DNA of 64,000 nt, from assembly GCA_028283765.1 (NCBI GenBank), contig JAPWJY010000008.1, forward strand, positions 1,183,001 to 1,247,000, written 5' to 3'. Of this stretch, positions 1 to 64,000 are shown piece after piece. The notes below the pieces were generated by a model. The model saw only the letters and a list, made by a program, of their open reading frames with translations. It was not told the DNA's origin and ran no database searches. The stretch's first letter is position 1. Each line of letters begins with the position of its first letter. Origin of the DNA: Parvibaculaceae bacterium. GTDB lineage: Bacteria; Pseudomonadota; Alphaproteobacteria; Parvibaculales; Parvibaculaceae. The position numbers and the translations under genes are program-made.

Positions 1-427
1 CGGTGGCCTTGTACTGGTCGCCGAAAGCATGGCGGGCGATCACAATGGGCTCGGTCCAGCCGGGCACGAGGCGGGGAATGTTGCGGCAGATGATGGGCTC
101 GCGAAACACGGTGCCATTGAGGATGTTGCGGATGGTGCCGTTGGGCGACTTCCACATCTTCTTGAGGTTGAATTCCTTAACGCGGGCTTCATCCGGGGTG
201 ATGGTGGCGCATTTGACGCCGACGCCGAACTGCCTGATCGCCTCGGCCGACTCGATCGTCACCTTGTCGTCGGTGGCGTCCCGGTTTTCCATGCCCAGGT
301 CGTAATAACGAAGGTCGATGTCGAGGTAGGGAAAAATCAGTTTGTCCTTGATCCATTGCCAGATGATCCGGGTCATTTCGTCGCCGTCGAGTTCGACGAC
401 CGGATTTTGCACTTTGATCTTGGACAT
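1..427 (-). CDS. icd: NADP-dependent isocitrate dehydrogenase, N-terminal part (runs off left edge)
   Basis: Reverse-strand frame open from an ATG at 427 to the window edge, giving the first 142 residues. The translation begins [20 protein letters not shown] and later contains [33 protein letters not shown] and the [11 protein letters not shown] stretch, which are hallmarks of the dimeric eukaryotic-type NADP isocitrate dehydrogenase (about 405 residues in full). The enzyme oxidatively decarboxylates isocitrate to 2-oxoglutarate in the TCA cycle in the cytoplasm. KSPNGTIRN holds the substrate-binding Ser/Asn/Arg of the family. It is transcribed leftwards, divergently from trmJ, so the 188 bp between them should contain both promoters. 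Only the C-terminal two thirds is missing because of the window boundary; no lesion is seen. Confidence 0.93.
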
Positions 428-578
428 GGGAGAGGGATCCTCAAGAAGCGGTGAGCACACAGACCATGGCGTCGGGGGCGTTTCGCGGCAGGAAAGCGGG
501 CGCTTTGCCAACGGGACACCGGGACCATGTTCCCTATATCATCCCGTGAGCGTTGATTAAAGCCAGCAAACCCCTTAA

Positions 579-608
579 TTGACGGCCTCTTTCTTCCCCG
601 AGCATAAA
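579..608 (+). promoter_or_regulatory. Candidate promoter of trmJ, possibly giving a leaderless mRNA
   Basis: TTGACG at 579-584, an 18-nt spacer, then CATAAA at 603-608 (4 of 6 matches to TATAAT). The -10 element ends only 7 nt before the trmJ ATG at 616, so transcription would start at or next to the start codon. There is no convincing Shine-Dalgarno sequence before that ATG, which fits a leaderless message. This is inference from consensus matching only. Confidence 0.35.
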
Positions 609-615
609 GTGACGC

Positions 616-1419
616 ATGGCTGGAACTGATCGAAGCAAGAAGAGCGGGCCGGATGACGCAGCGACAGCCCGGCCTGTGCCCGCTGTTGTTCTGGTCGAGC
701 CCCAGCTTGGAGAAAATATCGGCACCGCCAGCCGGGCCATGCTGAACTTCGCCCTGACCGATCTGCGTCTGGTCAATCCGCGCGACGGCTGGCCGAACGA
801 GCGCGCAAGGGCTGTTTCCTCTGGCGCGGATCAGGTGATCGACGGGGCGCGGCTCTGCGCCAGCACGGTCGAGGCCATCGCCGATCTTGATTATGTCATC
901 GCCACCACGGCGCGCGCGCGCGATCTGGTGAAGCCGGTTTTTACGCCCGAAACCGCCGCTGCGAAGCTGAAACAGGTGATCGAGGGCGGCGGCAAGGCGG
1001 GCGTGCTGTTCGGCCCGGAGCGCACCGGCCTCAACAATGACGACGTGACGCTGGCCGACGCGGTGATGATGGTGCCGGTCAACCCGTCCTTCGCCTCGCT
1101 CAACCTTGCCCAGGCGGTGCTTCTGATGGGCTGGGAATGGTTCAAGCTGGGAGATGCGACTGCGCCCGAGCGGGTGGAATATCTGGATACGCGCCCGGCT
1201 AACAAGGAAGAGCTGGTCGGCTTTTACGAACATCTGGAAGGCGCGCTCGACAAGTCCGGCTTCCTGCGCCCGGTCGAGCGGCGCTACCTGATGGTCCGTA
1301 ATATCCGGAACATGTTCAACCGGGCCGGGCTGACCGAGCAGGAGGTGCGCACGCTGCGCGGCATCGTCGCCTCGCTCACCCGCCGGGTGCCGAGGGGCGA
1401 GGGGCCGGAGGAGGGGTGA
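616..1419 (+). CDS. trmJ: tRNA (cytidine/uridine-2'-O-)-methyltransferase TrmJ (SPOUT family)
   Basis: 267 residues, the usual size for TrmJ. The SPOUT (TrmH-like) fold is shown by the N-terminal motif VLVEPQLGENIGTASRAM (motif 1, residues about 25-42), GVLFGPERTGL (motif 2, about 130-140) and NPSFASLNLAQAV (motif 3, about 155-167), which together build the knotted SAM-binding site. TrmJ 2'-O-methylates position 32 of the anticodon loop of several tRNAs. A C-terminal helical extension ending in arginine-rich residues is also typical. The ATG at 616 lacks a clear ribosome-binding site. It lies between icd and rpsD, a translation-related setting. Subfamily choice (TrmJ rather than another TrmH-like enzyme) rests on the motif wording and is fairly secure. 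Confidence 0.88.
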   Translation: MAGTDRSKKSGPDDAATARPVPAVVLVEPQLGENIGTASRAMLNFALTDLRLVNPRDGWPNERARAVSSGADQVIDGARLCASTVEAIADLDYVIATTARARDLVKPVFTPETAAAKLKQVIEGGGKAGVLFGPERTGLNNDDVTLADAVMMVPVNPSFASLNLAQAVLLMGWEWFKLGDATAPERVEYLDTRPANKEELVGFYEHLEGALDKSGFLRPVERRYLMVRNIRNMFNRAGLTEQEVRTLRGIVASLTRRVPRGEGPEEG

Positions 1420-1462
1420 TTTTGTCTGATCTTCTCCGGGAAAACTGCAATCTCAACCGGAT

Positions 1463-1490
1463 TTGACATCCACGCGCCAAAACATATACT
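1463..1490 (+). promoter_or_regulatory. Strong sigma-70 promoter of rpsD
   Basis: A perfect TTGACA at 1463-1468, a 16-nt spacer and TATACT at 1485-1490 (5 of 6). This is one of the best consensus promoters in the window and it faces rpsD, predicting a start near 1497 and a leader of about 150 nt. Confidence 0.8.
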
Positions 1491-1496
1491 CCGCGC

Positions 1497-1647
1497 CGCA
1501 CAGCGGGTCCTTGGGCCCGCTTCGTGTTTTATCGAGTAACGCACCCGCGGGTGCCGGCCTGCGCGGCCGGGGCCCTGTCGGCCCGGCTTCCGCAAGGAGG
1601 TTCGAGGGCAAAGGAGGGCGCGTTTCCTGAACCATGGGAAACAGCGA
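1497..1647 (+). promoter_or_regulatory. Structured 5' leader of rpsD
   Basis: About 150 nt between the predicted transcription start and the rpsD ATG with several strong inverted repeats: AGCGGGTCC/GGCCCGCT around 1502-1523, the ACCCGCGGGT palindrome near 1543-1552, and a GGCCGGGGCCC/GGCCCGGC region around 1564-1588, followed by an AAGGAGG-rich stretch (about 1595-1617). Ribosomal protein S4 is a known autogenous regulator in other bacteria, so this could be a feedback element. That role is inference; only the pairing potential is seen. Confidence 0.35.
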
Positions 1648-2268
1648 ATGTCGAAGCGCCAAAACGCTAAGTACAAAATTGATCGCCGTCTGGGCGAAAA
1701 TATCTGGGGCCGTCCCAAGAGCCCGGTGAACCGCCGCGATTACGGTCCGGGCCAGCATGGCCAGCGCCGCAAGAGCAAGCTGTCGGACTTCGGTGTCCAG
1801 CTTCGCGCCAAGCAGAAGCTCAAGGGCTATTACGGCAACATCACCGAAAAGCAGTTCCGCCTGATCTATCGCGAGGCCGCCCGTCTGCGTGGCGATACCG
1901 GCGAGATTCTGATCGGCCTGCTGGAGCGCCGTCTCGACGCCGTGGTCTACCGCGCCAAGTTCGTGCCGACCGTGTTCGCGGCCCGTCAGCTCGTCAGCCA
2001 TGGCCACGTCAAGGTCAACGGCCGCCGGGTCAACGTGCCGAGCTTCCGCGTGCGTGACGGGGACGTGATCGAGATTCGCGAGAAGTCGCGCGAGATCGGC
2101 CTGATCCTCGAAGCCCAGCAGAGCCACGAGCGCGACGTGCCGGAATATCTGGACGTGGATCAGCAGAAGCTGTCCTGCCGCTTCATCCGCACGCCCGCAC
2201 TCGGCGACGTGCCTTATCCGGTCCAGATGGAACCGAACCTGGTCGTCGAATTCTATTCGCGCAGCTAG
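1648..2268 (+). CDS. rpsD: 30S ribosomal protein S4
   Basis: 206 residues, standard for S4. The start [20 protein letters not shown], the conserved [14 protein letters not shown] segment (about residues 29-42) and the S4 RNA-binding domain ([36 protein letters not shown], about 92-132) are unmistakable. S4 binds 16S rRNA early in assembly of the small subunit and also helps set decoding accuracy. It stands alone here, outside the alpha operon, as is common in alphaproteobacteria. It is driven by its own consensus promoter and closed by a strong hairpin terminator at 2294-2325, so it forms a single-gene unit. Confidence 0.98.
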
Positions 2269-2293
2269 GCCTGAAAATTATCGATTATGCTGG

Positions 2294-2325
2294 AAAGGCC
2301 GCGGAGCAATCCGCGGCCTTTCTGT
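2294..2325 (+). terminator. Rho-independent terminator of rpsD
   Basis: A perfect 12-bp stem AAAGGCCGCGGA / TCCGCGGCCTTT (2294-2305 and 2310-2321) with loop GCAA, followed by TCTGTT. It lies 26 nt after the rpsD stop. Confidence 0.85.
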
Positions 2326-2362
2326 TATCTGGCAGCTGTCTGGCTTCATTGGGAGTGGATTC

Positions 2363-2782
2363 ATGGGCTTTCATCTGCATGAGCGGCTTGCAGCCGACAC
2401 CATTCATGTCGGGGATCTGGCGCTTTCGCGCGTATTGCTGATGAACGATCGCCGCTTCCCCTGGCTGATCCTCGTGCCGAGGCGCGAAGGCCTGCGCGAC
2501 TTTGATGAGGTGGCCGCAGAAGACAAGGTGGCGTTCTACCGGGAAATCGAGCAGGCGAGCGCCGCGCTGCGCGCCCTGACCGGGGCGCACAAGCTGAATG
2601 TCGGCGCACTTGGCAATATGGTGCCACAACTTCATGTGCATATCGTCGCGCGCTTCCCGGCCGACGCGGCATGGCCTGCGCCGGTCTGGGGATATGGCGT
2701 CGCCGAACCCTGCGAGTCCGGCGCGCTGGAGGGGCTGGTGGCGAAGCTCAGGCGCGCGCTTGATCCGGAAAGCGGGGATTAA
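2363..2782 (+). CDS. HIT-family nucleotide hydrolase/transferase
   Basis: 139 residues. The histidine-triad signature is read as PQLHVHIVARF (about residues 88-98), where the H-x-H pattern carries the nucleophilic histidine and the third position is occupied by Val-Ala rather than a third His. The preceding WLILVPRREGLRDFDEV is typical of the bacterial HIT branch acting on nucleoside phosphoramidates or dinucleoside polyphosphates. Substrate cannot be told from sequence. ATG at 2363 is preceded by GGGAGTGGATTC. It ends convergently with the MFS gene on the other strand, overlapping it by 4 bp. Confidence 0.82.
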   Translation: MGFHLHERLAADTIHVGDLALSRVLLMNDRRFPWLILVPRREGLRDFDEVAAEDKVAFYREIEQASAALRALTGAHKLNVGALGNMVPQLHVHIVARFPADAAWPAPVWGYGVAEPCESGALEGLVAKLRRALDPESGD

Positions 2783-4203
2783 CGCCCGCTTTCATGACGC
2801 AGGCTCCAGGCCTTCAGATTATCGAGGCTCCGCAGATAGGGCCGGAGCGTGGTGAGGCCGCAGACGATGGACAGCAGCAGGCAACCGGCCGGCACGATTG
2901 CCATCGAATAGCGGATCAGCATTTCATCCTTGATCACATAGTCGGTGAAGACCGCGATCGCCGTCGGCCCGAGGCCGAGGCCGATCAGATTGACCATCAG
3001 GACGGAAATCGCCGTGCCCATGCCGCGCATCTGGTTCGGCAGCATTTCCTGAAGTGCCGAGGGACCGACACCGGTGGTGAAGGTGGCGAAGAAGGTGGCC
3101 GGGGCGACCAGCATCATCGCCAATTCGGGGCTCGAGACGAGGGGATAGGCAATGCCGAAGGGCAGCGTCAGGAGCCCTGCGCTGGACATGACCATGATGC
3201 GGCCATTGCGGAAGCGCGAGGACATGATGTCGCCCATGATGCCGCCGCTGATCACGCCAAGGGTGCCGAACACCACGATAATGAGGCCATAGCTGTGGCC
3301 CACCTGTGCGGCTGTCATGCCATGGGTGCGGATGAAGAAGGTCGGGATCCAGGCGGAAACGCCGTAGGCCATCATGGCCGCGAAGGCAAAGCAGAGGTTG
3401 AGGCCGAAAAAGGAGCGTCCATTGGCGAGGAAATAGCTGAACACCTCCTTGAGAGGCAGTTCTTCCGTCCGCTCGATGCCGTCCGCGCCGGTCTTTTTGC
3501 GCAGGAAGCCCATGCGCCTTGGCTCGCGCAGCGTCAGGGTCCACAGCGCGATGATCAGGCCAGGCAGGCCGACCACGAGGAACACGGCCTGCCATGAAAA
3601 GATGTTGCCGACGACGGGCAGCGTGAGCGTGGTGCCCATTTTCTCCAGCGCGCCGATCACGAGGCCGCCGATGACGAACGCAAGGCCCGCGCCGATATAG
3701 ACGCCGATGCCATAGATGCCAAGCGCGAGGCCGAGCCGGCGCGGCGGAAAATAGTCGGCGATGACGGAATAGGCCGAAGGCGTCAGGGTAGATTCGCCCA
3801 CGCCCACGCCCATGCGGAATATCAGGAGCTGGCCGTAGCTTTTGGCGATGCCGCAGCAGGCCGTCATGATGCTCCAGAAGGCGACGCCGATAGAGATGAT
3901 GGTCATGCGCCGTTTGGTGTCGACGAGGCGGCCGATGGGAAGGCCCGCAAGCGTGTTGAAAAGGGCGAAGGCAAGTCCCTGCAACAGGCTGATCTGGGTA
4001 TCGGTGAGGTGCAGGTCCTTTTTCATCGGATCGACGAGCAGGCTCAGGATCTGCCGGTCGAGGAATGAGAACACATAGGCCAGCACCAGCACGCCGACGA
4101 CATACCAGGCATAAAAGGGATTGGGATATTTCGCGTCCGGTACGTTGGTTGCGGGATGATGCAGCGACTCTTCCGCCTCTGCCGCCACTTCGATCTCGGA
4201 CAT
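2779..4203 (-). CDS. MFS transporter, spinster-like
   Basis: 474 residues with about 12 hydrophobic segments. The N-terminal SFLDRQILSLLVDPMKKDL followed by QGLAFALFNTLAGLPIGRL and the loop 2-3 RLVDTKRRMTI is the signature of the spinster/hexuronate-like MFS branch. A strong ribosome-binding site (AGGGAGAG) precedes the ATG at 4203. The gene lies 130 bp downstream of a CoA-transferase gene in the same direction, so the two may be co-transcribed and the substrate may be a carboxylic acid or its precursor. That substrate guess is context only. It sits in the inner membrane. Confidence 0.85.
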   Translation of the reverse strand: MSEIEVAAEAEESLHHPATNVPDAKYPNPFYAWYVVGVLVLAYVFSFLDRQILSLLVDPMKKDLHLTDTQISLLQGLAFALFNTLAGLPIGRLVDTKRRMTIISIGVAFWSIMTACCGIAKSYGQLLIFRMGVGVGESTLTPSAYSVIADYFPPRRLGLALGIYGIGVYIGAGLAFVIGGLVIGALEKMGTTLTLPVVGNIFSWQAVFLVVGLPGLIIALWTLTLREPRRMGFLRKKTGADGIERTEELPLKEVFSYFLANGRSFFGLNLCFAFAAMMAYGVSAWIPTFFIRTHGMTAAQVGHSYGLIIVVFGTLGVISGGIMGDIMSSRFRNGRIMVMSSAGLLTLPFGIAYPLVSSPELAMMLVAPATFFATFTTGVGPSALQEMLPNQMRGMGTAISVLMVNLIGLGLGPTAIAVFTDYVIKDEMLIRYSMAIVPAGCLLLSIVCGLTTLRPYLRSLDNLKAWSLRHESGR

Positions 4204-4333
4204 GCAACTCTCCCTGAAACGAACGATATTATGGCTCTTTTGGCCAGTTAAGCCTTTAGCTTATGGCGGAAGGGTGCCGCCGCCACAAGCGCTATGTCGA
4301 GCGGATCATTAATACGCGGAAAGATTTCCCCGG

Positions 4334-5533
4334 TCAGGCGATGGCGCCGCTGGCCTTGAGTGACGCGAGGTCAGCCTCGCTGTATCCGGCGGCCTTCAAC
4401 ACGGCATGGGTGTGCTCCCCGAGCAGGGGGGCGGCATGGGCCGGGGCCGTGTCCTCGCCGTCGAAACGGATGGGGGCGGCGGGGGCGCGGAACGTGCCGT
4501 TGCCGTCATGGGCCGGCACATCGACGAAAGCGCCCGCGGCGATGGCCTGGGGGTCCCGGCTGACTTCGGCCGGGCTCATCAGCGGCGACCAGACGATGTC
4601 CTCGCCATCGAGAAGGGGACGCCAGTGCGCCAGATCTTTCGCGGCGAAGGCAGCATCCAGAATATCCACCAGTTCGCGCGCGTTGGCGCGGCGGCCCTTG
4701 GCGCTGGCAAAGCGTTCGTCTTTTTCCAGTTCGGGCTGGCCGATGACGCGGCAGAGCGGCGCCCAGTCGGTCGAACCCTGCCGCGGCACGATGGTGAACC
4801 ATGTGCCGTCGGCGGTCTTGAAATAGTTGCCGAGCGGGTTCAGCGCCTCATGGCGGCTTTTGGTCGAGCCGAGCTTGCCGAACATGAGCTGAATCGCCAT
4901 GTCGCAGCCCAGCGAATAGACGCCGGCCCTGAGCAGCGAAGCTTCGACGAGCCGCCCCTTGCCGCTTTTTCCTCGCTCGACCAGTGCCGCCAGAATCCCG
5001 GCGGCGGTCGCCATCGAGGTGATGTGGTCGCCTACTGCCATGCGCGGATTGACGGGTTCCTCACCTTTCACGGTCCATGCCTGCCCGAGTCCCGAGCGGC
5101 CATAGAAGGCGGCGACATCGAAGCCGGGCTTGTCGCGGTCCGGGCCTTCAAGGCCATAGCCGGTCACGCTGGCATAGATGAGACCCGGATTGATGGCCGA
5201 CAATGACGTGTAATCGAGGCCGGAGCGCTCAAGCCCGCCCGGGCGGACATTGGTGATGAAGACGTCGGCATCCCTGATCAGGCGCTTGACGACCTCGACG
5301 CCCTCGGGCGTGGCCGTGTTGAGGGCGATGCCCTGCTTGCCGCGATTGTCCAGCTCGAAGACCGGGTTTCCCTGAAGATTGTCGACGCCGATATTGCCCA
5401 GAAAGCCCCGCATCGGGCAGCCCGACAAGGGTTCGACCTTGACCACGTCCGCGCCCCAGTCGGCCAGTATGCCGGCGGCCCCCGGCGCGGCGATGTAGGT
5501 CGCCATTTCCACGATCTTGAGTCCCTTGAGCAT
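4334..5533 (-). CDS. CaiB/BaiF family CoA-transferase (class III)
   Basis: 399 residues, normal for class III CoA-transferases. It begins MLKGLKIVEMATYIAAPGAA, with GADVVKVEP (about 29-37), FELDNRGKQGIALN (about 60-73) and DVFITNVRPGGLERSGL (about 88-104). The usual catalytic Asp region is the GLEGPDRDKPGFDVAAFYGRS stretch, with D of 'GFDVAAF' in place (about residue 142). The family moves CoA between short or branched carboxylic acids such as oxalate/formate, carnitine, mesaconate or methylacyl compounds, through a covalent aspartyl-CoA. The substrate here is unknown. An AAGGGAACGGAACG ribosome-binding region precedes the ATG at 5533. The downstream MFS gene may supply the acid. Confidence 0.87.
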   Translation of the reverse strand: MLKGLKIVEMATYIAAPGAAGILADWGADVVKVEPLSGCPMRGFLGNIGVDNLQGNPVFELDNRGKQGIALNTATPEGVEVVKRLIRDADVFITNVRPGGLERSGLDYTSLSAINPGLIYASVTGYGLEGPDRDKPGFDVAAFYGRSGLGQAWTVKGEEPVNPRMAVGDHITSMATAAGILAALVERGKSGKGRLVEASLLRAGVYSLGCDMAIQLMFGKLGSTKSRHEALNPLGNYFKTADGTWFTIVPRQGSTDWAPLCRVIGQPELEKDERFASAKGRRANARELVDILDAAFAAKDLAHWRPLLDGEDIVWSPLMSPAEVSRDPQAIAAGAFVDVPAHDGNGTFRAPAAPIRFDGEDTAPAHAAPLLGEHTHAVLKAAGYSEADLASLKASGAIA

Positions 5534-5704
5534 CGTTCCGTTCCCTTTTTATGAATGGCTTTTGGGAACGATCTTCCATGAAACCGCAAGAGTGTCAAAA
5601 ACCGGCCCGGTTTGCGGATCGCTTATCCTTTCCTGGCCGGTTTGGTGTATAGGGACCGGGCCTGCCCTGTTCAGGGCCCTTGTTGCCGAGTTGAGACGTT
5701 TGTG

Positions 5705-6883
5705 ATGCCTAACCATGCCGGGAGCGGAACGCCGGTCGAAAAAAGAGCGGTGAGAACGCCGGGTGTGCGTGAACAGATGGCGACCCGCACCTCCTTTCTC
5801 GCGGGTGGTCTCGGTCTCGCCTCATGGGCGCCGCTGGTGCCCTATGCCCGCGACAGGCTGGGGCTGGACGATGCGGATCTGGGGCTCGTGCTGTTGTGTC
5901 TTGGGCTGGGCTCGATGTTGTCCATGCCCCTGACCGGGATCCTGGCGGGCCGCTTCGGCTGTCGGGCGGTCATTGTCGCGGCGGCCATGGTGCTCGCCAT
6001 CACGCTCTGCCTGCTGGCCATAGCGCCCAATCCGTTTCTGCTGGCCACGTCCCTGTTTTTCTTCGGCGCATCGCTCGGCACCATGGATGTCGCCATCAAT
6101 CTTCAGGCGGTCATCGTGGAGCGGGCGGCGGGCCGGGCCATGATGTCGGGTTTCCACGGCCAGTTCAGTCTCGGCACCATTGTCGGCGCAAGCGGCACGA
6201 GCGTTCTGCTGCATTTCGGCCTGCCGCCCTTTCAGGTCACGCTGGTTGTTTTCATCCTGATTTCGCTTCTGGTGGGCATTTCGGCAGGGGGCCTGCTGCC
6301 CTATGGCAATGAGGGCAACAAGAAGGAACCTATGTTCGTCGTCCCGCACGGACGGGTGGTCTTTATCGGTCTGCTCTGCTTTTTCGGCTTTATGACCGAG
6401 GGCACCACGCTCGACTGGAGCGCGATCTTTCTGATCACGACCCATGGTTTCGAGCCCTCTTCCGCGGGCATCGGCTACGTTCTTTTTTCGATCGCCATGA
6501 CGGGCGGGCGGCTGACCGGCGACCGGCTGGTTCATGCCTTCGGCGGCGTCAGGGTCATGGCTTTTGGAGGCGTTGCCGCCGCGGCGGGTTTTTTTGTCGC
6601 CATTTTCGCGCCATGGGGCTGGCTTGCCGTCTCGGGCTTCTTTCTGATCGGCTGCGGCGCGGCCAATCTGGTGCCGGTGCTGTTTTCAGCTGTTGGCCGG
6701 CAGACCGACATGCCGCCCGGTCTCGCCATTGCCGCGATCTCGACCTTTGGCTATTTCGGCATATTGGTCGGCCCCGCGATGCTGGGGTTTATCGCCCACT
6801 GGCTGAGCCTTGGCACCGGTTTCGGGCTGGTGGCGATCATGCTGCTGGTGGTCGCGGCGAACGCGCGCATCGCCGCGCGCTAA
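5705..6883 (+). CDS. MFS transporter (YbjJ-like, 12 TM)
   Basis: About 392 residues from the ATG at 5705 (MPNHAGSGTPVEKRAVRTPG); an in-frame start further upstream at 5612 would add 31 residues that do not look like transporter sequence. After the N-terminal lead-in, the membrane part begins at MATRTSFLAGGLGLASWAPL. Motifs GLVLLCLGLGSMLSMPLTG, FGASLGTMDVAINLQAVIVE and MSGFHGQFSLGTI resemble the YbjJ/fucose-permease-like branch of MFS, in which 'N-x-Q' and 'H-x-x-FS-x-G' motifs are conserved. Substrate unknown. It overlaps the 3' end of murI on the opposite strand by 4 bp. Confidence 0.82.
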   Translation: MPNHAGSGTPVEKRAVRTPGVREQMATRTSFLAGGLGLASWAPLVPYARDRLGLDDADLGLVLLCLGLGSMLSMPLTGILAGRFGCRAVIVAAAMVLAITLCLLAIAPNPFLLATSLFFFGASLGTMDVAINLQAVIVERAAGRAMMSGFHGQFSLGTIVGASGTSVLLHFGLPPFQVTLVVFILISLLVGISAGGLLPYGNEGNKKEPMFVVPHGRVVFIGLLCFFGFMTEGTTLDWSAIFLITTHGFEPSSAGIGYVLFSIAMTGGRLTGDRLVHAFGGVRVMAFGGVAAAAGFFVAIFAPWGWLAVSGFFLIGCGAANLVPVLFSAVGRQTDMPPGLAIAAISTFGYFGILVGPAMLGFIAHWLSLGTGFGLVAIMLLVVAANARIAAR

Positions 6884-7749
6884 CTCCCGGTCAGGACGCG
6901 TTCGATCTCGTCGGGCACGGCCTGAAACAGGACCGGGCTGCCATAGAACTGGCTTGCCAGCCGGGACACCAGAGCCGGGTTGCCCGTCGTATAGAAGCTG
7001 ACCGTTTCGCCGTGCTGGTTATCCTTGTCGGGATGGCGCTGCAGATAATGGACAAGGCTTCGGGCCGTGATGTCGGGCTGCGACAATATCTCGACGCCTG
7101 CGGGCAGCGCTTTGGCAAAGAGATCGGCGACGATCGGGTAATGCGTGCACCCCAGAATGACGGCGGCGGGGGCGACGCCATCGAGCTTGCGCATCAGAAG
7201 TTTCACATAGCGGCGGACGGCCCGTTCGAGCGTTGGGCGCGGGGCCGCTCCCTCGATCAGCCGGACAAGGGCAGGGCATGCCTGCTGGACAACGTTCACC
7301 TCGGGTGCCCGCATCGCAATCTCGCGGACGTAGGCGCCGGTATTCACGGTATGGCGCGTGGCGAAGACGGCGACGGTGCGCGGCTCTCCGGCATGGTGGC
7401 CGGTGCGGATATTGTCCATCCACGGCACGCCGGTAATGGCTTCGACCATGGGCACGAAAACGCCGATGACCCGCCTGTCAGGATGATGCAGGGGCAGCCA
7501 GGTCTGTTGCAGGCGGCGCAGGCCGGTGGCGGCGGCCGTGTTGCAGGCCATGATGACGAGCGTGCAGCCGAGCGCGAACAGCCGTTCCATGGAGGCGAGC
7601 GTCAGGCGGTAGATGTCTTCAGGATCGCGGTTGCCATAGGGCGCGTGGGCATTGTCGCCCAGATAGATGAAGCTGCGCCGGGGCAGCGCCCTTGTCAGGG
7701 CGCGCAGGACGGTCAGGCCGCCATGGCCGGAATCAAACACGCCGATCAT
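6880..7749 (-). CDS. murI: Glutamate racemase
   Basis: 289 residues when started at the ATG at 7749 (MIGVFDSGHGGLTVLRAL), preceded by AGGGA six bases upstream; longer in-frame starts add 50 residues unlike MurI. Catalytic acid/base pairs are visible: Asp-Ser in FDSGHGG, Cys in VIMACNTAAATG (about residue 75) and Cys-His in LGCTHYPIVADLF (about 186-188). MurI interconverts L- and D-glutamate, supplying D-glutamate for peptidoglycan precursor synthesis in the cytoplasm. It lies about 110 bp downstream of metY in the same direction, with a hairpin between them, and converges on an MFS gene. Confidence 0.95.
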   Translation of the reverse strand: MIGVFDSGHGGLTVLRALTRALPRRSFIYLGDNAHAPYGNRDPEDIYRLTLASMERLFALGCTLVIMACNTAAATGLRRLQQTWLPLHHPDRRVIGVFVPMVEAITGVPWMDNIRTGHHAGEPRTVAVFATRHTVNTGAYVREIAMRAPEVNVVQQACPALVRLIEGAAPRPTLERAVRRYVKLLMRKLDGVAPAAVILGCTHYPIVADLFAKALPAGVEILSQPDITARSLVHYLQRHPDKDNQHGETVSFYTTGNPALVSRLASQFYGSPVLFQAVPDEIERVLTGS

Positions 7750-7817
7750 TCTGCGTCCCTGAAAAGCGAAACTCCCCTGTTGGAGTACCCTGAGTCTGCG
7801 CTTTTTGCGAAGGGAGA

Positions 7818-7845
7818 CTTCTCCCGGGCCGGCATCCGGGAGAAG
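7818..7845 (-). terminator. Hairpin between metY and murI, weak terminator candidate
   Basis: A perfect 10-bp stem CTTCTCCCGG / CCGGGAGAAG (7818-7827 and 7836-7845) just after the metY stop. On the transcribed strand it is followed by TCTCCCTTCG, not a clean U-run, so termination is uncertain; it could instead protect the metY mRNA end. Confidence 0.4.
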
Positions 7846-7858
7846 GGGAGGCGCAAGG

Positions 7859-9145
<1,287 letters not shown>

Positions 9146-9228
9146 TTAACTCTATCTATTTTATTATTTTTGGCTGGGGCCGTGTTGAAATCAATGGGCC
9201 GTTCTGTCTCACCCGATAGCAAGGGGCC

Positions 9229-9642
9229 CTATCGGCGGCGCCCGATCTCGATTTTGGGACAGCGGTCCATGACGACATCGAGGCCCGCCGCTTCGGCTCG
9301 CCGGGCCGCCGGTTCGTTGATGACGCCAAGCTGGAGCCAGACGGATCTGGCGCCGATCCGGATCGCGTCATCGACCACCTCGCCCGCGGCTTCCGAATTA
9401 CGGAACACATCGACCATGTCGATGGCTTCGGGAATATCGCCGAGGCTGGCATAGGTGGTCTGGTCGAGGATTTTCTGCCCGGCGAGGCCCGGATTGACCG
9501 GAATGACCCTGTAGCCGTGATCCAGCAGGAACTGCATGACCTGATAGCTGTCGCGCTGGCTTTTCGGGCTTGCGCCGACGAGGGCGATGGTTTTCGTGGT
9601 GTCGAGGATGCGGGTGATCTGTTCAGGGCTGTTGCGGGTCAT
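9229..9642 (-). CDS. CoA-binding domain protein (YccU-like)
   Basis: 137 residues covering one CoA_binding_2 Rossmann domain. It reads [26 protein letters not shown] near the N-terminus (about 18-43), [22 protein letters not shown] in the middle and [32 protein letters not shown] at the end, all standard for the small single-domain family found in many bacteria. Its physiological role is not established. It is upstream of metY on the same strand with a 95-bp gap; an inverted repeat CCGATAG/CTATCGG straddles its stop codon (9213-9235) without a following U-run, so read-through into metY is possible. Confidence 0.82.
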
Positions 9643-9776
9643 TCAGGGCCTCCTTCAATGGCGTTCCGTTTCGGGAAAGCACCTGTGCCTTCTTGCGTTG
9701 AAACATAGACATCCGCTAGACCCATTTCGAGAGGGAACCTCATAACGCTGTTATGTAAAAAAGGAAAGCCGTGCCC

Positions 9777-10208
9777 ATGTCAGAACCGGTCATGACCATC
9801 GCTGAACTCAACACCTTCATGGCCAGCGCCTTCCCCCAGATGCAGGGGGAGGAAAAACTGACAGTGCTGGAAGAGGTTTCTCCCATGCGGGCGCGCGTCC
9901 GGCTCAGATATTCCGACCGGAACCTGCGCCCCGGCGGCACCATCTCGGGCCCGGCCATGATGGGACTCGCGGACCATGCCTTCTATGTCGTGCTGCTGGC
10001 CCATATCGGCCCGGTGGCGCTCGCCGTCACCACCAATCTCAATATCAACTTCCTCAGGAAGCCCGGTCAGGCCGACCTTTTCGCCGAGGCCCGCATCATC
10101 AAGCTCGGCAAGCGCCTTGCGGTGGGCGAGGTGACCCTGGTGCAGGACGGAGATCCCGAACCGGTGGCCCACGTTACGCTTACCTATTCGATTCCGCCCC
10201 GCGCCTGA
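9777..10208 (+). CDS. PaaI-family hotdog thioesterase
   Basis: 143 residues from the ATG at 9777; AAGGAAA lies 9 nt upstream, a better spacing than for the GTG at 9771. The hotdog fold is indicated by RPGGTISGPAMMGLADHAFYVVLL (about 57-80), where the PaaI-type catalytic Asn/Asp pattern is G-x-x-x-x-x-x-x-AD, and by NLNINFLRKPGQADLFAEARIIKLGKRLAVGEV in the second half. Such proteins hydrolyse acyl- or aryl-CoA thioesters. The natural substrate cannot be deduced. It is upstream of rplM but probably separate from it, because a promoter lies between. Confidence 0.85.
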   Translation: MSEPVMTIAELNTFMASAFPQMQGEEKLTVLEEVSPMRARVRLRYSDRNLRPGGTISGPAMMGLADHAFYVVLLAHIGPVALAVTTNLNINFLRKPGQADLFAEARIIKLGKRLAVGEVTLVQDGDPEPVAHVTLTYSIPPRA

Positions 10209-10283
10209 GCCTGGAAATATGCGGTATCTGGATACCACACATATAAACCATCCTTTTTGCAGCGGTTTTCGGCGCATATTTCG

Positions 10284-10312
10284 TTGACAGAAGCGGGGGG
10301 CGGCCCTACAAA
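10284..10312 (+). promoter_or_regulatory. Promoter of rplM-rpsI
   Basis: A perfect TTGACA at 10284-10289, a 17-nt spacer and TACAAA (4 of 6) at 10307-10312, predicting transcription start near 10319 and a leader of about 67 nt. Confidence 0.6.
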
Positions 10313-10322
10313 CCCGGCCAGT

Positions 10323-10354
10323 GGCGGCCCTCCTCGGGGCCGCCGTTCTGTTTT
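10323..10354 (+). promoter_or_regulatory. Terminator-like hairpin in the rplM leader
   Basis: GGCGGCCC / GGGCCGCC (10323-10330 and 10337-10344) with a six-base loop, followed by GTTCTGTTTT. It falls between the predicted promoter and the rplM start, about 115 nt beyond the thioesterase gene. It could be the distal terminator of that gene or an attenuator/L13-responsive leader; sequence alone does not decide. Confidence 0.4.
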
Positions 10355-10385
10355 GGATTCTTTCTGATTGAACCAGGGTGTGGGA

Positions 10386-10853
10386 ATGAAAACCTTTTCC
10401 GCTAAGCCCGCCGAGCTCGAAAAGAAGTGGATCGTTGTAGACGCTGATGGCGTCGTGGTGGGCCGTCTTGCGACGTTCATTGCGAACCGGCTGCGCGGCA
10501 AGCATCTGCCGATCTACACGCCCCACATCGACTGCGGCGACAACGTGATTATCGTGAATGCCGGCAAAGTGGCGTTTACGGGCAAGAAAATGTCGGACAA
10601 GCGCTATTACCGCCATACGGGTCATCCCGGCGGCATCAAGGAAACCTCGCCCGAGAAGATCATCGCGGGCCGGTTTGCGGAGCGCGTGATCGAGCTGGCT
10701 GTGAAGCGCATGATTTCGCGCGGGCCCCTTGGCCGCCGCCAGATGAGCAATCTGCATATTTATGCAACGGCTGAACATCCCCATGAGGCGCAGAAGCCCG
10801 TTGTGGTCCCGTTCGCCGATTTCAACCGCAAGAACAAGAAGGTGGAGGCATAA
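10386..10853 (+). CDS. rplM: 50S ribosomal protein L13
   Basis: 155 residues from the ATG at 10386 ([15 protein letters not shown]), close to the usual alphaproteobacterial length. Conserved stretches include [36 protein letters not shown] and [21 protein letters not shown]13 is an early-assembling 23S rRNA-binding protein of the large subunit. It is followed two bases later by rpsI, the conserved L13-S9 pair, and has its own promoter and a hairpin leader. An in-frame upstream start at 10368 is not favoured because family members begin at MKTF. Confidence 0.97.
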
Positions 10854-10855
10854 TC

Positions 10856-11344
10856 ATGGCCGAGACCCGTTCCCTCGATGAGCTGAAGGACGCGCTGAAG
10901 CAGGATGCTGCGGCAGCCAGCGTCGTTGTTGCTCCCGCCGAGCCCAAGATCGACAAGCTGGGCCGCTCCTATGCGACCGGCAAGCGCAAGAATGCCATCG
11001 CCCGCGTCTGGATCAAGCCGGGTGCCGGCAAGATCACCGTCAATGGCCGCGAGCTTGAGCGTTATTTCGCCCGTCCCGTGCTCCGCATGATCCTCAACCA
11101 GCCGCTCGTCACGGCGCAGCGCGTCGATCAGTTCGACATCGTCTGCACTGTCGTCGGTGGCGGTCTGTCGGGTCAGGCCGGCGCGGTCCGTCACGGCATC
11201 GCGCGCGCGCTGACCTTCTATGAGCCGGGCCTTCGCCCCGTGCTCAAGCATGGCGGCTTTCTCACCCGCGACAGCCGCGTGGTGGAGCGCAAGAAGTACG
11301 GCAAGGCCAAGGCCCGCCGCAGCTTCCAGTTCTCGAAGCGCTGA
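10856..11344 (+). CDS. rpsI: 30S ribosomal protein S9
   Basis: 162 residues. The N-terminal 35 or so residues ([14 protein letters not shown]...) are an alphaproteobacterial extension; the S9 core follows as [40 protein letters not shown] and the C-terminal [16 protein letters not shown] that reaches into the decoding centre beside P-site tRNA. It starts two bases after the rplM stop, so the two are co-transcribed and translationally linked. A terminator follows at 11365. Confidence 0.97.
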
Positions 11345-11364
11345 TACGCTTCCAGGCTTTCTGG

Positions 11365-11398
11365 AAAGGGCGCTTCGGGTTTCCGCCGCGCCCTTTTT
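11365..11398 (+). terminator. Rho-independent terminator of rplM-rpsI
   Basis: Stem AAAGGGCGC / GCGCCCTTT (11365-11373 and 11388-11396), loop of 14, running into TTTTTA. It begins 21 nt after the rpsI stop. Confidence 0.75.
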
Positions 11399-11442
11399 AT
11401 TTGTCTGGCATGATGGTGTAAGTGGACAATCGGGGAAACAAG

Positions 11443-12390
11443 ATGAGCATCCGGGTTTTCATCGACGGCGAGGCAGGCACGACCGGCCTTCAGATTCGCG
11501 CGCGGCTGGAAGCGCGCAGCGACATTTCGCTCATCCGTCTCGAAGGAGAGCAGCGCAAGGACCGGGATGCCCGTCGCGAGGCGCTCAACAGCGCGGACGC
11601 CGTGATCCTGTGCCTGCCCGATGATGCCGCGCGCGAGGCCGTCTCCCTCATCGACAATGACAATGTGCGGGTGATCGACGCCTCGACCGCTTATCGCACC
11701 GCGCCCGGCTGGGTCTATGGCTTTGCGGAAATGACACCGGGGCAGCGGGCTGAGATCGCCCGGGCAAAGCGGGTATCCAATCCCGGGTGCTATCCCACGG
11801 GCTTTATCGGCCTTGTCCGCCCGCTGATCGATGCGGGCCTGCTGCCGAAGGACTGGCCCGTCACCGTCAACGCCGTTTCAGGCTACTCCGGCGGCGGCAA
11901 GGCGATGGTCAGCGAGTTCGAGGACGAGAGCGCGGAAAATTATTGCACGACGCCTTATCGCATCTATGCGACGGGACTGGAGCACAAGCATGTCGACGAG
12001 ATGCGCGTCCATACCGGGCTCGCGCATCGCCCGCTGTTCGCGCCCTCCGTCGGCCGCTATTACAAGGGCATGATCGTCGAGGTGCCGTTGCAGCTCTGGG
12101 CGCTGCCGGGCGCGCCGAGCCCGCACGATCTGCGCATGGCGCTGGTCCATGCCTACAAGGATCAGCACTTCGTCGAGGTCGCGGATTATGAAGAGACGTT
12201 GCAAACGAAGCTGCTCGACCCGGAAGGGCTGAACGACACCAACCGTATGAAGCTTTTTGTTTTCGGCAATGAAACGAGAGGCCAGGCAAGGCTTGTGGCG
12301 CTGCTCGACAATCTGGGCAAGGGGGCGTCCGGCGCGGCGGTTCAGAACCTCAACATCATGCTGGGACTGGACGAGAGGCTCGGGCTTTAG
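11443..12390 (+). CDS. argC: N-acetyl-gamma-glutamyl-phosphate reductase, type 2
   Basis: 315 residues from ATG 11443 (MSIRVFIDGEAGTTGLQ), the short ArgC type 2 length; a GTG at 11422 is possible but less likely. The Rossmann loop is DGEAGTTGLQIRARL, the catalytic Cys sits in SNPGCYPTGFIGL (about residue 117), and GYSGGGKAMVSEFE follows. It reduces N-acetylglutamyl phosphate to the semialdehyde in arginine biosynthesis. The neighbourhood of rpsI upstream is a recurring alphaproteobacterial arrangement. It ends 10 bp before a convergent EamA transporter. Confidence 0.93.
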   Translation: MSIRVFIDGEAGTTGLQIRARLEARSDISLIRLEGEQRKDRDARREALNSADAVILCLPDDAAREAVSLIDNDNVRVIDASTAYRTAPGWVYGFAEMTPGQRAEIARAKRVSNPGCYPTGFIGLVRPLIDAGLLPKDWPVTVNAVSGYSGGGKAMVSEFEDESAENYCTTPYRIYATGLEHKHVDEMRVHTGLAHRPLFAPSVGRYYKGMIVEVPLQLWALPGAPSPHDLRMALVHAYKDQHFVEVADYEETLQTKLLDPEGLNDTNRMKLFVFGNETRGQARLVALLDNLGKGASGAAVQNLNIMLGLDERLGL

Positions 12391-12399
12391 AGCAAAAAA

Positions 12400-13254
12400 T
12401 CAGAACTCGAGCATCATGATGCCCGTCATGACGACGAGCGCCGCGAATACGGCGCGCCAGCCAAGGCCTTCTTTCAGGATCAGCCCTGAAATGAGGGCGG
12501 CGAAGACGACGCTGGTTTCACGCAAGGTCGCAACCGGTCCCATGGGGGAGATGCTCATGGCCCAGATGATGATCCAGTAGGCGCCGATGGAGAGAACGCC
12601 GCCCAGCGCGCCGGTCAGCATGGCGCGGCTGGGGCGCAGGAGCGCGGCTGCCGGACGACGCCAGAGAGCCACGACCCAGAACAGAACGCCATCGAGCCCC
12701 AGCAGCCAGATCGCATAGACGTTGGGACCCTGTTCCATGCGTCCGCCCAGGCCGTCGTTCAGCGTATAGCTGGCGATGAACAGCGATGTGCCCATGGCGT
12801 AAAAGACGCCGCGATGATTGAATTTTTCTCCGCGGCGGGGAATGGCAAGGCTCAAAATCCCGGCGATGATGATGGCGATGCCAAGCGTGGCGTGGGCTGA
12901 AAGCTCTTCGCCGAGAAGGGTGAAGCCGACGATGGTGACGATGGCGGGCGCAAGCCCCCGGGCGAGGGGATAGACCTGTCCCAGAGCGCCGTGGCTGTAG
13001 GATTTGACCAGAAACAGCTTGTAGCCCAGATGGACGACCAGCGAGAGGCCGATCACCTTCCACATGGCAAGCGAGGGGAAGGGCGTGAAAAAGAAGAGGG
13101 GGGCCATCGCGAGCGAGCCGCCGCCTGTCACATGGGCCATGGTTGAAAGCCGGTCCGCGCCGCTTTTCACCAGAGCGTTCCAGACGGCATGGAGCAGGGC
13201 GGCCAGAAGCACGAGAAGGGTAATGGAGAGAGACAGGGGGAGGGCTCCGCGCAT
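12400..13254 (-). CDS. EamA/DMT-family transporter
   Basis: 284 residues, about ten hydrophobic helices in two EamA repeats, the normal DMT layout. The first repeat opens LLAALLHAVWNALVKSGADR and ends VTIVGFTLLGEELSAHATLG; the second ends VATLRETSVVFAALISGLILKEGLGW. These are recognisable EamA features, including the Glu near the end of each repeat. The family exports or exchanges metabolites; the substrate is unknown. It lies downstream of phaC in the same direction after a 118-bp gap that holds only a possible 26-codon frame (13284-13364). Confidence 0.85.
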   Translation of the reverse strand: MRGALPLSLSITLLVLLAALLHAVWNALVKSGADRLSTMAHVTGGGSLAMAPLFFFTPFPSLAMWKVIGLSLVVHLGYKLFLVKSYSHGALGQVYPLARGLAPAIVTIVGFTLLGEELSAHATLGIAIIIAGILSLAIPRRGEKFNHRGVFYAMGTSLFIASYTLNDGLGGRMEQGPNVYAIWLLGLDGVLFWVVALWRRPAAALLRPSRAMLTGALGGVLSIGAYWIIIWAMSISPMGPVATLRETSVVFAALISGLILKEGLGWRAVFAALVVMTGIMMLEF

Positions 13255-13372
13255 TGCAGATGATTTTTGGACGCAGCCCGAGGTTACGCCTGCGGGTGCG
13301 GGCGGACCAGCATCATCGCTGCAAGGCCCATGGCGAAAATCCCGTTACAGGCATATGCCGCCATGATCCATC

Positions 13373-14992
13373 TCAGTCTTCCGACTTGATCTTCACATAG
13401 CTGCCCGGGGCGTCCTCGATGATGTCGAGGCCCGTGTCCCCGGGAATCCGGGCGGCGACCTTGCCGCCGGATTTGGGCTTGATCCATGTAAACCAGTCGC
13501 CCCACCATGAGCCGGGATGCTCGACTGCGCCCTTGACCCAATCCTCGACCTTTTCGGGCAATTCGTCGTTCGTCCAGTATTGATATTTCTTGGCGGACGG
13601 CGGGTTGATGACGCCCGCAATGTGGCCGGAGCCCGCCATCATGAAACGGATCGGGCCGCTGAAGAGCTTCGTCGATTTGTAGACGGAGCGGTAGGGCGCG
13701 ATATGATCCTCGCGGCTGGACTGGAGATAGACCGGCACCTTGACCTTGTGCAGGTCGAGCCGGATGCCGCCGAGCTTCATGCGGCCTTCCGCGAGATTAT
13801 TCTTCAGGTAGCATTCGCGCAGGTAGAAGGCGTGCATCCGCGCGGGCATCCTTGTCGCGTCAGCATTCCAGTAAAGCAGGTCGAACGCCATCGGCTCGCG
13901 GCCAAGCAGATAATTGTTCACGACATAGGACCAGACGAGGTCGTTCGAGCGCAGCATGTTGAACGTGCTCGCCATGGCCGATCCCTCAAGAAGCCCGCCG
14001 GTGCTTTCCATCTGGTGTTCGACAGCAGCGATCTGGTCCTCGTCGATAAAGACCTTGAGTTCGCCGGCTTCCGTGAAGTCGGCCTGCGCCGCGAAGAAGG
14101 TGGCGGATTTGATCCGGTCATCCCCCGTCGCGGCCATGTGTGCGAGCGTGGCGGAGAGAAGCGTGCCGCCGATGCAATAGCCGATGGCGTTGACTTCCTT
14201 CATGCCAGTCGCTTTTTCCACGGCGTCGAGGGCGGCGTAGACGCCTTCGATCATATAATCCTCGAAGGTCTTCATCGCGAGGCGCGCGTCCGGGTTGACC
14301 CAGCTTACGACGAAGACGGTCAGTCCCTGTTCGAGGCACCAGCGGATGAAGGATTTCTGCGGCCCGAGATCGAGGATGTAATATTTGTTGATCCAGGGCG
14401 GGAAGATGAGCAGCGGGCGCGCGAACACTTTTTCCGTCATCGGCACATACTGGATCATCTGCATCAGGTTGTTCTGGTAGACGACCTTGCCGGGCGTGGT
14501 GGCGATGTTTTCACCGATGGTGAAGGCGCTCATGTCCGTCTGCTGGATTTCGAGCTTGCCCCGGCCGCGCTTCACGTCCTCCAGCATCTGTTCCATGCCC
14601 TTGACGAGATTGGCGCCGTTGGAACTCATCGTCTCGCGCAGCACTTCGGGGTTGGTGAACAGGAAATTGGTGGGCGAGAGCGCGTTGACGAGCTGCTTTA
14701 CGTAGAACTGCGCCTGGCTGCGGACATGAGGGTCGACATCCTCCACGCTCCTGACCTGGGATTCGATCCAGCTTGTCGAAAGCAGGTAGATCTGCTTGAG
14801 CACGTTGAAGACGAACATCTGCTGCCATTCGGGCGCCTTGAAGCGCTTGTCGTTCACCGGCGGGTTCTCGACCTTTTCGCCGAGAAAGGTGAGGGCGGCG
14901 CGCTCGGCGATGTCGAGATAGCTGTTCCACAGGCTGGCCTGTGCCTCGACCACGCGGATAGGGTCGCTCGCATATTTCTGGGCCACATCCAT
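13373..14992 (-). CDS. phaC: Class I PHA synthase, catalytic part (phaC split by frameshift)
   Basis: 539 residues from an ATG at 14992. The alpha/beta-hydrolase core shows PPWINKYYILDLGPQKSFIRW, the lipase-like box GYCIGGT with nucleophile Cys273, SREDHIAPYR with the catalytic Asp, and GSGHIAGVINPP with the catalytic His. It polymerises hydroxyacyl-CoA into polyhydroxyalkanoate at the granule surface. Class I enzymes are near 600 residues and carry an N-terminal helical domain; here that domain is encoded in the overlapping upstream frame (14992-15207). An 8-bp tandem duplication at 14997-15012 separates them. Removing one copy gives a continuous 608-residue protein reading ...SDMKRALMDVAQK. 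As written, catalytic activity is possible but the N-terminus is cut. Overlap TGATG could allow coupled translation. Confidence 0.93.
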   Translation of the reverse strand: MDVAQKYASDPIRVVEAQASLWNSYLDIAERAALTFLGEKVENPPVNDKRFKAPEWQQMFVFNVLKQIYLLSTSWIESQVRSVEDVDPHVRSQAQFYVKQLVNALSPTNFLFTNPEVLRETMSSNGANLVKGMEQMLEDVKRGRGKLEIQQTDMSAFTIGENIATTPGKVVYQNNLMQMIQYVPMTEKVFARPLLIFPPWINKYYILDLGPQKSFIRWCLEQGLTVFVVSWVNPDARLAMKTFEDYMIEGVYAALDAVEKATGMKEVNAIGYCIGGTLLSATLAHMAATGDDRIKSATFFAAQADFTEAGELKVFIDEDQIAAVEHQMESTGGLLEGSAMASTFNMLRSNDLVWSYVVNNYLLGREPMAFDLLYWNADATRMPARMHAFYLRECYLKNNLAEGRMKLGGIRLDLHKVKVPVYLQSSREDHIAPYRSVYKSTKLFSGPIRFMMAGSGHIAGVINPPSAKKYQYWTNDELPEKVEDWVKGAVEHPGSWWGDWFTWIKPKSGGKVAARIPGDTGLDIIEDAPGSYVKIKSED

Positions 14993-15207
14993 CAGCGCCC
15001 GCTTGCCCGCTTCATGTCACTGAAGCCTGAGGAAATGGAGGCGTTGCCCCGTTTGCTCTTCAGCATCATGCGCGTTGCGCGCTGGGCCAGCAGGGCGGCC
15101 TGCATGATATTGAACGACAATTCGACCGGATCGGGTGTGGGGAAGCCGTCACCGCCCACTGCGGCGGGACTGATGGTCGCCGATGCGGATTGCTCTTTTT
15201 GTGTCAT
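14992..15207 (-). CDS. phaC: N-terminal fragment of PHA synthase (phaC 5' end)
   Basis: A 71-codon frame (MTQKEQSASATISPAAVGG...) with the PhaC N-terminal pattern DPVELSFNIMQAALLAQRAT and ending SDMKRASGR before TGA. The last three residues come from the second copy of the duplicated octamer. Its stop overlaps the start of the catalytic frame by one base (TGATG). AGGGTGAACCGCTC precedes the ATG at 15207. I read it as the displaced first 68 residues of PhaC rather than an independent gene, because deleting eight bases fuses both frames into a protein of normal class I length. If it were a separate small protein, it would have no recognisable family. Confidence 0.75.
   Translation of the reverse strand: MTQKEQSASATISPAAVGGDGFPTPDPVELSFNIMQAALLAQRATRMMLKSKRGNASISSGFSDMKRASGR
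14997..15012. repeat. 8-bp perfect tandem duplication inside phaC
   Basis: On the + strand GCCCGCTT occurs twice back to back (14997-15004, 15005-15012); on the coding strand this is AAGCGGGC twice. Eight bases is not a multiple of three, so the duplication shifts the frame and produces the TGA at 14992-14994. Confidence 0.95.
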
Positions 15208-15418
15208 GAGCGGTTCACCCTGCCGTGATTATTGGAGCCCAAGAACGGACCCCTGTTTCTATGGCTGCTTTTTATAGTATACGTGACGGCGGAAATCGCC
15301 ATGGGTGGGAAAAACACCTGAGGAAGATATTTTTCCAGGCACGGTCTGCGCTATACTCCGGCCAGCCGGGGGGCGAAGGAGCGGATGGATGGCTTTCAAT
15401 GCAACAGCAGGCAGGGCA

Positions 15419-16018
15419 ATGATGCGCAATGCCCATCTCGCCGTGATGACGCTGGGGCTGCTTGGCCTTGGGGCCTGCTCGGCGCTGCCGGGCTCTGTCA
15501 AGCCTGACCTGATCTATTCCGGCGCGGGGGAGGCGGCGGATCAGGCCTCCAAAGACGCGCCCCAGACATTTCCCCAGTTGAGCAGTGTGCCCAATACGCG
15601 CCCGGAAGTGACATCCCAGCCTGCGCGCGACGTGCTGGCAAAGCAGCTTGAGATTCAGCGCGCCAAAAATCTCGCCGACGCCAAGGCGCTTCAGGCGGAC
15701 CCGACCGGCTCCATCAATCCCGCCGCGCCGGCAACGCCCGCCGTGCCGGGGCCGCAATCTTCGCTCGCACCTGCAGCAAAGACGCAACTGGCCGATGGCG
15801 TCATTCCGATGCCCCCCATTGGTGGCCATGCGACCCTCGACGGGATCGATCCCCGGCTGGCACAGGAAATCGCCAGCCTTGCCGCCCGCCGCGGGGCGCA
15901 GCCGGACAGGGTTGCCGTTGCAAAGCCTTCTCGGCAGGTCGCCGCCCGGCTTGACCCGGAGCCGGTGGTGAAGGCCGCCCCGACAACCCGCGTTTCAGTC
16001 GCAAGCCTCAACCAGTAG
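15419..16018 (+). CDS. Putative lipoprotein of unknown function
   Basis: 199 residues from the ATG at 15419. A lipoprotein signal is plain: MMRNAHLAVMTLGLLGLGAC, with lipobox LGAC and the acylated Cys at about residue 20. The mature part is rich in Ala, Pro and Gln with low-complexity runs (PAAPATPAVPGPQ) and no domain I recognise; a helical stretch QPARDVLAKQLEIQRAKNLADAKALQA is predicted in the middle. Upstream in-frame starts (15305, 15389) would place residues before the signal and are less likely. It lies between phaC (divergent) and an aminotransferase gene that has its own promoter. Confidence 0.75.
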   Translation: MMRNAHLAVMTLGLLGLGACSALPGSVKPDLIYSGAGEAADQASKDAPQTFPQLSSVPNTRPEVTSQPARDVLAKQLEIQRAKNLADAKALQADPTGSINPAAPATPAVPGPQSSLAPAAKTQLADGVIPMPPIGGHATLDGIDPRLAQEIASLAARRGAQPDRVAVAKPSRQVAARLDPEPVVKAAPTTRVSVASLNQ

Positions 16019-16061
16019 TTCTCCACTGTCCCGAAAAGCGTTCTTTCCTGCGGCTATACCC

Positions 16062-16090
16062 TTGGGAGCGTTCGACTTTGAGGCTATAAG
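16062..16090 (+). promoter_or_regulatory. Promoter of the aminotransferase-hom-glpX cluster
   Basis: TTGGGA (4 of 6) at 16062-16067, 17-nt spacer, TATAAG (5 of 6) at 16085-16090. It lies 66 nt upstream of the aminotransferase ATG. Confidence 0.5.
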
Positions 16091-16155
16091 GAGCGCGAAC
16101 AAGGGGTGCCCTCAGACGGCCCTCCCTGTTCAGGCCCAACACGTCCTTTGGAACC

Positions 16156-17424
16156 ATGTCGATGAGCGAAGAATTCCACCGCATCAAGCGGCTTCCCCCC
16201 TATGTCTTTGAGGTTGTGAACAAGCTCAAGGCCCGGGCCCGGGCCGAGGGGAAGGACATCATCGATTTCGGCATGGGCAATCCCGATATGCCGACGCCGC
16301 CCCATATCGTGCAGAAGCTGATCGAGACGGTGCAGGACCCCAAGTCGCACCGCTATTCCAGCTCGCGGGGCATTCCGGGCCTGCGCAAGGCACAGGCCGC
16401 CTATTACGAGCGCCGCTTCGGCGTGACGCTCAATCCCGAGACGGAAGTGATCGCGACCCTTGGCTCCAAGGAGGGACTGGCCAACCTTGCCCAGGCCATC
16501 ACCAGCCCCGGCGACGTGATCCTTTGCCCCAACCCGAGCTATCCGATCCACGCCTTCGGCTTCATCATTTCCGGCGCGGTCATCCGCTCGGTGCCGTTCG
16601 AGAACGAGGAAAGCTTTTTCGACATGCTGGAGCGCGGCGTGCGCCATTCGGTGCCCAAGCCCGTGGCCATGCTCGTCAGTTTCCCGTCCAATCCGACGGC
16701 GCAGGTCGTCGATCTCGATTTCTATCGCGAGGTCGTGGCTTTCGCCGCGCGCCACGACATCTACATCATTTCGGATCTTGCCTATTCCGAGATTTATTTC
16801 GACGGCAATCCGCCGCCCTCCATCCTTCAGGTGCCGGGCGCGAAGGAGCGGGCGGTCGAATTCAATTCATTGTCCAAAACCTATGCCATGCCCGGCTGGC
16901 GCATGGGCTTCTGCGTCGGCAACGAGCGGCTGGTCAATGCGCTGGGAAGGGTCAAGTCCTATCTCGACTATGGCGCGTTCACGCCCATTCAGGTTGCCGC
17001 CGCCGCCGCACTCAACGGCCCGCAGGAATGCGTGGATGAAATCCGTGGCATCTATCAGAGCCGCCGTGACGTATTGATCGACAGCATGTCGCGCGCGGGG
17101 TGGGATATTCCAAGCCCGCCGGCTACCATGTTTGCCTGGTCGCCGATCCCGGAGAAATTCCGCCATATCGGCTCGCTCGCCTTTTCCACGCTGCTGCTTG
17201 AACATGCGGACGTCGCCGTCGCGCCGGGTATCGGCTTTGGCGAATATGGCGACGGGCATGTGCGCATCGGCCTTGTCGAAAACGAGCAGCGTGTGCGCCA
17301 GGCCGCGCGCAGCGTGAAGAAGTTCATGTCGAATGCGGACCAGATCCTCGGGGAATATGAAGAGCGAATGCGGGGCACCGGCACAGTCGTCCCCCATCCC
17401 AGAAATTCCCGTGGAAGTGTTTGA
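16156..17424 (+). CDS. Class I/II PLP aminotransferase (AlaC / DapL-like)
   Basis: 422 residues. It contains DFGMGNPDMPTPPHI near the N-terminus, the PLP Asn region PSNPTAQVVDLDFY (about 175-188), Asp-x-Ala-Tyr in IISDLAYSEIYF (about 206-217), and the Schiff-base Lys in NSLSKTYAMPGWRMGF (about residue 241), followed by the Arg pair for the alpha-carboxylate. This branch includes the glutamate-pyruvate aminotransferase AlaC and is often labelled LL-diaminopimelate aminotransferase; which activity applies here is not decided. The gene overlaps the upstream region of hom by position only (3-bp separation), and is followed by hom and glpX, suggesting an amino-acid/central-metabolism operon. Met1 or Met3 may be the start. 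Confidence 0.85.
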   Translation: MSMSEEFHRIKRLPPYVFEVVNKLKARARAEGKDIIDFGMGNPDMPTPPHIVQKLIETVQDPKSHRYSSSRGIPGLRKAQAAYYERRFGVTLNPETEVIATLGSKEGLANLAQAITSPGDVILCPNPSYPIHAFGFIISGAVIRSVPFENEESFFDMLERGVRHSVPKPVAMLVSFPSNPTAQVVDLDFYREVVAFAARHDIYIISDLAYSEIYFDGNPPPSILQVPGAKERAVEFNSLSKTYAMPGWRMGFCVGNERLVNALGRVKSYLDYGAFTPIQVAAAAALNGPQECVDEIRGIYQSRRDVLIDSMSRAGWDIPSPPATMFAWSPIPEKFRHIGSLAFSTLLLEHADVAVAPGIGFGEYGDGHVRIGLVENEQRVRQAARSVKKFMSNADQILGEYEERMRGTGTVVPHPRNSRGSV

Positions 17425-17426
17425 AC

Positions 17427-18746
17427 ATGAATGACCCTCTTAAAGCCGAACCCCTCAAAATCGGGGTGGCGGGCCTTGGCACCGTCGGTGCCGGCGTTAT
17501 CAAGATATTGAAGGAGCGTGCCGGGTTTCTGGCCGATGCGTCGGGCCGGACGCTTGTATTGGGCGGTGTCAGCGCGCGCGACCGCGCGAAGGACCGCGGC
17601 ATCGATATAAGGGACGTGCGCTGGTTCGATGACGCCCGTGAAATGGCGAAGGCGGACGATCTCGACGTTATTGTCGAGCTGATCGGCGGTTCGGAGGGCG
17701 TCGCCCGCGAAGTCGTGGAACTGGCGCTCGCTCATGGCAAGCATGTGGTCACGGCGAACAAGGCCCTGATTGCCCATCACGGGCTCGCGCTCGGGCGGCT
17801 TGCCGAGGAAAAGGGCGTCTCGCTCAATTATGAGGCCGCCGTCGCGGGCGGCATCCCGATCATCAAGGCGTTGCGCGAGGGGCTGGCCGCCAACGAGATC
17901 ACCAGCGTCGTCGGCATTCTCAACGGCACCTGCAATTATATCCTGACCGAGATGGAAAAGACCGGGCGCGATTTCACCGAGGTGCTGGCCGATGCGCAGG
18001 CGCTCGGTTATGCCGAGGCGGACCCGAGCTTCGATGTCGGCGGCATCGACGCGGCCCACAAGCTCGCCATCCTCGCGAGCCTTGCCTTCGGTGTGCAGAT
18101 CGATTTCGGGGGCGTCCATATCGAGGGCATCGAAAGGGTGACGGCGACGGATATTTCCTTCGCCCGCGAGTTCGGCTACCGCATCAAGCTGCTGGGCGTG
18201 GCAAGGAAGACGGAGGCGGGTATCGAGCAGCGCGTGCATCCGGCGCTGGTGCCCGACACGGTGCCCCTTGCCAATGTCATGGGCGTCTTCAACGCCGTCG
18301 CTGTAGAGGGCGACAGGGTCGGGCAGGTGGTGCTGGAAGGCCGTGGTGCGGGAGAAGGGCCGACGGCCTCCGCCGTGCTGTCCGATCTCATCGACATTGC
18401 GCGCGGCTTTATCGTGCCGCCGTTCATCGTGCCGACCGCCAGGCTTGCTCCCTCACGAGAATCGCCTGCCGATACGCATCTGGGCCGCTATTTCCTCAGC
18501 CTCGCTGCGGCGGATCGCGCGGGCAGCATGGCCGCCATCACCCGGGCGCTGGCCGACGAGGGCGTCTCCATCGAGCGCATGATCCAGCGCGGTGCCGAGA
18601 AGGGCGCGACGGATCGCCTGCCGGTCGTCTTCATCACGCACGAAACGCAGGAAGGCACCATGCAGCGCGCGCTGGCGCAATTGATGCAGCATCAGGATGT
18701 GGCGGGAACGCCATTAATGCTTCGGGTCGAAGGCGAAACCCGTTAA
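17427..18746 (+). CDS. hom: Homoserine dehydrogenase with C-terminal ACT domain
   Basis: 439 residues from the ATG at 17427, two bases after the aminotransferase stop. NAD(P)-binding motif GVAGLGTVGAGVIKIL (about 12-27), VVTANKALIAHHG, the catalytic GGIPIIKALREGLA and GILNGTCNYILTEME segments, and ADPSFDVGGIDAAHKLAILA are all present. The C-terminal ACT domain starts around AADRAGSMAAITRALADEGV (about 358), so threonine feedback is likely. It reduces aspartate semialdehyde to homoserine, the branch point to methionine and threonine. GGAAG precedes the start. Confidence 0.96.
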   Translation: MNDPLKAEPLKIGVAGLGTVGAGVIKILKERAGFLADASGRTLVLGGVSARDRAKDRGIDIRDVRWFDDAREMAKADDLDVIVELIGGSEGVAREVVELALAHGKHVVTANKALIAHHGLALGRLAEEKGVSLNYEAAVAGGIPIIKALREGLAANEITSVVGILNGTCNYILTEMEKTGRDFTEVLADAQALGYAEADPSFDVGGIDAAHKLAILASLAFGVQIDFGGVHIEGIERVTATDISFAREFGYRIKLLGVARKTEAGIEQRVHPALVPDTVPLANVMGVFNAVAVEGDRVGQVVLEGRGAGEGPTASAVLSDLIDIARGFIVPPFIVPTARLAPSRESPADTHLGRYFLSLAAADRAGSMAAITRALADEGVSIERMIQRGAEKGATDRLPVVFITHETQEGTMQRALAQLMQHQDVAGTPLMLRVEGETR

Positions 18747-18790
18747 ATTTGTATATAAAGATTAACTTACCTATTCAGGGGGTACGATAG

Positions 18791-19768
18791 ATGGTCGCGA
18801 AACAGCAGGGCTTCACCCGGATGCTGACGTTGGAAGTCACGCGGGTTACCGAGCGGGCGGCGGTTGCCGCCTCGTTTCAGGTTGGCCGTGGCGATGAAAA
18901 GGATGCCGATCAGGCTGCCGTGGACGCCATGCGCCGGGAGCTCAATGAACTCGACATCGACGGCACCATCGTCATCGGCGAGGGCGAGCGCGACGAGGCG
19001 CCGATGCTCTATATCGGGGAAAAGGTCGGTTCCGGCAATGGCCCCAAGGTCGACATCGCCCTCGATCCGCTGGAAGGCACCACGCTGACGGCGAAGGCGC
19101 AGGCCAATGCGCTCGCGGTGATCGCGGTGGCCGAATCCGGCACGCTGCTCAATGCGCCGGACGTCTACATGGACAAGATCGCGGTCGGCCCCGGCTATCC
19201 CAGGGGCACGGTCGATCTCGACAACACGCCGGAGCAGAACATCAAGGCCGTCGCTAAGGTCAAGGGCGTCGGCGTCGATGGCGTCAATGTCTGCATCATG
19301 GACCGTCCGCGCCATGCCGCGCTCATCAAGGCCGTGCGCGACGCCGGTGCTGCCGTCTACCTGATCTCCGATGGCGACGTGGCGGGGGTGATCGCGACCA
19401 CCGATCCGACCACCAATATCGACCTTTATCTGGGCATCGGCGGCGCGCCGGAAGGCGTGCTGGCGGCGGCGGCGCTGCGCTGCATCGGCGGCCATATGCA
19501 GGGCCGTCTGATCACCGACAGCGACGACCAGAAGGCGCGCGCGACCAAGATGGGCATCAAGGACTTCAACAAGAAGTTCGAGCTTGAGGAAATGGTCTCC
19601 GGCGACGTCATCTTCTGCGCCACAGGCGTCACGGACGGGTCTCTGCTGGAAGGTGTTCACCGCCTGCCGGGCGGCGCCTACACCACCCATTCCGTGGTCA
19701 TGCGCTCCGCCACCGGCACCGTGCGCTGGATCAAGGCCCGCCATGCCTCGCTGAAGAAATTCAAGTAA
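18791..19768 (+). CDS. glpX: Fructose-1,6-bisphosphatase class II
   Basis: 325 residues, standard for GlpX. Metal- and substrate-binding motifs are GTIVIGEGERDEAPMLYIGE (about 57-76), DIALDPLEGTTLTA (about 87-100) and GIGGAPEGVLAAAALRCIGG (about 216-235). It dephosphorylates fructose 1,6-bisphosphate in gluconeogenesis (and in sedoheptulose metabolism in some organisms). AGGGGGTACGATAG precedes the ATG. Distance to hom is 44 bp with an AT-rich interval, and the same pairing hom-glpX-recJ is familiar in alphaproteobacteria. A strong terminator follows. Confidence 0.95.
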   Translation: MVAKQQGFTRMLTLEVTRVTERAAVAASFQVGRGDEKDADQAAVDAMRRELNELDIDGTIVIGEGERDEAPMLYIGEKVGSGNGPKVDIALDPLEGTTLTAKAQANALAVIAVAESGTLLNAPDVYMDKIAVGPGYPRGTVDLDNTPEQNIKAVAKVKGVGVDGVNVCIMDRPRHAALIKAVRDAGAAVYLISDGDVAGVIATTDPTTNIDLYLGIGGAPEGVLAAAALRCIGGHMQGRLITDSDDQKARATKMGIKDFNKKFELEEMVSGDVIFCATGVTDGSLLEGVHRLPGGAYTTHSVVMRSATGTVRWIKARHASLKKFK

Positions 19769-19792
19769 GATCAGCCATAAGCCTGAAGCCGG

Positions 19793-19822
19793 AGGCTCCG
19801 CCCGCAAGGGCGGAGCCTTTGT
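19793..19822 (+). terminator. Rho-independent terminator after glpX
   Basis: Perfect 11-bp stem AGGCTCCGCCC / GGGCGGAGCCT (19793-19803 and 19808-19818), loop GCAA, then TTTGT. Confidence 0.8.
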
Positions 19823-19848
19823 CCGTAAATAGGTGTTAGGCTTGCGCC

Positions 19849-21693
19849 ATGAGAATCGATACGAAAAATCCGGCCGGGCAGGCGTCTCCCCAACTCTCCA
19901 TTCTCGGGGTGGAGCGTTCGGTGACGGGGCGGGCATGGATGCCGCGCCTCGCGGATGATCGCCTTTCGCTGGCGCTGGCGCAGCGTCTCGATCTGCCGGA
20001 AATCGTGGCCCGCGTGCTTGCCGGTCGCGGTGTCGGCGTGGAGGAGGCGGAAGCCTATCTCAATCCGAGCATCAGGAGCCTGATGCCGGACCCCAGCACC
20101 CTCATGGACATGGATGCCGCCGCCAGCCGGATCGCGCGCGCGATCATGGAGGGGGAGGCGGTTGCGGTTTTTGGCGACTATGACGTTGATGGCGCCACCT
20201 CTTCGGCGCTGTTCGCCCGCTTTTTTCGGGCGCTGGGGCAACCCTTGCGCATCTATATCCCGGACCGGATCATCGAAGGCTATGGACCCAACGCGGCGGC
20301 CTTCGAGCAACTCGCGGGCGAGGGCATAAGGCTCGTCATCACGGTCGATTGCGGCACGCTGGCTTTCGCGCCGCTTGAGGCGGCTGCCGCTGCCGGGCTC
20401 GATGTGGTCGTTGCCGATCATCATATCGCGGAGCCCGGCTTGCCGCGCGCCTGCGCCGTCGTCAACCCGAACCGGATCGATGATGAAAGCGGGCTTGGCC
20501 AGCTTGCCGCCGCCGGCGTCACCTATCTGCTCATCGTCGCCATCAACCGCACGCTCCGGCAGGCGGGCTATTATAATGAAGAGAGACAGGCCCCGGACCT
20601 TCTGGCGCTGCTGGATCTTGTCGCGCTCGGCACAGTCTGCGATGTCGTGCCGCTGACCGGCCTCAACCGGGCCTTTGTCTTTCAGGGCCTGAAAATCATG
20701 GCCCGGCGCAAGAATGTCGGCCTCGCGGCCCTTGGCGCCGTGTCGCGCCTCGACGGATTGCCCGGCACCTATCATCTGGGCTTCCTGCTCGGTCCCCGCG
20801 TCAATGCGGGTGGGCGCGTCGGCAAGTCCGATCTGGGCGTGCGCCTGCTCGTGACCGAGGATGATCAGGAGGCGGAGGAGCTTGCCGCCGTGCTCGACAT
20901 GCTCAACAAGGAACGTCAGGCTATCGAGGCGCAGGTGTTGCAGGAAGCCATCGGCGCGGTCGAGGCGGGCATGATGCACGGCGCGCGCAACAAGCCCTCG
21001 CCGGTCATCGTCGCGAAGGGCAGGGGCTGGCATCCCGGCGTCATCGGCATCGTCGCGAGCCGCCTCAAGGAGCTTTATGACAGGCCCGCGCTGGTCATCG
21101 CCATCGACGAGAACGGCATGGGCAAGGGCTCGGGCCGTTCCGTTGCGGGCGTTGATCTCGGGCGCGCCGTCACCCGGGCGCTGGAGGCCGGTCTTCTCGT
21201 CAATGGCGGCGGCCATGTCATGGCCGCGGGCCTCACGGTCGAGGCGGACAGGCTGGATGAGCTTGAGGCTTTCCTCGCCATTGAGCTTGAAGCCCAGGTT
21301 GCGGCGGCGGGGGAGAACAGGAGTCTTCGTCTTGATGGCGCTGTCGCTGTCTCGGGCGCTACCCGGGCGCTGCATGATCTTCTGATGCAGGCCGGGCCCT
21401 ATGGCGCGGGCAATGCCGAACCGCGCTTCGCCGTGCCCTCGGCGCGGATTGTTCGTGCCGATGTGGTCGGCCAGAATCATGTGCGCTGCATCGTGACCGA
21501 CGGCACCGGCGGCCGCCTGAAGGCGATCGCCTTCAAGGCGCTGGGCACCCCGCTGGGCGATCTTCTGATGGACCGCAATGCGGGGACTATCCATCTGGCC
21601 GGACGGCTCAAGCCGGACGACTGGCAGGGCCGCAACGACGTTCAGCTCCAGATCGAGGACGCCGCCCCGGCTATTCGGCAGGCCGGGCGCTGA
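19849..21693 (+). CDS. recJ: Single-stranded-DNA-specific exonuclease RecJ
   Basis: 614 residues. The DHH phosphoesterase motifs are read as VFGDYDVDGATSSALFARFF (motif I, about 106-125), ITVDCGTLAF (motif II), VVADHHIAEP (DHH, about 186-195) and LDLVALGTVCDVVPL. DHHA1 follows with SGRSVAGVDLGRAV and NGGGHVMAAGLTVE (about 445-460), and a C-terminal OB-like part. RecJ degrades single-stranded DNA 5' to 3' in recombination, mismatch and base-excision repair. It begins after the glpX terminator; no Shine-Dalgarno of note and no nearby consensus promoter were found. tRNA-Glu follows with its own promoter. Confidence 0.95.
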   Translation: MRIDTKNPAGQASPQLSILGVERSVTGRAWMPRLADDRLSLALAQRLDLPEIVARVLAGRGVGVEEAEAYLNPSIRSLMPDPSTLMDMDAAASRIARAIMEGEAVAVFGDYDVDGATSSALFARFFRALGQPLRIYIPDRIIEGYGPNAAAFEQLAGEGIRLVITVDCGTLAFAPLEAAAAAGLDVVVADHHIAEPGLPRACAVVNPNRIDDESGLGQLAAAGVTYLLIVAINRTLRQAGYYNEERQAPDLLALLDLVALGTVCDVVPLTGLNRAFVFQGLKIMARRKNVGLAALGAVSRLDGLPGTYHLGFLLGPRVNAGGRVGKSDLGVRLLVTEDDQEAEELAAVLDMLNKERQAIEAQVLQEAIGAVEAGMMHGARNKPSPVIVAKGRGWHPGVIGIVASRLKELYDRPALVIAIDENGMGKGSGRSVAGVDLGRAVTRALEAGLLVNGGGHVMAAGLTVEADRLDELEAFLAIELEAQVAAAGENRSLRLDGAVAVSGATRALHDLLMQAGPYGAGNAEPRFAVPSARIVRADVVGQNHVRCIVTDGTGGRLKAIAFKALGTPLGDLLMDRNAGTIHLAGRLKPDDWQGRNDVQLQIEDAAPAIRQAGR

Positions 21694-21752
21694 CTTTTGT
21701 TAGAGTCCCGTAAACACGCCCTTTTTTGTCGAAAGACTTCCCCAACAGGGTC

Positions 21753-21781
21753 TTGCCTTCACAGAATGACGGCTATATAAC
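21753..21781 (+). promoter_or_regulatory. Promoter of tRNA-Glu
   Basis: TTGCCT at 21753-21758, exactly 17 nt, then TATAAC (5 of 6) at 21776-21781, predicting a start about 37 nt before the tRNA. Confidence 0.6.
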
Positions 21782-21824
21782 GCCGCAGCAGCCCACCGGA
21801 GACGGTGGTTGATGTGAAAAAGAT

Positions 21825-21899
21825 GCGCCCTTCGTCTATCGGTTAGGACGCCAGATTTTCATTCTGGTAAGAGGGGTTCGATTCCCCTAGGGCGTACCA
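21825..21899 (+). tRNA. tRNA-Glu (anticodon TTC)
   Basis: Full cloverleaf: acceptor GCGCCCT pairs with AGGGCGT (first pair G-U), anticodon arm CCAGA-TTTTCAT-TCTGG with anticodon TTC, T-arm AGGGG-TTCGATT-CCCCT, and an encoded CCA end (21897-21899). A T-run just downstream (about 21901-21906) may end the transcript. Confidence 0.97.
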
Positions 21900-22071
21900 C
21901 TTTTTCCCGGAAAATTCAGCAGTCAAGCTTTCCTGAAAACAGGCCGGTTACACGCCGGATGTGCGCCTGATCGCATTTTTTGTTCCGTGTGCGTTCCGTC
22001 TCGTTCCTGTCTTTTGCATGCTTCTGCCTTTCCCGCTGTTTCAGAACGCAGCGCTGGGGTGCGGTCTGATC

Positions 22072-22914
22072 TCAGAACCGGAAGGTGACGCCCAGCGCGG
22101 CGGTTCCCTGGAACTTGGCGCCCTCCTTGACGATGGGGCTATCCCTCACATCGCCCACATAATAGCTGCCGCCGAGCCGTGCGATGAGGCCCCATCTCTC
22201 GCTGAGGCGATAGCCCGCCGTGATGCCCGCGCTCACGTCGCGAAGGCCCGCGCCCGGCCGATAGGAGCCCAGCCCGGAGACGGATGCGTCCTCAGGCGAG
22301 ACGCCGAAATAGGTTCGCATATATTTCCCGCTGCCATAGGTCGTCGATATGTCGGCATCGAGGGATAGCTTGCGGCTGCGCAAGGCCGCATAGGACATCT
22401 GCGCGGTTGCGAGATACCCGTCATAGGCGTCGTTGACGTCCTTGAGGACCGTCAGGTCGAATGTGATCTCGCCCCGGCCTGCGTCGTTGCCGCCGAACCG
22501 GTAGCCGACGAAGCCACCCGCCTCGATCGCACTCTTGATGTCGGGGAGCAGGGCCACCCGGCCGCTGCCGTCCTTGTGCTTTCGCTTGGAGCGATACCCG
22601 AATGCCGGTCCCGCCTGGAACCTGCTCGGACCAAGGAGATCAAGCTTCGCCCTGGTGCCCCGGAGCTGCAATTCCATGCCTGCCCAGTCGATGTTTCCAA
22701 TCACAAACGGACTGGGTTCATATTTGTCCGAACCGTCATATTTGGGGGTCATTGCGCCTCCCAGTCCGATGAAGCCGGACAGCCGCGAGGGGTCGGATGT
22801 TTGCGGCTGCTCGAGCGGTGTCACGGCCACGCTGGAAACGTCCTGGGCGAAAGCCGGGGCTGCCGCGGCGCAGCCTGTTATGACGGACAAAAGATAAGCC
22901 AGTTTCCTTGGCAT
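22072..22914 (-). CDS. MipA/OmpV-family outer-membrane protein
   Basis: 280 residues from the ATG at 22914, chosen because of a perfect AAGGAGG five bases upstream and an immediate signal peptide MPRKLAYLLSVITGCAAAAPAFA. The mature protein opens with GFIGLGGAMTPKYDGSDKYE (typical MipA 'P.Y.GS' pattern), continues with alternating beta-strand-like segments and ends ALGVTFRF with a terminal Phe, as beta-barrel proteins do. MipA binds murein-synthesising enzymes in E. coli; homologues are often of unknown function. It is divergent from a LytTR regulator, with 138 bp between the starts, which makes regulation by that neighbour possible. Confidence 0.87.
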   Translation of the reverse strand: MPRKLAYLLSVITGCAAAAPAFAQDVSSVAVTPLEQPQTSDPSRLSGFIGLGGAMTPKYDGSDKYEPSPFVIGNIDWAGMELQLRGTRAKLDLLGPSRFQAGPAFGYRSKRKHKDGSGRVALLPDIKSAIEAGGFVGYRFGGNDAGRGEITFDLTVLKDVNDAYDGYLATAQMSYAALRSRKLSLDADISTTYGSGKYMRTYFGVSPEDASVSGLGSYRPGAGLRDVSAGITAGYRLSERWGLIARLGGSYYVGDVRDSPIVKEGAKFQGTAALGVTFRF

Positions 22915-23052
22915 CAGAGCCTCCTTGTTGCGCCGCGACAAGGCAGCGTGGAGGCAAGCTAGGAAAAAGCCGGAAGGCGGGCGACGGCCGTTGCGGCATT
23001 GCGCCATTTCCTGCGCCGGATTACGATCCTTCCCGGTGTTTTGGAGTTGGCG

Positions 23053-23970
23053 ATGCGTGATTTCGCGAAATTGAACAGTCAAGACGCGCTCGCCGATCTG
23101 CCTCGCGTGGGGGGCATTGGGCTACTCGCCGGGCTTGGCCTCACCCTGGTCGGTCCGTTCGGGACAGACAAGTGGGATATTTTCGTTCAACTGGGCTTCT
23201 GGACGGCGATGTCCGCGGCCTGGTTCAGCATCACCTATGCAGTCGCCTTCGGCTTTGCCCGGATCGAGAGTTTCCGGCGGCTCTCGAAGGGCCGGCAGTG
23301 GATGCTGACATTTGCCGCGAGCGTATTCCCGGCGATAATCATTTCGGGGCTCTCGATTTGCGCCTTGCATGGCGTATGGCTGACGCAGATAGACGTTCTT
23401 CAACTGGCCGGCCATACCGTGGTGATCGGTATCGTGCTTGAGATGGTTAACAGGGCCTTGCCCTTTCAGGCCGGGCCGGCGGCGCATCAAGTGGAGAGCC
23501 CTGCTGAGGGTCAGGGGAGCATGGTCCTTCCTGCCGCGCCGATCCTTGCCGCATTCCCGTCAGCGACTCCAACAGCAGAGAGTGGCCCGCTTCTTTTGAA
23601 ACGCCTGCCGCCTCAGACGCGTGGTCCAATCCTCTGCCTTCAGATGGAGGATCATTATGTGCGCGTTCACACTGAAACGGACTCTGCGCTTGTTCTCATG
23701 CGGTTTTCGGATGCGCTTTCCGAGGTCGATAAAAGCGCCGGTTTGCGGGTACACCGGTCCTGGTGGGTCGCCAATGAAGCTGTCCGCAGCGTCACGCGAA
23801 TGGGCCGGACCGCACAACTTGAATTGAGCAACAGCCTGAAGGTTCCCGTATCCCAGCCATATATCGCCGCCGTCACCGCTCTGGCCGAGCGGAGACAATT
23901 GCGGACTGTCGATTATCAGCCGCTGGTTAAACGCGATTTCCAGTCGGCGTCGAAGAGCGCCCCTCTTTGA
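23053..23970 (+). CDS. Membrane-anchored LytTR DNA-binding regulator
   Basis: 305 residues from the ATG at 23053 (MRDFAKLNSQDALADLPRVG), preceded by GGAG seven bases upstream; a TTG at 22999 would add 18 residues. The first half has four hydrophobic segments (GIGLLAGLGLTLVG, LGFWTAMSAAWFSITYAVAF, WMLTFAASVFPAIIISGLSI, AGHTVVIGIVLEMV). The second half is a LytTR domain: CLQMEDHYVRVHTETDSALVL, DALSEVDKSAGLRVHRSWWV and LELSNSLKVPVSQPYI. LytTR proteins bind direct repeats upstream of target genes. The membrane part has no known sensor motif. The divergent mipA-like gene is the obvious candidate target. Confidence 0.86.
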   Translation: MRDFAKLNSQDALADLPRVGGIGLLAGLGLTLVGPFGTDKWDIFVQLGFWTAMSAAWFSITYAVAFGFARIESFRRLSKGRQWMLTFAASVFPAIIISGLSICALHGVWLTQIDVLQLAGHTVVIGIVLEMVNRALPFQAGPAAHQVESPAEGQGSMVLPAAPILAAFPSATPTAESGPLLLKRLPPQTRGPILCLQMEDHYVRVHTETDSALVLMRFSDALSEVDKSAGLRVHRSWWVANEAVRSVTRMGRTAQLELSNSLKVPVSQPYIAAVTALAERRQLRTVDYQPLVKRDFQSASKSAPL

Positions 23971-24034
23971 GACCCGGTTGAGATTGCCTGGAAGCGCGCC
24001 GGCGGGTTGCCGACCGGGAATATTCCATGGTGGC

Positions 24035-24151
24035 CTATGCCGTAGCTTCCTTTTTTCTTTTGGCGCGATTGGTCTGGCATTTTGCATTCGGGCATTTGCC
24101 GTCGACAAGCTTGACGGGTGGCTTGCAGTGCTTGCAAAGCTGGGAACTCAT
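24035..24151 (-). CDS. 38-residue four-cysteine (zinc-ribbon-like) peptide
   Basis: A short reverse-strand frame starting MSSQLCKHCKPPVKLVDG and continuing KCPNAKCQTNRAKRKKEATA. Cysteines at 6, 9, 20 and 25 form C-x2-C and C-x4-C knuckles, and the tail is strongly basic. AAGGA lies 9 nt upstream of the ATG at 24151. The paired knuckles with a basic tail look like a small zinc-binding or nucleic-acid-binding protein. I do not recognise a named family. It sits alone in an otherwise open interval, downstream of and opposite to the LytTR gene. The frame is too short to be sure from composition, so the call depends on the motif and the ribosome-binding site. Confidence 0.45.
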   Translation of the reverse strand: MSSQLCKHCKPPVKLVDGKCPNAKCQTNRAKRKKEATA

Positions 24152-24620
24152 TGTGCGTGATCCTTGTGTCGTCGTGCATGCCGGGCATCGGGTGGAGCCA
24201 TCCGGCCCCTGTCGGGCTCATTATAGAGCACTGGCGGGAAAAGGGTGAGTAGTTGTTTCGGGCCTGTACACGTCGTGCGTCAGGGGGGCGTGACCTTGTA
24301 ATCACGTATCGGTGGCATCGGGTCCTTGGCGGGGCCAGGCGATTTATCTTTATGGTCGTGTGCTGATTATGTATTTTTAAATAGGTGTACAGACTAAAAT
24401 TTCAACCCCTGTTCCGGGTTGTTTTTTTACGGTCGGGGCAGGGGAAAGTAAGCAACGGGGGCGGGGAGTTTCCTGACAGTTTGTCATTAATCTGATTGTT
24501 GCGATGCAGCATTATGTTGCGTGTGCGGAATGAATAACCCCTTTCAGATCGCGGAGATTATGCTATCATTCAGGCTCTGAAGAGGTTGGGAGGCCGCTTC
24601 AGCATCCGTAGGAGGAGAGG
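24152..24620. other. Intergenic stretch, no gene seen
   Basis: About 470 bp of lower-GC sequence. I see no supported coding frame. It contains an orphan terminator-like hairpin near 24404 and, close to its right end, TATCAT at about 24562-24567, a possible -10 element for the small membrane protein gene at 24621. Confidence 0.5.
24404..24428 (+). terminator. Orphan terminator-like hairpin
   Basis: AACCC / GGGTT (24404-24408, 24416-24420) followed by GTTTTTTTA. The nearest gene it could end is 430 bp upstream (LytTR), so it may close an unannotated short RNA or be chance. Confidence 0.35.
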
Positions 24621-24836
24621 ATGCAAAAACTTGTTTCAAACAGCAGCGTAACACATGCTGCCCAGACACCCCCGGCAGAGCTTGAGAAGGCTGGGTCGGA
24701 TTATCTCTGTGAGGTCGGCCTTGGGCTCCTGCTCTTTGGCGCCATCGTGGCGATGACTGTTCCCGGCTGGAGTTTCTTTTCTCTCGCCGCGCCACTGGGC
24801 ATGGTTTTCATGGTCGTGAGCGCGATCAGACAGTGA
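24621..24836 (+). CDS. Small two-helix membrane protein, unknown function
   Basis: 71 residues starting MQKLVSNSSVTHAAQTPPAE. Two hydrophobic helices are predicted, GLGLLLFGAIVAMTVPGW (about 36-53) and FFSLAAPLGMVFMVVSAI (about 52-69), after a polar N-terminus of about 30 residues. A strong GGAGGAGAGG ribosome-binding site touches the start. It is closed by one of the best terminators in the window. I do not recognise a family. The combination of strong initiation signal, own terminator and a coherent membrane profile supports a real, separately expressed small gene. Confidence 0.72.
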   Translation: MQKLVSNSSVTHAAQTPPAELEKAGSDYLCEVGLGLLLFGAIVAMTVPGWSFFSLAAPLGMVFMVVSAIRQ

Positions 24837-24877
24837 TAAGGCTGCCCGGAGAAGGGTGAGGCTCAGGAAGCCTTGGG

Positions 24878-24917
24878 CTCTGCCATCCCGCAGAAACGGG
24901 ATGGCAGAGTTTTATTT
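24878..24917 (+). terminator. Strong terminator after the small membrane protein gene
   Basis: Perfect 13-bp stem CTCTGCCATCCCG / CGGGATGGCAGAG (24878-24890, 24897-24909), loop CAGAAA, then TTTTATTTT. The tract faces rightwards; the converging tonB gene may also use the stem. Confidence 0.88.
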
Positions 24918-24942
24918 TGTTTCCTGACTATTTGTATGTTGA

Positions 24943-25710
24943 TTATTTCAGATTGAAAATGACGGGGACCACGAATTCCCGGCTGTTTTCCTTCATGTCG
25001 GCCAGAAAGGCGGGCATGGGCACGGCGCGTTCCATCATCGCCAGCACCTCATTGTCCAGCTTGTCGAAGCCGGATGTGCGTTCAAGCGTGTGCAGGATCA
25101 GTGTGCCGTCCCGCGCGATCCTGATGCGCACATAGGCGGTGCCTTCCTGATGGCGGCGGCGCGCCTCCTGGGGATAGCGCTGGAAGCGCCTCAGATGGGC
25201 CTGAAGCATCCCCTCATAAGTTATCCTCGCCTGGCTGCTTGCAGCCTCTCCCGGATCCGGCGCTGCCTTGGCGGGGGCGGTTGGCCGTGCGCTCGTGTCC
25301 GCCTGTGTCTGCGGCGCAGGCTTGGTGGCAGGGGTGGGCGGCATTGGCTTCTCGATGCGCTTTTCGACCGGTTTTCTGATCTTCGGCTTGGGCTTGGGTT
25401 TGGGCAGCGCCACCTCGGCCTTTTCCACAACCGGCGCTTTCGGGAGCGGATCGGGCTCCACGGGCTTGACCACCGGCTGGGGCGGCGGCGGCTTGGGCGC
25501 GCTCGGCATCGGCGCCATCTCGATCATGATCGGGAGCGCGGCAGGGGGTGGTGGCATCACGGGAGCCCGGCCGAACTGGACCAGCAGCAGGCCTGCGGCA
25601 GCCAGATGCGCGGCGGCGATTACGCCCAGAGACGCTGACCACAATCGCCCGGAGCCCTGATCGAAATCGCCGGGCAGCCTGTTCGACGTTTCAAGGGGGA
25701 GGACGGTCAT
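24943..25710 (-). CDS. tonB: Energy transducer TonB
   Basis: 255 residues. The order is a short cytoplasmic segment, one membrane anchor (LGVIAAAHLAAAGLLLVQFG, about 29-48), a long periplasmic Pro/Lys-rich spacer (PKPPPPQPVVKPVEPDPLPK, KPKPKPKIRKPVEKRIEKPM) and a C-terminal TonB domain (YEGMLQAHLRRFQRYPQEAR, AYVRIRIARDGTLILHTLER). It carries proton-motive energy from ExbBD to TonB-dependent outer-membrane receptors. Its ATG overlaps the exbD stop by four bases (ATGA). It is the last gene of exbB-exbD-tonB. Confidence 0.95.
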   Translation of the reverse strand: MTVLPLETSNRLPGDFDQGSGRLWSASLGVIAAAHLAAAGLLLVQFGRAPVMPPPPAALPIMIEMAPMPSAPKPPPPQPVVKPVEPDPLPKAPVVEKAEVALPKPKPKPKIRKPVEKRIEKPMPPTPATKPAPQTQADTSARPTAPAKAAPDPGEAASSQARITYEGMLQAHLRRFQRYPQEARRRHQEGTAYVRIRIARDGTLILHTLERTSGFDKLDNEVLAMMERAVPMPAFLADMKENSREFVVPVIFNLK

Positions 25711-26132
25711 GGCTTGGTCAGACCCTCCAGGCCGACCAGCGCGACCTTGAGATAGCCTGCGGCGCGCATGTCGTTCATGACCTGCATCAGCTCGCCATAG
25801 TCCACGGTTTTGTCAGCCCGGAGGAAGATGCGGGCATCGGTGTCGCCCTTGGTCGCGGCTTTCAGCGCGCCTGCGAGCCCGTTCGCCGGCACCGGATTGT
25901 CACCGATGGCGAGCGTCTTGTCGGCCTTGACCGTCAGGAATACAGGCTTGTCGGGGCGAGGCTGCGCGGTTGTGGTGGCTGCGGGCAGGTCGACGGGCAC
26001 ATCGACCGTGGCCAGAGGGGCCGCGACCATGAAAATGATCAGCAGAACCAGCATCACGTCGATGAAGGGAGTGACGTTGATGTCGTGGGTTTCGACGAGA
26101 TCGTCGGAGTCGCTACCGAGTTTCGATGCCAT
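25707..26132 (-). CDS. exbD: Biopolymer transport protein ExbD
   Basis: 141 residues from the ATG at 26132 (MASKLGSDSDDLVETHDINV), four bases after the exbB stop; longer in-frame starts lie inside exbB and are rejected. The single membrane helix contains the conserved proton-path Asp in INVTPFIDVMLVLLIIFMV (about 18-36). The periplasmic part ends YGELMQVMNDMRAAGYLKVA. It works with ExbB to energise TonB. Confidence 0.95.
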   Translation of the reverse strand: MASKLGSDSDDLVETHDINVTPFIDVMLVLLIIFMVAAPLATVDVPVDLPAATTTAQPRPDKPVFLTVKADKTLAIGDNPVPANGLAGALKAATKGDTDARIFLRADKTVDYGELMQVMNDMRAAGYLKVALVGLEGLTKP

Positions 26133-26136
26133 CGGA

Positions 26137-27114
<978 letters not shown>

Positions 27115-27466
27115 CGCAATCCCCCTGAACGCAAAAGCCCGCCACCTGACGCTAGACCGCGTGCCGGACGGATAAAACAGAACGTTTCAGCGCCACACAT
27201 GCAACATATGCAAATAGTTCGCAAGAGCGATTTGAGTGGAATCCACCCCTCACATGATGGTTATGCCTCAAATCCGACGATTTCAGGGGGAAGTTGCATG
27301 TTTATATAATAACGAATATCAAAATCAGTTGTGGCCGAAGGGGGCAACCTTCCATGGCGTATCGTGACGATCTGCGAGCCGGCATATCCACACCCTGTTA
27401 TTTTAGTTGCGTCAGTTGTGTCGCAATTCTGGCAAGCCTGCATTATTGCCGTGGCTTGGCCCTGGA
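27115..27466. other. Upstream region of exbB, no gene seen
   Basis: About 350 bp with no supported gene. A direct repeat TGCAA-CATA-TGCAA occurs at about 27201-27214. No match to a classical Fur box was found, although iron control of exbB-exbD-tonB would be expected from other bacteria. Confidence 0.4.
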
Positions 27467-27502
27467 TGAAAAAAGAGGCGCGGGGTCATAAGACACCGCG
27501 CC
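27467..27502 (-). terminator. Terminator of the PepSY gene
   Basis: On the reverse strand GGCGCGG / CCGCGCC (27496-27502 and 27477-27483) encloses a 12-nt loop and is followed by TCTTTTTTC. It lies about 35 nt after the gene at 27538 and separates it from exbB. Confidence 0.75.
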
Positions 27503-27537
27503 CCAAGTCGAGCGAAGACCTTGAAGAAACCAGCCCG

Positions 27538-28707
27538 TCAGCCGGACTGGGAAACCGCGGCGACGCGCACCGCGAGCTGTTTCAGGCGTTTGCGGCGGCT
27601 GAGCCACATGATGACGCCCGTGATGGTGAGAAGGGCCGGCAGCAGGCCGGTCAGGAACACGATGGCCTGCCAGATGGGGCCCATGTCCGTGCCGTCGTGA
27701 ATACCGCGAATGAGTTTCGCGATGTCGTCGCCGGGCGTGGTCTGGTTCCGGCCCTGGCCGCCGTCATTCTTGACGCCGCCACCGCCGGGAAGACGCGCAG
27801 CTCCGGTCGCATCGTCCACACTCACCGTCATCGGCTTTCCATTCCGGTCAAGGGTCAGACGCCAGACGGCGGGTTTGCCAGAAGGGAAATTGATGGCGCT
27901 CGCTGCCGCCCCCGGAACAGCAGCGAGCGCGGCGTCGACGGCTTCATCGACGCTAAGGTGAAGCGTGGCGGCCGGTCCCGGGCCGCCGAAGCGGGAGACT
28001 TGCGGGCTCATCGGTGCGACGGACGAAAGGGCGGCGCGGCCGGTCTGGGGAAAGCCCAGATAAATGCCTGTAATCGCAATGATGGCCAGAGGCAGCGACA
28101 GCCAGAAGCCGACGCTGTGGTGGAGATTTGACGACAGCATGGGCGCGCGCCGCCATTTCAGGGCGCGCAGGAACCGGTTGTTGCGAGGCCACCAGAGATA
28201 GATGCCCGAGAGAGCGGAAATAGAGAGGGCGACCCCCATCCAGCCGACGACCTGACGGCCGATTCCGGGAATCATCAGGCTGCCATGGAGGTTGTGCATC
28301 AGGGTAAAGAAGGCGGGCAGGGGGCTGCCGGTATATTTCACTTCCGCCGTGGCCGGATCGAGCCATGCGCTCAGGAGAGGAGGGCGGCCGCCATTTTTGG
28401 GAACGGCGCCACGCGCCATGACGACGACGGGCTTACCGGATTCTTCAGGCAGACGCACCGACATGACGGTGAGGCCGGGTCCGAAGGCAGCTGCGGCCGA
28501 CTGGACATAGGCCGATGGGGGCAGGGAGGCCGGCGCGTCGCTGACCGTGAAGCGGCTGGCGTTCAGCCAGTCAACGATCGGGTCACTCCAGACCAGCGTT
28601 GCGCCGCTGAGGCCGAGGACGATCATGATCAGGCCGAGACCGACACCGATCCACAGATGGATGTTGAACCAGAGAGTTCGCAAAGAGAGACGGCGCTTTG
28701 ACGGCAT
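27538..28707 (-). CDS. PepSY-associated TM helix protein
   Basis: 389 residues. It opens LRTLWFNIHLWIGVGLGLIMIVLGLSGATLVW, the PepSY_TM signature with a conserved His, and continues with LMHNLHGSLMIPGIGRQVVGWMGV, SGIYLWWPRN, LHHSVGFWLSLPLAIIAITGIYL and a last pair of helices near the C-terminus. PepSY-like segments lie in the periplasm. Related proteins accompany siderophore uptake systems and some reduce ferric siderophores; the exb-ton genes next door fit a role in iron uptake. That role is inference. GGAACAACA precedes the ATG. Confidence 0.85.
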   Translation of the reverse strand: MPSKRRLSLRTLWFNIHLWIGVGLGLIMIVLGLSGATLVWSDPIVDWLNASRFTVSDAPASLPPSAYVQSAAAAFGPGLTVMSVRLPEESGKPVVVMARGAVPKNGGRPPLLSAWLDPATAEVKYTGSPLPAFFTLMHNLHGSLMIPGIGRQVVGWMGVALSISALSGIYLWWPRNNRFLRALKWRRAPMLSSNLHHSVGFWLSLPLAIIAITGIYLGFPQTGRAALSSVAPMSPQVSRFGGPGPAATLHLSVDEAVDAALAAVPGAAASAINFPSGKPAVWRLTLDRNGKPMTVSVDDATGAARLPGGGGVKNDGGQGRNQTTPGDDIAKLIRGIHDGTDMGPIWQAIVFLTGLLPALLTITGVIMWLSRRKRLKQLAVRVAAVSQSG

Positions 28708-29115
28708 TGTTGTTCCGGAACTGGCAGAATGGCTCGGGGAGAGTCGATTTCTGCGTTACTGTTAATAATAATTAAACGCAATATCAAGCGATTTGCCAGT
28801 CCGGTTATGCGTTGCGGCTTGTGCGGGGGCATCTGGTAGGGCCGAGGGGCAGAATGCACTGCTGTCCGGCTTGCGAGATGCCGGCAAATCGGGAGAAAAA
28901 CGGCGCATGGCAGCATTTCCGGCGCTTTCCCGTTCATGACCGGGAGCCTTTCCGGGAAAAGCATTTGTGTCCCGTTTTATGCCCGTATTATGGGCGTGTT
29001 GATTTTTTATGCGAAAACCGCCTCGCTCCTCTCAACGCCGCTGGACGGGATGGGGAGCGTGCGGCTAATCTCGTCAATTAAATTGCACAATCAGGGAACG
29101 GGTTGCCGGGGATAG
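28708..29115. other. Divergent control region between PepSY gene and ABC importer
   Basis: About 400 bp without a supported gene. Next to the PepSY start is an AT-rich block (about 28762-28785, TTAATAATAATTAA) that could hold its promoter and an operator. On the importer side a GCCC-GTATTAT-GGGC hairpin at about 28981-28995 is followed, after a gap, by TTTTTT. Confidence 0.4.
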
Positions 29116-29940
29116 ATGACGTCAGACATGCAGGCCAGCGGGAGCGGACAGACCATCGAAACGAGAGGTGCTGTCATGCCCGAAGCGTTGCGGGTCAGCG
29201 GCATCTGGAAGCAGTTCGGTGGCCACGAGGTGCTCAAGGGCATTTCGCTCAAGGCCTGCGAGCATGATGTCATCGCGATACTGGGCTCCAGCGGCTCGGG
29301 CAAAAGCACCTTGCTCCGCTGCATCAATTTCCTCGAAATGCCGGATGCGGGCGAGGTGAGCGTTCAGGGTGAACTCATCAGGATGAGCAACCGGAACGGC
29401 TATCATCCCGAGGATCCCAAGCAACTCCAGCGTATCCGCCAGAAACTCTCGATGGTTTTCCAGCAGTTCAACCTGTGGAGCCACATGACGGTGCTGCAAA
29501 ATATCATCGAGGCGCCGATCCATGTGCTGAAGATCGACAGGAAAACCGCGATCGCCCGCGCCGAAAAGGTGCTCGACCGGGTGGGCCTGCTCGACAAGTG
29601 CCACAATTATCCATCCCAGCTTTCCGGCGGCCAGCAGCAGCGCGTCGCCATCGCCCGCGCGCTGGCGATGGAGCCCGCCGTGATGCTGTTCGATGAGCCG
29701 ACTTCCGCGCTCGACCCCGAGCTTGTCGGCGAAGTGCTCAAGGTCATGCAAAGTCTCGCGACCGAAGGAAGGACCATGCTTGTGGTCACGCACGAAATGA
29801 GTTTTGCGCGTGATGTTGCAAGCCGGATCATTTTCCTTCATCAGGGTCTGGTGGAGGAGGAGGGGACCCCGGACGAGATTTTCGGGGCGCCCAAATCGCC
29901 GCGGCTTCAACAATTTTTAACCCGTTTCGACCGGCATTAA
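29116..29940 (+). CDS. hisP: Basic amino acid ABC transporter, ATP-binding protein (HisP-like)
   Basis: 274 residues, or 254 if started at the ATG at 29176 ([20 protein letters not shown]), which matches family N-termini better; both have plausible ribosome-binding sites. Walker [13 protein letters not shown]-loop [15 protein letters not shown], signature [19 protein letters not shown], Walker [16 protein letters not shown] and H-loop VVTHEMSF are intact. The similarity to HisP/OccP/AotP is close across the whole length. It drives import of a basic amino acid with the next three genes in one operon. Confidence 0.93.
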
Positions 29941-29970
29941 GGCCGTTGAACCGGCAACAAGGGGAAGACC

Positions 29971-30750
29971 ATGCGTAAACTGATGATGAGCATTGTGGTG
30001 GCTGCCGCAGCGCTGGTGGGCTCTCAGGCGAACGCGGCGGGTGTCATTCGTATCGGCACGGAAGCTGCCTACGCGCCGTTTGAATACAAGGACGATACGG
30101 GCCAGCTCAAGGGCATGGAAATCGATCTCGCCAAGGTCTATTGCGAACGCATCAAGGCCAAGTGCGAGTTCGTCAATATGGATTTCGACAGTCTTATCCC
30201 GGCGCTGAAGGCCGGCAAGATCGATGCGATCATTTCGCAGATGTCGATCACGGCCGAGCGTGCCAAGACGGTGGACTTCACCCACCTCGTGACCATCGCC
30301 CCGACCCAGTTCGTAGCCAAGGCGGGATCGGGCATCGATGGCACCAAGCCTGAAACCTTCAAGGGCAAGACCATCGGCGTGCAGAGCGGCACGACGCATG
30401 AAACCTACGTGAACCAGAAGCTGAAGGATCAGGTGACGGTCAAGGTCTATCAGGGCCTCGACGACGCATGGCTCGATCTTGAAGCGGGCCGCGTGGACAT
30501 CGTGTTCGCCGACGCCACCATCGACTATGACTGGCTCGACAAGACCGGCAAGGCCAAGGGCTTTGAGCTTGCAGGCGCACAGATCAACGATGCCGAAATC
30601 TTCGGCGAAGGCACCGGCATGGCCGTGCGCAAGGGCGATAGCAAGCTGCTGGGCGAGTTCAACAAGGTCATTGACGAGACCAACAAGGACGGCACCTTCA
30701 AGAAGATCAACGACAAGTACTTCCCGTTCAACATCGGGCCGAAGGCCTGA
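29971..30750 (+). CDS. Periplasmic amino acid-binding protein (HisJ/ArgT-like)
   Basis: 259 residues with a signal peptide (MRKLMMSIVVAAAALVGSQANA). The mature protein starts GVIRIGTEAAYAPFEYKDDT and contains GMEIDLAKVYCERIKAKCEF, the first-lobe ligand loop IISQMSITAERAKTVDFT and VGVQSGTTHE-like KTIGVQSGTTHETYV, all typical of solute-binding family 3. The pair of Cys in CERIKAKC matches the disulfide of lysine/arginine/ornithine/histidine binders. It delivers the ligand to the HisQM-type permease. Confidence 0.92.
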   Translation: MRKLMMSIVVAAAALVGSQANAAGVIRIGTEAAYAPFEYKDDTGQLKGMEIDLAKVYCERIKAKCEFVNMDFDSLIPALKAGKIDAIISQMSITAERAKTVDFTHLVTIAPTQFVAKAGSGIDGTKPETFKGKTIGVQSGTTHETYVNQKLKDQVTVKVYQGLDDAWLDLEAGRVDIVFADATIDYDWLDKTGKAKGFELAGAQINDAEIFGEGTGMAVRKGDSKLLGEFNKVIDETNKDGTFKKINDKYFPFNIGPKA

Positions 30751-30757
30751 TCTTGCT

Positions 30758-30786
30758 GTCACCCCCGGCTTGATGCCGGGGGTGAC
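30758..30786 (+). repeat. Perfect 12-bp intercistronic hairpin (REP-like)
   Basis: GTCACCCCCGGC / GCCGGGGGTGAC (30758-30769, 30775-30786) with loop TTGAT between the binding-protein and permease genes. Its position matches the stabilising hairpins that raise binding-protein expression over permease in such operons. It may be one copy of a dispersed palindrome. Confidence 0.7.
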
Positions 30787-30818
30787 GCCTTGAGGCCGGG
30801 GAGGGGCGGGGAGCAAGT

Positions 30819-31493
30819 TTGTTTGATCTGCACGGATATGGTGAGCAGCTTTTTCTGGGCGTGATCGTCACCCTTGAGCTTGCCTTCGTATCGCTTTTTT
30901 TCGGTGTTCTGTTCGGCATTCTGGGCGCTTCCGCCAAGCTCTCGTCTGCGCGCGCCCTTTCCGTCCCCGTCAGCATCTTCACCAATCTGATGCGTGGCGT
31001 GCCCGAGTTCGTCATCATCCTCGTCAGTTATTTCGGATTGACCAATCTGCTCACGAGCATCGTGGGGAGCTATGTCGAGATCGATCCGTTCGTGGCGGGT
31101 GTTTTCGCGCTGTCGCTGGTATTCTCCTCCTACGCCTCCGAGAATTTTCGCGGTGCGTTTCTTGCCGTGCCCAAGGGGCAACTGGAGGCGGCGCGCGCCT
31201 ATGGCATGAACCGGTCGCAGATTTTCCTGCGGATACATTTGCCGCAGGCCTGGCGTTTCGCTCTGCCGAGCCTCAATAACCAGTGGCAGTCGCTGCTCAA
31301 GGATACCTCGCTCATTTCCGTCATCGGGCTGGAGGATCTGATGCGCAAGGCGATGATTGCCTCGCAGGTGACGAAGAACCCCTTCACGTTCTATGTCGCC
31401 ACCGCCGTGGTTTATTTTGTTTTGCTGGCCATTTCGGTACCGCTGTTCCGCGCGCTGGAAAAGCGGGCGAACCGCGGCGTAAGGAGGAACTGA
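30819..31493 (+). CDS. hisQ: Basic amino acid ABC transporter permease (HisQ-like)
   Basis: 224 residues starting with TTG at 30819 (MFDLHGYGEQLFLGVIVTLE); GGGGAG lies six bases upstream and no ATG/GTG fits the family start. It has about five membrane helices and the EAA loop as EAARAYGMNRSQIFLRIHLP (about 125-144), which docks onto the ATPase. It forms the membrane channel with HisM. The rare TTG start after a strong hairpin suggests that permease output is kept low. Confidence 0.9.
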   Translation: MFDLHGYGEQLFLGVIVTLELAFVSLFFGVLFGILGASAKLSSARALSVPVSIFTNLMRGVPEFVIILVSYFGLTNLLTSIVGSYVEIDPFVAGVFALSLVFSSYASENFRGAFLAVPKGQLEAARAYGMNRSQIFLRIHLPQAWRFALPSLNNQWQSLLKDTSLISVIGLEDLMRKAMIASQVTKNPFTFYVATAVVYFVLLAISVPLFRALEKRANRGVRRN

Positions 31494-31497
31494 GCCC

Positions 31498-32196
31498 ATG
31501 TTCTCCTGGATGACGGATTACAGCGATCTGGTCACCGATAACTGGCAGGGCTATGCCGACGGTTTGTGGATTACTGTCCAGCTGATGGTGATTTCGACCG
31601 TCGCGGGTTTTCTGCTTGCGATACCGCTGGCGCTGGCGCGGGTTTCGTCAACGCCGTTCTTCGCCTGGCCGGCGTTCGCCTACAGCGCGGCTTTCCGGGG
31701 CACGCCGCTGCTGGTGCAGATTTTTCTCTTCTATTATGGGCTGCCGCAATTCGATGCGGTGCGGGACTCGATCTTCTGGCCGTTCCTGCGCGATGCGGTG
31801 CCTTGCGCCCTCGTGGTGCTGAGCTTCAATCTCGCGGCCTATTTCGCCGAGGTTCTGCGCGGCGGCATCATGGCCGTGCCGGAGGGCGAGAAGGAGGCGG
31901 CCCGCTCGCTCGGCATGACGCCCGCGCTTACCTATCGCCGGATCATCATGCCGCGCGCCATCGGCATCATGCTGCCCTCGCTCTCCAACGAGGTGGTGCA
32001 GCAGCTCAAGGGAACGGCGCTCGTTTCCACTATCACCGTCCTCGACATGACCGGCGTCGCCCGGCGTCTGACGGCCCAGAGCTACACCAGCGAACCGCTG
32101 ATCCTGGCGGGTATTCTTTACATCATCCTGACCTATCTGGTTTCCCGCCTTTTCAAGATTTTTGAGCGCCACCTGAACGCCTACCAGATCCGCTGA
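31498..32196 (+). CDS. hisM: Basic amino acid ABC transporter permease (HisM-like)
   Basis: 232 residues, five or so membrane helices, first at ADGLWITVQLMVISTVAGFLLAI. The EAA loop is KEAARSLGMTPALTYRRIIMPRAIG (about 138-162). Its pairing with HisQ and the order ATPase-binder-Q-M define a complete polar amino acid importer. AAGGAGG before the ATG overlaps the end of hisQ. Confidence 0.92.
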   Translation: MFSWMTDYSDLVTDNWQGYADGLWITVQLMVISTVAGFLLAIPLALARVSSTPFFAWPAFAYSAAFRGTPLLVQIFLFYYGLPQFDAVRDSIFWPFLRDAVPCALVVLSFNLAAYFAEVLRGGIMAVPEGEKEAARSLGMTPALTYRRIIMPRAIGIMLPSLSNEVVQQLKGTALVSTITVLDMTGVARRLTAQSYTSEPLILAGILYIILTYLVSRLFKIFERHLNAYQIR

Positions 32197-32317
32197 GCCT
32201 GCTTGACGCAACGGCGCAGCGCGTTACGGCGGTACCTCGGGCCGAGGCTTGAAGTGCCTGTCGGATCGCCGTTAAACTTCTCCCCAACAAGAGCAAACAA
32301 CAACATATGGGGAAACG

Positions 32318-33817
32318 ATGACCGGACAGGTGATCGGGCTTACCGCCTTTGGCGGCTACATTCCCCGCCTGCGCCTGCAGCGCAAGGCGGTGACCACGGC
32401 GAACGCATGGGTTGCTCCCAATCTTGCCGGCAAGGGCAAGGGCGAGCGTTCCATGGCGAACTGGGACGAGGACGCGATCACCATGGCGGTGGCCGCCGCC
32501 CGCGATCTGCTGGGTACGGACGATGACCGCTCGCATGTGGACGCGCTGCTGTTCGGCTCGACCACCATGCCGTTCCGCGACCGGCTCAACGCGGGCATCA
32601 TTGCCGCCGCCCTGACGCTCGACCAGAAGGTGCGGGCCGTCGATGTGGCGTCGACCCAGCGCGCGGGCACATCGGCCCTGTTGCAGGCCCTGTCGCTGGT
32701 GAAGGCGGGCGAGGCGAAGAACGCGCTCGTCGTCGCTTCGGACCATCGCAAGACCCGGGCGGTGAGCCCCCAGGAGCTTGAGTTCGGTGATGGCGCGGCG
32801 GCGGTCAGCGTCGGCACCGAAAACGTGATTGCCCGCTATCTGGGCGGCGCCAGCCTCACCATCGATTTCGTCGATCATTTTCGGGGCGACACGGAGGAGT
32901 TCGACTATAGCTGGGAAGAGCGCTGGATCCGCGACGAGGGCTATTCGAAGATCGTGCCCCGGGCCGTCAAGGAAGCGCTGGACAATGCCGGCGTGGCGGC
33001 GGGCGACATCAGCCATTTCGTCCTGCCCACAACGTTCGGCACCAAGTTCGCCGAGCAGCTCGCCAAACGTTCCGGCATCTCGCCTGAAGCGGCGCGCGAC
33101 ACACTTGCCGCCAATTGCGGCGAAACCGGCGCGGCGCATTCGCTGGTGATGCTGGTGCATACGCTCCAGACGGTGGCGAAGCCCGGCGACAAGATCATGG
33201 TGCTGCATTTCGGCGGCGGCTGCGACGCACTCATTTTCGAGGCGACGGACAAGCTCTCCAATCCGGCGGGCGTGCGCGGCATCGTCGGTGCGCTGGCGGA
33301 CCGGCAGGAAGAAACGAACTATATGAAGTTCCTGACCTTCAACGGCCTTGTTGAATGGGAACGCGGCATGCGCGCCGAGCAGGACAAGAAGACGGCTCTC
33401 ACCACGCTCTATCGCAACGAAGACATGCTGATGGGTCTTGTCGGCGGGCGCTGCACGGAAACCGGCGTGATCCAGTTTCCGCGCTCGCGTATTTCCGTCA
33501 ATCCCAACAACCACACGGTCGATACCCAGGAGCCCTACAAGTTTGCCGAGAAGAAGGCGAAGATACTGTCATGGTCGGCCGACTATCTGTCCTTCTCCAT
33601 GAACCCGCCCAACCATTACGGCATGGTGGTGTTCGAGGAAGGCGGACGCATCATGATGGACTTTACCGACCTCAATCTGGGGGAAGTCGAGAGCGGCATG
33701 GAGGTGAAGCTCGTTTTCCGCATCAAGGAATTCGACGAGAAGCGCGGCTTCCGCCGCTATTTCTGGAAGGCCGTGCCGGTTGCAACCGCGCAGGCAAAGG
33801 CACAGGCCGCGGAATAA
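32318..33817 (+). CDS. HMG-CoA-synthase-like / DUF35 OB-fold fusion protein
   Basis: 499 residues. Residues 1-345 have the thiolase-superfamily fold of HMG-CoA synthase and KAS III: LTAFGGYIPRLRL at the start, FGDGAAAVSVGTEN (about 156-169), ANCGETGAAHSLVMLVHTLQ (265-284) and MVLHFGGGCDALIFEA (294-309). Where the catalytic Cys is expected (C-x-G/A-G-T), the protein has Gln114 in STQRAGT. The His region (usually HQP) reads HFVLPTTFG, so that His also appears lost. Residues about 370-490 form a DUF35 OB-fold with GGRCTETGVIQFPRS, retaining one of four Cys of the usual zinc ribbon. Thiolase plus HMGCS plus DUF35 form one complex in archaea; here two are fused and the thiolase follows 29 bp later. 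Substrate unknown. GGGGAAACG precedes ATG 32318. Confidence 0.85.
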   Translation: MTGQVIGLTAFGGYIPRLRLQRKAVTTANAWVAPNLAGKGKGERSMANWDEDAITMAVAAARDLLGTDDDRSHVDALLFGSTTMPFRDRLNAGIIAAALTLDQKVRAVDVASTQRAGTSALLQALSLVKAGEAKNALVVASDHRKTRAVSPQELEFGDGAAAVSVGTENVIARYLGGASLTIDFVDHFRGDTEEFDYSWEERWIRDEGYSKIVPRAVKEALDNAGVAAGDISHFVLPTTFGTKFAEQLAKRSGISPEAARDTLAANCGETGAAHSLVMLVHTLQTVAKPGDKIMVLHFGGGCDALIFEATDKLSNPAGVRGIVGALADRQEETNYMKFLTFNGLVEWERGMRAEQDKKTALTTLYRNEDMLMGLVGGRCTETGVIQFPRSRISVNPNNHTVDTQEPYKFAEKKAKILSWSADYLSFSMNPPNHYGMVVFEEGGRIMMDFTDLNLGEVESGMEVKLVFRIKEFDEKRGFRRYFWKAVPVATAQAKAQAAE

Positions 33818-33846
33818 GCGGATCATGACATCAGGGAGACACTGAA

Positions 33847-35049
33847 ATGGCTGCTGGTATCAAGGACAAGGTTGCAATTCTCGGCATGGGCTGCTCGAAA
33901 TTCGGCGAGCGCTGGGACGCCGATCCCGAAACATTGATGGTCGAGGCCTATCTGGAGGCGATGCAGGACGCAGGCATCGAGCCGACGCAGATCGACGCGG
34001 CCTGGTTCTCCACTCATATTGATGAAACCGGCACGGGCAAGGGCGGCACGCCCATGTCGCTGGCGCTGCGCCTGCCCAACATCGCGGTGACGCGGGTGGA
34101 GAATTTCTGCGCGGGCGGCTCGGAAGCACTGCGCGGCGCGGTCTATGCGGTGGCCTCGGGCGCTGCCGACATCGCCATCGCGCTCGGCGTCGAAAAGCTG
34201 AAGGATACGGGCTATGGCGGGCTTCCGGTCGGCAACGCCGGCACGCTCATTCCGCAATGGGCGCCTTCAGGCTCGGCCCCCGGCAATTTCGCGCAACTGG
34301 CGTCGGCCTATCGCGCCAAGCATGGCGTATCGCGCGAGGACCTCAAGCGCGCCATCGCCCATGTGTCGGTGAAAAGCCACGCCAATGGCGCGAAGAATCC
34401 CAAGGCGCACCTGCGCAACGTCGTCACCGAAGAGCAGGTGATGAACGCGCCGATGATCGCCGAGCCGCTGGGCCTGTTCGATTGCTGCGGCGTTTCGGAC
34501 GGGGCGGCCTGCGCCATCGTGACCACGCCGGAAATCGCCCGTTCGCTCGGCAAGAAGGACATCGTGACCGTGAAGGCGATGCAGCTTGCCGTCTCGAACG
34601 GGCTGGAAAGCCAGCATAATTCGTGGGACGGCAGCTATTTCCACACAGCCCGCATTGCGGCGCGCAAGGCCTATGCCGAGGCCGGCATCGCCGACCCCCG
34701 CAACGAGGTCAGCATGATGGAGGTGCATGACTGCTTCTCCATCACCGAACTCGTGACCATGGAAGATCTGTTCATCTCGCCGGAAGGCACGGCCGTGAAG
34801 GATGTGATGGACGGCTTCTACGATGCGGACGGCAAGGTGCCGTGCCAGATCGACGGCGGCCTGAAATGCTTCGGCCATCCCATCGGCGCGAGCGGGCTGC
34901 GCATGGCCTATGAAATGTATCTCCAGCTTCAGGGCCGGGCGGGCGAGCGCCAGCTCGGCAACCCCAGGATCGGGCTGACCCACAATCTGGGCGGCGCGCC
35001 GTCGCAGAACGTGTGCTCGGTCACCATCATCGGCGCGCACGACGCCTGA
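33847..35049 (+). CDS. Thiolase (SCP-x/DUF35-associated type)
   Basis: 400 residues. Thiolase catalytic elements are present: the nucleophilic Cys in VTRVENFCAGGSEALRGAVY (about residue 90), VHDCFSITELV (about 297-307) and the terminal CFGHPIGASGLRMAYE (about 339-354) with the His/Cys pair. It belongs to the non-classical branch (SCP-x-like, archaeal acetoacetyl-CoA thiolase-like) that works with a DUF35 partner rather than to the PhaA/AtoB branch. It follows the HMGCS-like/DUF35 fusion by 29 bp and surely shares its mRNA. GGGAGACACTGAA lies upstream. The likely reaction is condensation or cleavage of an acyl-CoA; direction and substrate are unknown. Confidence 0.86.
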   Translation: MAAGIKDKVAILGMGCSKFGERWDADPETLMVEAYLEAMQDAGIEPTQIDAAWFSTHIDETGTGKGGTPMSLALRLPNIAVTRVENFCAGGSEALRGAVYAVASGAADIAIALGVEKLKDTGYGGLPVGNAGTLIPQWAPSGSAPGNFAQLASAYRAKHGVSREDLKRAIAHVSVKSHANGAKNPKAHLRNVVTEEQVMNAPMIAEPLGLFDCCGVSDGAACAIVTTPEIARSLGKKDIVTVKAMQLAVSNGLESQHNSWDGSYFHTARIAARKAYAEAGIADPRNEVSMMEVHDCFSITELVTMEDLFISPEGTAVKDVMDGFYDADGKVPCQIDGGLKCFGHPIGASGLRMAYEMYLQLQGRAGERQLGNPRIGLTHNLGGAPSQNVCSVTIIGAHDA

Positions 35050-35067
35050 GCGGGCCTGAAGGATTCA

Positions 35068-35100
35068 AGGGGCCGGGAGAAATCCCGGCCCTTCATCATT
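35068..35100 (+). terminator. Terminator after the thiolase gene
   Basis: AGGGGCCGGGA / TCCCGGCCCTT (35068-35078, 35083-35093, one G-U pair) with loop GAAA, then CATCATT. It sits just past the thiolase stop. Confidence 0.6.
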
Positions 35101-35149
35101 TGGCAAGGGCGGCTTATGATCGCCGCCCGTTCCCGGATGATGGCTTTTC

Positions 35150-36634
35150 ATGCTTTTCAACGATCCCGTTTTTTTATTCGCATTCCTGCCGGTCTCGCTG
35201 ATCGCGTCCTATGCCGCGCGCGCGCTGTTCGGGCGGGAAGGGGCACTCGCCACGCTGGTGCTGGCCTCGATCATCTTTTATGGCTGGTGGAATCCGGTCT
35301 ATCTGCCGTTGCTCGGCGGACTCGCGGTTTTCAACTTCGTGCTGGCGCGCTTCATCGTGAAGGAGCGGGGCAAGGCGGCGGAGGGGTTGGCGACGGCGCT
35401 CACCATATTCGGCGTGACGGTCGATCTGGGCGCGCTCGCCTGGTTCAAATATACCGACTTCTTCATTGGCACCATGAATGCCGCCATAGGCACCTCATGG
35501 ACCTTGCTGCATATCGTGCTGCCGCTCGGCATTTCCTTTTTCACCTTCCAGAAGATCGCCTATCTGGTCGATGCGCGCCGCGGCGAGGTGGAGCCGCACA
35601 GCTTTCTCGAATACTGCTTCTTCGTGATGTTCTTTCCGCAGCTGATCGCGGGACCGATCGTCCATCACAAGGAAATCTTCAGCCAGACGCATGAGAAGAA
35701 CGCTTTCCGCTTCGATCTTTCCAATATCAGCGTCGGCCTGACGATATTTCTGATCGGCCTCTTCAAGAAGGTCGTGATCGCGGACAATCTCGCACCGATT
35801 GTGAGCCATGCTTTCGGGGCGGCCGCCGGGCCTGAGCCGATGGGTTTTCTTCTCGCCTGGCAGGGCATGGCCGCCTACACGCTTCAGCTTTATTTCGATT
35901 TCTCCGGCTATTCGGACATGGCCATCGGCGCGTCGCGCATGTTCGGCATCCGGCTGCCGCTCAATTTCGACTCGCCCTACCAGTCGGCCAGCATCATTGA
36001 GTTCTGGCGGCGCTGGCACATGACGCTCTCGCGGTTTCTGCGCGACTATCTCTATATCGGTCTCGGCGGCAACCGGCATGGCCGCGTCCGGCGCTATTTC
36101 AACCTGATGGCGACCATGACGCTCGGCGGCCTCTGGCATGGCGCTGCCTGGACCTTCGTGATCTGGGGTTTTCTCCATGGTCTGGCGCTGATCGTCAATC
36201 ATGCCTGGCGGGCGGTTTTCCCCCGGCGCATCGGCGCATGGTGGTCGCTGGCGATGGCAAGGCTGATAACACTGCTGTTCGTTGCTTTGGCCTGGGTGCC
36301 GTTCCGCGCGCCGGGCCTTGAGGCGGCGGGACATTTGCTGAAAGGGCTCGTCACCCTGCCGGGTGCCGGGGAATGGAGGCAGATGCCCTTTGCGCTGCTG
36401 GCGCTCATTGTCGCTGTGGCCGGGCTCTGGCTGGTGCCGAACACGCAGCAATGGCTGGCGAACTACCGGCCCGCCTATAATTACGGGCCGCAGGAACATG
36501 AGAAGGATAAACCACTGCTGATAAAGAACCTCTGGTCGCCGGGAACCCGGCAGGCCGTGCTGGTTGGCCTGTTCGCGGCGCTGAGCTTCCTCAGCCTGCA
36601 ACGGGTCAGCGAATTCCTCTATTTCCAGTTTTGA
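35150..36634 (+). CDS. MBOAT family O-acyltransferase (AlgI-like)
   Basis: 494 residues with about ten or more membrane helices. It begins MLFNDPVFLFAFLPVSLIAS, has FFTFQKIAYLVDARRGEVEP and FFPQLIAGPIVHHKEIF, the FWRRWHMTLSRFLRDYLYI block (about 285-303) and the catalytic-His region TLGGLWHGAAWTFVIWGFLHG (about 324-344). These are the hallmarks of AlgI/PatA-type transferases that pass acyl groups across the inner membrane. The next gene encodes an AlgJ-like exported partner. No alginate or cellulose genes are near, so the acceptor (a polysaccharide, peptidoglycan or other envelope glycan) is unknown. Confidence 0.9.
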   Translation: MLFNDPVFLFAFLPVSLIASYAARALFGREGALATLVLASIIFYGWWNPVYLPLLGGLAVFNFVLARFIVKERGKAAEGLATALTIFGVTVDLGALAWFKYTDFFIGTMNAAIGTSWTLLHIVLPLGISFFTFQKIAYLVDARRGEVEPHSFLEYCFFVMFFPQLIAGPIVHHKEIFSQTHEKNAFRFDLSNISVGLTIFLIGLFKKVVIADNLAPIVSHAFGAAAGPEPMGFLLAWQGMAAYTLQLYFDFSGYSDMAIGASRMFGIRLPLNFDSPYQSASIIEFWRRWHMTLSRFLRDYLYIGLGGNRHGRVRRYFNLMATMTLGGLWHGAAWTFVIWGFLHGLALIVNHAWRAVFPRRIGAWWSLAMARLITLLFVALAWVPFRAPGLEAAGHLLKGLVTLPGAGEWRQMPFALLALIVAVAGLWLVPNTQQWLANYRPAYNYGPQEHEKDKPLLIKNLWSPGTRQAVLVGLFAALSFLSLQRVSEFLYFQF

Positions 36635-36641
36635 GTGATCC

Positions 36642-37664
36642 ATGAACCGTTCGTTTACCGCATATCTGACGGTCATGGTCGCCACCATCATGCTGGTCTG
36701 CGCCTTTGTTTTTGGCGTCAACTGGCTGGTGGACCCGCTCTGGTATCATGGCGGCAACCGGCTTACCGGCGAGAATTTCCGCTTCGATGAGCGCGCGCAG
36801 AAGATCAACGCCCTGCTGCCGAACAAGGATGCCTATGACTGCATCATCTTCGGCAGCTCGCGCACCGTGGTTCTGCCTGCGAGCGCCATTCCGGGACATC
36901 GCTGCTTCAATCTGGCTTTTTCCGCCGGCACGATGGAGGAGTTCGTGCCTTACGCGGCCTATCTGAAATCCATCGGCATGGACCCGAAAATCATCATTGT
37001 CGGGGTCGATGATTTCCAGTTCTACAAGGGGGATGCGGAAATGACCGTCCCCTCTTTCATCACGCAGAAAAAGCCGCCCCGTTCGGTCTGGCTGAGCTAC
37101 CTGACGCTGGATGCGTTCGGCATGTCGCTCCATGCGCTCAGGGGCGCTTCGGGCGATGAATGGATCATCGGGCGGAATCTGGAAGTCTCGCGGCTTCAGC
37201 TCAACAGCTATGATCCTCAGACAGATAAATCAGGTCTTGTCCCCGCCCAATCCTATAATGCCGGACGCAGCGCGGATTATGCCAAAATCCGGGCTCTTTT
37301 CCCGGCGGCGCAGATGGTCGGCTATGTGCCGCCGCTCTCGGCATGGCGCATCGCCAACATGCGCAAGGCGCGCGCGCTCGACGCCTATCTCGATATCATC
37401 ACGCAGGCCGCGCAGCATTTCGACCGGTTCAACGATTTCGGCGTGCCCTCGGAAATAACGGCCGATCCCGCCAACAGCTATGACGGCTCGCATTATTCCC
37501 CCGCCATCAACCGCGCCATCGCCGCCGTTCTGATCGGTGGCGATGCTTCGCCCGCGCTTGATCTCAAGCGCCTGTCCCGCGAAGAGGTAACGGCGGCCTA
37601 TCTCGCCGCCCTGGAGAAATATCAGGACCGGCTGGCGCTTACCGGCTCTCCTGCCATTCCTTGA
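36642..37664 (+). CDS. Exported SGNH-like protein, AlgJ/AlgX-type acyltransferase partner
   Basis: 340 residues with a membrane anchor or uncleaved signal (MVATIMLVCAFVFGVNWLV). SGNH-like elements are visible as CIIFGSSRTVVLPAS (about 66-80, GSSR with the nucleophile Ser) and NSYDGSHYSPAINRAI near residue 280 (Asp and His of the triad). The pattern fits periplasmic acetyltransferases that receive acyl groups from an MBOAT partner. It starts 7 bp after that gene. Its 3' end overlaps the convergent DUF6285 gene by 26 bp. Confidence 0.75.
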   Translation: MNRSFTAYLTVMVATIMLVCAFVFGVNWLVDPLWYHGGNRLTGENFRFDERAQKINALLPNKDAYDCIIFGSSRTVVLPASAIPGHRCFNLAFSAGTMEEFVPYAAYLKSIGMDPKIIIVGVDDFQFYKGDAEMTVPSFITQKKPPRSVWLSYLTLDAFGMSLHALRGASGDEWIIGRNLEVSRLQLNSYDPQTDKSGLVPAQSYNAGRSADYAKIRALFPAAQMVGYVPPLSAWRIANMRKARALDAYLDIITQAAQHFDRFNDFGVPSEITADPANSYDGSHYSPAINRAIAAVLIGGDASPALDLKRLSREEVTAAYLAALEKYQDRLALTGSPAIP

Positions 37665-38025
37665 GGGCGCGGCGATAGCCTGAATAGTTGGGCTGGTCGA
37701 TGGCAAGCTTGGTCAGCGTCGTCGCCCAGAGATGTTCGCCGAGCGCTGTCGTTTCCAGCGTCAGTTCGCCGGTTTCGATCTTGCCGCAGAGCTCCCGGTT
37801 CAGTTCTTCAAGCGCGCCGTCATGGCCGAGCAGGGCGGCGAGGCGTTCGCGTTCCTGCATCTCGGCGGCAGGGGCTACTTCCAGCTCCCGTTTGATGATG
37901 TCGAGCGCGTTGGCGGCGACCCGGGCGTGAAAGGCCGTATGGCCCTGCAATTGCGGCATGGCGTGTTCGCGGATGAAATTCGCGACGGCCTCGACAAGTT
38001 CGATCGCGGAGGGTTTGTCCTGCAT
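37639..38025 (-). CDS. DUF6285 domain protein
   Basis: 128 residues, predicted all-helical and soluble: PSAIELVEAVANFIREHAMPQ at the start, HARVAANALDIIKRELEVAP in the middle and LGEHLWATTLTKLAIDQPNY near the end. This matches the small DUF6285 family, which is commonly found directly beside a phosphotransferase of the acyl-CoA dehydrogenase-associated type, as here (11 bp gap). Function is unknown. Its 3' end overlaps the converging AlgJ-like gene. Confidence 0.8.
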   Translation of the reverse strand: MQDKPSAIELVEAVANFIREHAMPQLQGHTAFHARVAANALDIIKRELEVAPAAEMQERERLAALLGHDGALEELNRELCGKIETGELTLETTALGEHLWATTLTKLAIDQPNYSGYRRALKEWQESR

Positions 38026-38036
38026 GGTTCTGATCC

Positions 38037-39032
38037 TTATCCGCGCGGCGCGAGCAGGCGCAACAGGTCGATTTCGGTTTCCGAGGAGCGCCGTCCGATG
38101 GTGGCCCGCTCGACGGAGCCATCGTGCCGGAAGCCCTCATACATGCTGGTGCACATCACACCCCATTTGAGCGAACCGAGCACCTCCCAGAATTTCACCC
38201 GGGCCGGATCGACCTTGCCGCCTCCCGCCGCTTCATAGGCCGCGAACATGTCTTCGCGCTTGCCGAAACCGCCCACCGGATTGTCGATATTGCCGAAACG
38301 CCAGGAATTGACGCAGATCCAGCCCAGATCCTCCATCGGGTCGCCGAGATGGGCCAGTTCCCAGTCCAGCACCGCGCGCACGCCCTCCGGCCCGATCATC
38401 AGGTTGCCGTGACGGAAATCGCCGTGCACCAGCGTAAGCTCCGTGTTCTGCGGGGCGTTGTCGCGCAGCCAGCGGAAGGCAAGCTCGAACACCGGGTGCG
38501 GATGGCCGTGGGTCTTGTAGGTGTGCCAGTACTGCTCGACCTCGCTCGCGCCCGGCGATACGCGCAGTTCCGGCAGGGACGCCCGGTCGATATTGTGGAG
38601 GCGGGCGAGGATTTCACCGCATTGGGCGGCCATGATGGGACGGGCACTGGCGAATTCATCGTCACGCAGAATTTTGCGGGCGATGGTTTCGCCCTCGACC
38701 CGGCCCATGATGAAGCCATGGCCGAGATCGTCGCCCGGCTGGAGAACATGGCGCACCGGCGGCACGGGCACCCCGGCTTTTTCCGCGAGCCCGATCAGGA
38801 TGGCCTCGGTTTCGAGCATGACGGCGGTGTCGCGTTTGCTGCTTTCCCCGCCCGGCGCGCGGCGCAGGATGAGCGGTATTTCGCCGCTCTCGGTTGTCGC
38901 CGAGAAGGCCCACGTTTCCTGGCTGGCGCCCCCGGAAAGACGTTTCAGTCCCGTGGCGCCCGTGGCGTCCGCGATATGAGCTCGCGCCACGTCCGCGAGT
39001 TGCGAAGCGATGTTTTCAGATCCTGCGGCCAT
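38037..39032 (-). CDS. Phosphotransferase (APH-fold, acyl-CoA dehydrogenase-associated type)
   Basis: 331 residues from the ATG at 39032, which has AAGAGG just upstream; an ATG at 39050 is an alternative. Kinase-fold motifs: RLSGGASQETWAF (phosphate-binding loop, about 35-47), LILRRAPGG (ATP Lys/Arg), the catalytic LVHGDFRHGNLMIG (about 201-214) and metal-binding VLDWELAHLGDPMEDLGW (about 220-237). Homologues act with acyl-CoA dehydrogenases (ACAD10/11-like) and probably phosphorylate a hydroxyacyl-CoA. Substrate here is unproved. It is co-transcribed with DUF6285. Confidence 0.87.
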   Translation of the reverse strand: MAAGSENIASQLADVARAHIADATGATGLKRLSGGASQETWAFSATTESGEIPLILRRAPGGESSKRDTAVMLETEAILIGLAEKAGVPVPPVRHVLQPGDDLGHGFIMGRVEGETIARKILRDDEFASARPIMAAQCGEILARLHNIDRASLPELRVSPGASEVEQYWHTYKTHGHPHPVFELAFRWLRDNAPQNTELTLVHGDFRHGNLMIGPEGVRAVLDWELAHLGDPMEDLGWICVNSWRFGNIDNPVGGFGKREDMFAAYEAAGGGKVDPARVKFWEVLGSLKWGVMCTSMYEGFRHDGSVERATIGRRSSETEIDLLRLLAPRG

Positions 39033-39154
39033 GTCCTCTTCTTCCCACACATCAGCAGCGCCGTTACCCGGCTTCTTGGGCTCCTTTGTGGCATGAACTG
39101 CGGGCCAAGATAAGACTTTCGTATGGATTTTGAAGCATTGGCTATCGGGGCCTT

Positions 39155-39198
39155 GCTGACGCTACGTCGGAGAGGAATCCGCACTCCGTTTCGTCAGC
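39155..39198 (-). terminator. Extended hairpin downstream of the VanX-type gene
   Basis: Nested stems GCTGACG/CGTCAGC (39155-39161, 39192-39198) and CGGAG/CTCCG (39168-39172, 39184-39188) start 10 nt after the stop of the gene at 39208. There is no U-run, so it is a termination or mRNA-end structure only by position. Confidence 0.35.
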
Positions 39199-39207
39199 GT
39201 GTATTCA

Positions 39208-39819
39208 TCAGCGTACCGGGAAATTATGATAGGTGTCGGGGAAGGGTTCGCCCTTCAGCGTGAAGTGCCACCATTCCTCGGGGATATTGGCAAAGCCGTG
39301 TTTTCCCATCAGCGCGAGCAGCCATTGCCGGTGCGCGGCGGCCTCGGGCGATATGGTGTCATGCGCTGTGTGCGAGCGAGGGTCGAAGAGATCGAAGGGC
39401 GTGCCGAAGTCGAGTTCGTGACCTTGCGCATCGATGATGGTGAGATCAACCGTGCTGCCCCGGCTGTGGCTGGAGCGCCGGGCGAGATAGCCAAGATCGA
39501 ACAGGTCGCGCTTGTCCAGATTTGGGTAATAGTCCGCCTTGGCGATCTGGTCGTCGGCATCCTGCGACCAGCGGATGAATTCATCCACGGCGCATTGCGG
39601 GCGGTAGCCGTCGAAAATCTTCAGCCGCCGGTTTTGCCGCGCCGCCTCCGCCTGCACGCCCTTCAGCGCCTCGGCGGCCTCAAGGGTCACGATGCAGACA
39701 GGGGCTTCATAGCCCGGCACCGGACGGCCCAGAAAATTGTCCGGGCCGTGATAGCGGATGTCGAGGACAAGGCCCGGCACATGGGCGTCGAGATAGACAA
39801 AACCGGAAGGAAGACCCAC
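39208..39819 (-). CDS. D-Ala-D-Ala dipeptidase (VanX/DdpX-like)
   Basis: 203 residues from a GTG at 39819 (MGLPSGFVYLDAHVPGLVLD); AGGAG lies seven bases upstream and the start is 11 bp after the preceding gene's stop. Zinc-peptidase motifs of family M15D are complete: SSHSRGSTVDLTII (His and Asp ligands, about 109-122) and IPEEWWHFTL (catalytic Glu and third His ligand, about 182-191), plus FDGYRPQCAVDEFIRW with the catalytic Arg. No signal peptide is seen, so it should be cytoplasmic and recycle D-Ala-D-Ala, as DdpX does; no vanHA-like genes are near, so a resistance role is unlikely. Confidence 0.87.
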   Translation of the reverse strand: MGLPSGFVYLDAHVPGLVLDIRYHGPDNFLGRPVPGYEAPVCIVTLEAAEALKGVQAEAARQNRRLKIFDGYRPQCAVDEFIRWSQDADDQIAKADYYPNLDKRDLFDLGYLARRSSHSRGSTVDLTIIDAQGHELDFGTPFDLFDPRSHTAHDTISPEAAAHRQWLLALMGKHGFANIPEEWWHFTLKGEPFPDTYHNFPVR

Positions 39820-39830
39820 GTTCCCGCTCC

Positions 39831-40697
39831 TCAATCGAGCCTGTATCCAAGGCGGCCGGCCAGATCCTGCATGAACTGCCAGGCGACTCGGCCCGACCGC
39901 GCGCCCCGGGTCGTTGCCCATTCCACAGCCTGTGCGCGCAGCTCGTCAGGATCGATCTTGATGCCATAGAAAGACACATAACCGTCGATCATGTCGAGAT
40001 AGTCCGCCTGGCTGCAATTGTGGAAGCCGAGCCACAGGCCGAAGCGATCCGAGAGCGACACCTTTTCCTCCACGGCCTCGGACGGGTTGATGGCCGTCGA
40101 GCGCTCGTTGTCGAGCATGTCGCGGGGCAGCAGGTGGCGGCGGTTGGAGGTGGCATAGAACAGCACATTGGCCGGGCGGCCCTCGATGCCGCCGTCGAGC
40201 ACGGCCTTGAGGGACTTGTAGCTGGTGTCGTCGTGGTCGAACGAAAGGTCGTCGCAGAAGATGATGACCCGGCGGCCCTGACCGCGAAGCTGGCCCATCA
40301 GGCGGGGCAGGCTCTCGATTTCCTCGCGGTGGATTTCGATGAGCACGAGGCTGTGCGGCTCTCTCAGATTGATGTCGGCGTGGGCGGCCTTGACCAGCGA
40401 GCTTTTGCCCATGCCGCGGGCGCCCCAGAGCAGGGTGTTGTTGGCGGGCAGGCCGCTGGCGAAGCGGCGGGTATTGTCGAGGAGAATGTCACGGACGTGA
40501 TCGACGCCCTTCAGCAGGGAAAGATCGACCCGCGAGACGTCCGGCACCGGCTCAAGCCGGTCCTCCGCGCCGTTCCAGACAAAGGCGTCCGCGCTGTCGA
40601 GCGAGGCGGGGGCAGGGCGGGCAGGCGCGAGCCGTTCCAGCGCGTCCGCGACCCGGCGCAGCGCTGCCAGCTTCTTTTCCTTGTATGGCTTACTCAT
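39831..40697 (-). CDS. DUF815-family AAA ATPase
   Basis: 288 residues from the ATG at 40697 (MSKPYKEKKLAALRRVADAL), with GGGAG eight bases upstream; longer starts are rejected for lack of family similarity. Walker A is LLWGARGMGKSSLVKA (about 98-113), Walker B is VIIFCDDLSFD (about 150-160), and FYATSNRRHLLPRD gives the sensor region. The C-terminal RSGRVAWQFMQDLAGR is also conserved. DUF815 proteins are widespread in proteobacteria and their role is unknown. It is transcribed with the VanX-type gene. Confidence 0.88.
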   Translation of the reverse strand: MSKPYKEKKLAALRRVADALERLAPARPAPASLDSADAFVWNGAEDRLEPVPDVSRVDLSLLKGVDHVRDILLDNTRRFASGLPANNTLLWGARGMGKSSLVKAAHADINLREPHSLVLIEIHREEIESLPRLMGQLRGQGRRVIIFCDDLSFDHDDTSYKSLKAVLDGGIEGRPANVLFYATSNRRHLLPRDMLDNERSTAINPSEAVEEKVSLSDRFGLWLGFHNCSQADYLDMIDGYVSFYGIKIDPDELRAQAVEWATTRGARSGRVAWQFMQDLAGRLGYRLD

Positions 40698-40874
40698 CAC
40701 ATATCTCCCGTAGATTCCGGAGCGGACCCTAGCACCGCCGCGGCAAGGCCGGCAAACGCTGGTTAATCCTTGTTTTTGCAAGGAGATTTGCGGCAGATGG
40801 CGGGAGAGGCTGGCCGTGCGGGGACATTACAAAACGGTTAGGCGGCCTTGGGGGCCTCACTCTGGCCCCTGCGC

Positions 40875-40902
40875 TTGCAATGAGGGCCGTGCCCGCTATA
40901 GT
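40875..40902 (+). promoter_or_regulatory. Promoter of yajC-secD-secF
   Basis: TTGCAA at 40875-40880, 16-nt spacer, TATAGT (5 of 6) at 40897-40902, about 62 nt before yajC. Confidence 0.55.
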
Positions 40903-40964
40903 CCGCCCGCTACGAAAAATGAGGGGCAGGGCCGGTTCGGGGCCGATTCCCATAGGAGACATAT

Positions 40965-41297
40965 ATGTTTTCCAGTGCAACTGGCGCCGGTGCAGAGAAC
41001 TTCCTCGTCACGATCTTTCCGTTCGTGCTCGTGTTCGTCATCATCTACTTCATGATCATCCGGCCGCAGCAGCGCCGCGTGAAGGCCCATCAGGATATGG
41101 TGAATAACGTGCGCCGTGGCGACGTGGTGGTGACCTCGGGCGGCATCATCGGCAAGGTGGTCAAGGTTGGCGAGGATAATGAAATCCAGGTCGAGATCGC
41201 CGAGGGGGTCAAGATTCGCGTGATCAAGTCGACCCTTACCGAAGTGCGCTCCAAGGGCGAACCGGCACCTGCCAGCAGTAACACACCCGGCAAATAA
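40965..41297 (+). CDS. yajC: Preprotein translocase subunit YajC
   Basis: 110 residues with one membrane helix (FLVTIFPFVLVFVIIYFMII, about 12-31), followed by RPQQRRVKAHQDMVNNVRRG and VVTSGGIIGKVVKVGEDNEIQVEIAEGVKIRVI, the standard YajC sequence. It associates with SecDF in the inner membrane to assist protein export. TAGGAGACATAT precedes the ATG. First gene of the yajC-secD-secF cluster. Confidence 0.96.
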   Translation: MFSSATGAGAENFLVTIFPFVLVFVIIYFMIIRPQQRRVKAHQDMVNNVRRGDVVVTSGGIIGKVVKVGEDNEIQVEIAEGVKIRVIKSTLTEVRSKGEPAPASSNTPGK

Positions 41298-41354
41298 CAA
41301 TCAGACTTCTTGAGGGGCGGGCCTTTCCCCGGACGGGGCCCGGAGATCAACCGA

Positions 41355-42959
41355 ATGCTTCATTTCGATCGCTGGAAGATCTTTCTGATCCTCTTTGTGA
41401 GCTTCGCGGCGTTTCTGTACAGCGCGCCCAATGTCGTGCCCAAAAGCGCCCTTGAGGGGTTGCCCTCATGGCTTCCGCACAAGCAGGTGAGCCTGGGCCT
41501 CGATCTGCGCGGCGGCTCCTATCTGCTGCTTGAGGTTGACACCGCCGTCGCCCTGCGCGACCGGCTCCAGAGCATCACGTCCGATGTGCGCCGCGTGCTG
41601 CGCGACGAGCAGATCGCCTATACCGGGCTCGGCCTCAACGCCGGGGCGGTGACCGTGCGTATCACCGACGCCGCCGACGTGGAGAAGGCGGAAACCGCCA
41701 TCGGCAAGCTCGCGACCTATGTGGCAAGCACCTCGGCTGCGGGGCTTCCCCAGAAGGATCTTCTGGTCAGCGCCGACGGGACACTTCTCTCCATCACCTT
41801 CAGCGAGGCCGCCAAGGTCGCCCGCACCCAGTCCGCCATCGACCAGTCGATTGAGATCGTCCGCCGCCGCATCGATGAGCTGGGCACGACCGAACCCCAG
41901 ATCCAGCAGCAGGGCAAGGATCGCATTCTGGTGCAGGTGCCCGGCTTGCAGGATCCGGCCCGCCTGAAGGCGCTGCTCGGGCAGACCGCCAAGCTGAACT
42001 TCCAGCTTGTCGACACCTCGATGACGGCGCAGCAGGCCATGGCAACGGCCGTGCCGCCTGGCTCCCAGATTCTCATGTCCACGGACAAGGAGCCGCACCC
42101 CATCCTTGTCGAGCGCCGCATTCTCGTGGGCGGCGACAGCCTTGTGGACGCGCAGCCGGGCTTTGACTCGCGTACTGGCGAGCCGGTAGTGAATTTCCAC
42201 TTCGATTCCAACGGCGCGCGCCGCTTCGCCGAGGCGACCACGCAGAACGTGAACAAGCCGTTCGCCATCGTGCTCGACAACAAGGTGGTGTCCGCTCCCA
42301 TGATCCGCGAGCCGATCACGGGCGGGCAGGGGCAGATCAGCGGCAGCTTCACCATCCAGACGGCCAACGATCTGGCCATTCTGCTGCGCGCAGGCGCGCT
42401 GCCCGCGCCCTTGAACATTCTTGAAGAACGCACGGTCGGGCCGGGCCTTGGCGCGGACTCGATCAAGGCCGGCACGACGGCGACGCTCATCGGCCTTGTC
42501 GGCGTCATCGTCTTCATGTTCGTCTGCTACGGGCTCTTCGGCTTCCTCGCCAATGTCGCGCTGATCATCAATATCGCGATGATCATCGGCATTCTGTCGC
42601 TGTTGCAGGCGACGCTGACCTTGCCCGGCATCGCGGGCATCGTGCTCACCATTGGCATGGCCGTCGATGCGAACGTGCTTATCTATGAGCGTATCCGTGA
42701 AGAAGTGCGCGCGGGCAAGACGCCGATTTCGGCGGTCGGCACCGGATATACCCGCGCTTTCGGTACGATCATGGATGCCAACATCACGAACTTCATCTCG
42801 GCGGCGATCTTGTTCGAGGTGGGTTCAGGTCCTGTGCGCGGCTTTGCCGTGGCGCACGCCATCGGTATTCTGACGTCGGTTTTCACCTCCTTCACGGTGA
42901 ACCGGCTGATGGTGTCGACCTGGCTGCGCTGGCGCCGCCCCAAGACCATCAACATTTGA
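41355..42959 (+). CDS. secD: Protein translocase subunit SecD
   Basis: 534 residues from the ATG at 41355 (MLHFDRWKIFLILFVSFAAF), GGAG nine bases upstream. The P1 domain begins after the first helix with LGLDLRGGSYLLLEVD (about 44-59). Later come RIDELGTTEPQIQQQGKDRI, FAIVLDNKVVSAPMIREPI, and the membrane block LTIGMAVDANVLIYERIREE with the conserved Asp (about 439-458). SecD uses proton-motive force to pull substrates across the membrane with SecF. secF follows after 15 bp. Confidence 0.97.
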   Translation: MLHFDRWKIFLILFVSFAAFLYSAPNVVPKSALEGLPSWLPHKQVSLGLDLRGGSYLLLEVDTAVALRDRLQSITSDVRRVLRDEQIAYTGLGLNAGAVTVRITDAADVEKAETAIGKLATYVASTSAAGLPQKDLLVSADGTLLSITFSEAAKVARTQSAIDQSIEIVRRRIDELGTTEPQIQQQGKDRILVQVPGLQDPARLKALLGQTAKLNFQLVDTSMTAQQAMATAVPPGSQILMSTDKEPHPILVERRILVGGDSLVDAQPGFDSRTGEPVVNFHFDSNGARRFAEATTQNVNKPFAIVLDNKVVSAPMIREPITGGQGQISGSFTIQTANDLAILLRAGALPAPLNILEERTVGPGLGADSIKAGTTATLIGLVGVIVFMFVCYGLFGFLANVALIINIAMIIGILSLLQATLTLPGIAGIVLTIGMAVDANVLIYERIREEVRAGKTPISAVGTGYTRAFGTIMDANITNFISAAILFEVGSGPVRGFAVAHAIGILTSVFTSFTVNRLMVSTWLRWRRPKTINI

Positions 42960-42974
42960 GCGGGAACGGCGAAC

Positions 42975-43937
42975 ATGAAACTTCTTCGACTTTTCCCCGA
43001 CCAGCCCAAGCTGCATTTCGTCCGCTATCGCCATATAGCGGTCGGTCTCTCGATTGCAGTGATTCTGGCGGCCTTTGTGCTGCTGTTCACGCGCGGCCTC
43101 AATTTCGGCATCGACTTCAAGGGCGGCATCGCCATGGAGGTCACGACCTCCGGCCCGGCCGACGTCTCCGGCCTGCGCGAGCAGCTTGGCGGGCTCAATC
43201 TGGGCGAGGTGACGATCCAGCAATTCGGCGCGGCCGACGACGTGCTGATCCGCGTGTCGCAGCCCAAGGATGCACCGGAGGGAACCGACCAGATCATCGT
43301 CGGCAAGATCAAGGCCGCGCTGGGCGACAAGGTGCAGTACCAGAAGGTCGATATCGTCGGCCCGCAGGTCAGTGGCGAGCTGGTCAATCAGGGCGTGATC
43401 GCCGTGGTGCTCGCGGTCTGCCTGATGTTCGTCTACATCGCCTTCCGGTTCGAATGGCAGTTCGGCCTCGGCGCCGTTCTCGGTCTTGCCCATGACGTGC
43501 TGGCGACCGTGTTCGTCTTTTCGGTCTTCCAGCTTGAGTTCGACCTGACGACGATTGCGGCGCTGCTCACCATCATTGGCTATTCGATGAACGACAAGGT
43601 GGTGGTGTTCGACCGGATGCGCGAGAATCTGCGCAAATACAAGAAAATGGACCTGGGTGAAGTGATCGATCTGTCGGTCAATGAAACCCTGTCGCGCACG
43701 CTGATGACTGCGCTGACGACGCTGATCGCTCTGGTGTCCCTGTTCGTGTTCGGCGGCGAAGTGGTGCGCATCTTTACCTTCACCATGATTTTCGGCGTTT
43801 TTGTCGGCACCTATTCCTCGATCTATATCGGCGCGCCGGTGCTGATGGCGATCGGCGTGAAGCGCGACTGGAGCGGCAACGCGAAGAAGCCTGCGGCGGA
43901 CGCCGCAAAGCCTGCAAAGTCGCCGAAAAAGGCGTAA
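42975..43937 (+). CDS. secF: Protein translocase subunit SecF
   Basis: 320 residues. The N-terminal FGIDFKGGIAMEVTTSGPAD (about 47-66), LAHDVLATVFVFSVFQLEFD, GYSMNDKVVVFDRMRENLRK (about 198-217) and LSRTLMTALTTLIALVSLFVFGG blocks identify SecF. The C-terminal tail is Lys/Ala-rich. It pairs with SecD in the holotranslocon. AACATG start follows secD by 15 bp; Mth938-like gene follows by 15 bp. Confidence 0.97.
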   Translation: MKLLRLFPDQPKLHFVRYRHIAVGLSIAVILAAFVLLFTRGLNFGIDFKGGIAMEVTTSGPADVSGLREQLGGLNLGEVTIQQFGAADDVLIRVSQPKDAPEGTDQIIVGKIKAALGDKVQYQKVDIVGPQVSGELVNQGVIAVVLAVCLMFVYIAFRFEWQFGLGAVLGLAHDVLATVFVFSVFQLEFDLTTIAALLTIIGYSMNDKVVVFDRMRENLRKYKKMDLGEVIDLSVNETLSRTLMTALTTLIALVSLFVFGGEVVRIFTFTMIFGVFVGTYSSIYIGAPVLMAIGVKRDWSGNAKKPAADAAKPAKSPKKA

Positions 43938-43952
43938 GCCGGAAAGCTGCCC

Positions 43953-44324
43953 ATGAGCCTCGAACCTCTTTTCGAGGGCCAGATCCCGCTCGACACCTAT
44001 GGCGACATGGGGTTCCGGATCGCGAACAGGCGGGTCGAGGGTTCGGTCATCATGACGCCGGCGGGCGTGTTCAGATGGACGGCCTCGTCGTTCGATACGT
44101 TCGGCAAGGCGTCGCTTGAGCCGCTCATCAGCCATGCGGCCCGCATCGAGGTGCTGCTGTTCGGCTGTGGCCCGGCGTTCATCCGGATGCCGAAGTCCAT
44201 CGGCGAATATCTGCTGGAGGCGGGCCTGCGCTATGATGTAATGGACACGGGCGCCGCCTGCCGGACCTATAATGTGCTTGTTTCCGACCGCCGCAGGGTT
44301 GCCGCCGCGCTTATTGCCATATGA
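43953..44324 (+). CDS. Mth938-like (DUF498) protein, NDUFAF3 homologue
   Basis: 123 residues. The Mth938/NDUFAF3 fold is recognised from GFRIANRRVEGSVIMTPAGV (about 23-42), IEVLLFGCGPAF (about 66-77) and the C-terminal VMDTGAACRTYNVLVSDRRRVAAALI. Mitochondrial NDUFAF3 is needed for complex I assembly. The bacterial role is not defined. It lies 15 bp after secF and 6 bp before a squalene-synthase-like gene whose human relative (NDUFAF6) is also a complex I assembly factor. Confidence 0.88.
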   Translation: MSLEPLFEGQIPLDTYGDMGFRIANRRVEGSVIMTPAGVFRWTASSFDTFGKASLEPLISHAARIEVLLFGCGPAFIRMPKSIGEYLLEAGLRYDVMDTGAACRTYNVLVSDRRRVAAALIAI

Positions 44325-44330
44325 TAGCGG

Positions 44331-45221
44331 ATGCCGCTGTTTCAGGAACCAGCCTTGTCCGACATGCCCATAGCCGATGCCCTCAGGACCGACGCGCTCG
44401 GGATATGTCTCGATCAGCTTCGCCGTCTCGATCATGACCGCTATCTGGGCGTGCTGCTTGCGCCGCGCGAAAGCCGGGATGCCCTGGTTGCCCTCCATGC
44501 CTTCAATATTGAAATCGCCCGGGTGCGCGAAGCCGTCAGCGAGGCGATGCTGGGCGAAATCCGGCTCGAATGGTGGCGCGAGGCTGTCGAGGCATTGGCC
44601 GCAGGGCAGGCCCGTGGCCATGAAGCGGCGCTGGCCATGGATCAGACCGGCGTCGTGAAAAAACTTGGAGCGGAACCCTTGATCGCCCTGATCGATGCCC
44701 GCGCCCGCGATCTTGACGACGAACCGTTCACGGACATGGCGGCGCTCGAAGCCTATGCGTTGGGCACATCGTCCGCCCTGATGAAGATGGCGGCGGCCAT
44801 TCTCGGCGGGCGCGCCAATCATCCTTCGCTTGCACCAGCCGGCATCGCCTATGCGCTCACCGGCCTGTTGCGGGCGCTGCCGGTTCATGCGTCGCAGGGG
44901 CGGCTTTATCTGCCGCTCGATATGTTGAGGACATATGACGTTGATCCGCATACGGTGTTCAGTGGCGAGATGAGCGCGGGGCTGGGCCTCGCCATTCGCG
45001 ATGTCGCGTCGGCAGCCCGGCGGCATCTGGCGCAGGCGCGCGAGACGATGCGCCCGACAGACAGGCGCACCATGGCGGCATTGCTCCCTGCGGCGCTCTG
45101 CGAGCTTTATCTGGACCAGATTGAAACACCGGGTTTTGACCCTTTTCGGCAGACAACGGAAATGCCCGCGTTCCGGTTGCAACTGCGGTTGCTTGCAGCC
45201 CGATGGCGGTCAAGGATCTAA
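44331..45221 (+). CDS. Squalene/phytoene synthase-family protein (NDUFAF6-like)
   Basis: 296 residues. Family features are RYLGVLLAPRESRDALVALHAFNIEIARVRE (about 37-67), LGEIRLEWWREAVEALAAG and DARARDLDDEPFTDMAALEAY (about 123-143), with YLPLDMLRTYDVDP further on. The first aspartate-rich motif of real prenyl synthases is not intact (NIEIARVRE in place of a DD-x-x-D type motif), as in the NDUFAF6 group, so an isoprenoid-synthase activity is unlikely. With the Mth938-like neighbour it suggests a complex I biogenesis pair co-expressed with SecDF. Start ATG at 44331; an internal Met12 is possible. Confidence 0.83.
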   Translation: MPLFQEPALSDMPIADALRTDALGICLDQLRRLDHDRYLGVLLAPRESRDALVALHAFNIEIARVREAVSEAMLGEIRLEWWREAVEALAAGQARGHEAALAMDQTGVVKKLGAEPLIALIDARARDLDDEPFTDMAALEAYALGTSSALMKMAAAILGGRANHPSLAPAGIAYALTGLLRALPVHASQGRLYLPLDMLRTYDVDPHTVFSGEMSAGLGLAIRDVASAARRHLAQARETMRPTDRRTMAALLPAALCELYLDQIETPGFDPFRQTTEMPAFRLQLRLLAARWRSRI

Positions 45222-45251
45222 GCTCGACCTGCACATCATAGGGAGCGTTCC

Positions 45252-47012
45252 ATGGCAGCCAGTCTGAAATATCGCCTGAAGATGCGATTTGACGAACTGG
45301 CGCGTTATCCCGTGTCTGTTCTTCTCCTGCTGGTGTTTGGCGTTTTCACCAATCTCGATATTGCCGATGCCATAACGCTTGCCGATGACAGCCGCAGCCG
45401 GATTTATTTCTGCCTTGGCGCAGGCGTGCTGGCCGGATTGGCGGGTCATCTCTCCGCGCTGGGAAGGCGGCGAAGCATTCTCTTCAGTCTGGCGAGTGGA
45501 ATGCTTGCCGCGACTGGAGGGATGGCTTTGATGTTTTTTGCCTCCGCCGATGCGTCGCAGAGATTTGTTCTGGCCGGAGGGCTCTTTCTGTTTTTGATGG
45601 TGGCCGCCTATGTGCGGCGCGGCGTGGGGCCGGCTGCATTCTGGCAGTTCAATTTCCGCCTTTTTATCGCGGGTGGCATGGCGCTTCTTGCGGTCCTGAT
45701 TATGGGCGGCGGTCTTTCAGCGCTGTTGGCGAGTTTTGATTATCTGTTCGGTGTCAGCCTGCCGGAACATGCCTATGAGCATGTCTGGGCGACTGTGGCC
45801 GGGATGTTTGGCCCGCTCTTTCTGCTGACGCTCCTGCCGCGCGATCTGGATGACAACTTTGCACTGGGCGCATCGACCGGGCTGGTGGAGAAGGCCGTTT
45901 CCGCTCTGATCAATTACGCGCTGGTTCCTCTGCTGCTGGCCTATGCGCTGGTTCTCCATGCCTATACGCTCAAAATTCTGGTCGGCTGGTCGATGCCGCG
46001 CGGCGAGATCGGCTCACTTGTCCTTTATTTCGGGATAATCGGCACGGCCACCTATATGGTGGCGTGGCCGTGGCGTGATCAGGGCACGTGGGCGCTGCGC
46101 TGGTTTCTGCGCCTCTGGTTCCTGCTGCTGATCACACCTGTCGCCATGCTGCTGGTCGCGGTGTGGCAGCGGATCGCCCAGTATGGCGTCACGCCTGAGC
46201 GTTATTGCCTGTGCCTTTTCACCTTCTGGCTCGCGGTTATTGTTGTCTATATGGCGGTGCGGCGAAGGCAGGTCGATCTGCGCATCATCCCGGCAAGCCT
46301 TGGACTTTTGCTGGTGCTCTCCAGTGTGGGGCCATGGGGGGCGAGTGCCGTTTCTGTGCGCAGTCAGGTCAGTCAACTGACAAGGTTGCTGGAAGGCCAA
46401 GGCTTGTTGTCCCGCGGTCACTTTGTAAAGCCCCTGTCTGAGGAGGAGGGGGTATCAGGGCCGGTCCCGGCACGGATAAATTCCATTCTTCACACGCTGG
46501 AATCAGTTAATGGTCTGGACCGCCTGAAACCGCTGTTTGAAGGGGCTCCGGACAATCCATTCACACAACAGTATGCGTCACAGGATATGGTCGGCAGAAT
46601 CCAGGAGGTGCTGGGCGTATCTCCTGTCGCATCCGACTCCGGCGGCTCTGACCCCTTACGGGTTTCCTTCGGGATCACACCCCCTCTGACAATGGAGATT
46701 GATGCAAGGAGCCGGGTCATCGGCATATTCAACACTGCATTAAAAACCCCTTATAGCGTCACTGTGCAGGGGCTGACTGTGGAGGTGGGCGAGGCTGAAA
46801 TCCGGGTGTCCGGCGTCGCCGGGAACATGAGCCGCATCAATATCGCGCCTGTTCTGCAATCGCTTGTGACAAAGAAGCCAAAGGAGCCTGTTCGCCTTTC
46901 TTCAGATGACGGCCGTGTCAATGCCGTCATCGGGTACCTGCAAGGACGGGCGGGCGCCCATCCGCACATCGACAACATGGAGTTCTGGCTGATCGTCAGG
47001 GACGCGCCGTAG
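45252..47012 (+). CDS. DUF4153 multi-pass membrane protein
   Basis: 586 residues. The first 370 residues contain about ten hydrophobic segments (for example VSVLLLLVFGVFTNLDIADA, GGMALLAVLIMGGGLSALLA, VWATVAGMFGPLFLLTLLPR), with the DUF4153 pattern LVEKAVSALINYALVPLLLAYALVLHAYTLKIL (about 210-242). The last 200 residues are soluble and read as repeats of polar sequence (RLKPLFEGAPDNPFTQQYAS) probably outside the membrane. Function unknown. GGGAGCGTTCC precedes the ATG. It converges on trmFO with a 4-bp gap. Confidence 0.82.
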   Translation: MAASLKYRLKMRFDELARYPVSVLLLLVFGVFTNLDIADAITLADDSRSRIYFCLGAGVLAGLAGHLSALGRRRSILFSLASGMLAATGGMALMFFASADASQRFVLAGGLFLFLMVAAYVRRGVGPAAFWQFNFRLFIAGGMALLAVLIMGGGLSALLASFDYLFGVSLPEHAYEHVWATVAGMFGPLFLLTLLPRDLDDNFALGASTGLVEKAVSALINYALVPLLLAYALVLHAYTLKILVGWSMPRGEIGSLVLYFGIIGTATYMVAWPWRDQGTWALRWFLRLWFLLLITPVAMLLVAVWQRIAQYGVTPERYCLCLFTFWLAVIVVYMAVRRRQVDLRIIPASLGLLLVLSSVGPWGASAVSVRSQVSQLTRLLEGQGLLSRGHFVKPLSEEEGVSGPVPARINSILHTLESVNGLDRLKPLFEGAPDNPFTQQYASQDMVGRIQEVLGVSPVASDSGGSDPLRVSFGITPPLTMEIDARSRVIGIFNTALKTPYSVTVQGLTVEVGEAEIRVSGVAGNMSRINIAPVLQSLVTKKPKEPVRLSSDDGRVNAVIGYLQGRAGAHPHIDNMEFWLIVRDAP

Positions 47013-47845
47013 GGCCTTATTCCGCGGCCTTGCTGCCGGGAGAGAGCCACTGGTCCATGTCACGGAGCGCGCGGGCGGTATAGGCGCGCTTGCGGGCTGG
47101 AACCTTGTCGCGTCCGCGCGCCTTGCGGCCATCGGGGCCCGGCGGCACCTCGACGGGTGGAAACAGGCCGAAATTCACATTCATGGGCTGAAATGTTTCG
47201 GCGTTCGCCTCGCCCGTGATATGGGCGAGGAGCGCGCCCATAGCGGTCGTGCGGGGCGGCATCTGCGGGGTCTGGCCAAGACGCTCGGCGGCGGCGAAAC
47301 GGCCCGCGAGCATGCCCATGGCGGCGCTTTCCACATAGCCCTCAACGCCGGTGATCTGGCCCGCGAAGCGCAGGCGCGGCATGGACCTGAGCCGCATCAG
47401 CGGGTCGAGCAGGCGGGGGCTGTTGAGAAACGTATTGCGATGCAGGCCGCCCAGCCGGGCGAATTCCGCATTCCGCAAACCGGGGATTGTTCTGAAGATG
47501 CGTGTTTGCTCGGCATGGCGCAGCTTGGTCTGGAAGCCGACCATGTTGTAGAGCGTGCCCAGCGCATTGTCCTGCCGCAACTGGACCACGGCATAGGCCT
47601 TTTCATCTGGCTTGTGTGCATTGGTGAGGCCGCGCGGTTTCATCGGGCCGTGGCGCAGGGTTTCCGGCCCGCGTTCCGCCATGACCTCGATCGGCAGGCA
47701 GCCGTCGAAATAGGGCGTGCTGGCTTCCCATTCCTTGAAGTCGGTCTTTTCGCCCGCGATCAGCGCGTCGATGAAAGCGTTGTACTCATCCCGGTTCATC
47801 GGGCAATTGATATAGTCCTTGCCGGTGCCGCCCGGTCCTTCCTTG

Positions 47846-48412
<567 letters not shown>

Positions 48413-48484
48413 GGGGCCGGAAATAGCATTTCGCGGCAGGAGAGGGAAGCAGCAGCCTTTGCGGGGGCTGCCGCTCCTTCAGCG

Positions 48485-49915
48485 TTATCCCCACAAGGCG
48501 GGCTTGCGGCCGCTCCAGGGCTGTTCCTTTTCAAGCTGGGCGGCGAGCCGGAACAGGGTCGCTTCATCGCCGTAGCGGCCCGTGAACATCATGCCCAGAG
48601 GCAGGCCCGAGGCGCTCATCGAAAGGGGCACGGACATGGAGGGCTGGCCGGTGAAGTTGAACGGCGGGGTGAAGGGGAAATGCACCCCCTGACGCCGGTT
48701 CACTTCCTTGGGTTCAAGATTGACCGGATCGATGACGCCTATTTCCGGTGGCGGCGTCGCCAGAACCGGGCACAGGAAAATATCGAACTCCTTCCAGAGC
48801 GACAGTATCTGCCGGTTGAGCACGCGAAGCTGCTGCCAGCCCCACATGGCCTGCGCGCCGGTCAGTTTCTGGCCGCCCTTGTAGGCGGCCCATGTCAGGG
48901 GTTCCAGTTCGTCGGGCCGGGGTTCGCGGCCCTTCTCCTCGATCAGCCGCATCATGGTGGCGGAAAAATTCGAGGCCGAAACGGCGCCCTGGGCCCGGTA
49001 AAGGCTGCGATAATCGACGCCCAGACCCCGCTCTGTGCATTCATGACCGAGGCTCTGGAGCAGGGCCACCGTCTTTTCAAGCTCGGCCTGCACCTCCGGG
49101 TCGATCGGGCGGCCCGACGGGGTTTCGCCCGACCAGGCGATGCGCAGCTTGCCGGGGCTCAGGAGGATTTCCTCCAGATAGGGCCGGTCCTTTTTCGGGG
49201 CGGCATAGGGGCTGTCTTCTTCCGGGTAGCCGGTGACGTCCAGCATGGCCGCGCTGTCGCGGACGCTGCGGCTGACGACGTGATCGACGGAAAAGCCGAT
49301 GCTCCGGTCATAATCCCTGGGACCCTGAGGGTTGCGGTCGCGGGTGATCTTGAGGCCGAACAGGCCGCAGCAGGCGGCGGGAATGCGGATGGAGCCGAGC
49401 CCGTCGCTGGCGTGCGCCAGCGGCACGATCCCGGCCGCCGTGGCCGAGGCCGCGCCGCCCGATGAGCCGCCCGAGATATGATTGGTGTTCCAGGGCGAGC
49501 GGCATGGCCCCAGCAGCGCCGATTCCGTGGTGCCGGTGATGCCATATTCCGGGGTATTGGTCTTGCCCAGCAGCACCACGCCCGAGGCGCGGAAACGGCG
49601 GACAAGCTCGCTGTCGTGGTCGTCCACCACGTCGGCGACGAACTTGCTGCCCGAGGTGCGGGGCCAGCCGCGCACTTCGGTGCCCAGATCCTTGATCAGG
49701 AAAGGGACGCCCTGAAGCGGGCCTTCGGGAAGCGGCTTTCTGGCGGCTTCCCGGGCCTCGTCGAAGGCCTCGTACACGATGGCGTTCAGGGCCGGGTTGT
49801 GGCGTTCGGCCCGCTCGATGGCAGCATCGACCAGTTCAAGCGGAGTGACTTCCTTCTTCTTGACGAGTTCGGCAAGGCCGATGCCGTCATAGTCCTGATA
49901 TTGGGGGAAACTCAT
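48485..49915 (-). CDS. Amidase (amidase-signature family) 1
   Basis: 476 residues. The catalytic triad of the family is readable: Lys in [15 protein letters not shown] (about residue 77), the cis-Ser in [15 protein letters not shown] (about 150-164) and the nucleophile Ser in [20 protein letters not shown] (about 170-189). The enzyme hydrolyses amides (6-aminohexanoate cyclic dimer hydrolase and related enzymes belong here); substrate unknown. It is transcribed 39 bp after a paralogous amidase gene. Both keep the [11 protein letters not shown] core. Confidence 0.88.
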
Positions 49916-49954
49916 ACACGTCCACTCCCTGAAATAACGTTGTTTTATGCCGGT

Positions 49955-51382
49955 TCAGTTCCATATCTTCGGGCGCTTGTCCGCCCATGGCCGGGCGGTT
50001 TCCAGCTGGCTGGCGAGACGCAGCAACAGGGCTTCGCCGCCGAAGGGACCGGCAAACATGATGCCGACCGGCAGGCCGTCCGCCGTCCAGTGAAGCGGCA
50101 GCGAGATGGCGGGCTGGCCTGTGGCGTTCTGGATGGCCGTGAACGGCACATAATCATGGATCGGCGCGAACGCCTTGACCGGGTCGCGCTCCTGAATGTC
50201 GATGGTGCCAAGCGCCAGAGGCGGGGCGCCGAGCGTGGGGGTCAGCCAGATGTCCCATTTTTCCATGAAATGGCCGACCTGCCGCGCCATGCCCTGTAGC
50301 TGGACAATGGCGAGCTGATACTGCACGGCGCTGATGGTGCGGCCGACCTCGTAAAGACCCCGTGTGAGCCCCTCCAGATCGCCCTCGGCGGGCGTCTTGC
50401 CTGTCAGCATGGTGAGACCATCGATCTGCATGGCGAGGCCCGAGGCCCAGAGCGCCATGAAGGAATCCGCCATGATGTCGATCGACAGGGCCGGAGCCGC
50501 CTCCTCGACTTCATGGCCAAGGTCGCGCAGCAGTTTGACTGTTTCGAGCACGCCTTTCTCACATTCGGGATGCACTTTATTGCCCGCGAGATTGGTCACC
50601 GAATAGGCTATACGCAGCTTGCCGGGCACCTTGCCGACTTCCGAGAGGAACGGATTTTCGACCGGCGGCGCCCAGTAAGGGTCACCCGTTTCGGGGCCGG
50701 AGGTGCAATCCAGCATGGCCGCCGTGTCGCGCACCGTGCGCGAGACGATGTGCTCGCTGATAAGCCCGCCCATGATGTCGCCAAGGTTGGGGCCGAGCGG
50801 GTTGCGGGCGCGCGTCGGCTTGAGGCCGACGAGGCCGCAACAGGCGGCCGGGATGCGGATCGAGCCGCCGCCATCATTGGCATGGGCGATCGGCACGATG
50901 CCAGCGGCCACCGCCGCGCCGGAACCGCCTGATGAGCCGCCTGTCGAATGGTCCGTATTCCAGGGATTGCGGGCGGGGCCATAGAAAGCCGATTCCGTGG
51001 TCGGCAGCAGGCCGCATTCCGGCACGTTGGTTTTGCCCAGGATTACCACGCCGGCCGCCTTGAAGCGGGCAGTCAGGGTGGAGTCGTGCGCGGCTGGTAT
51101 GCCGGAGAAATATTTTGAGCCGCTTTGTGTGGGTACACCCGCATAATCACCCAGAATATCCTTGAGGAGAAAAGGGACGCCGGCGAACACCCCTTCAGGT
51201 TTCGCCGCCGCCGCAGCCCGGCCCTGATCATACATTTTCGTGACGACGGCGTTCAGGCGGGGATTATGTTTCTCGATGCGCGAGATGGCTTCTTCGGCCA
51301 GTTCGCTGGCGCTGACATCGCCTTTTTTGACAAGCCCGGCCAGTCCCAGCGCGTCATATTTCGCATATTCGTCGAATGCCAT
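49955..51382 (-). CDS. Amidase (amidase-signature family) 2
   Basis: 475 residues from the ATG at 51382 ([20 protein letters not shown]), with GGGTGGGAC just upstream; a GTG nine bases earlier is possible. Triad: Lys in [15 protein letters not shown], cis-Ser in [15 protein letters not shown], and Ser in [20 protein letters not shown]. It is clearly a paralogue of the downstream amidase (same length, same motif wording) and the two form a tandem operon. Substrate unknown. Confidence 0.88.
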
Positions 51383-51473
51383 ACGTCCCACCCATCTGTT
51401 TATCCTTCTTGGACAACGAGCCTAGAACGGGATGTGCCGAAGTGTAAACGTTTTGTGGGATGAGGCCGTCCAG

Positions 51474-51512
51474 CAGAAGAAAAGCCGTGGATGCCTGTCG
51501 CCATCCACGGCT
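51474..51512 (-). terminator. Rho-independent terminator of uvrA
   Basis: Reverse strand: AGCCGTGGATG / CATCCACGGCT (51502-51512 and 51483-51493), eight-base loop, followed by TTTTCTTC. It lies about 40 nt after the uvrA stop and separates uvrA from the amidases. Confidence 0.8.
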
Positions 51513-51552
51513 GAAATATATCAGTACAGGAACTGAGCAGCGTATTACGGTG

Positions 51553-54555
<3,003 letters not shown>

Positions 54556-54706
54556 GGTACCAACGCACTTGCGGGAGAGGGGGGCAACGAACAGAGATGG
54601 GGTCGAGCTTAGAGCAATACCAGAGCGGGAAGCCATTGCAGAAGGCAACCATTCATCCAGCCAACGAGGGTTTCTTCATGGTCGGAGGATTCGAGCTTGC
54701 AATCAA

Positions 54707-54721
54707 GAACAAAAAGAGAAC
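54707..54721. promoter_or_regulatory. Alphaproteobacterial LexA (SOS) box between uvrA and ssb
   Basis: GAAC-AAAAAGA-GAAC, which is GTTC-N7-GTTC on the other strand, exactly the alphaproteobacterial SOS consensus. It sits 152 bp upstream of the uvrA start and 129 bp upstream of ssb, the right place to control both divergent genes. Confidence 0.85.
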
Positions 54722-54849
54722 AATAGGATGTTGTGGGAAGTCTTTGAACGTTTGACTCGCACCTGCCCGGATGGGCGGCTAGGGTCGCGGTCTGGATGGA
54801 ATCGGCTCGCGCTGGCGGGCACGGCGGATACGGAACTTAGGGGATCGTT

Positions 54850-55344
54850 ATGGCAGGCAGTGTGAACAAGGTGATCCTGATCGGCAATCTGGGCGCGGAT
54901 CCGGAGATCAAGCGGACCCAGGATGGCCGCCCGATCGCCAATCTGCGCATCGCCACCTCGGAAAGCTGGCGGGACCGCACTTCCGGCGAGCGCAAGGAGC
55001 GCACGGAATGGCACCGGGTCGTCATCTTCAACGAAGGCCTCTGCAAGATTGCCGAGCAATATCTGAAGAAGGGCGCCAAGGTTTACATCGAGGGCCAGCT
55101 TCAGACCCGCAAATGGACCGACCAGCAGGGCCAGGAGAAATATTCGACCGAAATCGTGCTGCAGGGCTTCAACAGCGCGCTCACCATGCTCGACGGCCGC
55201 AGTGGCGCCGGTGCGGGCGGTGGCGGCGGTGACTATGGCGACGATTACGGCGGGGCGAGCGCTCCCGCGCCCCGCGGAGCCCGCGCGCCAGCCGGTGGTG
55301 GCGGCAGCTTCAATCAGGACCTTGACGACGACATTCCGTTCTAG
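54850..55344 (+). CDS. ssb: Single-stranded DNA-binding protein
   Basis: 164 residues. The OB-fold is seen as [20 protein letters not shown] (about 6-25), [20 protein letters not shown] and [21 protein letters not shown] Gly/Ala/Pro-rich linker follows and the protein ends DLDDDIPF, the acidic tip that recruits repair proteins. It coats single-stranded DNA in replication, recombination and repair. It is divergent from uvrA with a LexA box between, and a PP2C-like gene begins 10 bp downstream. Confidence 0.98.
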
Positions 55345-55354
55345 GGCATAAGCC

Positions 55355-56215
55355 TTGACCCTTCGCGTCATCGAGCAGTTCTCCCAGCCGGGCAAGGCCG
55401 GGCGGCCCAATGAGGACCGTTGCGGCCATCAGGGCGCGTTCGCATGGGTGATCGACGGGGCGACGGGGCTGGCCGATGCGCCGCTTATGGATGCGCCCAG
55501 CGATGCCGCCTGGCTGGCCGGGGCGGCAAGCGGGCTCTTTGCCGAGGCGGCCCTGTCGCAGCCCCACGCGCCGCTCGACGGGATCGTGCGCTCGGTGATC
55601 GAAACGCTCGTGCGGCGGTTCGAGGCGGAGCGTCTGCGCCCGCCGGAGCACCGCTACGAATTGCCCAGCGCGGCCATGGTGCTGGTCCGGGAGACGGGGG
55701 ACCGGCTGGAGGCCGTGAGCTTCGGCGATTGCGCGCTTTTTCTTTCAAGACCAGGGGCAAAGCCCGGGGAAGAGGTTCAGCTCTTTTCCAAAAGCCGCGA
55801 GCGCGAACGCCGGGAGGCCGACCGTCTGCTCGGGGACACGGGACGCAAGGGCGAGGCGCTTCAATCCGCCCCGGTGATCGAGTTTTTGCGCCGGGTCCGC
55901 AATCACCAGAATATCGAGGGCGGCTACTGGGTGCTGGGGCTGGAGCCCGCTGCGGCCGGTCACATGCAGCATTTCGAGGCGTCGCTGGACGGTGCCGCCA
56001 CGGGGCTGCTGGCGAGCGACGGTTTCGCCGCTCTGACGCTCGATTATGAGCGCTGTACGCCCGCCAGCTTTCTGCTGAGAGCCAAAACGGATGGCCTTGA
56101 GGCGCTCGGTTCGGAGCTGCGGCATGTGGAAAATGTGCTCGATCCCGGTTGCCGGCTTTATCCCCGATTCAAGCCGTCGGACGACGCCACCGCGCTGCTT
56201 TTCGAGTTGTCATAA
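55355..56215 (+). CDS. PP2C-like protein phosphatase domain protein
   Basis: 286 residues starting with TTG at 55355; AGGG lies eight bases upstream and no other start fits. The PP2C pattern is readable: GKAGRPNEDRCG (about 13-24), AFAWVIDGATGLADAP with the metal Asp (about 29-44), VSFGDCALFLSRPG (about 121-134), TGLLASDGFAALTLDYE (about 216-232) and PSDDATALLFEL at the end with the last metal Asp pair. It should dephosphorylate Ser/Thr-phosphoproteins in the cytoplasm. Target unknown. Its tight linkage to ssb (10 bp) hints at co-expression but not at a shared function. Confidence 0.78.
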   Translation: MTLRVIEQFSQPGKAGRPNEDRCGHQGAFAWVIDGATGLADAPLMDAPSDAAWLAGAASGLFAEAALSQPHAPLDGIVRSVIETLVRRFEAERLRPPEHRYELPSAAMVLVRETGDRLEAVSFGDCALFLSRPGAKPGEEVQLFSKSRERERREADRLLGDTGRKGEALQSAPVIEFLRRVRNHQNIEGGYWVLGLEPAAAGHMQHFEASLDGAATGLLASDGFAALTLDYERCTPASFLLRAKTDGLEALGSELRHVENVLDPGCRLYPRFKPSDDATALLFELS

Positions 56216-56339
56216 GCGGTATTCCGCAGTGGCCAAAACAAAGATAAATATTCAAATAGAATCAATAACTTATGATCGCGCTGGCGAAGCGATGCGGGTT
56301 GCCCGCGCGGGCCCGCTCTGATAGTCTCGCGACAGGTTT

Positions 56340-58430
56340 ATGAAGGGAATCGCGCAAGGTGCCGCTCCCTTTGCAGTCAATCATCAGCGTAGGCTCCCTC
56401 CCCTTGAGGCGGCCGGATCGCCCCAAGCGTTAGAAGCAGATTTGTCCAGCACGGTAGATAACGACCTCCCGGGGCAGGAGCCCGCGTCGAACAATGGCGA
56501 GGGAGGTTCCGGTGGTCCCACGGGTGGCGCAGGCGCGCCGCCGCCTGAGCGCGATGTTTCCCCTATCGCCGTCGAAGAGGAACTGAAGCGCTCCTATCTC
56601 GATTATGCGATGAGCGTGATCGTTTCGCGCGCGCTGCCCGATGCCCGCGATGGGCTCAAGCCGGTGCACCGTCGCATCCTGTTCTCGATGAACGAGAACG
56701 GTTATGACTGGAACAAGCCCTACCGCAAGTCCGCCCGTGTCGTGGGTGACGTGATCGGTAAATATCACCCGCACGGCGACCAGTCGATCTATGGGGCCCT
56801 TGCCCGCATGGTGCAGGAATTTTCGATGCGGGTGCCGTTGCTCGACGGTCAGGGCAACTTCGGCTCGGTCGACGGCGATATGCCCGCCGCCATGCGATAC
56901 ACCGAAGTGCGCATGGCCAAGGTGGCCCACGGCCTGCTCAACGACATCGACAAGAACACCGTCGATTTTCAGGACAACTACGACAATTCCGAGCGTGAAC
57001 CCACGGTTCTGCCCGCCGAATTTCCCAACCTGCTGGTCAATGGCGCGGGCGGCATCGCCGTCGGCATGGCGACCAATGTGCCGCCGCACAATCTGGGCGA
57101 GGTCATCAACGCCTGCATCGCGCTGATCGACGATCCCCAGATCACCATCGAGGCGCTCTGCGCCCATGTGCCGGGGCCGGATTTCCCGACCGGCGCCTAT
57201 ATCCTCGGGCGCTCGGGCATCCGTTCCGCCTATCTCACCGGGCGCGGCTCGGTGGTCATGCGCGGACGCGTCGACATAGAGGAAATCCGCAAGGATCGCA
57301 CAGCGCTTATTATCACCGAAATTCCCTATCAGGTGAACAAGGCGCTGATGATCGAGAAGATCGCCGATCTGGTGCGGGAGAAGCGCGTCGAGGGCATTTC
57401 CGACCTGCGCGACGAAAGCGACCGGCAGGGCATGCGCGTCGTGATCGAGCTGAAGCGCGACGCCGTGCCTGAAGTGGTGCTGAACCAGCTCTACCGCTAT
57501 TCGCCGTTGCAGACGAGCTTCGGCGTCAACATGCTGGCGCTCCATCATGGCCGCCCGGAAACGATGAACCTGAAGCAACTGCTCCGGGCCTTCACCAGCT
57601 TCCGCGAGGAGGTCGTTACCCGGCGCACCAAGTTCGAACTCGGCAAGGCGCGCGACCGGGCGCATGTTTTGGTCGGACTGGCGATCGCGGTTGCTAACAT
57701 CGACGAAATGATCGCGCTCATCCGCGGCGCGCCCGATCCCAACACGGCGCGCGAGCGCATGATGTCGCGGGCCTGGCCGGCACGCGACGTGGCCTCGCTG
57801 ATCGAGCTGATCGCCGATCCGCGCCACAAGCTCGAAGGGGACGGAACCTATTTCCTGTCCGAGGTGCAGGCGCGCGCCATTCTCGATCTGCGCTTGCAGC
57901 GCCTGACGGCGCTGGGCCGCGAGGAGGTCAGCGATGAGCTGGCAGCCCTCAAGATCCGGATCGAGGAATATCTCGCGATCCTGCACAGCCGGGAGCGCGT
58001 GCTGACGATTATTCGCGACGAACTGGTCAAGTTCCGCGACGAATTCTCAAATCCGCGCCGCACGGAAATCATCGATTCCGATTTCGAGGTCGAGGACGAG
58101 GATCTGATCCAGTCCGAGGACATGGTGGTGACGGTCAGCCATCAGGGCTACATCAAGCGCGTGCCGCTTTCGACCTACCGGGCGCAGCATCGCGGCGGCA
58201 AGGGCCGCGCGGGCATGACCACGAAGGACGAGGATTTCGTTACCCGTCTCTTCGTCGCCAACACGCACACGCCGATGCTGTTCTTCTCGTCGAACGGCAT
58301 GGTCTACAAGCTCAAGGTCTGGCGCCTGCCCGCCTCCACGCCGCAAGGGCCGCGGCAAGGCGATGATCAACCTGCTGCCGCTGGCCCAGGGCGAGATCAT
58401 CACCTCGGTGATGCCGCTGACCGAGCCTGA
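56340..58430 (+). CDS. gyrA: DNA gyrase subunit A, N-terminal part (frameshifted gene)
   Basis: From the ATG at 56340 to the break at 58347-58349 (669 in-frame codons). The first 70 residues are a low-complexity extension; a TTG at 56442 may be the real start. Then come [40 protein letters not shown], the quinolone-pocket [20 protein letters not shown] (140-159) and the active-site Tyr187 in [11 protein letters not shown]. The GyrA box QHRGGKG near the C-terminal domain marks it as GyrA rather than ParC. After [11 protein letters not shown] the family pattern ([11 protein letters not shown]) continues in another frame because GGG at 58347 holds one G too many; codons 58350-58430 of this frame are spurious. 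GyrA introduces negative supercoils with GyrB. Confidence 0.96.
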
Positions 58431-59289
58431 GGCCGACTGGGACAAGCTGCACGTCATGTTCGCGACCAAGGCCGGCACCGTGCGGCGCAACGATCTGTCG
58501 GATTTCGTGCAGATCAACCGCAACGGCAAGATCGCCATGAAGCTTGAGGATGAGGGCGACCGGATCGTCGGTGTTCAGGTCTGCACGACCGATGAGGACG
58601 TGTTGCTCACCACGGCGATGGGCCGGGCGATCCGTTTCCCGGTCACCGATGTGCGCGTCTTCTCGGGCCGCACCTCGACCGGCGTGCGCGGCATCCGGCT
58701 GGATGAGGGCGATGAGGTCATTTCCATGACCATGCTGCGCCATATCGAGGTCGCAAGCCCCGAGGCGCGGGCTTATCTCAAGCGCGCCAGCGCCATCCGC
58801 CGCGCTGAAACGGGCGAGGCCGACGAGGCCGAGGATGTGATTGTGGACGATGTGGAGGAAAGCGCGGACGAGGGCGATGAATTCGCCCTGACCTCCGAGC
58901 GCTATGTGGAGCTGAGCGCCAGCGAGCAGTTCGTGCTGACGCTGAGCGAGAACGGCTTCGGCAAGCGCACCTCCTTCTATGAATACCGGGTCTCTGGCCG
59001 TGGCGGCAAAGGCATCATCGCCATGGGCATGTCGGAAAAGGTCGGCAAGCTCGTGGCGTCCTTCCCTGTCGAGGCGCAGGACCAGATTATGCTGGTCACC
59101 GATGGTGGACAGTTGATCCGCTGCCCGGTCGAGGGCATCGGCATCAAGGGCCGTGCCACACAGGGTGTGATCGTGTTCCGCACAGCCGAGGACGAGCATG
59201 TCGTCTCTGTCGAACATATCGATGAGGTCGGCGACGAGGACGAGACCGGGGACGAGGGCGAGGATCACGGGGACGGAGGCGAGGCATAA
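58348..59289 (+). CDS. gyrA: DNA gyrase subunit A, C-terminal part (frameshifted gene)
   Basis: Continues [20 protein letters not shown] and carries the rest of the beta-pinwheel domain: [60 protein letters not shown] and [20 protein letters not shown], ending with an acidic tail ([19 protein letters not shown]). An acidic insert around [20 protein letters not shown] is also normal for alphaproteobacteria. Joined with the first part it gives 982 residues. As written, it would need internal initiation (ATG at 58363). Stop TAA overlaps the coaD start (TAATG). Confidence 0.95.
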
Positions 59290-59798
59290 TGGCGCGCGTC
59301 GGTCTCTATCCTGGCACCTTTGATCCCATCACCAACGGGCATGTCGATGTCATCCGCCGCTCCCTGCGGCTGGTCGATCATCTGATCGTCGGCATCGGCA
59401 TCAATGCCAGCAAGGCGCCGATGCTTTCCTTCGAGGAGCGCAAGGCGCTGATCGAGGGGGAGGCAGCGGTCATCACCCGTGCCACCGGCGGCAAGGTGAG
59501 CGTGGAGAGTTTCGAGGGCCTGCTGGTGCAGGTGGCGGCGAAGCTCGGCGCTTCGGTGATCATCCGGGGCTTGCGCGGTTCGGTCGATTATGAATATGAA
59601 GCGCAGATGGTCGGCATGAACCGGGTTATGAACCCGGACATCGAGACCGTCTTTCTGGCCGCCTCGCCGGAAACGCAGTTCGTCTCCTCCACGCTTGTTC
59701 GCCAGATCGCGGGCATGGGCGGCGACATCGGGCCGTTCGTGCCGAAGGCGGTCGCGGCGAAAATCACGGCGCGTGTGGCGGAAAACAAGGCCAGATAA
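59289..59798 (+). CDS. coaD: Phosphopantetheine adenylyltransferase
   Basis: 169 residues. The nucleotidyltransferase HIGH-type motif is YPGTFDPITNGHVDVIRRSL (about 7-26), GLRGSVDYEYEAQMVGMNRV follows (about 95-114) and SSTLVRQIAGMGGDIGPFVP closes the family pattern. It adenylates 4'-phosphopantetheine, the penultimate step of coenzyme A synthesis. Its ATG shares bases with the gyrA stop (TAATG), so translation is coupled. This gyrA-coaD order is common in alphaproteobacteria. Confidence 0.96.
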   Translation: MARVGLYPGTFDPITNGHVDVIRRSLRLVDHLIVGIGINASKAPMLSFEERKALIEGEAAVITRATGGKVSVESFEGLLVQVAAKLGASVIIRGLRGSVDYEYEAQMVGMNRVMNPDIETVFLAASPETQFVSSTLVRQIAGMGGDIGPFVPKAVAAKITARVAENKAR

Positions 59799-59863
59799 GA
59801 ATCTGGATTTGTGTCCGGTATGGATTTGCCCAAAGCGGGCTGCGGGAATTCAAGGGAGAAAAC

Positions 59864-60442
59864 ATGCGGAATTTATTGATGGCCGCCCTGTCGGCTGTTC
59901 TGCTCTTTGCGGCTGTACCCGCCGCCCTTGCGGCGGACCCGGCACCGGGCGCGGTGAAGATCACCGATCCGGAAAACACGATCTACCTCGACCTGAAGGA
60001 CGGGCATCGCGTCATCATCAAGCTGCTGCCGAATGTGGCGCCCCAGACGGTGGGCCGCATCAAGAAGCTGACGCGGGAAGGCTTTTATAACGGGATCATT
60101 TTCCATCGCGTGATCCCCGATTTCATGGCCCAGACCGGCGATCCGACGGGTACCGGCATGGGCGGTTCCGATTATGCCGATCTGCCGGCCGAGTTCAGCT
60201 CTGTGCCTTTCGAGCGCGGCACGCTTGGCCTTGCCCGCGCCGAGAGCCCGAACAGCGGCAACAGCCAGTTCTTCATCTGCTTTAAAGATTCATCGTTCCT
60301 GAACGGAAATTACACAGTGTTCGGCCAGGTTATCTCCGGCATGGAATATGTCGATCAGATCGCGCCCGGCGAGCCACCCGCAAACCCTGACAAGATCGTC
60401 CGCATGCAGGTTGCCGCCGATGCCGACAAGGCCAAGCAATAA
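59864..60442 (+). CDS. Peptidyl-prolyl cis-trans isomerase (cyclophilin), exported
   Basis: 192 residues with a signal peptide (MRNLLMAALSAVLLFAAVPAALA). Cyclophilin core: GRIKKLTREGFYNGIIFHRVIPDFMAQTGDPTG (about 67-99, with the catalytic Arg and Phe), LGLARAESPNSGNSQFFICF (about 125-144) and YTVFGQVISGMEYVDQI. It should catalyse proline isomerisation in the periplasm. AAGGGAGAAAAC precedes the ATG. It is a tandem paralogue of the next gene. Confidence 0.92.
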   Translation: MRNLLMAALSAVLLFAAVPAALAADPAPGAVKITDPENTIYLDLKDGHRVIIKLLPNVAPQTVGRIKKLTREGFYNGIIFHRVIPDFMAQTGDPTGTGMGGSDYADLPAEFSSVPFERGTLGLARAESPNSGNSQFFICFKDSSFLNGNYTVFGQVISGMEYVDQIAPGEPPANPDKIVRMQVAADADKAKQ

Positions 60443-60480
60443 CGGCGAAACACCGCCAGTAAACGGAAATGAGAGACATC

Positions 60481-60957
60481 ATGGCTGATATCAAAGACCC
60501 GGAAAACACGCTGATCATGGACCTGACCCATGGTGAAGTGGTCATCGAGCTGCGACCCGATCTCGCCCCCAACCATGTGGCGCGGATCAAGGAACTGGCG
60601 CGCGAAGGCTTTTACGATGGCATCGTTTTCCATCGCGTGATTGAAGGCTTCATGGCGCAGGGCGGCGACCCGACGGGCACCGGCATGGGTGGTTCGGGCA
60701 AGCATCTCGCGGCTGAATTCTCCCGTGAGCCCCATGTCCGCGGCACCTGTTCGATGGCCCGGGCGCAGAACCCCAACAGCGCCGACAGCCAGTTCTTCAT
60801 CTGCTTTGGCGATGCGCGCTTCCTCGACAATCAGTATACGGTCTGGGGCAAGGTGATCTCCGGCATGGAGTTCGTTGACAAGATCAAGCGCGGCGAGCCT
60901 GTGCAGAACCCCGACAAGATCGTGAAGCTGCGCGTTGCCGCTGATGCGGCGGCCTGA
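60481..60957 (+). CDS. ppiB: Peptidyl-prolyl cis-trans isomerase (cyclophilin), cytoplasmic
   Basis: 158 residues from the ATG at 60481 ([20 protein letters not shown]); an ATG at 60469 is possible. No signal peptide. The core reads [53 protein letters not shown] and [17 protein letters not shown], very close to the exported paralogue upstream. It is a general cytosolic folding isomerase. The pair precedes queA-tgt in a fixed alphaproteobacterial order. Confidence 0.93.
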
Positions 60958-60983
60958 ACGGCCCGTGTTTGAACGAACAAGAC

Positions 60984-62042
60984 ATGCGCGTCGACGAGTT
61001 TGATTTCGACCTGCCTGACGAGTTGATTGCGCTGCGTCCCGCCAGCCCGCGGGATGCGGCGCAACTGCTTGTGGTGGGCCCCGATGAGGGCCTTTTGACG
61101 GATCGCAGGGTGAGCGATCTGCCGGATTATCTGCGCCCGGGCGACGTGCTGGTTTTCAACGACACGAAAGTTATCCCCGCCCGGCTTCACGGCTTGCGCA
61201 GGCGGGGCGAGGCCGAGGCGCGCATCGAGGTGATGCTGCACAAACGCGAGGGGTTGGACCTCTGGCGGGCTTTTCTGCGCCCGGCGAAAAAGGTGCTGGT
61301 CGGCGAGCGGCTTCATTTCCCAGGCGGGCTCAGTGCCGAACGCATCGCGGCGGGTGAAGGCGGCGAGGCCGTGCTGCGCTTCGACCGTGGGGGCTATGAT
61401 CTCGATCAGGCGATTGCGCTTGCAGGTGAAATGCCGTTGCCGCCCTATATCGCGCGCAAGCGGGCGACCGATGAGGCCGATTTCAGCGATTATCAGACGC
61501 TTTATGCCGCCGAGCCCGGCGCTGTGGCTGCGCCCACGGCGGGGCTTCATTTCACGGCTGCCCTGATGGCGGCGCTCGAAGCGCGCGGCGTGCGCATGGT
61601 GCGTCTCACGCTCCATGTCGGCGCGGGCACCTTTCTGCCGGTCACGGCGGATGACACCGACGATCACACCATGCACGCGGAATGGGGCGAGATCACCGAA
61701 GCCGAAGCCGCCACGATCAATGAGGCGCGGGCTGCGGGCGGGCGTATTGTCGCGGTTGGCACCACCTCCCTGCGCCTGCTTGAATCCGCCGCCAGCGCGC
61801 AGGGCGTCGTCGAGCCGTTCCGGGGCGATACGGCCATTTTCATCATGCCCGGATACAGGTTTCGCGCGGTGGACATATTGATGACGAATTTCCATCTGCC
61901 GCGCTCTACCCTTTTCATGCTTGTGTCGGCGTTGCGCTCGCTTGATGAGATGAAGCAGGTCTATGCCCATGCTGTGGCTCAAGGCTATCGCTTCTATTCC
62001 TATGGCGACGCCAGCCTGATCTACCGGAGAGAAACGGCATGA
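60984..62042 (+). CDS. queA: S-adenosylmethionine:tRNA ribosyltransferase-isomerase
   Basis: 352 residues from the ATG at 60984 ([20 protein letters not shown]); a TTG at 60969 would add five residues. Family motifs are [18 protein letters not shown] (about 52-69), [25 protein letters not shown] (about 150-174), [20 protein letters not shown] and [17 protein letters not shown] near the end. It transfers and isomerises the ribosyl part of SAM onto 7-aminomethyl-7-deazaguanine in tRNA, giving epoxyqueuosine. Its stop overlaps the tgt start (ATGA). Confidence 0.96.
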
Positions 62043-63178
62043 GCGCGTTTTCGTTCGATCTGCACGCCACCGATGGCCGCGCCCGCACCGGCGTCATCCA
62101 TACGCCCCGGGGCGACATCCGCACGCCGGCCTTCATGCCTGTGGGCACGGCGGGCACGGTGAAGGCGATGTATTCCGGCCAGGTGCGCGAGGCCGGCGCG
62201 GACATCATTCTGGGCAACACCTATCATCTGATGCTGCGCCCCGGCGCGGAGCAGGTGCATGAACTGGGCGGCCTTCACACTTTCGCCAACTGGCCGCACC
62301 CGATCCTCACGGATTCCGGCGGCTTTCAGGTCATGTCGCTTTCGAGGCTGCGCCGGATGAGCGAGCAGGGCGTGACCTTCCAGTCGCATATTGATGGCTC
62401 CCGGCATTTTCTCAGCCCTGAACGCTCGATCGAGATCCAGTGCCTGCTGGGATCCGACATCCAGATGCAGCTCGATGAATGCACGCCCTTTCCGGCCACC
62501 GAGCAGGAGGCGGAAGTGTCCATGCGGCTTTCGCTGCGCTGGGCAAAGCGCTCGAAGGATGCCTTCGAGACCCAGCCACACCGCACGCCGGGCATGGCGC
62601 TGTTCGGCATCGTGCAGGGCAGCGTCAGCGAGCGGCTGAGGGCGGAGTCGGCAAAGGGGCTGATCGACATCGGCTTCGACGGTTATTCCATCGGCGGGCT
62701 GGCCGTGGGCGAGGGGCAGGCCGAAATGCTGCGCGTGCTCGATTTCACCACGCCGGTGCTGCCCATGGACCGGCCCCGCTATCTGATGGGGGTGGGCACG
62801 CCCGACGATCTGGTCGAGTCCGTGGCGCGCGGCGTCGATATGTTCGACTGCGTGATGCCGACCCGCTCGGGCCGCCACGGTCAGGCCTTTACGCGCTATG
62901 GCCGGGTGAACTTCAAGAATGCCCGTCACGCCGCCGATCCGCGCCCGCTGGATGCGCAGAGCGCCTGTCCCGCCGCCCGCGACTATTCCCGGGCCTATCT
63001 GCACCATCTGGTGCGCTGCGAGGAGATGCTGGGGGCGATGCTGGTGAGCTGGATCAATATCCACTATTACCAGACCCTGATGGCGGAGATGCGGGCCGCC
63101 ATCGCGGCGGGTGCGTTCGCTGCATTCCGGGAAAAATTCAAGGCGGATCAGGCGCGTGGAGATATTGATCCTCTTTGA
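62039..63178 (+). CDS. tgt: Queuine tRNA-ribosyltransferase (tRNA-guanine transglycosylase)
   Basis: 379 residues. General acid/base Asp92 in [16 protein letters not shown] and nucleophile Asp270 in [20 protein letters not shown] are intact, as are [11 protein letters not shown] and [12 protein letters not shown]. It exchanges guanine-34 for preQ1 in the wobble position of GUN tRNAs. Odd point: the zinc module normally C-x-C-x2-C plus a distant His reads S308-A-C310-P-A-A313 in [20 protein letters not shown], and the His position in the [10 protein letters not shown] stretch is Ile339. Only one of four ligands remains by eye alignment. Whether this lineage dispenses with zinc is unclear. Confidence 0.95.
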
Positions 63179-63190
63179 GCACGCGACCGG

Positions 63191-63219
63191 TTGACCATAT
63201 CCCGCTGCGTCCGTATGGT
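63191..63219 (+). promoter_or_regulatory. Promoter of tRNA-Lys
   Basis: TTGACC (5 of 6) at 63191-63196, a 17-nt spacer and TATGGT (4 of 6) at 63214-63219, about 50 nt upstream of the tRNA. Confidence 0.6.
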
Positions 63220-63269
63220 CCGCCAACTTTGTGAGGACGGGCCGTTTCCGGCTCTGCCGATTCCTCCAG

Positions 63270-63345
63270 GGGCCCATAGCTCAGCCGGTAGAGCAACTGA
63301 CTTTTAATCAGTAGGTCCCGCGTTCGAACCGCGGTGGGCTCACCA
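63270..63345 (+). tRNA. tRNA-Lys (anticodon TTT)
   Basis: 76 nt with acceptor GGGCCCA / TGGGCTC, anticodon stem CTGAC-TTTTAAT-... giving anticodon TTT, T-arm CGCGG-pairing CCGCG around TTCGAAC, discriminator A and encoded CCA (63343-63345). The sequence to its right leaves the conserved core and enters a CRISPR-like remnant, and tRNA 3' ends are common integration sites. Confidence 0.97.
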
Positions 63346-63415
63346 ACCTAACAGGTTGATTTTAAAAGATAATTTCTGTTCTCGGGGAAGAATAAAAGGG
63401 GAACAAAAGGGCTTC

Positions 63416-63449
63416 GTTCAACTGTAAAAAGAGTTGAACGTTCAACTCT
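63416..63449. repeat. Palindrome cluster of GTTCAACT / AGTTGAAC
   Basis: A perfect 20-bp palindrome made of AGAGTTGAAC and GTTCAACT-CT halves lies at 63430-63449. A further GTTCAACT at 63416-63423 can pair with the same AGTTGAAC (63432-63439), so two mutually exclusive hairpins are possible. A T-rich stretch follows at about 63459-63470. Confidence 0.8.
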
Positions 63450-63605
63450 GAATGCCAGTTTGTTCTTTTTGACGGGGGGTTTCACGGAATTTCAGAAAAT
63501 AGTCGATCCCGGCGCTGAAAGGCTGGAATGACATTGAATATTCAGGATTCCGGTTCATAGGCGCAGGATCGCGGTAATATGGAACTCTGGTGAGCGCCTC
63601 TTCTT

Positions 63606-63636
63606 GGAATTAATCCCCGTAGGTACGGGGGAGCCC
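63606..63636 (-). CRISPR. Single CRISPR-type repeat (type I-E-like), no array visible
   Basis: On the reverse strand the core CCCCGTACCTACGGGG is flanked by GGGCTC on the left and ATTAATTCC on the right. The 16-nt core with its 7-bp stem matches the type I-E pattern exactly in length and position (E. coli: CCCCGCGCCAGCGGGG, followed by ATAAACCG). Only one clear copy is present within the window. It lies 82 bp beyond the end of a Cas3 fragment, which supports a CRISPR origin rather than chance. Confidence 0.55.
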
Positions 63637-63718
63637 ATGGCGGCCTGAGCCGGGCGGGGCGTGCGGCCTTCAGCACCGCATCAAGCAGGGGGACCAGACC
63701 TTTGTGCTTCTTGCCGGA

Positions 63719-64000
63719 TCAGTCGAACACCCGGTCAAGCCCCATCGCATCGACGAACAAGCTGTAGCTTTTCGGTCTGTCCCTGTCGCGATAGACATTC
63801 CCCGGGTGCATGAGGTTGACCACGGGGCCGACATGGCCTGCCACGAGCTTGCCTATGTCGCTGAAGGATGCGCCCTCTTCAAGCGCCCGCTTGTTGTTGA
63901 AGCCCACGTTCGCCTTGCCCGCATCGTGGATCGCGGCAAGGAGAGAGAGCCGGGCTTTCATGACGGGCGTAAGCTCCTTCAGGCCTGCAAGCTGCGCCAG
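63719..64000 (-). CDS. cas3: Cas3 HD-domain fragment (3' truncated; 5' end outside window)
   Basis: 93 residues open to the right edge and ending at a TGA at 63719. The reading LAQLAGLKELTPVMKARLSL leads into LLAAIHDAGKANVGFNNKRA, the HD motif of the Cas3 nuclease (HD-x-GK-x-N/T-x-x-F), followed by KLVAGHVGPVVNLMHPGNVY. In Cas3 the HD domain is followed by hundreds more HD and helicase residues; here the frame stops about 70 residues after the HD pair. A CRISPR-type repeat follows 82 bp later. The likely meaning is a deletion remnant, or a stand-alone short HD protein; a frameshift at the end cannot be excluded. Its upstream part must be read beyond the window. Confidence 0.6.
   Translation of the reverse strand: MAQLAGLKELTPVMKARLSLLAAIHDAGKANVGFNNKRALEEGASFSDIGKLVAGHVGPVVNLMHPGNVYRDRDRPKSYSLFVDAMGLDRVFD

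Follow-up and report, generated by a model that had tools for sequence, protein, structure and literature searches.

In the monoacetylphloroglucinol acyltransferase PhlABC (PpATase; 5M3K, 5MG5, 9SKH), the key Cys and Glu are missing from the HMGCS-like subunit PhlA, PhlB serves as a DUF35 adaptor, and the chemistry is performed by the thiolase-like PhlC, which uses Cys88 and a His and is the only subunit whose residues contact the substrate (PMC6392133). Active enzyme needs the co-expression of all three subunits, and the authors of that study regard PhlA and PhlB as required for functional assembly (PMC6392133). In the archaeal acetoacetyl-CoA thiolase/HMGCS/DUF35 complex (6ESQ, 6ET9), the three domains are encoded together, the thiolase carries its Cys and an HDCF motif, the HMGCS is active and belongs to the mevalonate pathway, and CoA is bound where all three proteins meet (6esq, as described in PMC6392133). 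The benzoylsuccinyl-CoA thiolase BbsAB (7PXP) is a catabolic thiolase with a DUF35 partner, and in the steroid aldolases Ltp2-ChsH2 and Sal-Shy a thiolase-fold enzyme is docked to a DUF35 domain fused to another pathway protein; Sal has a Gly instead of the thiolase nucleophile and is hence incapable of thiolysis (PMC12329534), catalyzing retro-aldol cleavage. The peroxisomal SCP2-thiolases (SCPx) have a nucleophilic Cys, a GHP motif, and HDCF in place of NEAF, the HDCF being thought to provide the second catalytic Cys (PMC7682436).

The gene pair described here lies in a 64-kb window (the whole stretch of DNA that was analysed) and encodes an HMGCS-like/DUF35 fusion followed by a thiolase. 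Its HMGCS-like part, as in PhlA, lacks the catalytic Cys and Glu and is accompanied by a DUF35 part; unlike in PhlABC, the equivalents of PhlA and PhlB form one chain, the thiolase has HDCF, and homologues are surrounded by beta-oxidation clusters rather than lying in a phloroglucinol operon. The archaeal complex shares with this locus the joint encoding of the three domains and the thiolase Cys and HDCF, whereas here the HMGCS part appears to be dead and the genome gave no match to HMG-CoA reductase. BbsAB differs in that no HMGCS-like part has been described for it and BbsB reads HDAF, Sal differs in its Gly (Cys88 is invariant here), and the SCP2-thiolases differ in that the present thiolase has an HMGCS-DUF35 partner instead of an SCP2 domain. 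None of the papers searched describes such an HMGCS-DUF35 fusion.

The locus and the pairing of its genes

Both genes are on the forward strand, and their positions, their lengths of 499 and 400 residues, and the 29 bp between them are all as a first-pass annotation of this DNA had given them. The features are as follows.

32318..33817 (stop included), + strand: fusion protein, 499 aa, with a putative HMGCS/KAS III-like pseudoenzyme domain (approximately residues 1–330) and a DUF35/ChsH2_C domain (approximately residues 374–487)
32318..33307, + strand: HMGCS/KAS III-like part, residues 1–330 (Pfam ACP_syn_III and ACP_syn_III_C; AF2 model match to 6esq_J)
32657..32659, + strand: Gln114, at the position of the HMGCS/FabH nucleophilic Cys (alignment)
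33026..33028, + strand: Pro237, at the position of the catalytic His (alignment)
33122..33124, + strand: Glu269, at the position of the FabH catalytic Asn (alignment with the organism's own FabH)
33437..33517, + strand: degenerate zinc ribbon, residues 374–400, with Cys379 as its sole remaining Cys (zf-ChsH2 below cut-off; alignment)
33545..33721, + strand: OB fold, PF01796 OB_ChsH2_C, residues 410–468 (Pfam, over cut-off)
33847..35049, + strand: SCP2-type thiolase, 400 aa, PRK06157 equivalog
34108..34110, + strand: thiolase nucleophile Cys88 (invariant, 109/109)
34726..34737, + strand: thiolase HDCF motif, residues 294–297, including Cys296 (109/109)
34876..34878, + strand: thiolase His344 of the GHP motif (109/109)

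The host genome is 3.24 Mb, and the nearest named homologues are those of Parvibaculum. A search for repeats around the locus returned chance-like pairs only. The first-pass annotation had remarked that no mevalonate genes are nearby, which is right and extends to the whole genome, where HMG-CoA reductase has no match; a mevalonate role for the pair was rejected on this ground.

Among 289 sampled alphaproteobacterial genomes, the fusion and the thiolase were found in an identical set of 51; a 52nd fusion match is weak (337 aa, 29% identity) and stops before the DUF35 part. The thiolase lies downstream on the same strand in 55 of 56 fusion-type matches, so that all three parts of a thiolase/HMGCS/DUF35 complex are encoded together, and 48 of these 55 pairs are no more than 150 bp apart. 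Where a genome has two fusions, it also has two pairs, and two genomes each have one additional thiolase without a listed fusion partner. Because the same 51 genomes carry both genes and most pairs are so closely spaced, the pairing is not a matter of chance; it is nearly obligate. Pairwise distances of the fusion and the thiolase are correlated (r = 0.92), as shared ancestry alone would also make them, and the thiolase changes more slowly, at approximately 0.58 times the fusion's rate. Measured against this pair, homologues average 80% identity in the thiolase, 66% in the DUF35 part, and 56% in the HMGCS part. The slower thiolase and the correlated distances fit the pairing of a catalytic subunit with a dead one.

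Loss and retention of catalytic residues

The 499-aa protein scores over the Pfam cut-offs for ACP_syn_III, ACP_syn_III_C, and OB_ChsH2_C and below all cut-offs for HMGCS and FabH. Among solved structures, its best relatives by sequence are the PhlA proteins together with the HMGCS from the archaeal thiolase complex. An AF2 model (mean pLDDT 79; good to approximately residue 340 and poor across much of the DUF35 part) predicts an HMGCS fold whose best matches, in effect tied, are 6esq_J (Z 42.3, rmsd 2.6, 333 residues aligned) and PhlA (9skh_A, Z 41.6). The FabH C112Q structures 9ka5 and 9ka6 also appear among the structural matches; our literature search found no decarboxylation test for them.

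Alignment with the archaeal HMGCS (6esq) places Gln114 at the catalytic Cys, Thr82 at Glu82, and Pro237 at the His, and alignment with the organism's own FabH replaces the Cys-His-Asn triad by Gln114, Pro237, and Glu269. Across 126 aligned sequences, which extend to betaproteobacteria, gammaproteobacteria, and Actinobacteria and down to approximately 30% identity, Gln occupies position 114 in 96 and Leu in 20, and Cys never appears there (Leu, Met, and other residues together replace Gln in approximately 29); Pro is found at position 237 in 117, and Glu or Asp at position 269 in 109. Thr82 is invariant in one of the alignments of homologues. The first-pass annotation had thus been correct in putting Gln114 at the HMGCS/KAS III nucleophile position and in reading the active His region as LPTT, the motif that contains Pro237. 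The objection it had foreseen, that this protein might be a lone variant among homologues with ordinary residues, fails because Cys is absent from position 114 throughout the family, and a lone mutant or a pseudogene is ruled out, both ORFs being intact and the residue loss common to homologues. Since position 114 is never Cys and the His and Asn have given way to Pro and to Glu or Asp, the entire condensing machinery appears to be gone: the fusion has neither the nucleophilic Cys and catalytic Glu and His of HMG-CoA synthase nor the Cys-His-Asn triad of KAS III (FabH). To judge from these residues the HMGCS-like domain is a dead enzyme (a pseudoenzyme), and its inactivation goes beyond the loss of the Cys alone.

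In the DUF35 part, the OB fold is present (PF01796 over cut-off), and the four-Cys zinc ribbon has kept one Cys of four, as had been noted before; the remaining Cys379 is retained in 124 of the 126 sequences, while the complete ribbon is found in 51. Presence and absence of the ribbon require four changes on the tree, where this fusion falls in a supported clade whose 43 rows are all without it; the loss belongs for the most part to one large alphaproteobacterial clade. It might weaken, in this clade, the docking known from relatives.

The 400-aa protein scores over the Pfam cut-offs for Thiolase_N, Thiolase_C, and Thiolase_C_1 and matches PRK06157 with 716.7 bits (NCBIfam cut-off 403). Aligned with the SCP2-thiolase 6hsj, it shows the nucleophilic Cys, the HDCF, and the GHP His of an SCP2-type thiolase; HDCF occurs in both 6hsj and 6esq, and Cys88, HDCF (294–297), and His344 are invariant in all 109 thiolase sequences. 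The first-pass annotation had credited the thiolase with a retained Cys, His, and Cys; Cys88, His344, and the existence of a second Cys stand, but the second Cys expected there is Cys296, not the C-terminal Cys390, which is found in 81 of 109 sequences. By its catalytic residues, then, this is an intact thiolase, and since Cys88, HDCF, and His344 are kept, thiolase chemistry would be the natural expectation.

Proposed role and alternatives

On annotated plasmids, the pair is found amid SDRs, acyl-CoA dehydrogenases, acyl-CoA ligases, CoA transferases, and either enoyl-CoA hydratases or MaoC proteins; in some cases Rieske dioxygenases are near as well. Pfam scans of 92 flanking proteins at 15 further loci, some of which are the same plasmids, returned 14 SDRs, 11 acyl-CoA dehydrogenases, 10 enoyl-CoA hydratases, 5 MaoC proteins, and 2 MFE-2 hydratase-2 proteins (raw counts, with no background sample); an SDR together with an MFE-2-type hydratase is reminiscent of peroxisomal beta-oxidation, the setting of the SCP2-thiolases. 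Because beta-oxidation enzymes are its neighbours elsewhere, the pair points to the last step of beta-oxidation, though neighbours by themselves cannot separate thiolysis from condensation. Within the 64-kb window no beta-oxidation genes adjoin the pair, which has an ABC transporter upstream and an MBOAT gene downstream. As a separate observation, plasmid p3 of Novosphingobium sp. ES2-1 carries a divergent pair beside a lipid-transfer protein and a separate OB-fold protein, a FadD3-type ligase, and a P450, placing two DUF35-thiolase systems together in one catabolic island.

We suggest that the pair is likely to be a beta-oxidation thiolase working within a thiolase/HMGCS/DUF35 complex, in which the HMGCS-like part is a pseudoenzyme, as PhlA is in PhlABC. 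The two proteins, we infer, form one complex of this type. The chemistry would be that of the SCP2-type thiolase, with Cys88 accepting the acyl group, Cys296 of HDCF acting as the acid/base, and His344 completing the site, and the reaction would be the cleavage of a 3-ketoacyl-CoA by CoA. The DUF35 part would connect thiolase and dead domain, the latter acting as a scaffold and helping to wall in the CoA/substrate cavity, in the way suggested for PhlA. The role is probably in beta-oxidation, on acyl-CoAs that are poor substrates for ordinary thiolases, such as those of 4-hydroxy acids or of acids with branches or rings. The first-pass annotation had offered a non-condensing partner and a structural scaffold among its readings, and the data support a partner of the thiolase that does not condense and is probably structural.

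A refinement of this explanation, rather than its opposite, would make the dead domain a second site, for a substrate or an effector, with channelling to the thiolase or regulation of it as its function. Invariant fusion motifs such as DFVDHFR and WEERW-RDEG differ from PhlA, and CoA in the 6esq complex sits at the three-protein interface (PMC6392133), which gives the idea some appeal; the invariant residues may, however, merely build interfaces, and we hold such a site to be possible but on balance doubtful. Operation of the complex in the biosynthetic direction, as a Claisen condensation giving acetoacetyl-CoA or a branched 3-ketoacyl-CoA, is how the archaeal complex works and is what the NCBI name of the thiolase, acetyl-CoA acetyltransferase, implies, but it is improbable here, given a genome with no HMG-CoA reductase match, a partner that, being dead, would be unable to pull the equilibrium, and neighbours elsewhere that look catabolic. 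Still less probable is a PhlABC-like acyltransferase, in which the thiolase subunit would transfer acyl groups to a carbon acceptor other than CoA rather than use CoA for cleavage: PhlA proteins are, by sequence, the solved structures nearest to the fusion and PhlC likewise uses Cys88 and a His, yet the 400-aa protein is far closer to the CoA thiolases (6esq, BbsB, SCP2-thiolase) than to PhlC, its HDCF is kept in every sequence, and the neighbours elsewhere belong to beta-oxidation rather than to polyketide synthesis. Ketosynthases in which a Cys-to-Gln change gives a decarboxylase do exist, and these KSQ-type enzymes retain the His and Asn for decarboxylation. The earlier idea that Gln114 makes the fusion such an acyl-CoA decarboxylase, supplying an enolate to the thiolase, has in its favor the prevalence of that Gln and is scarcely credible, because neither a His/His nor a His/Asn pair is retained alongside it, Pro and Glu or Asp occupying those positions in most homologues, and the Gln itself varies.

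If the preferred reading, a catabolic thiolase with an inactivated partner, is correct, the pair is a clean example of a pseudoenzyme retained for structure. PhlABC might otherwise pass for an antibiotic-biosynthesis oddity; the evidence gathered here suggests a broader picture, with the thiolase/dead-HMGCS/DUF35 plan as a general and probably catabolic design in Proteobacteria and Actinobacteria. The fusion is currently annotated as 3-oxoacyl-ACP synthase III, as an OB-fold protein, or as HMG-CoA synthase, and pathway reconstruction is therefore misled.

The kinase-DUF6285 pair and other nearby genes

An APH-type kinase gene and a DUF6285 gene lie side by side 2.6 kb downstream of the thiolase on the opposite strand.

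37639..38025, - strand: DUF6285 protein, candidate LvaB-like kinase partner and putative member of the unit (conserved neighbour)
38037..39050, - strand: APH-type phosphotransferase, candidate 4-hydroxyacyl-CoA kinase (LvaA-like) and putative member of the unit (conserved neighbour)

This possible 4-hydroxyacyl-CoA kinase and its partner (37639–39050, - strand) are conserved in the vicinity of the thiolase unit across Alphaproteobacteria: among 96 loci, the APH-type kinase is near the pair in 43 and the DUF6285 protein in 35. DUF6285 occurs in 35 of 51 genomes of the class with the pair vs 25 of 238 without it (Fisher p ~5e-17, a value that ignores shared ancestry and serves as a lead only), and in relatives a recG-like gene accompanies the pair just as faithfully as DUF6285 and the kinase do. 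The present genome keeps the block pair-MBOAT-340 aa-DUF6285-kinase, and the outer flanks seen in relatives, glmS-like and recG-like genes (named from sequence reading), are both absent from the window.

Elsewhere, APH and DUF6285 genes adjoin acyl-CoA ligases and acyl-CoA dehydrogenases, the latter for example in Sulfitobacter and Thermus. We take LvaB, the small interacting partner of the APH-type kinase LvaA, to be a DUF6285 protein. LvaA and LvaC phosphorylate 4-hydroxyacyl-CoA and then eliminate the phosphate (PMC11342911, PMC6692424). By analogy, the setting of an APH protein with an acyl-CoA dehydrogenase recalls LvaA and LvaC, and we hypothesize a tie to 4-hydroxyacyl-CoA catabolism. 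More tentatively, the pair may represent a widespread and undescribed class of thiolase complex for unusual acyl-CoAs, in which a fully inactivated HMGCS domain, joined to DUF35, has been retained because it is indispensable as a scaffold or as another site for ligand binding, and which, in Parvibaculum and relatives, works with an LvaAB-like 4-hydroxyacyl-CoA kinase; we consider this broader proposal possible, if less than likely.

Between the thiolase and the kinase-DUF6285 genes, 35150–37664 encodes an MBOAT acyltransferase and a 340-aa protein without a Pfam match, which accompany the pair in several Parvibaculum genomes, at times in swapped order. Immediately upstream of the fusion, 29116–32196 encodes an amino-acid-type ABC transporter (ATPase, binding protein, and two permeases) that is absent from this place in Parvibaculum relatives; as it is not a conserved neighbour in related genomes, its membership of the unit was rejected as far as sampled. 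Beyond the kinase gene, an ORF at 39208–39921 (- strand) resembles, from its sequence alone, a D-Ala-D-Ala dipeptidase (VanX-like).
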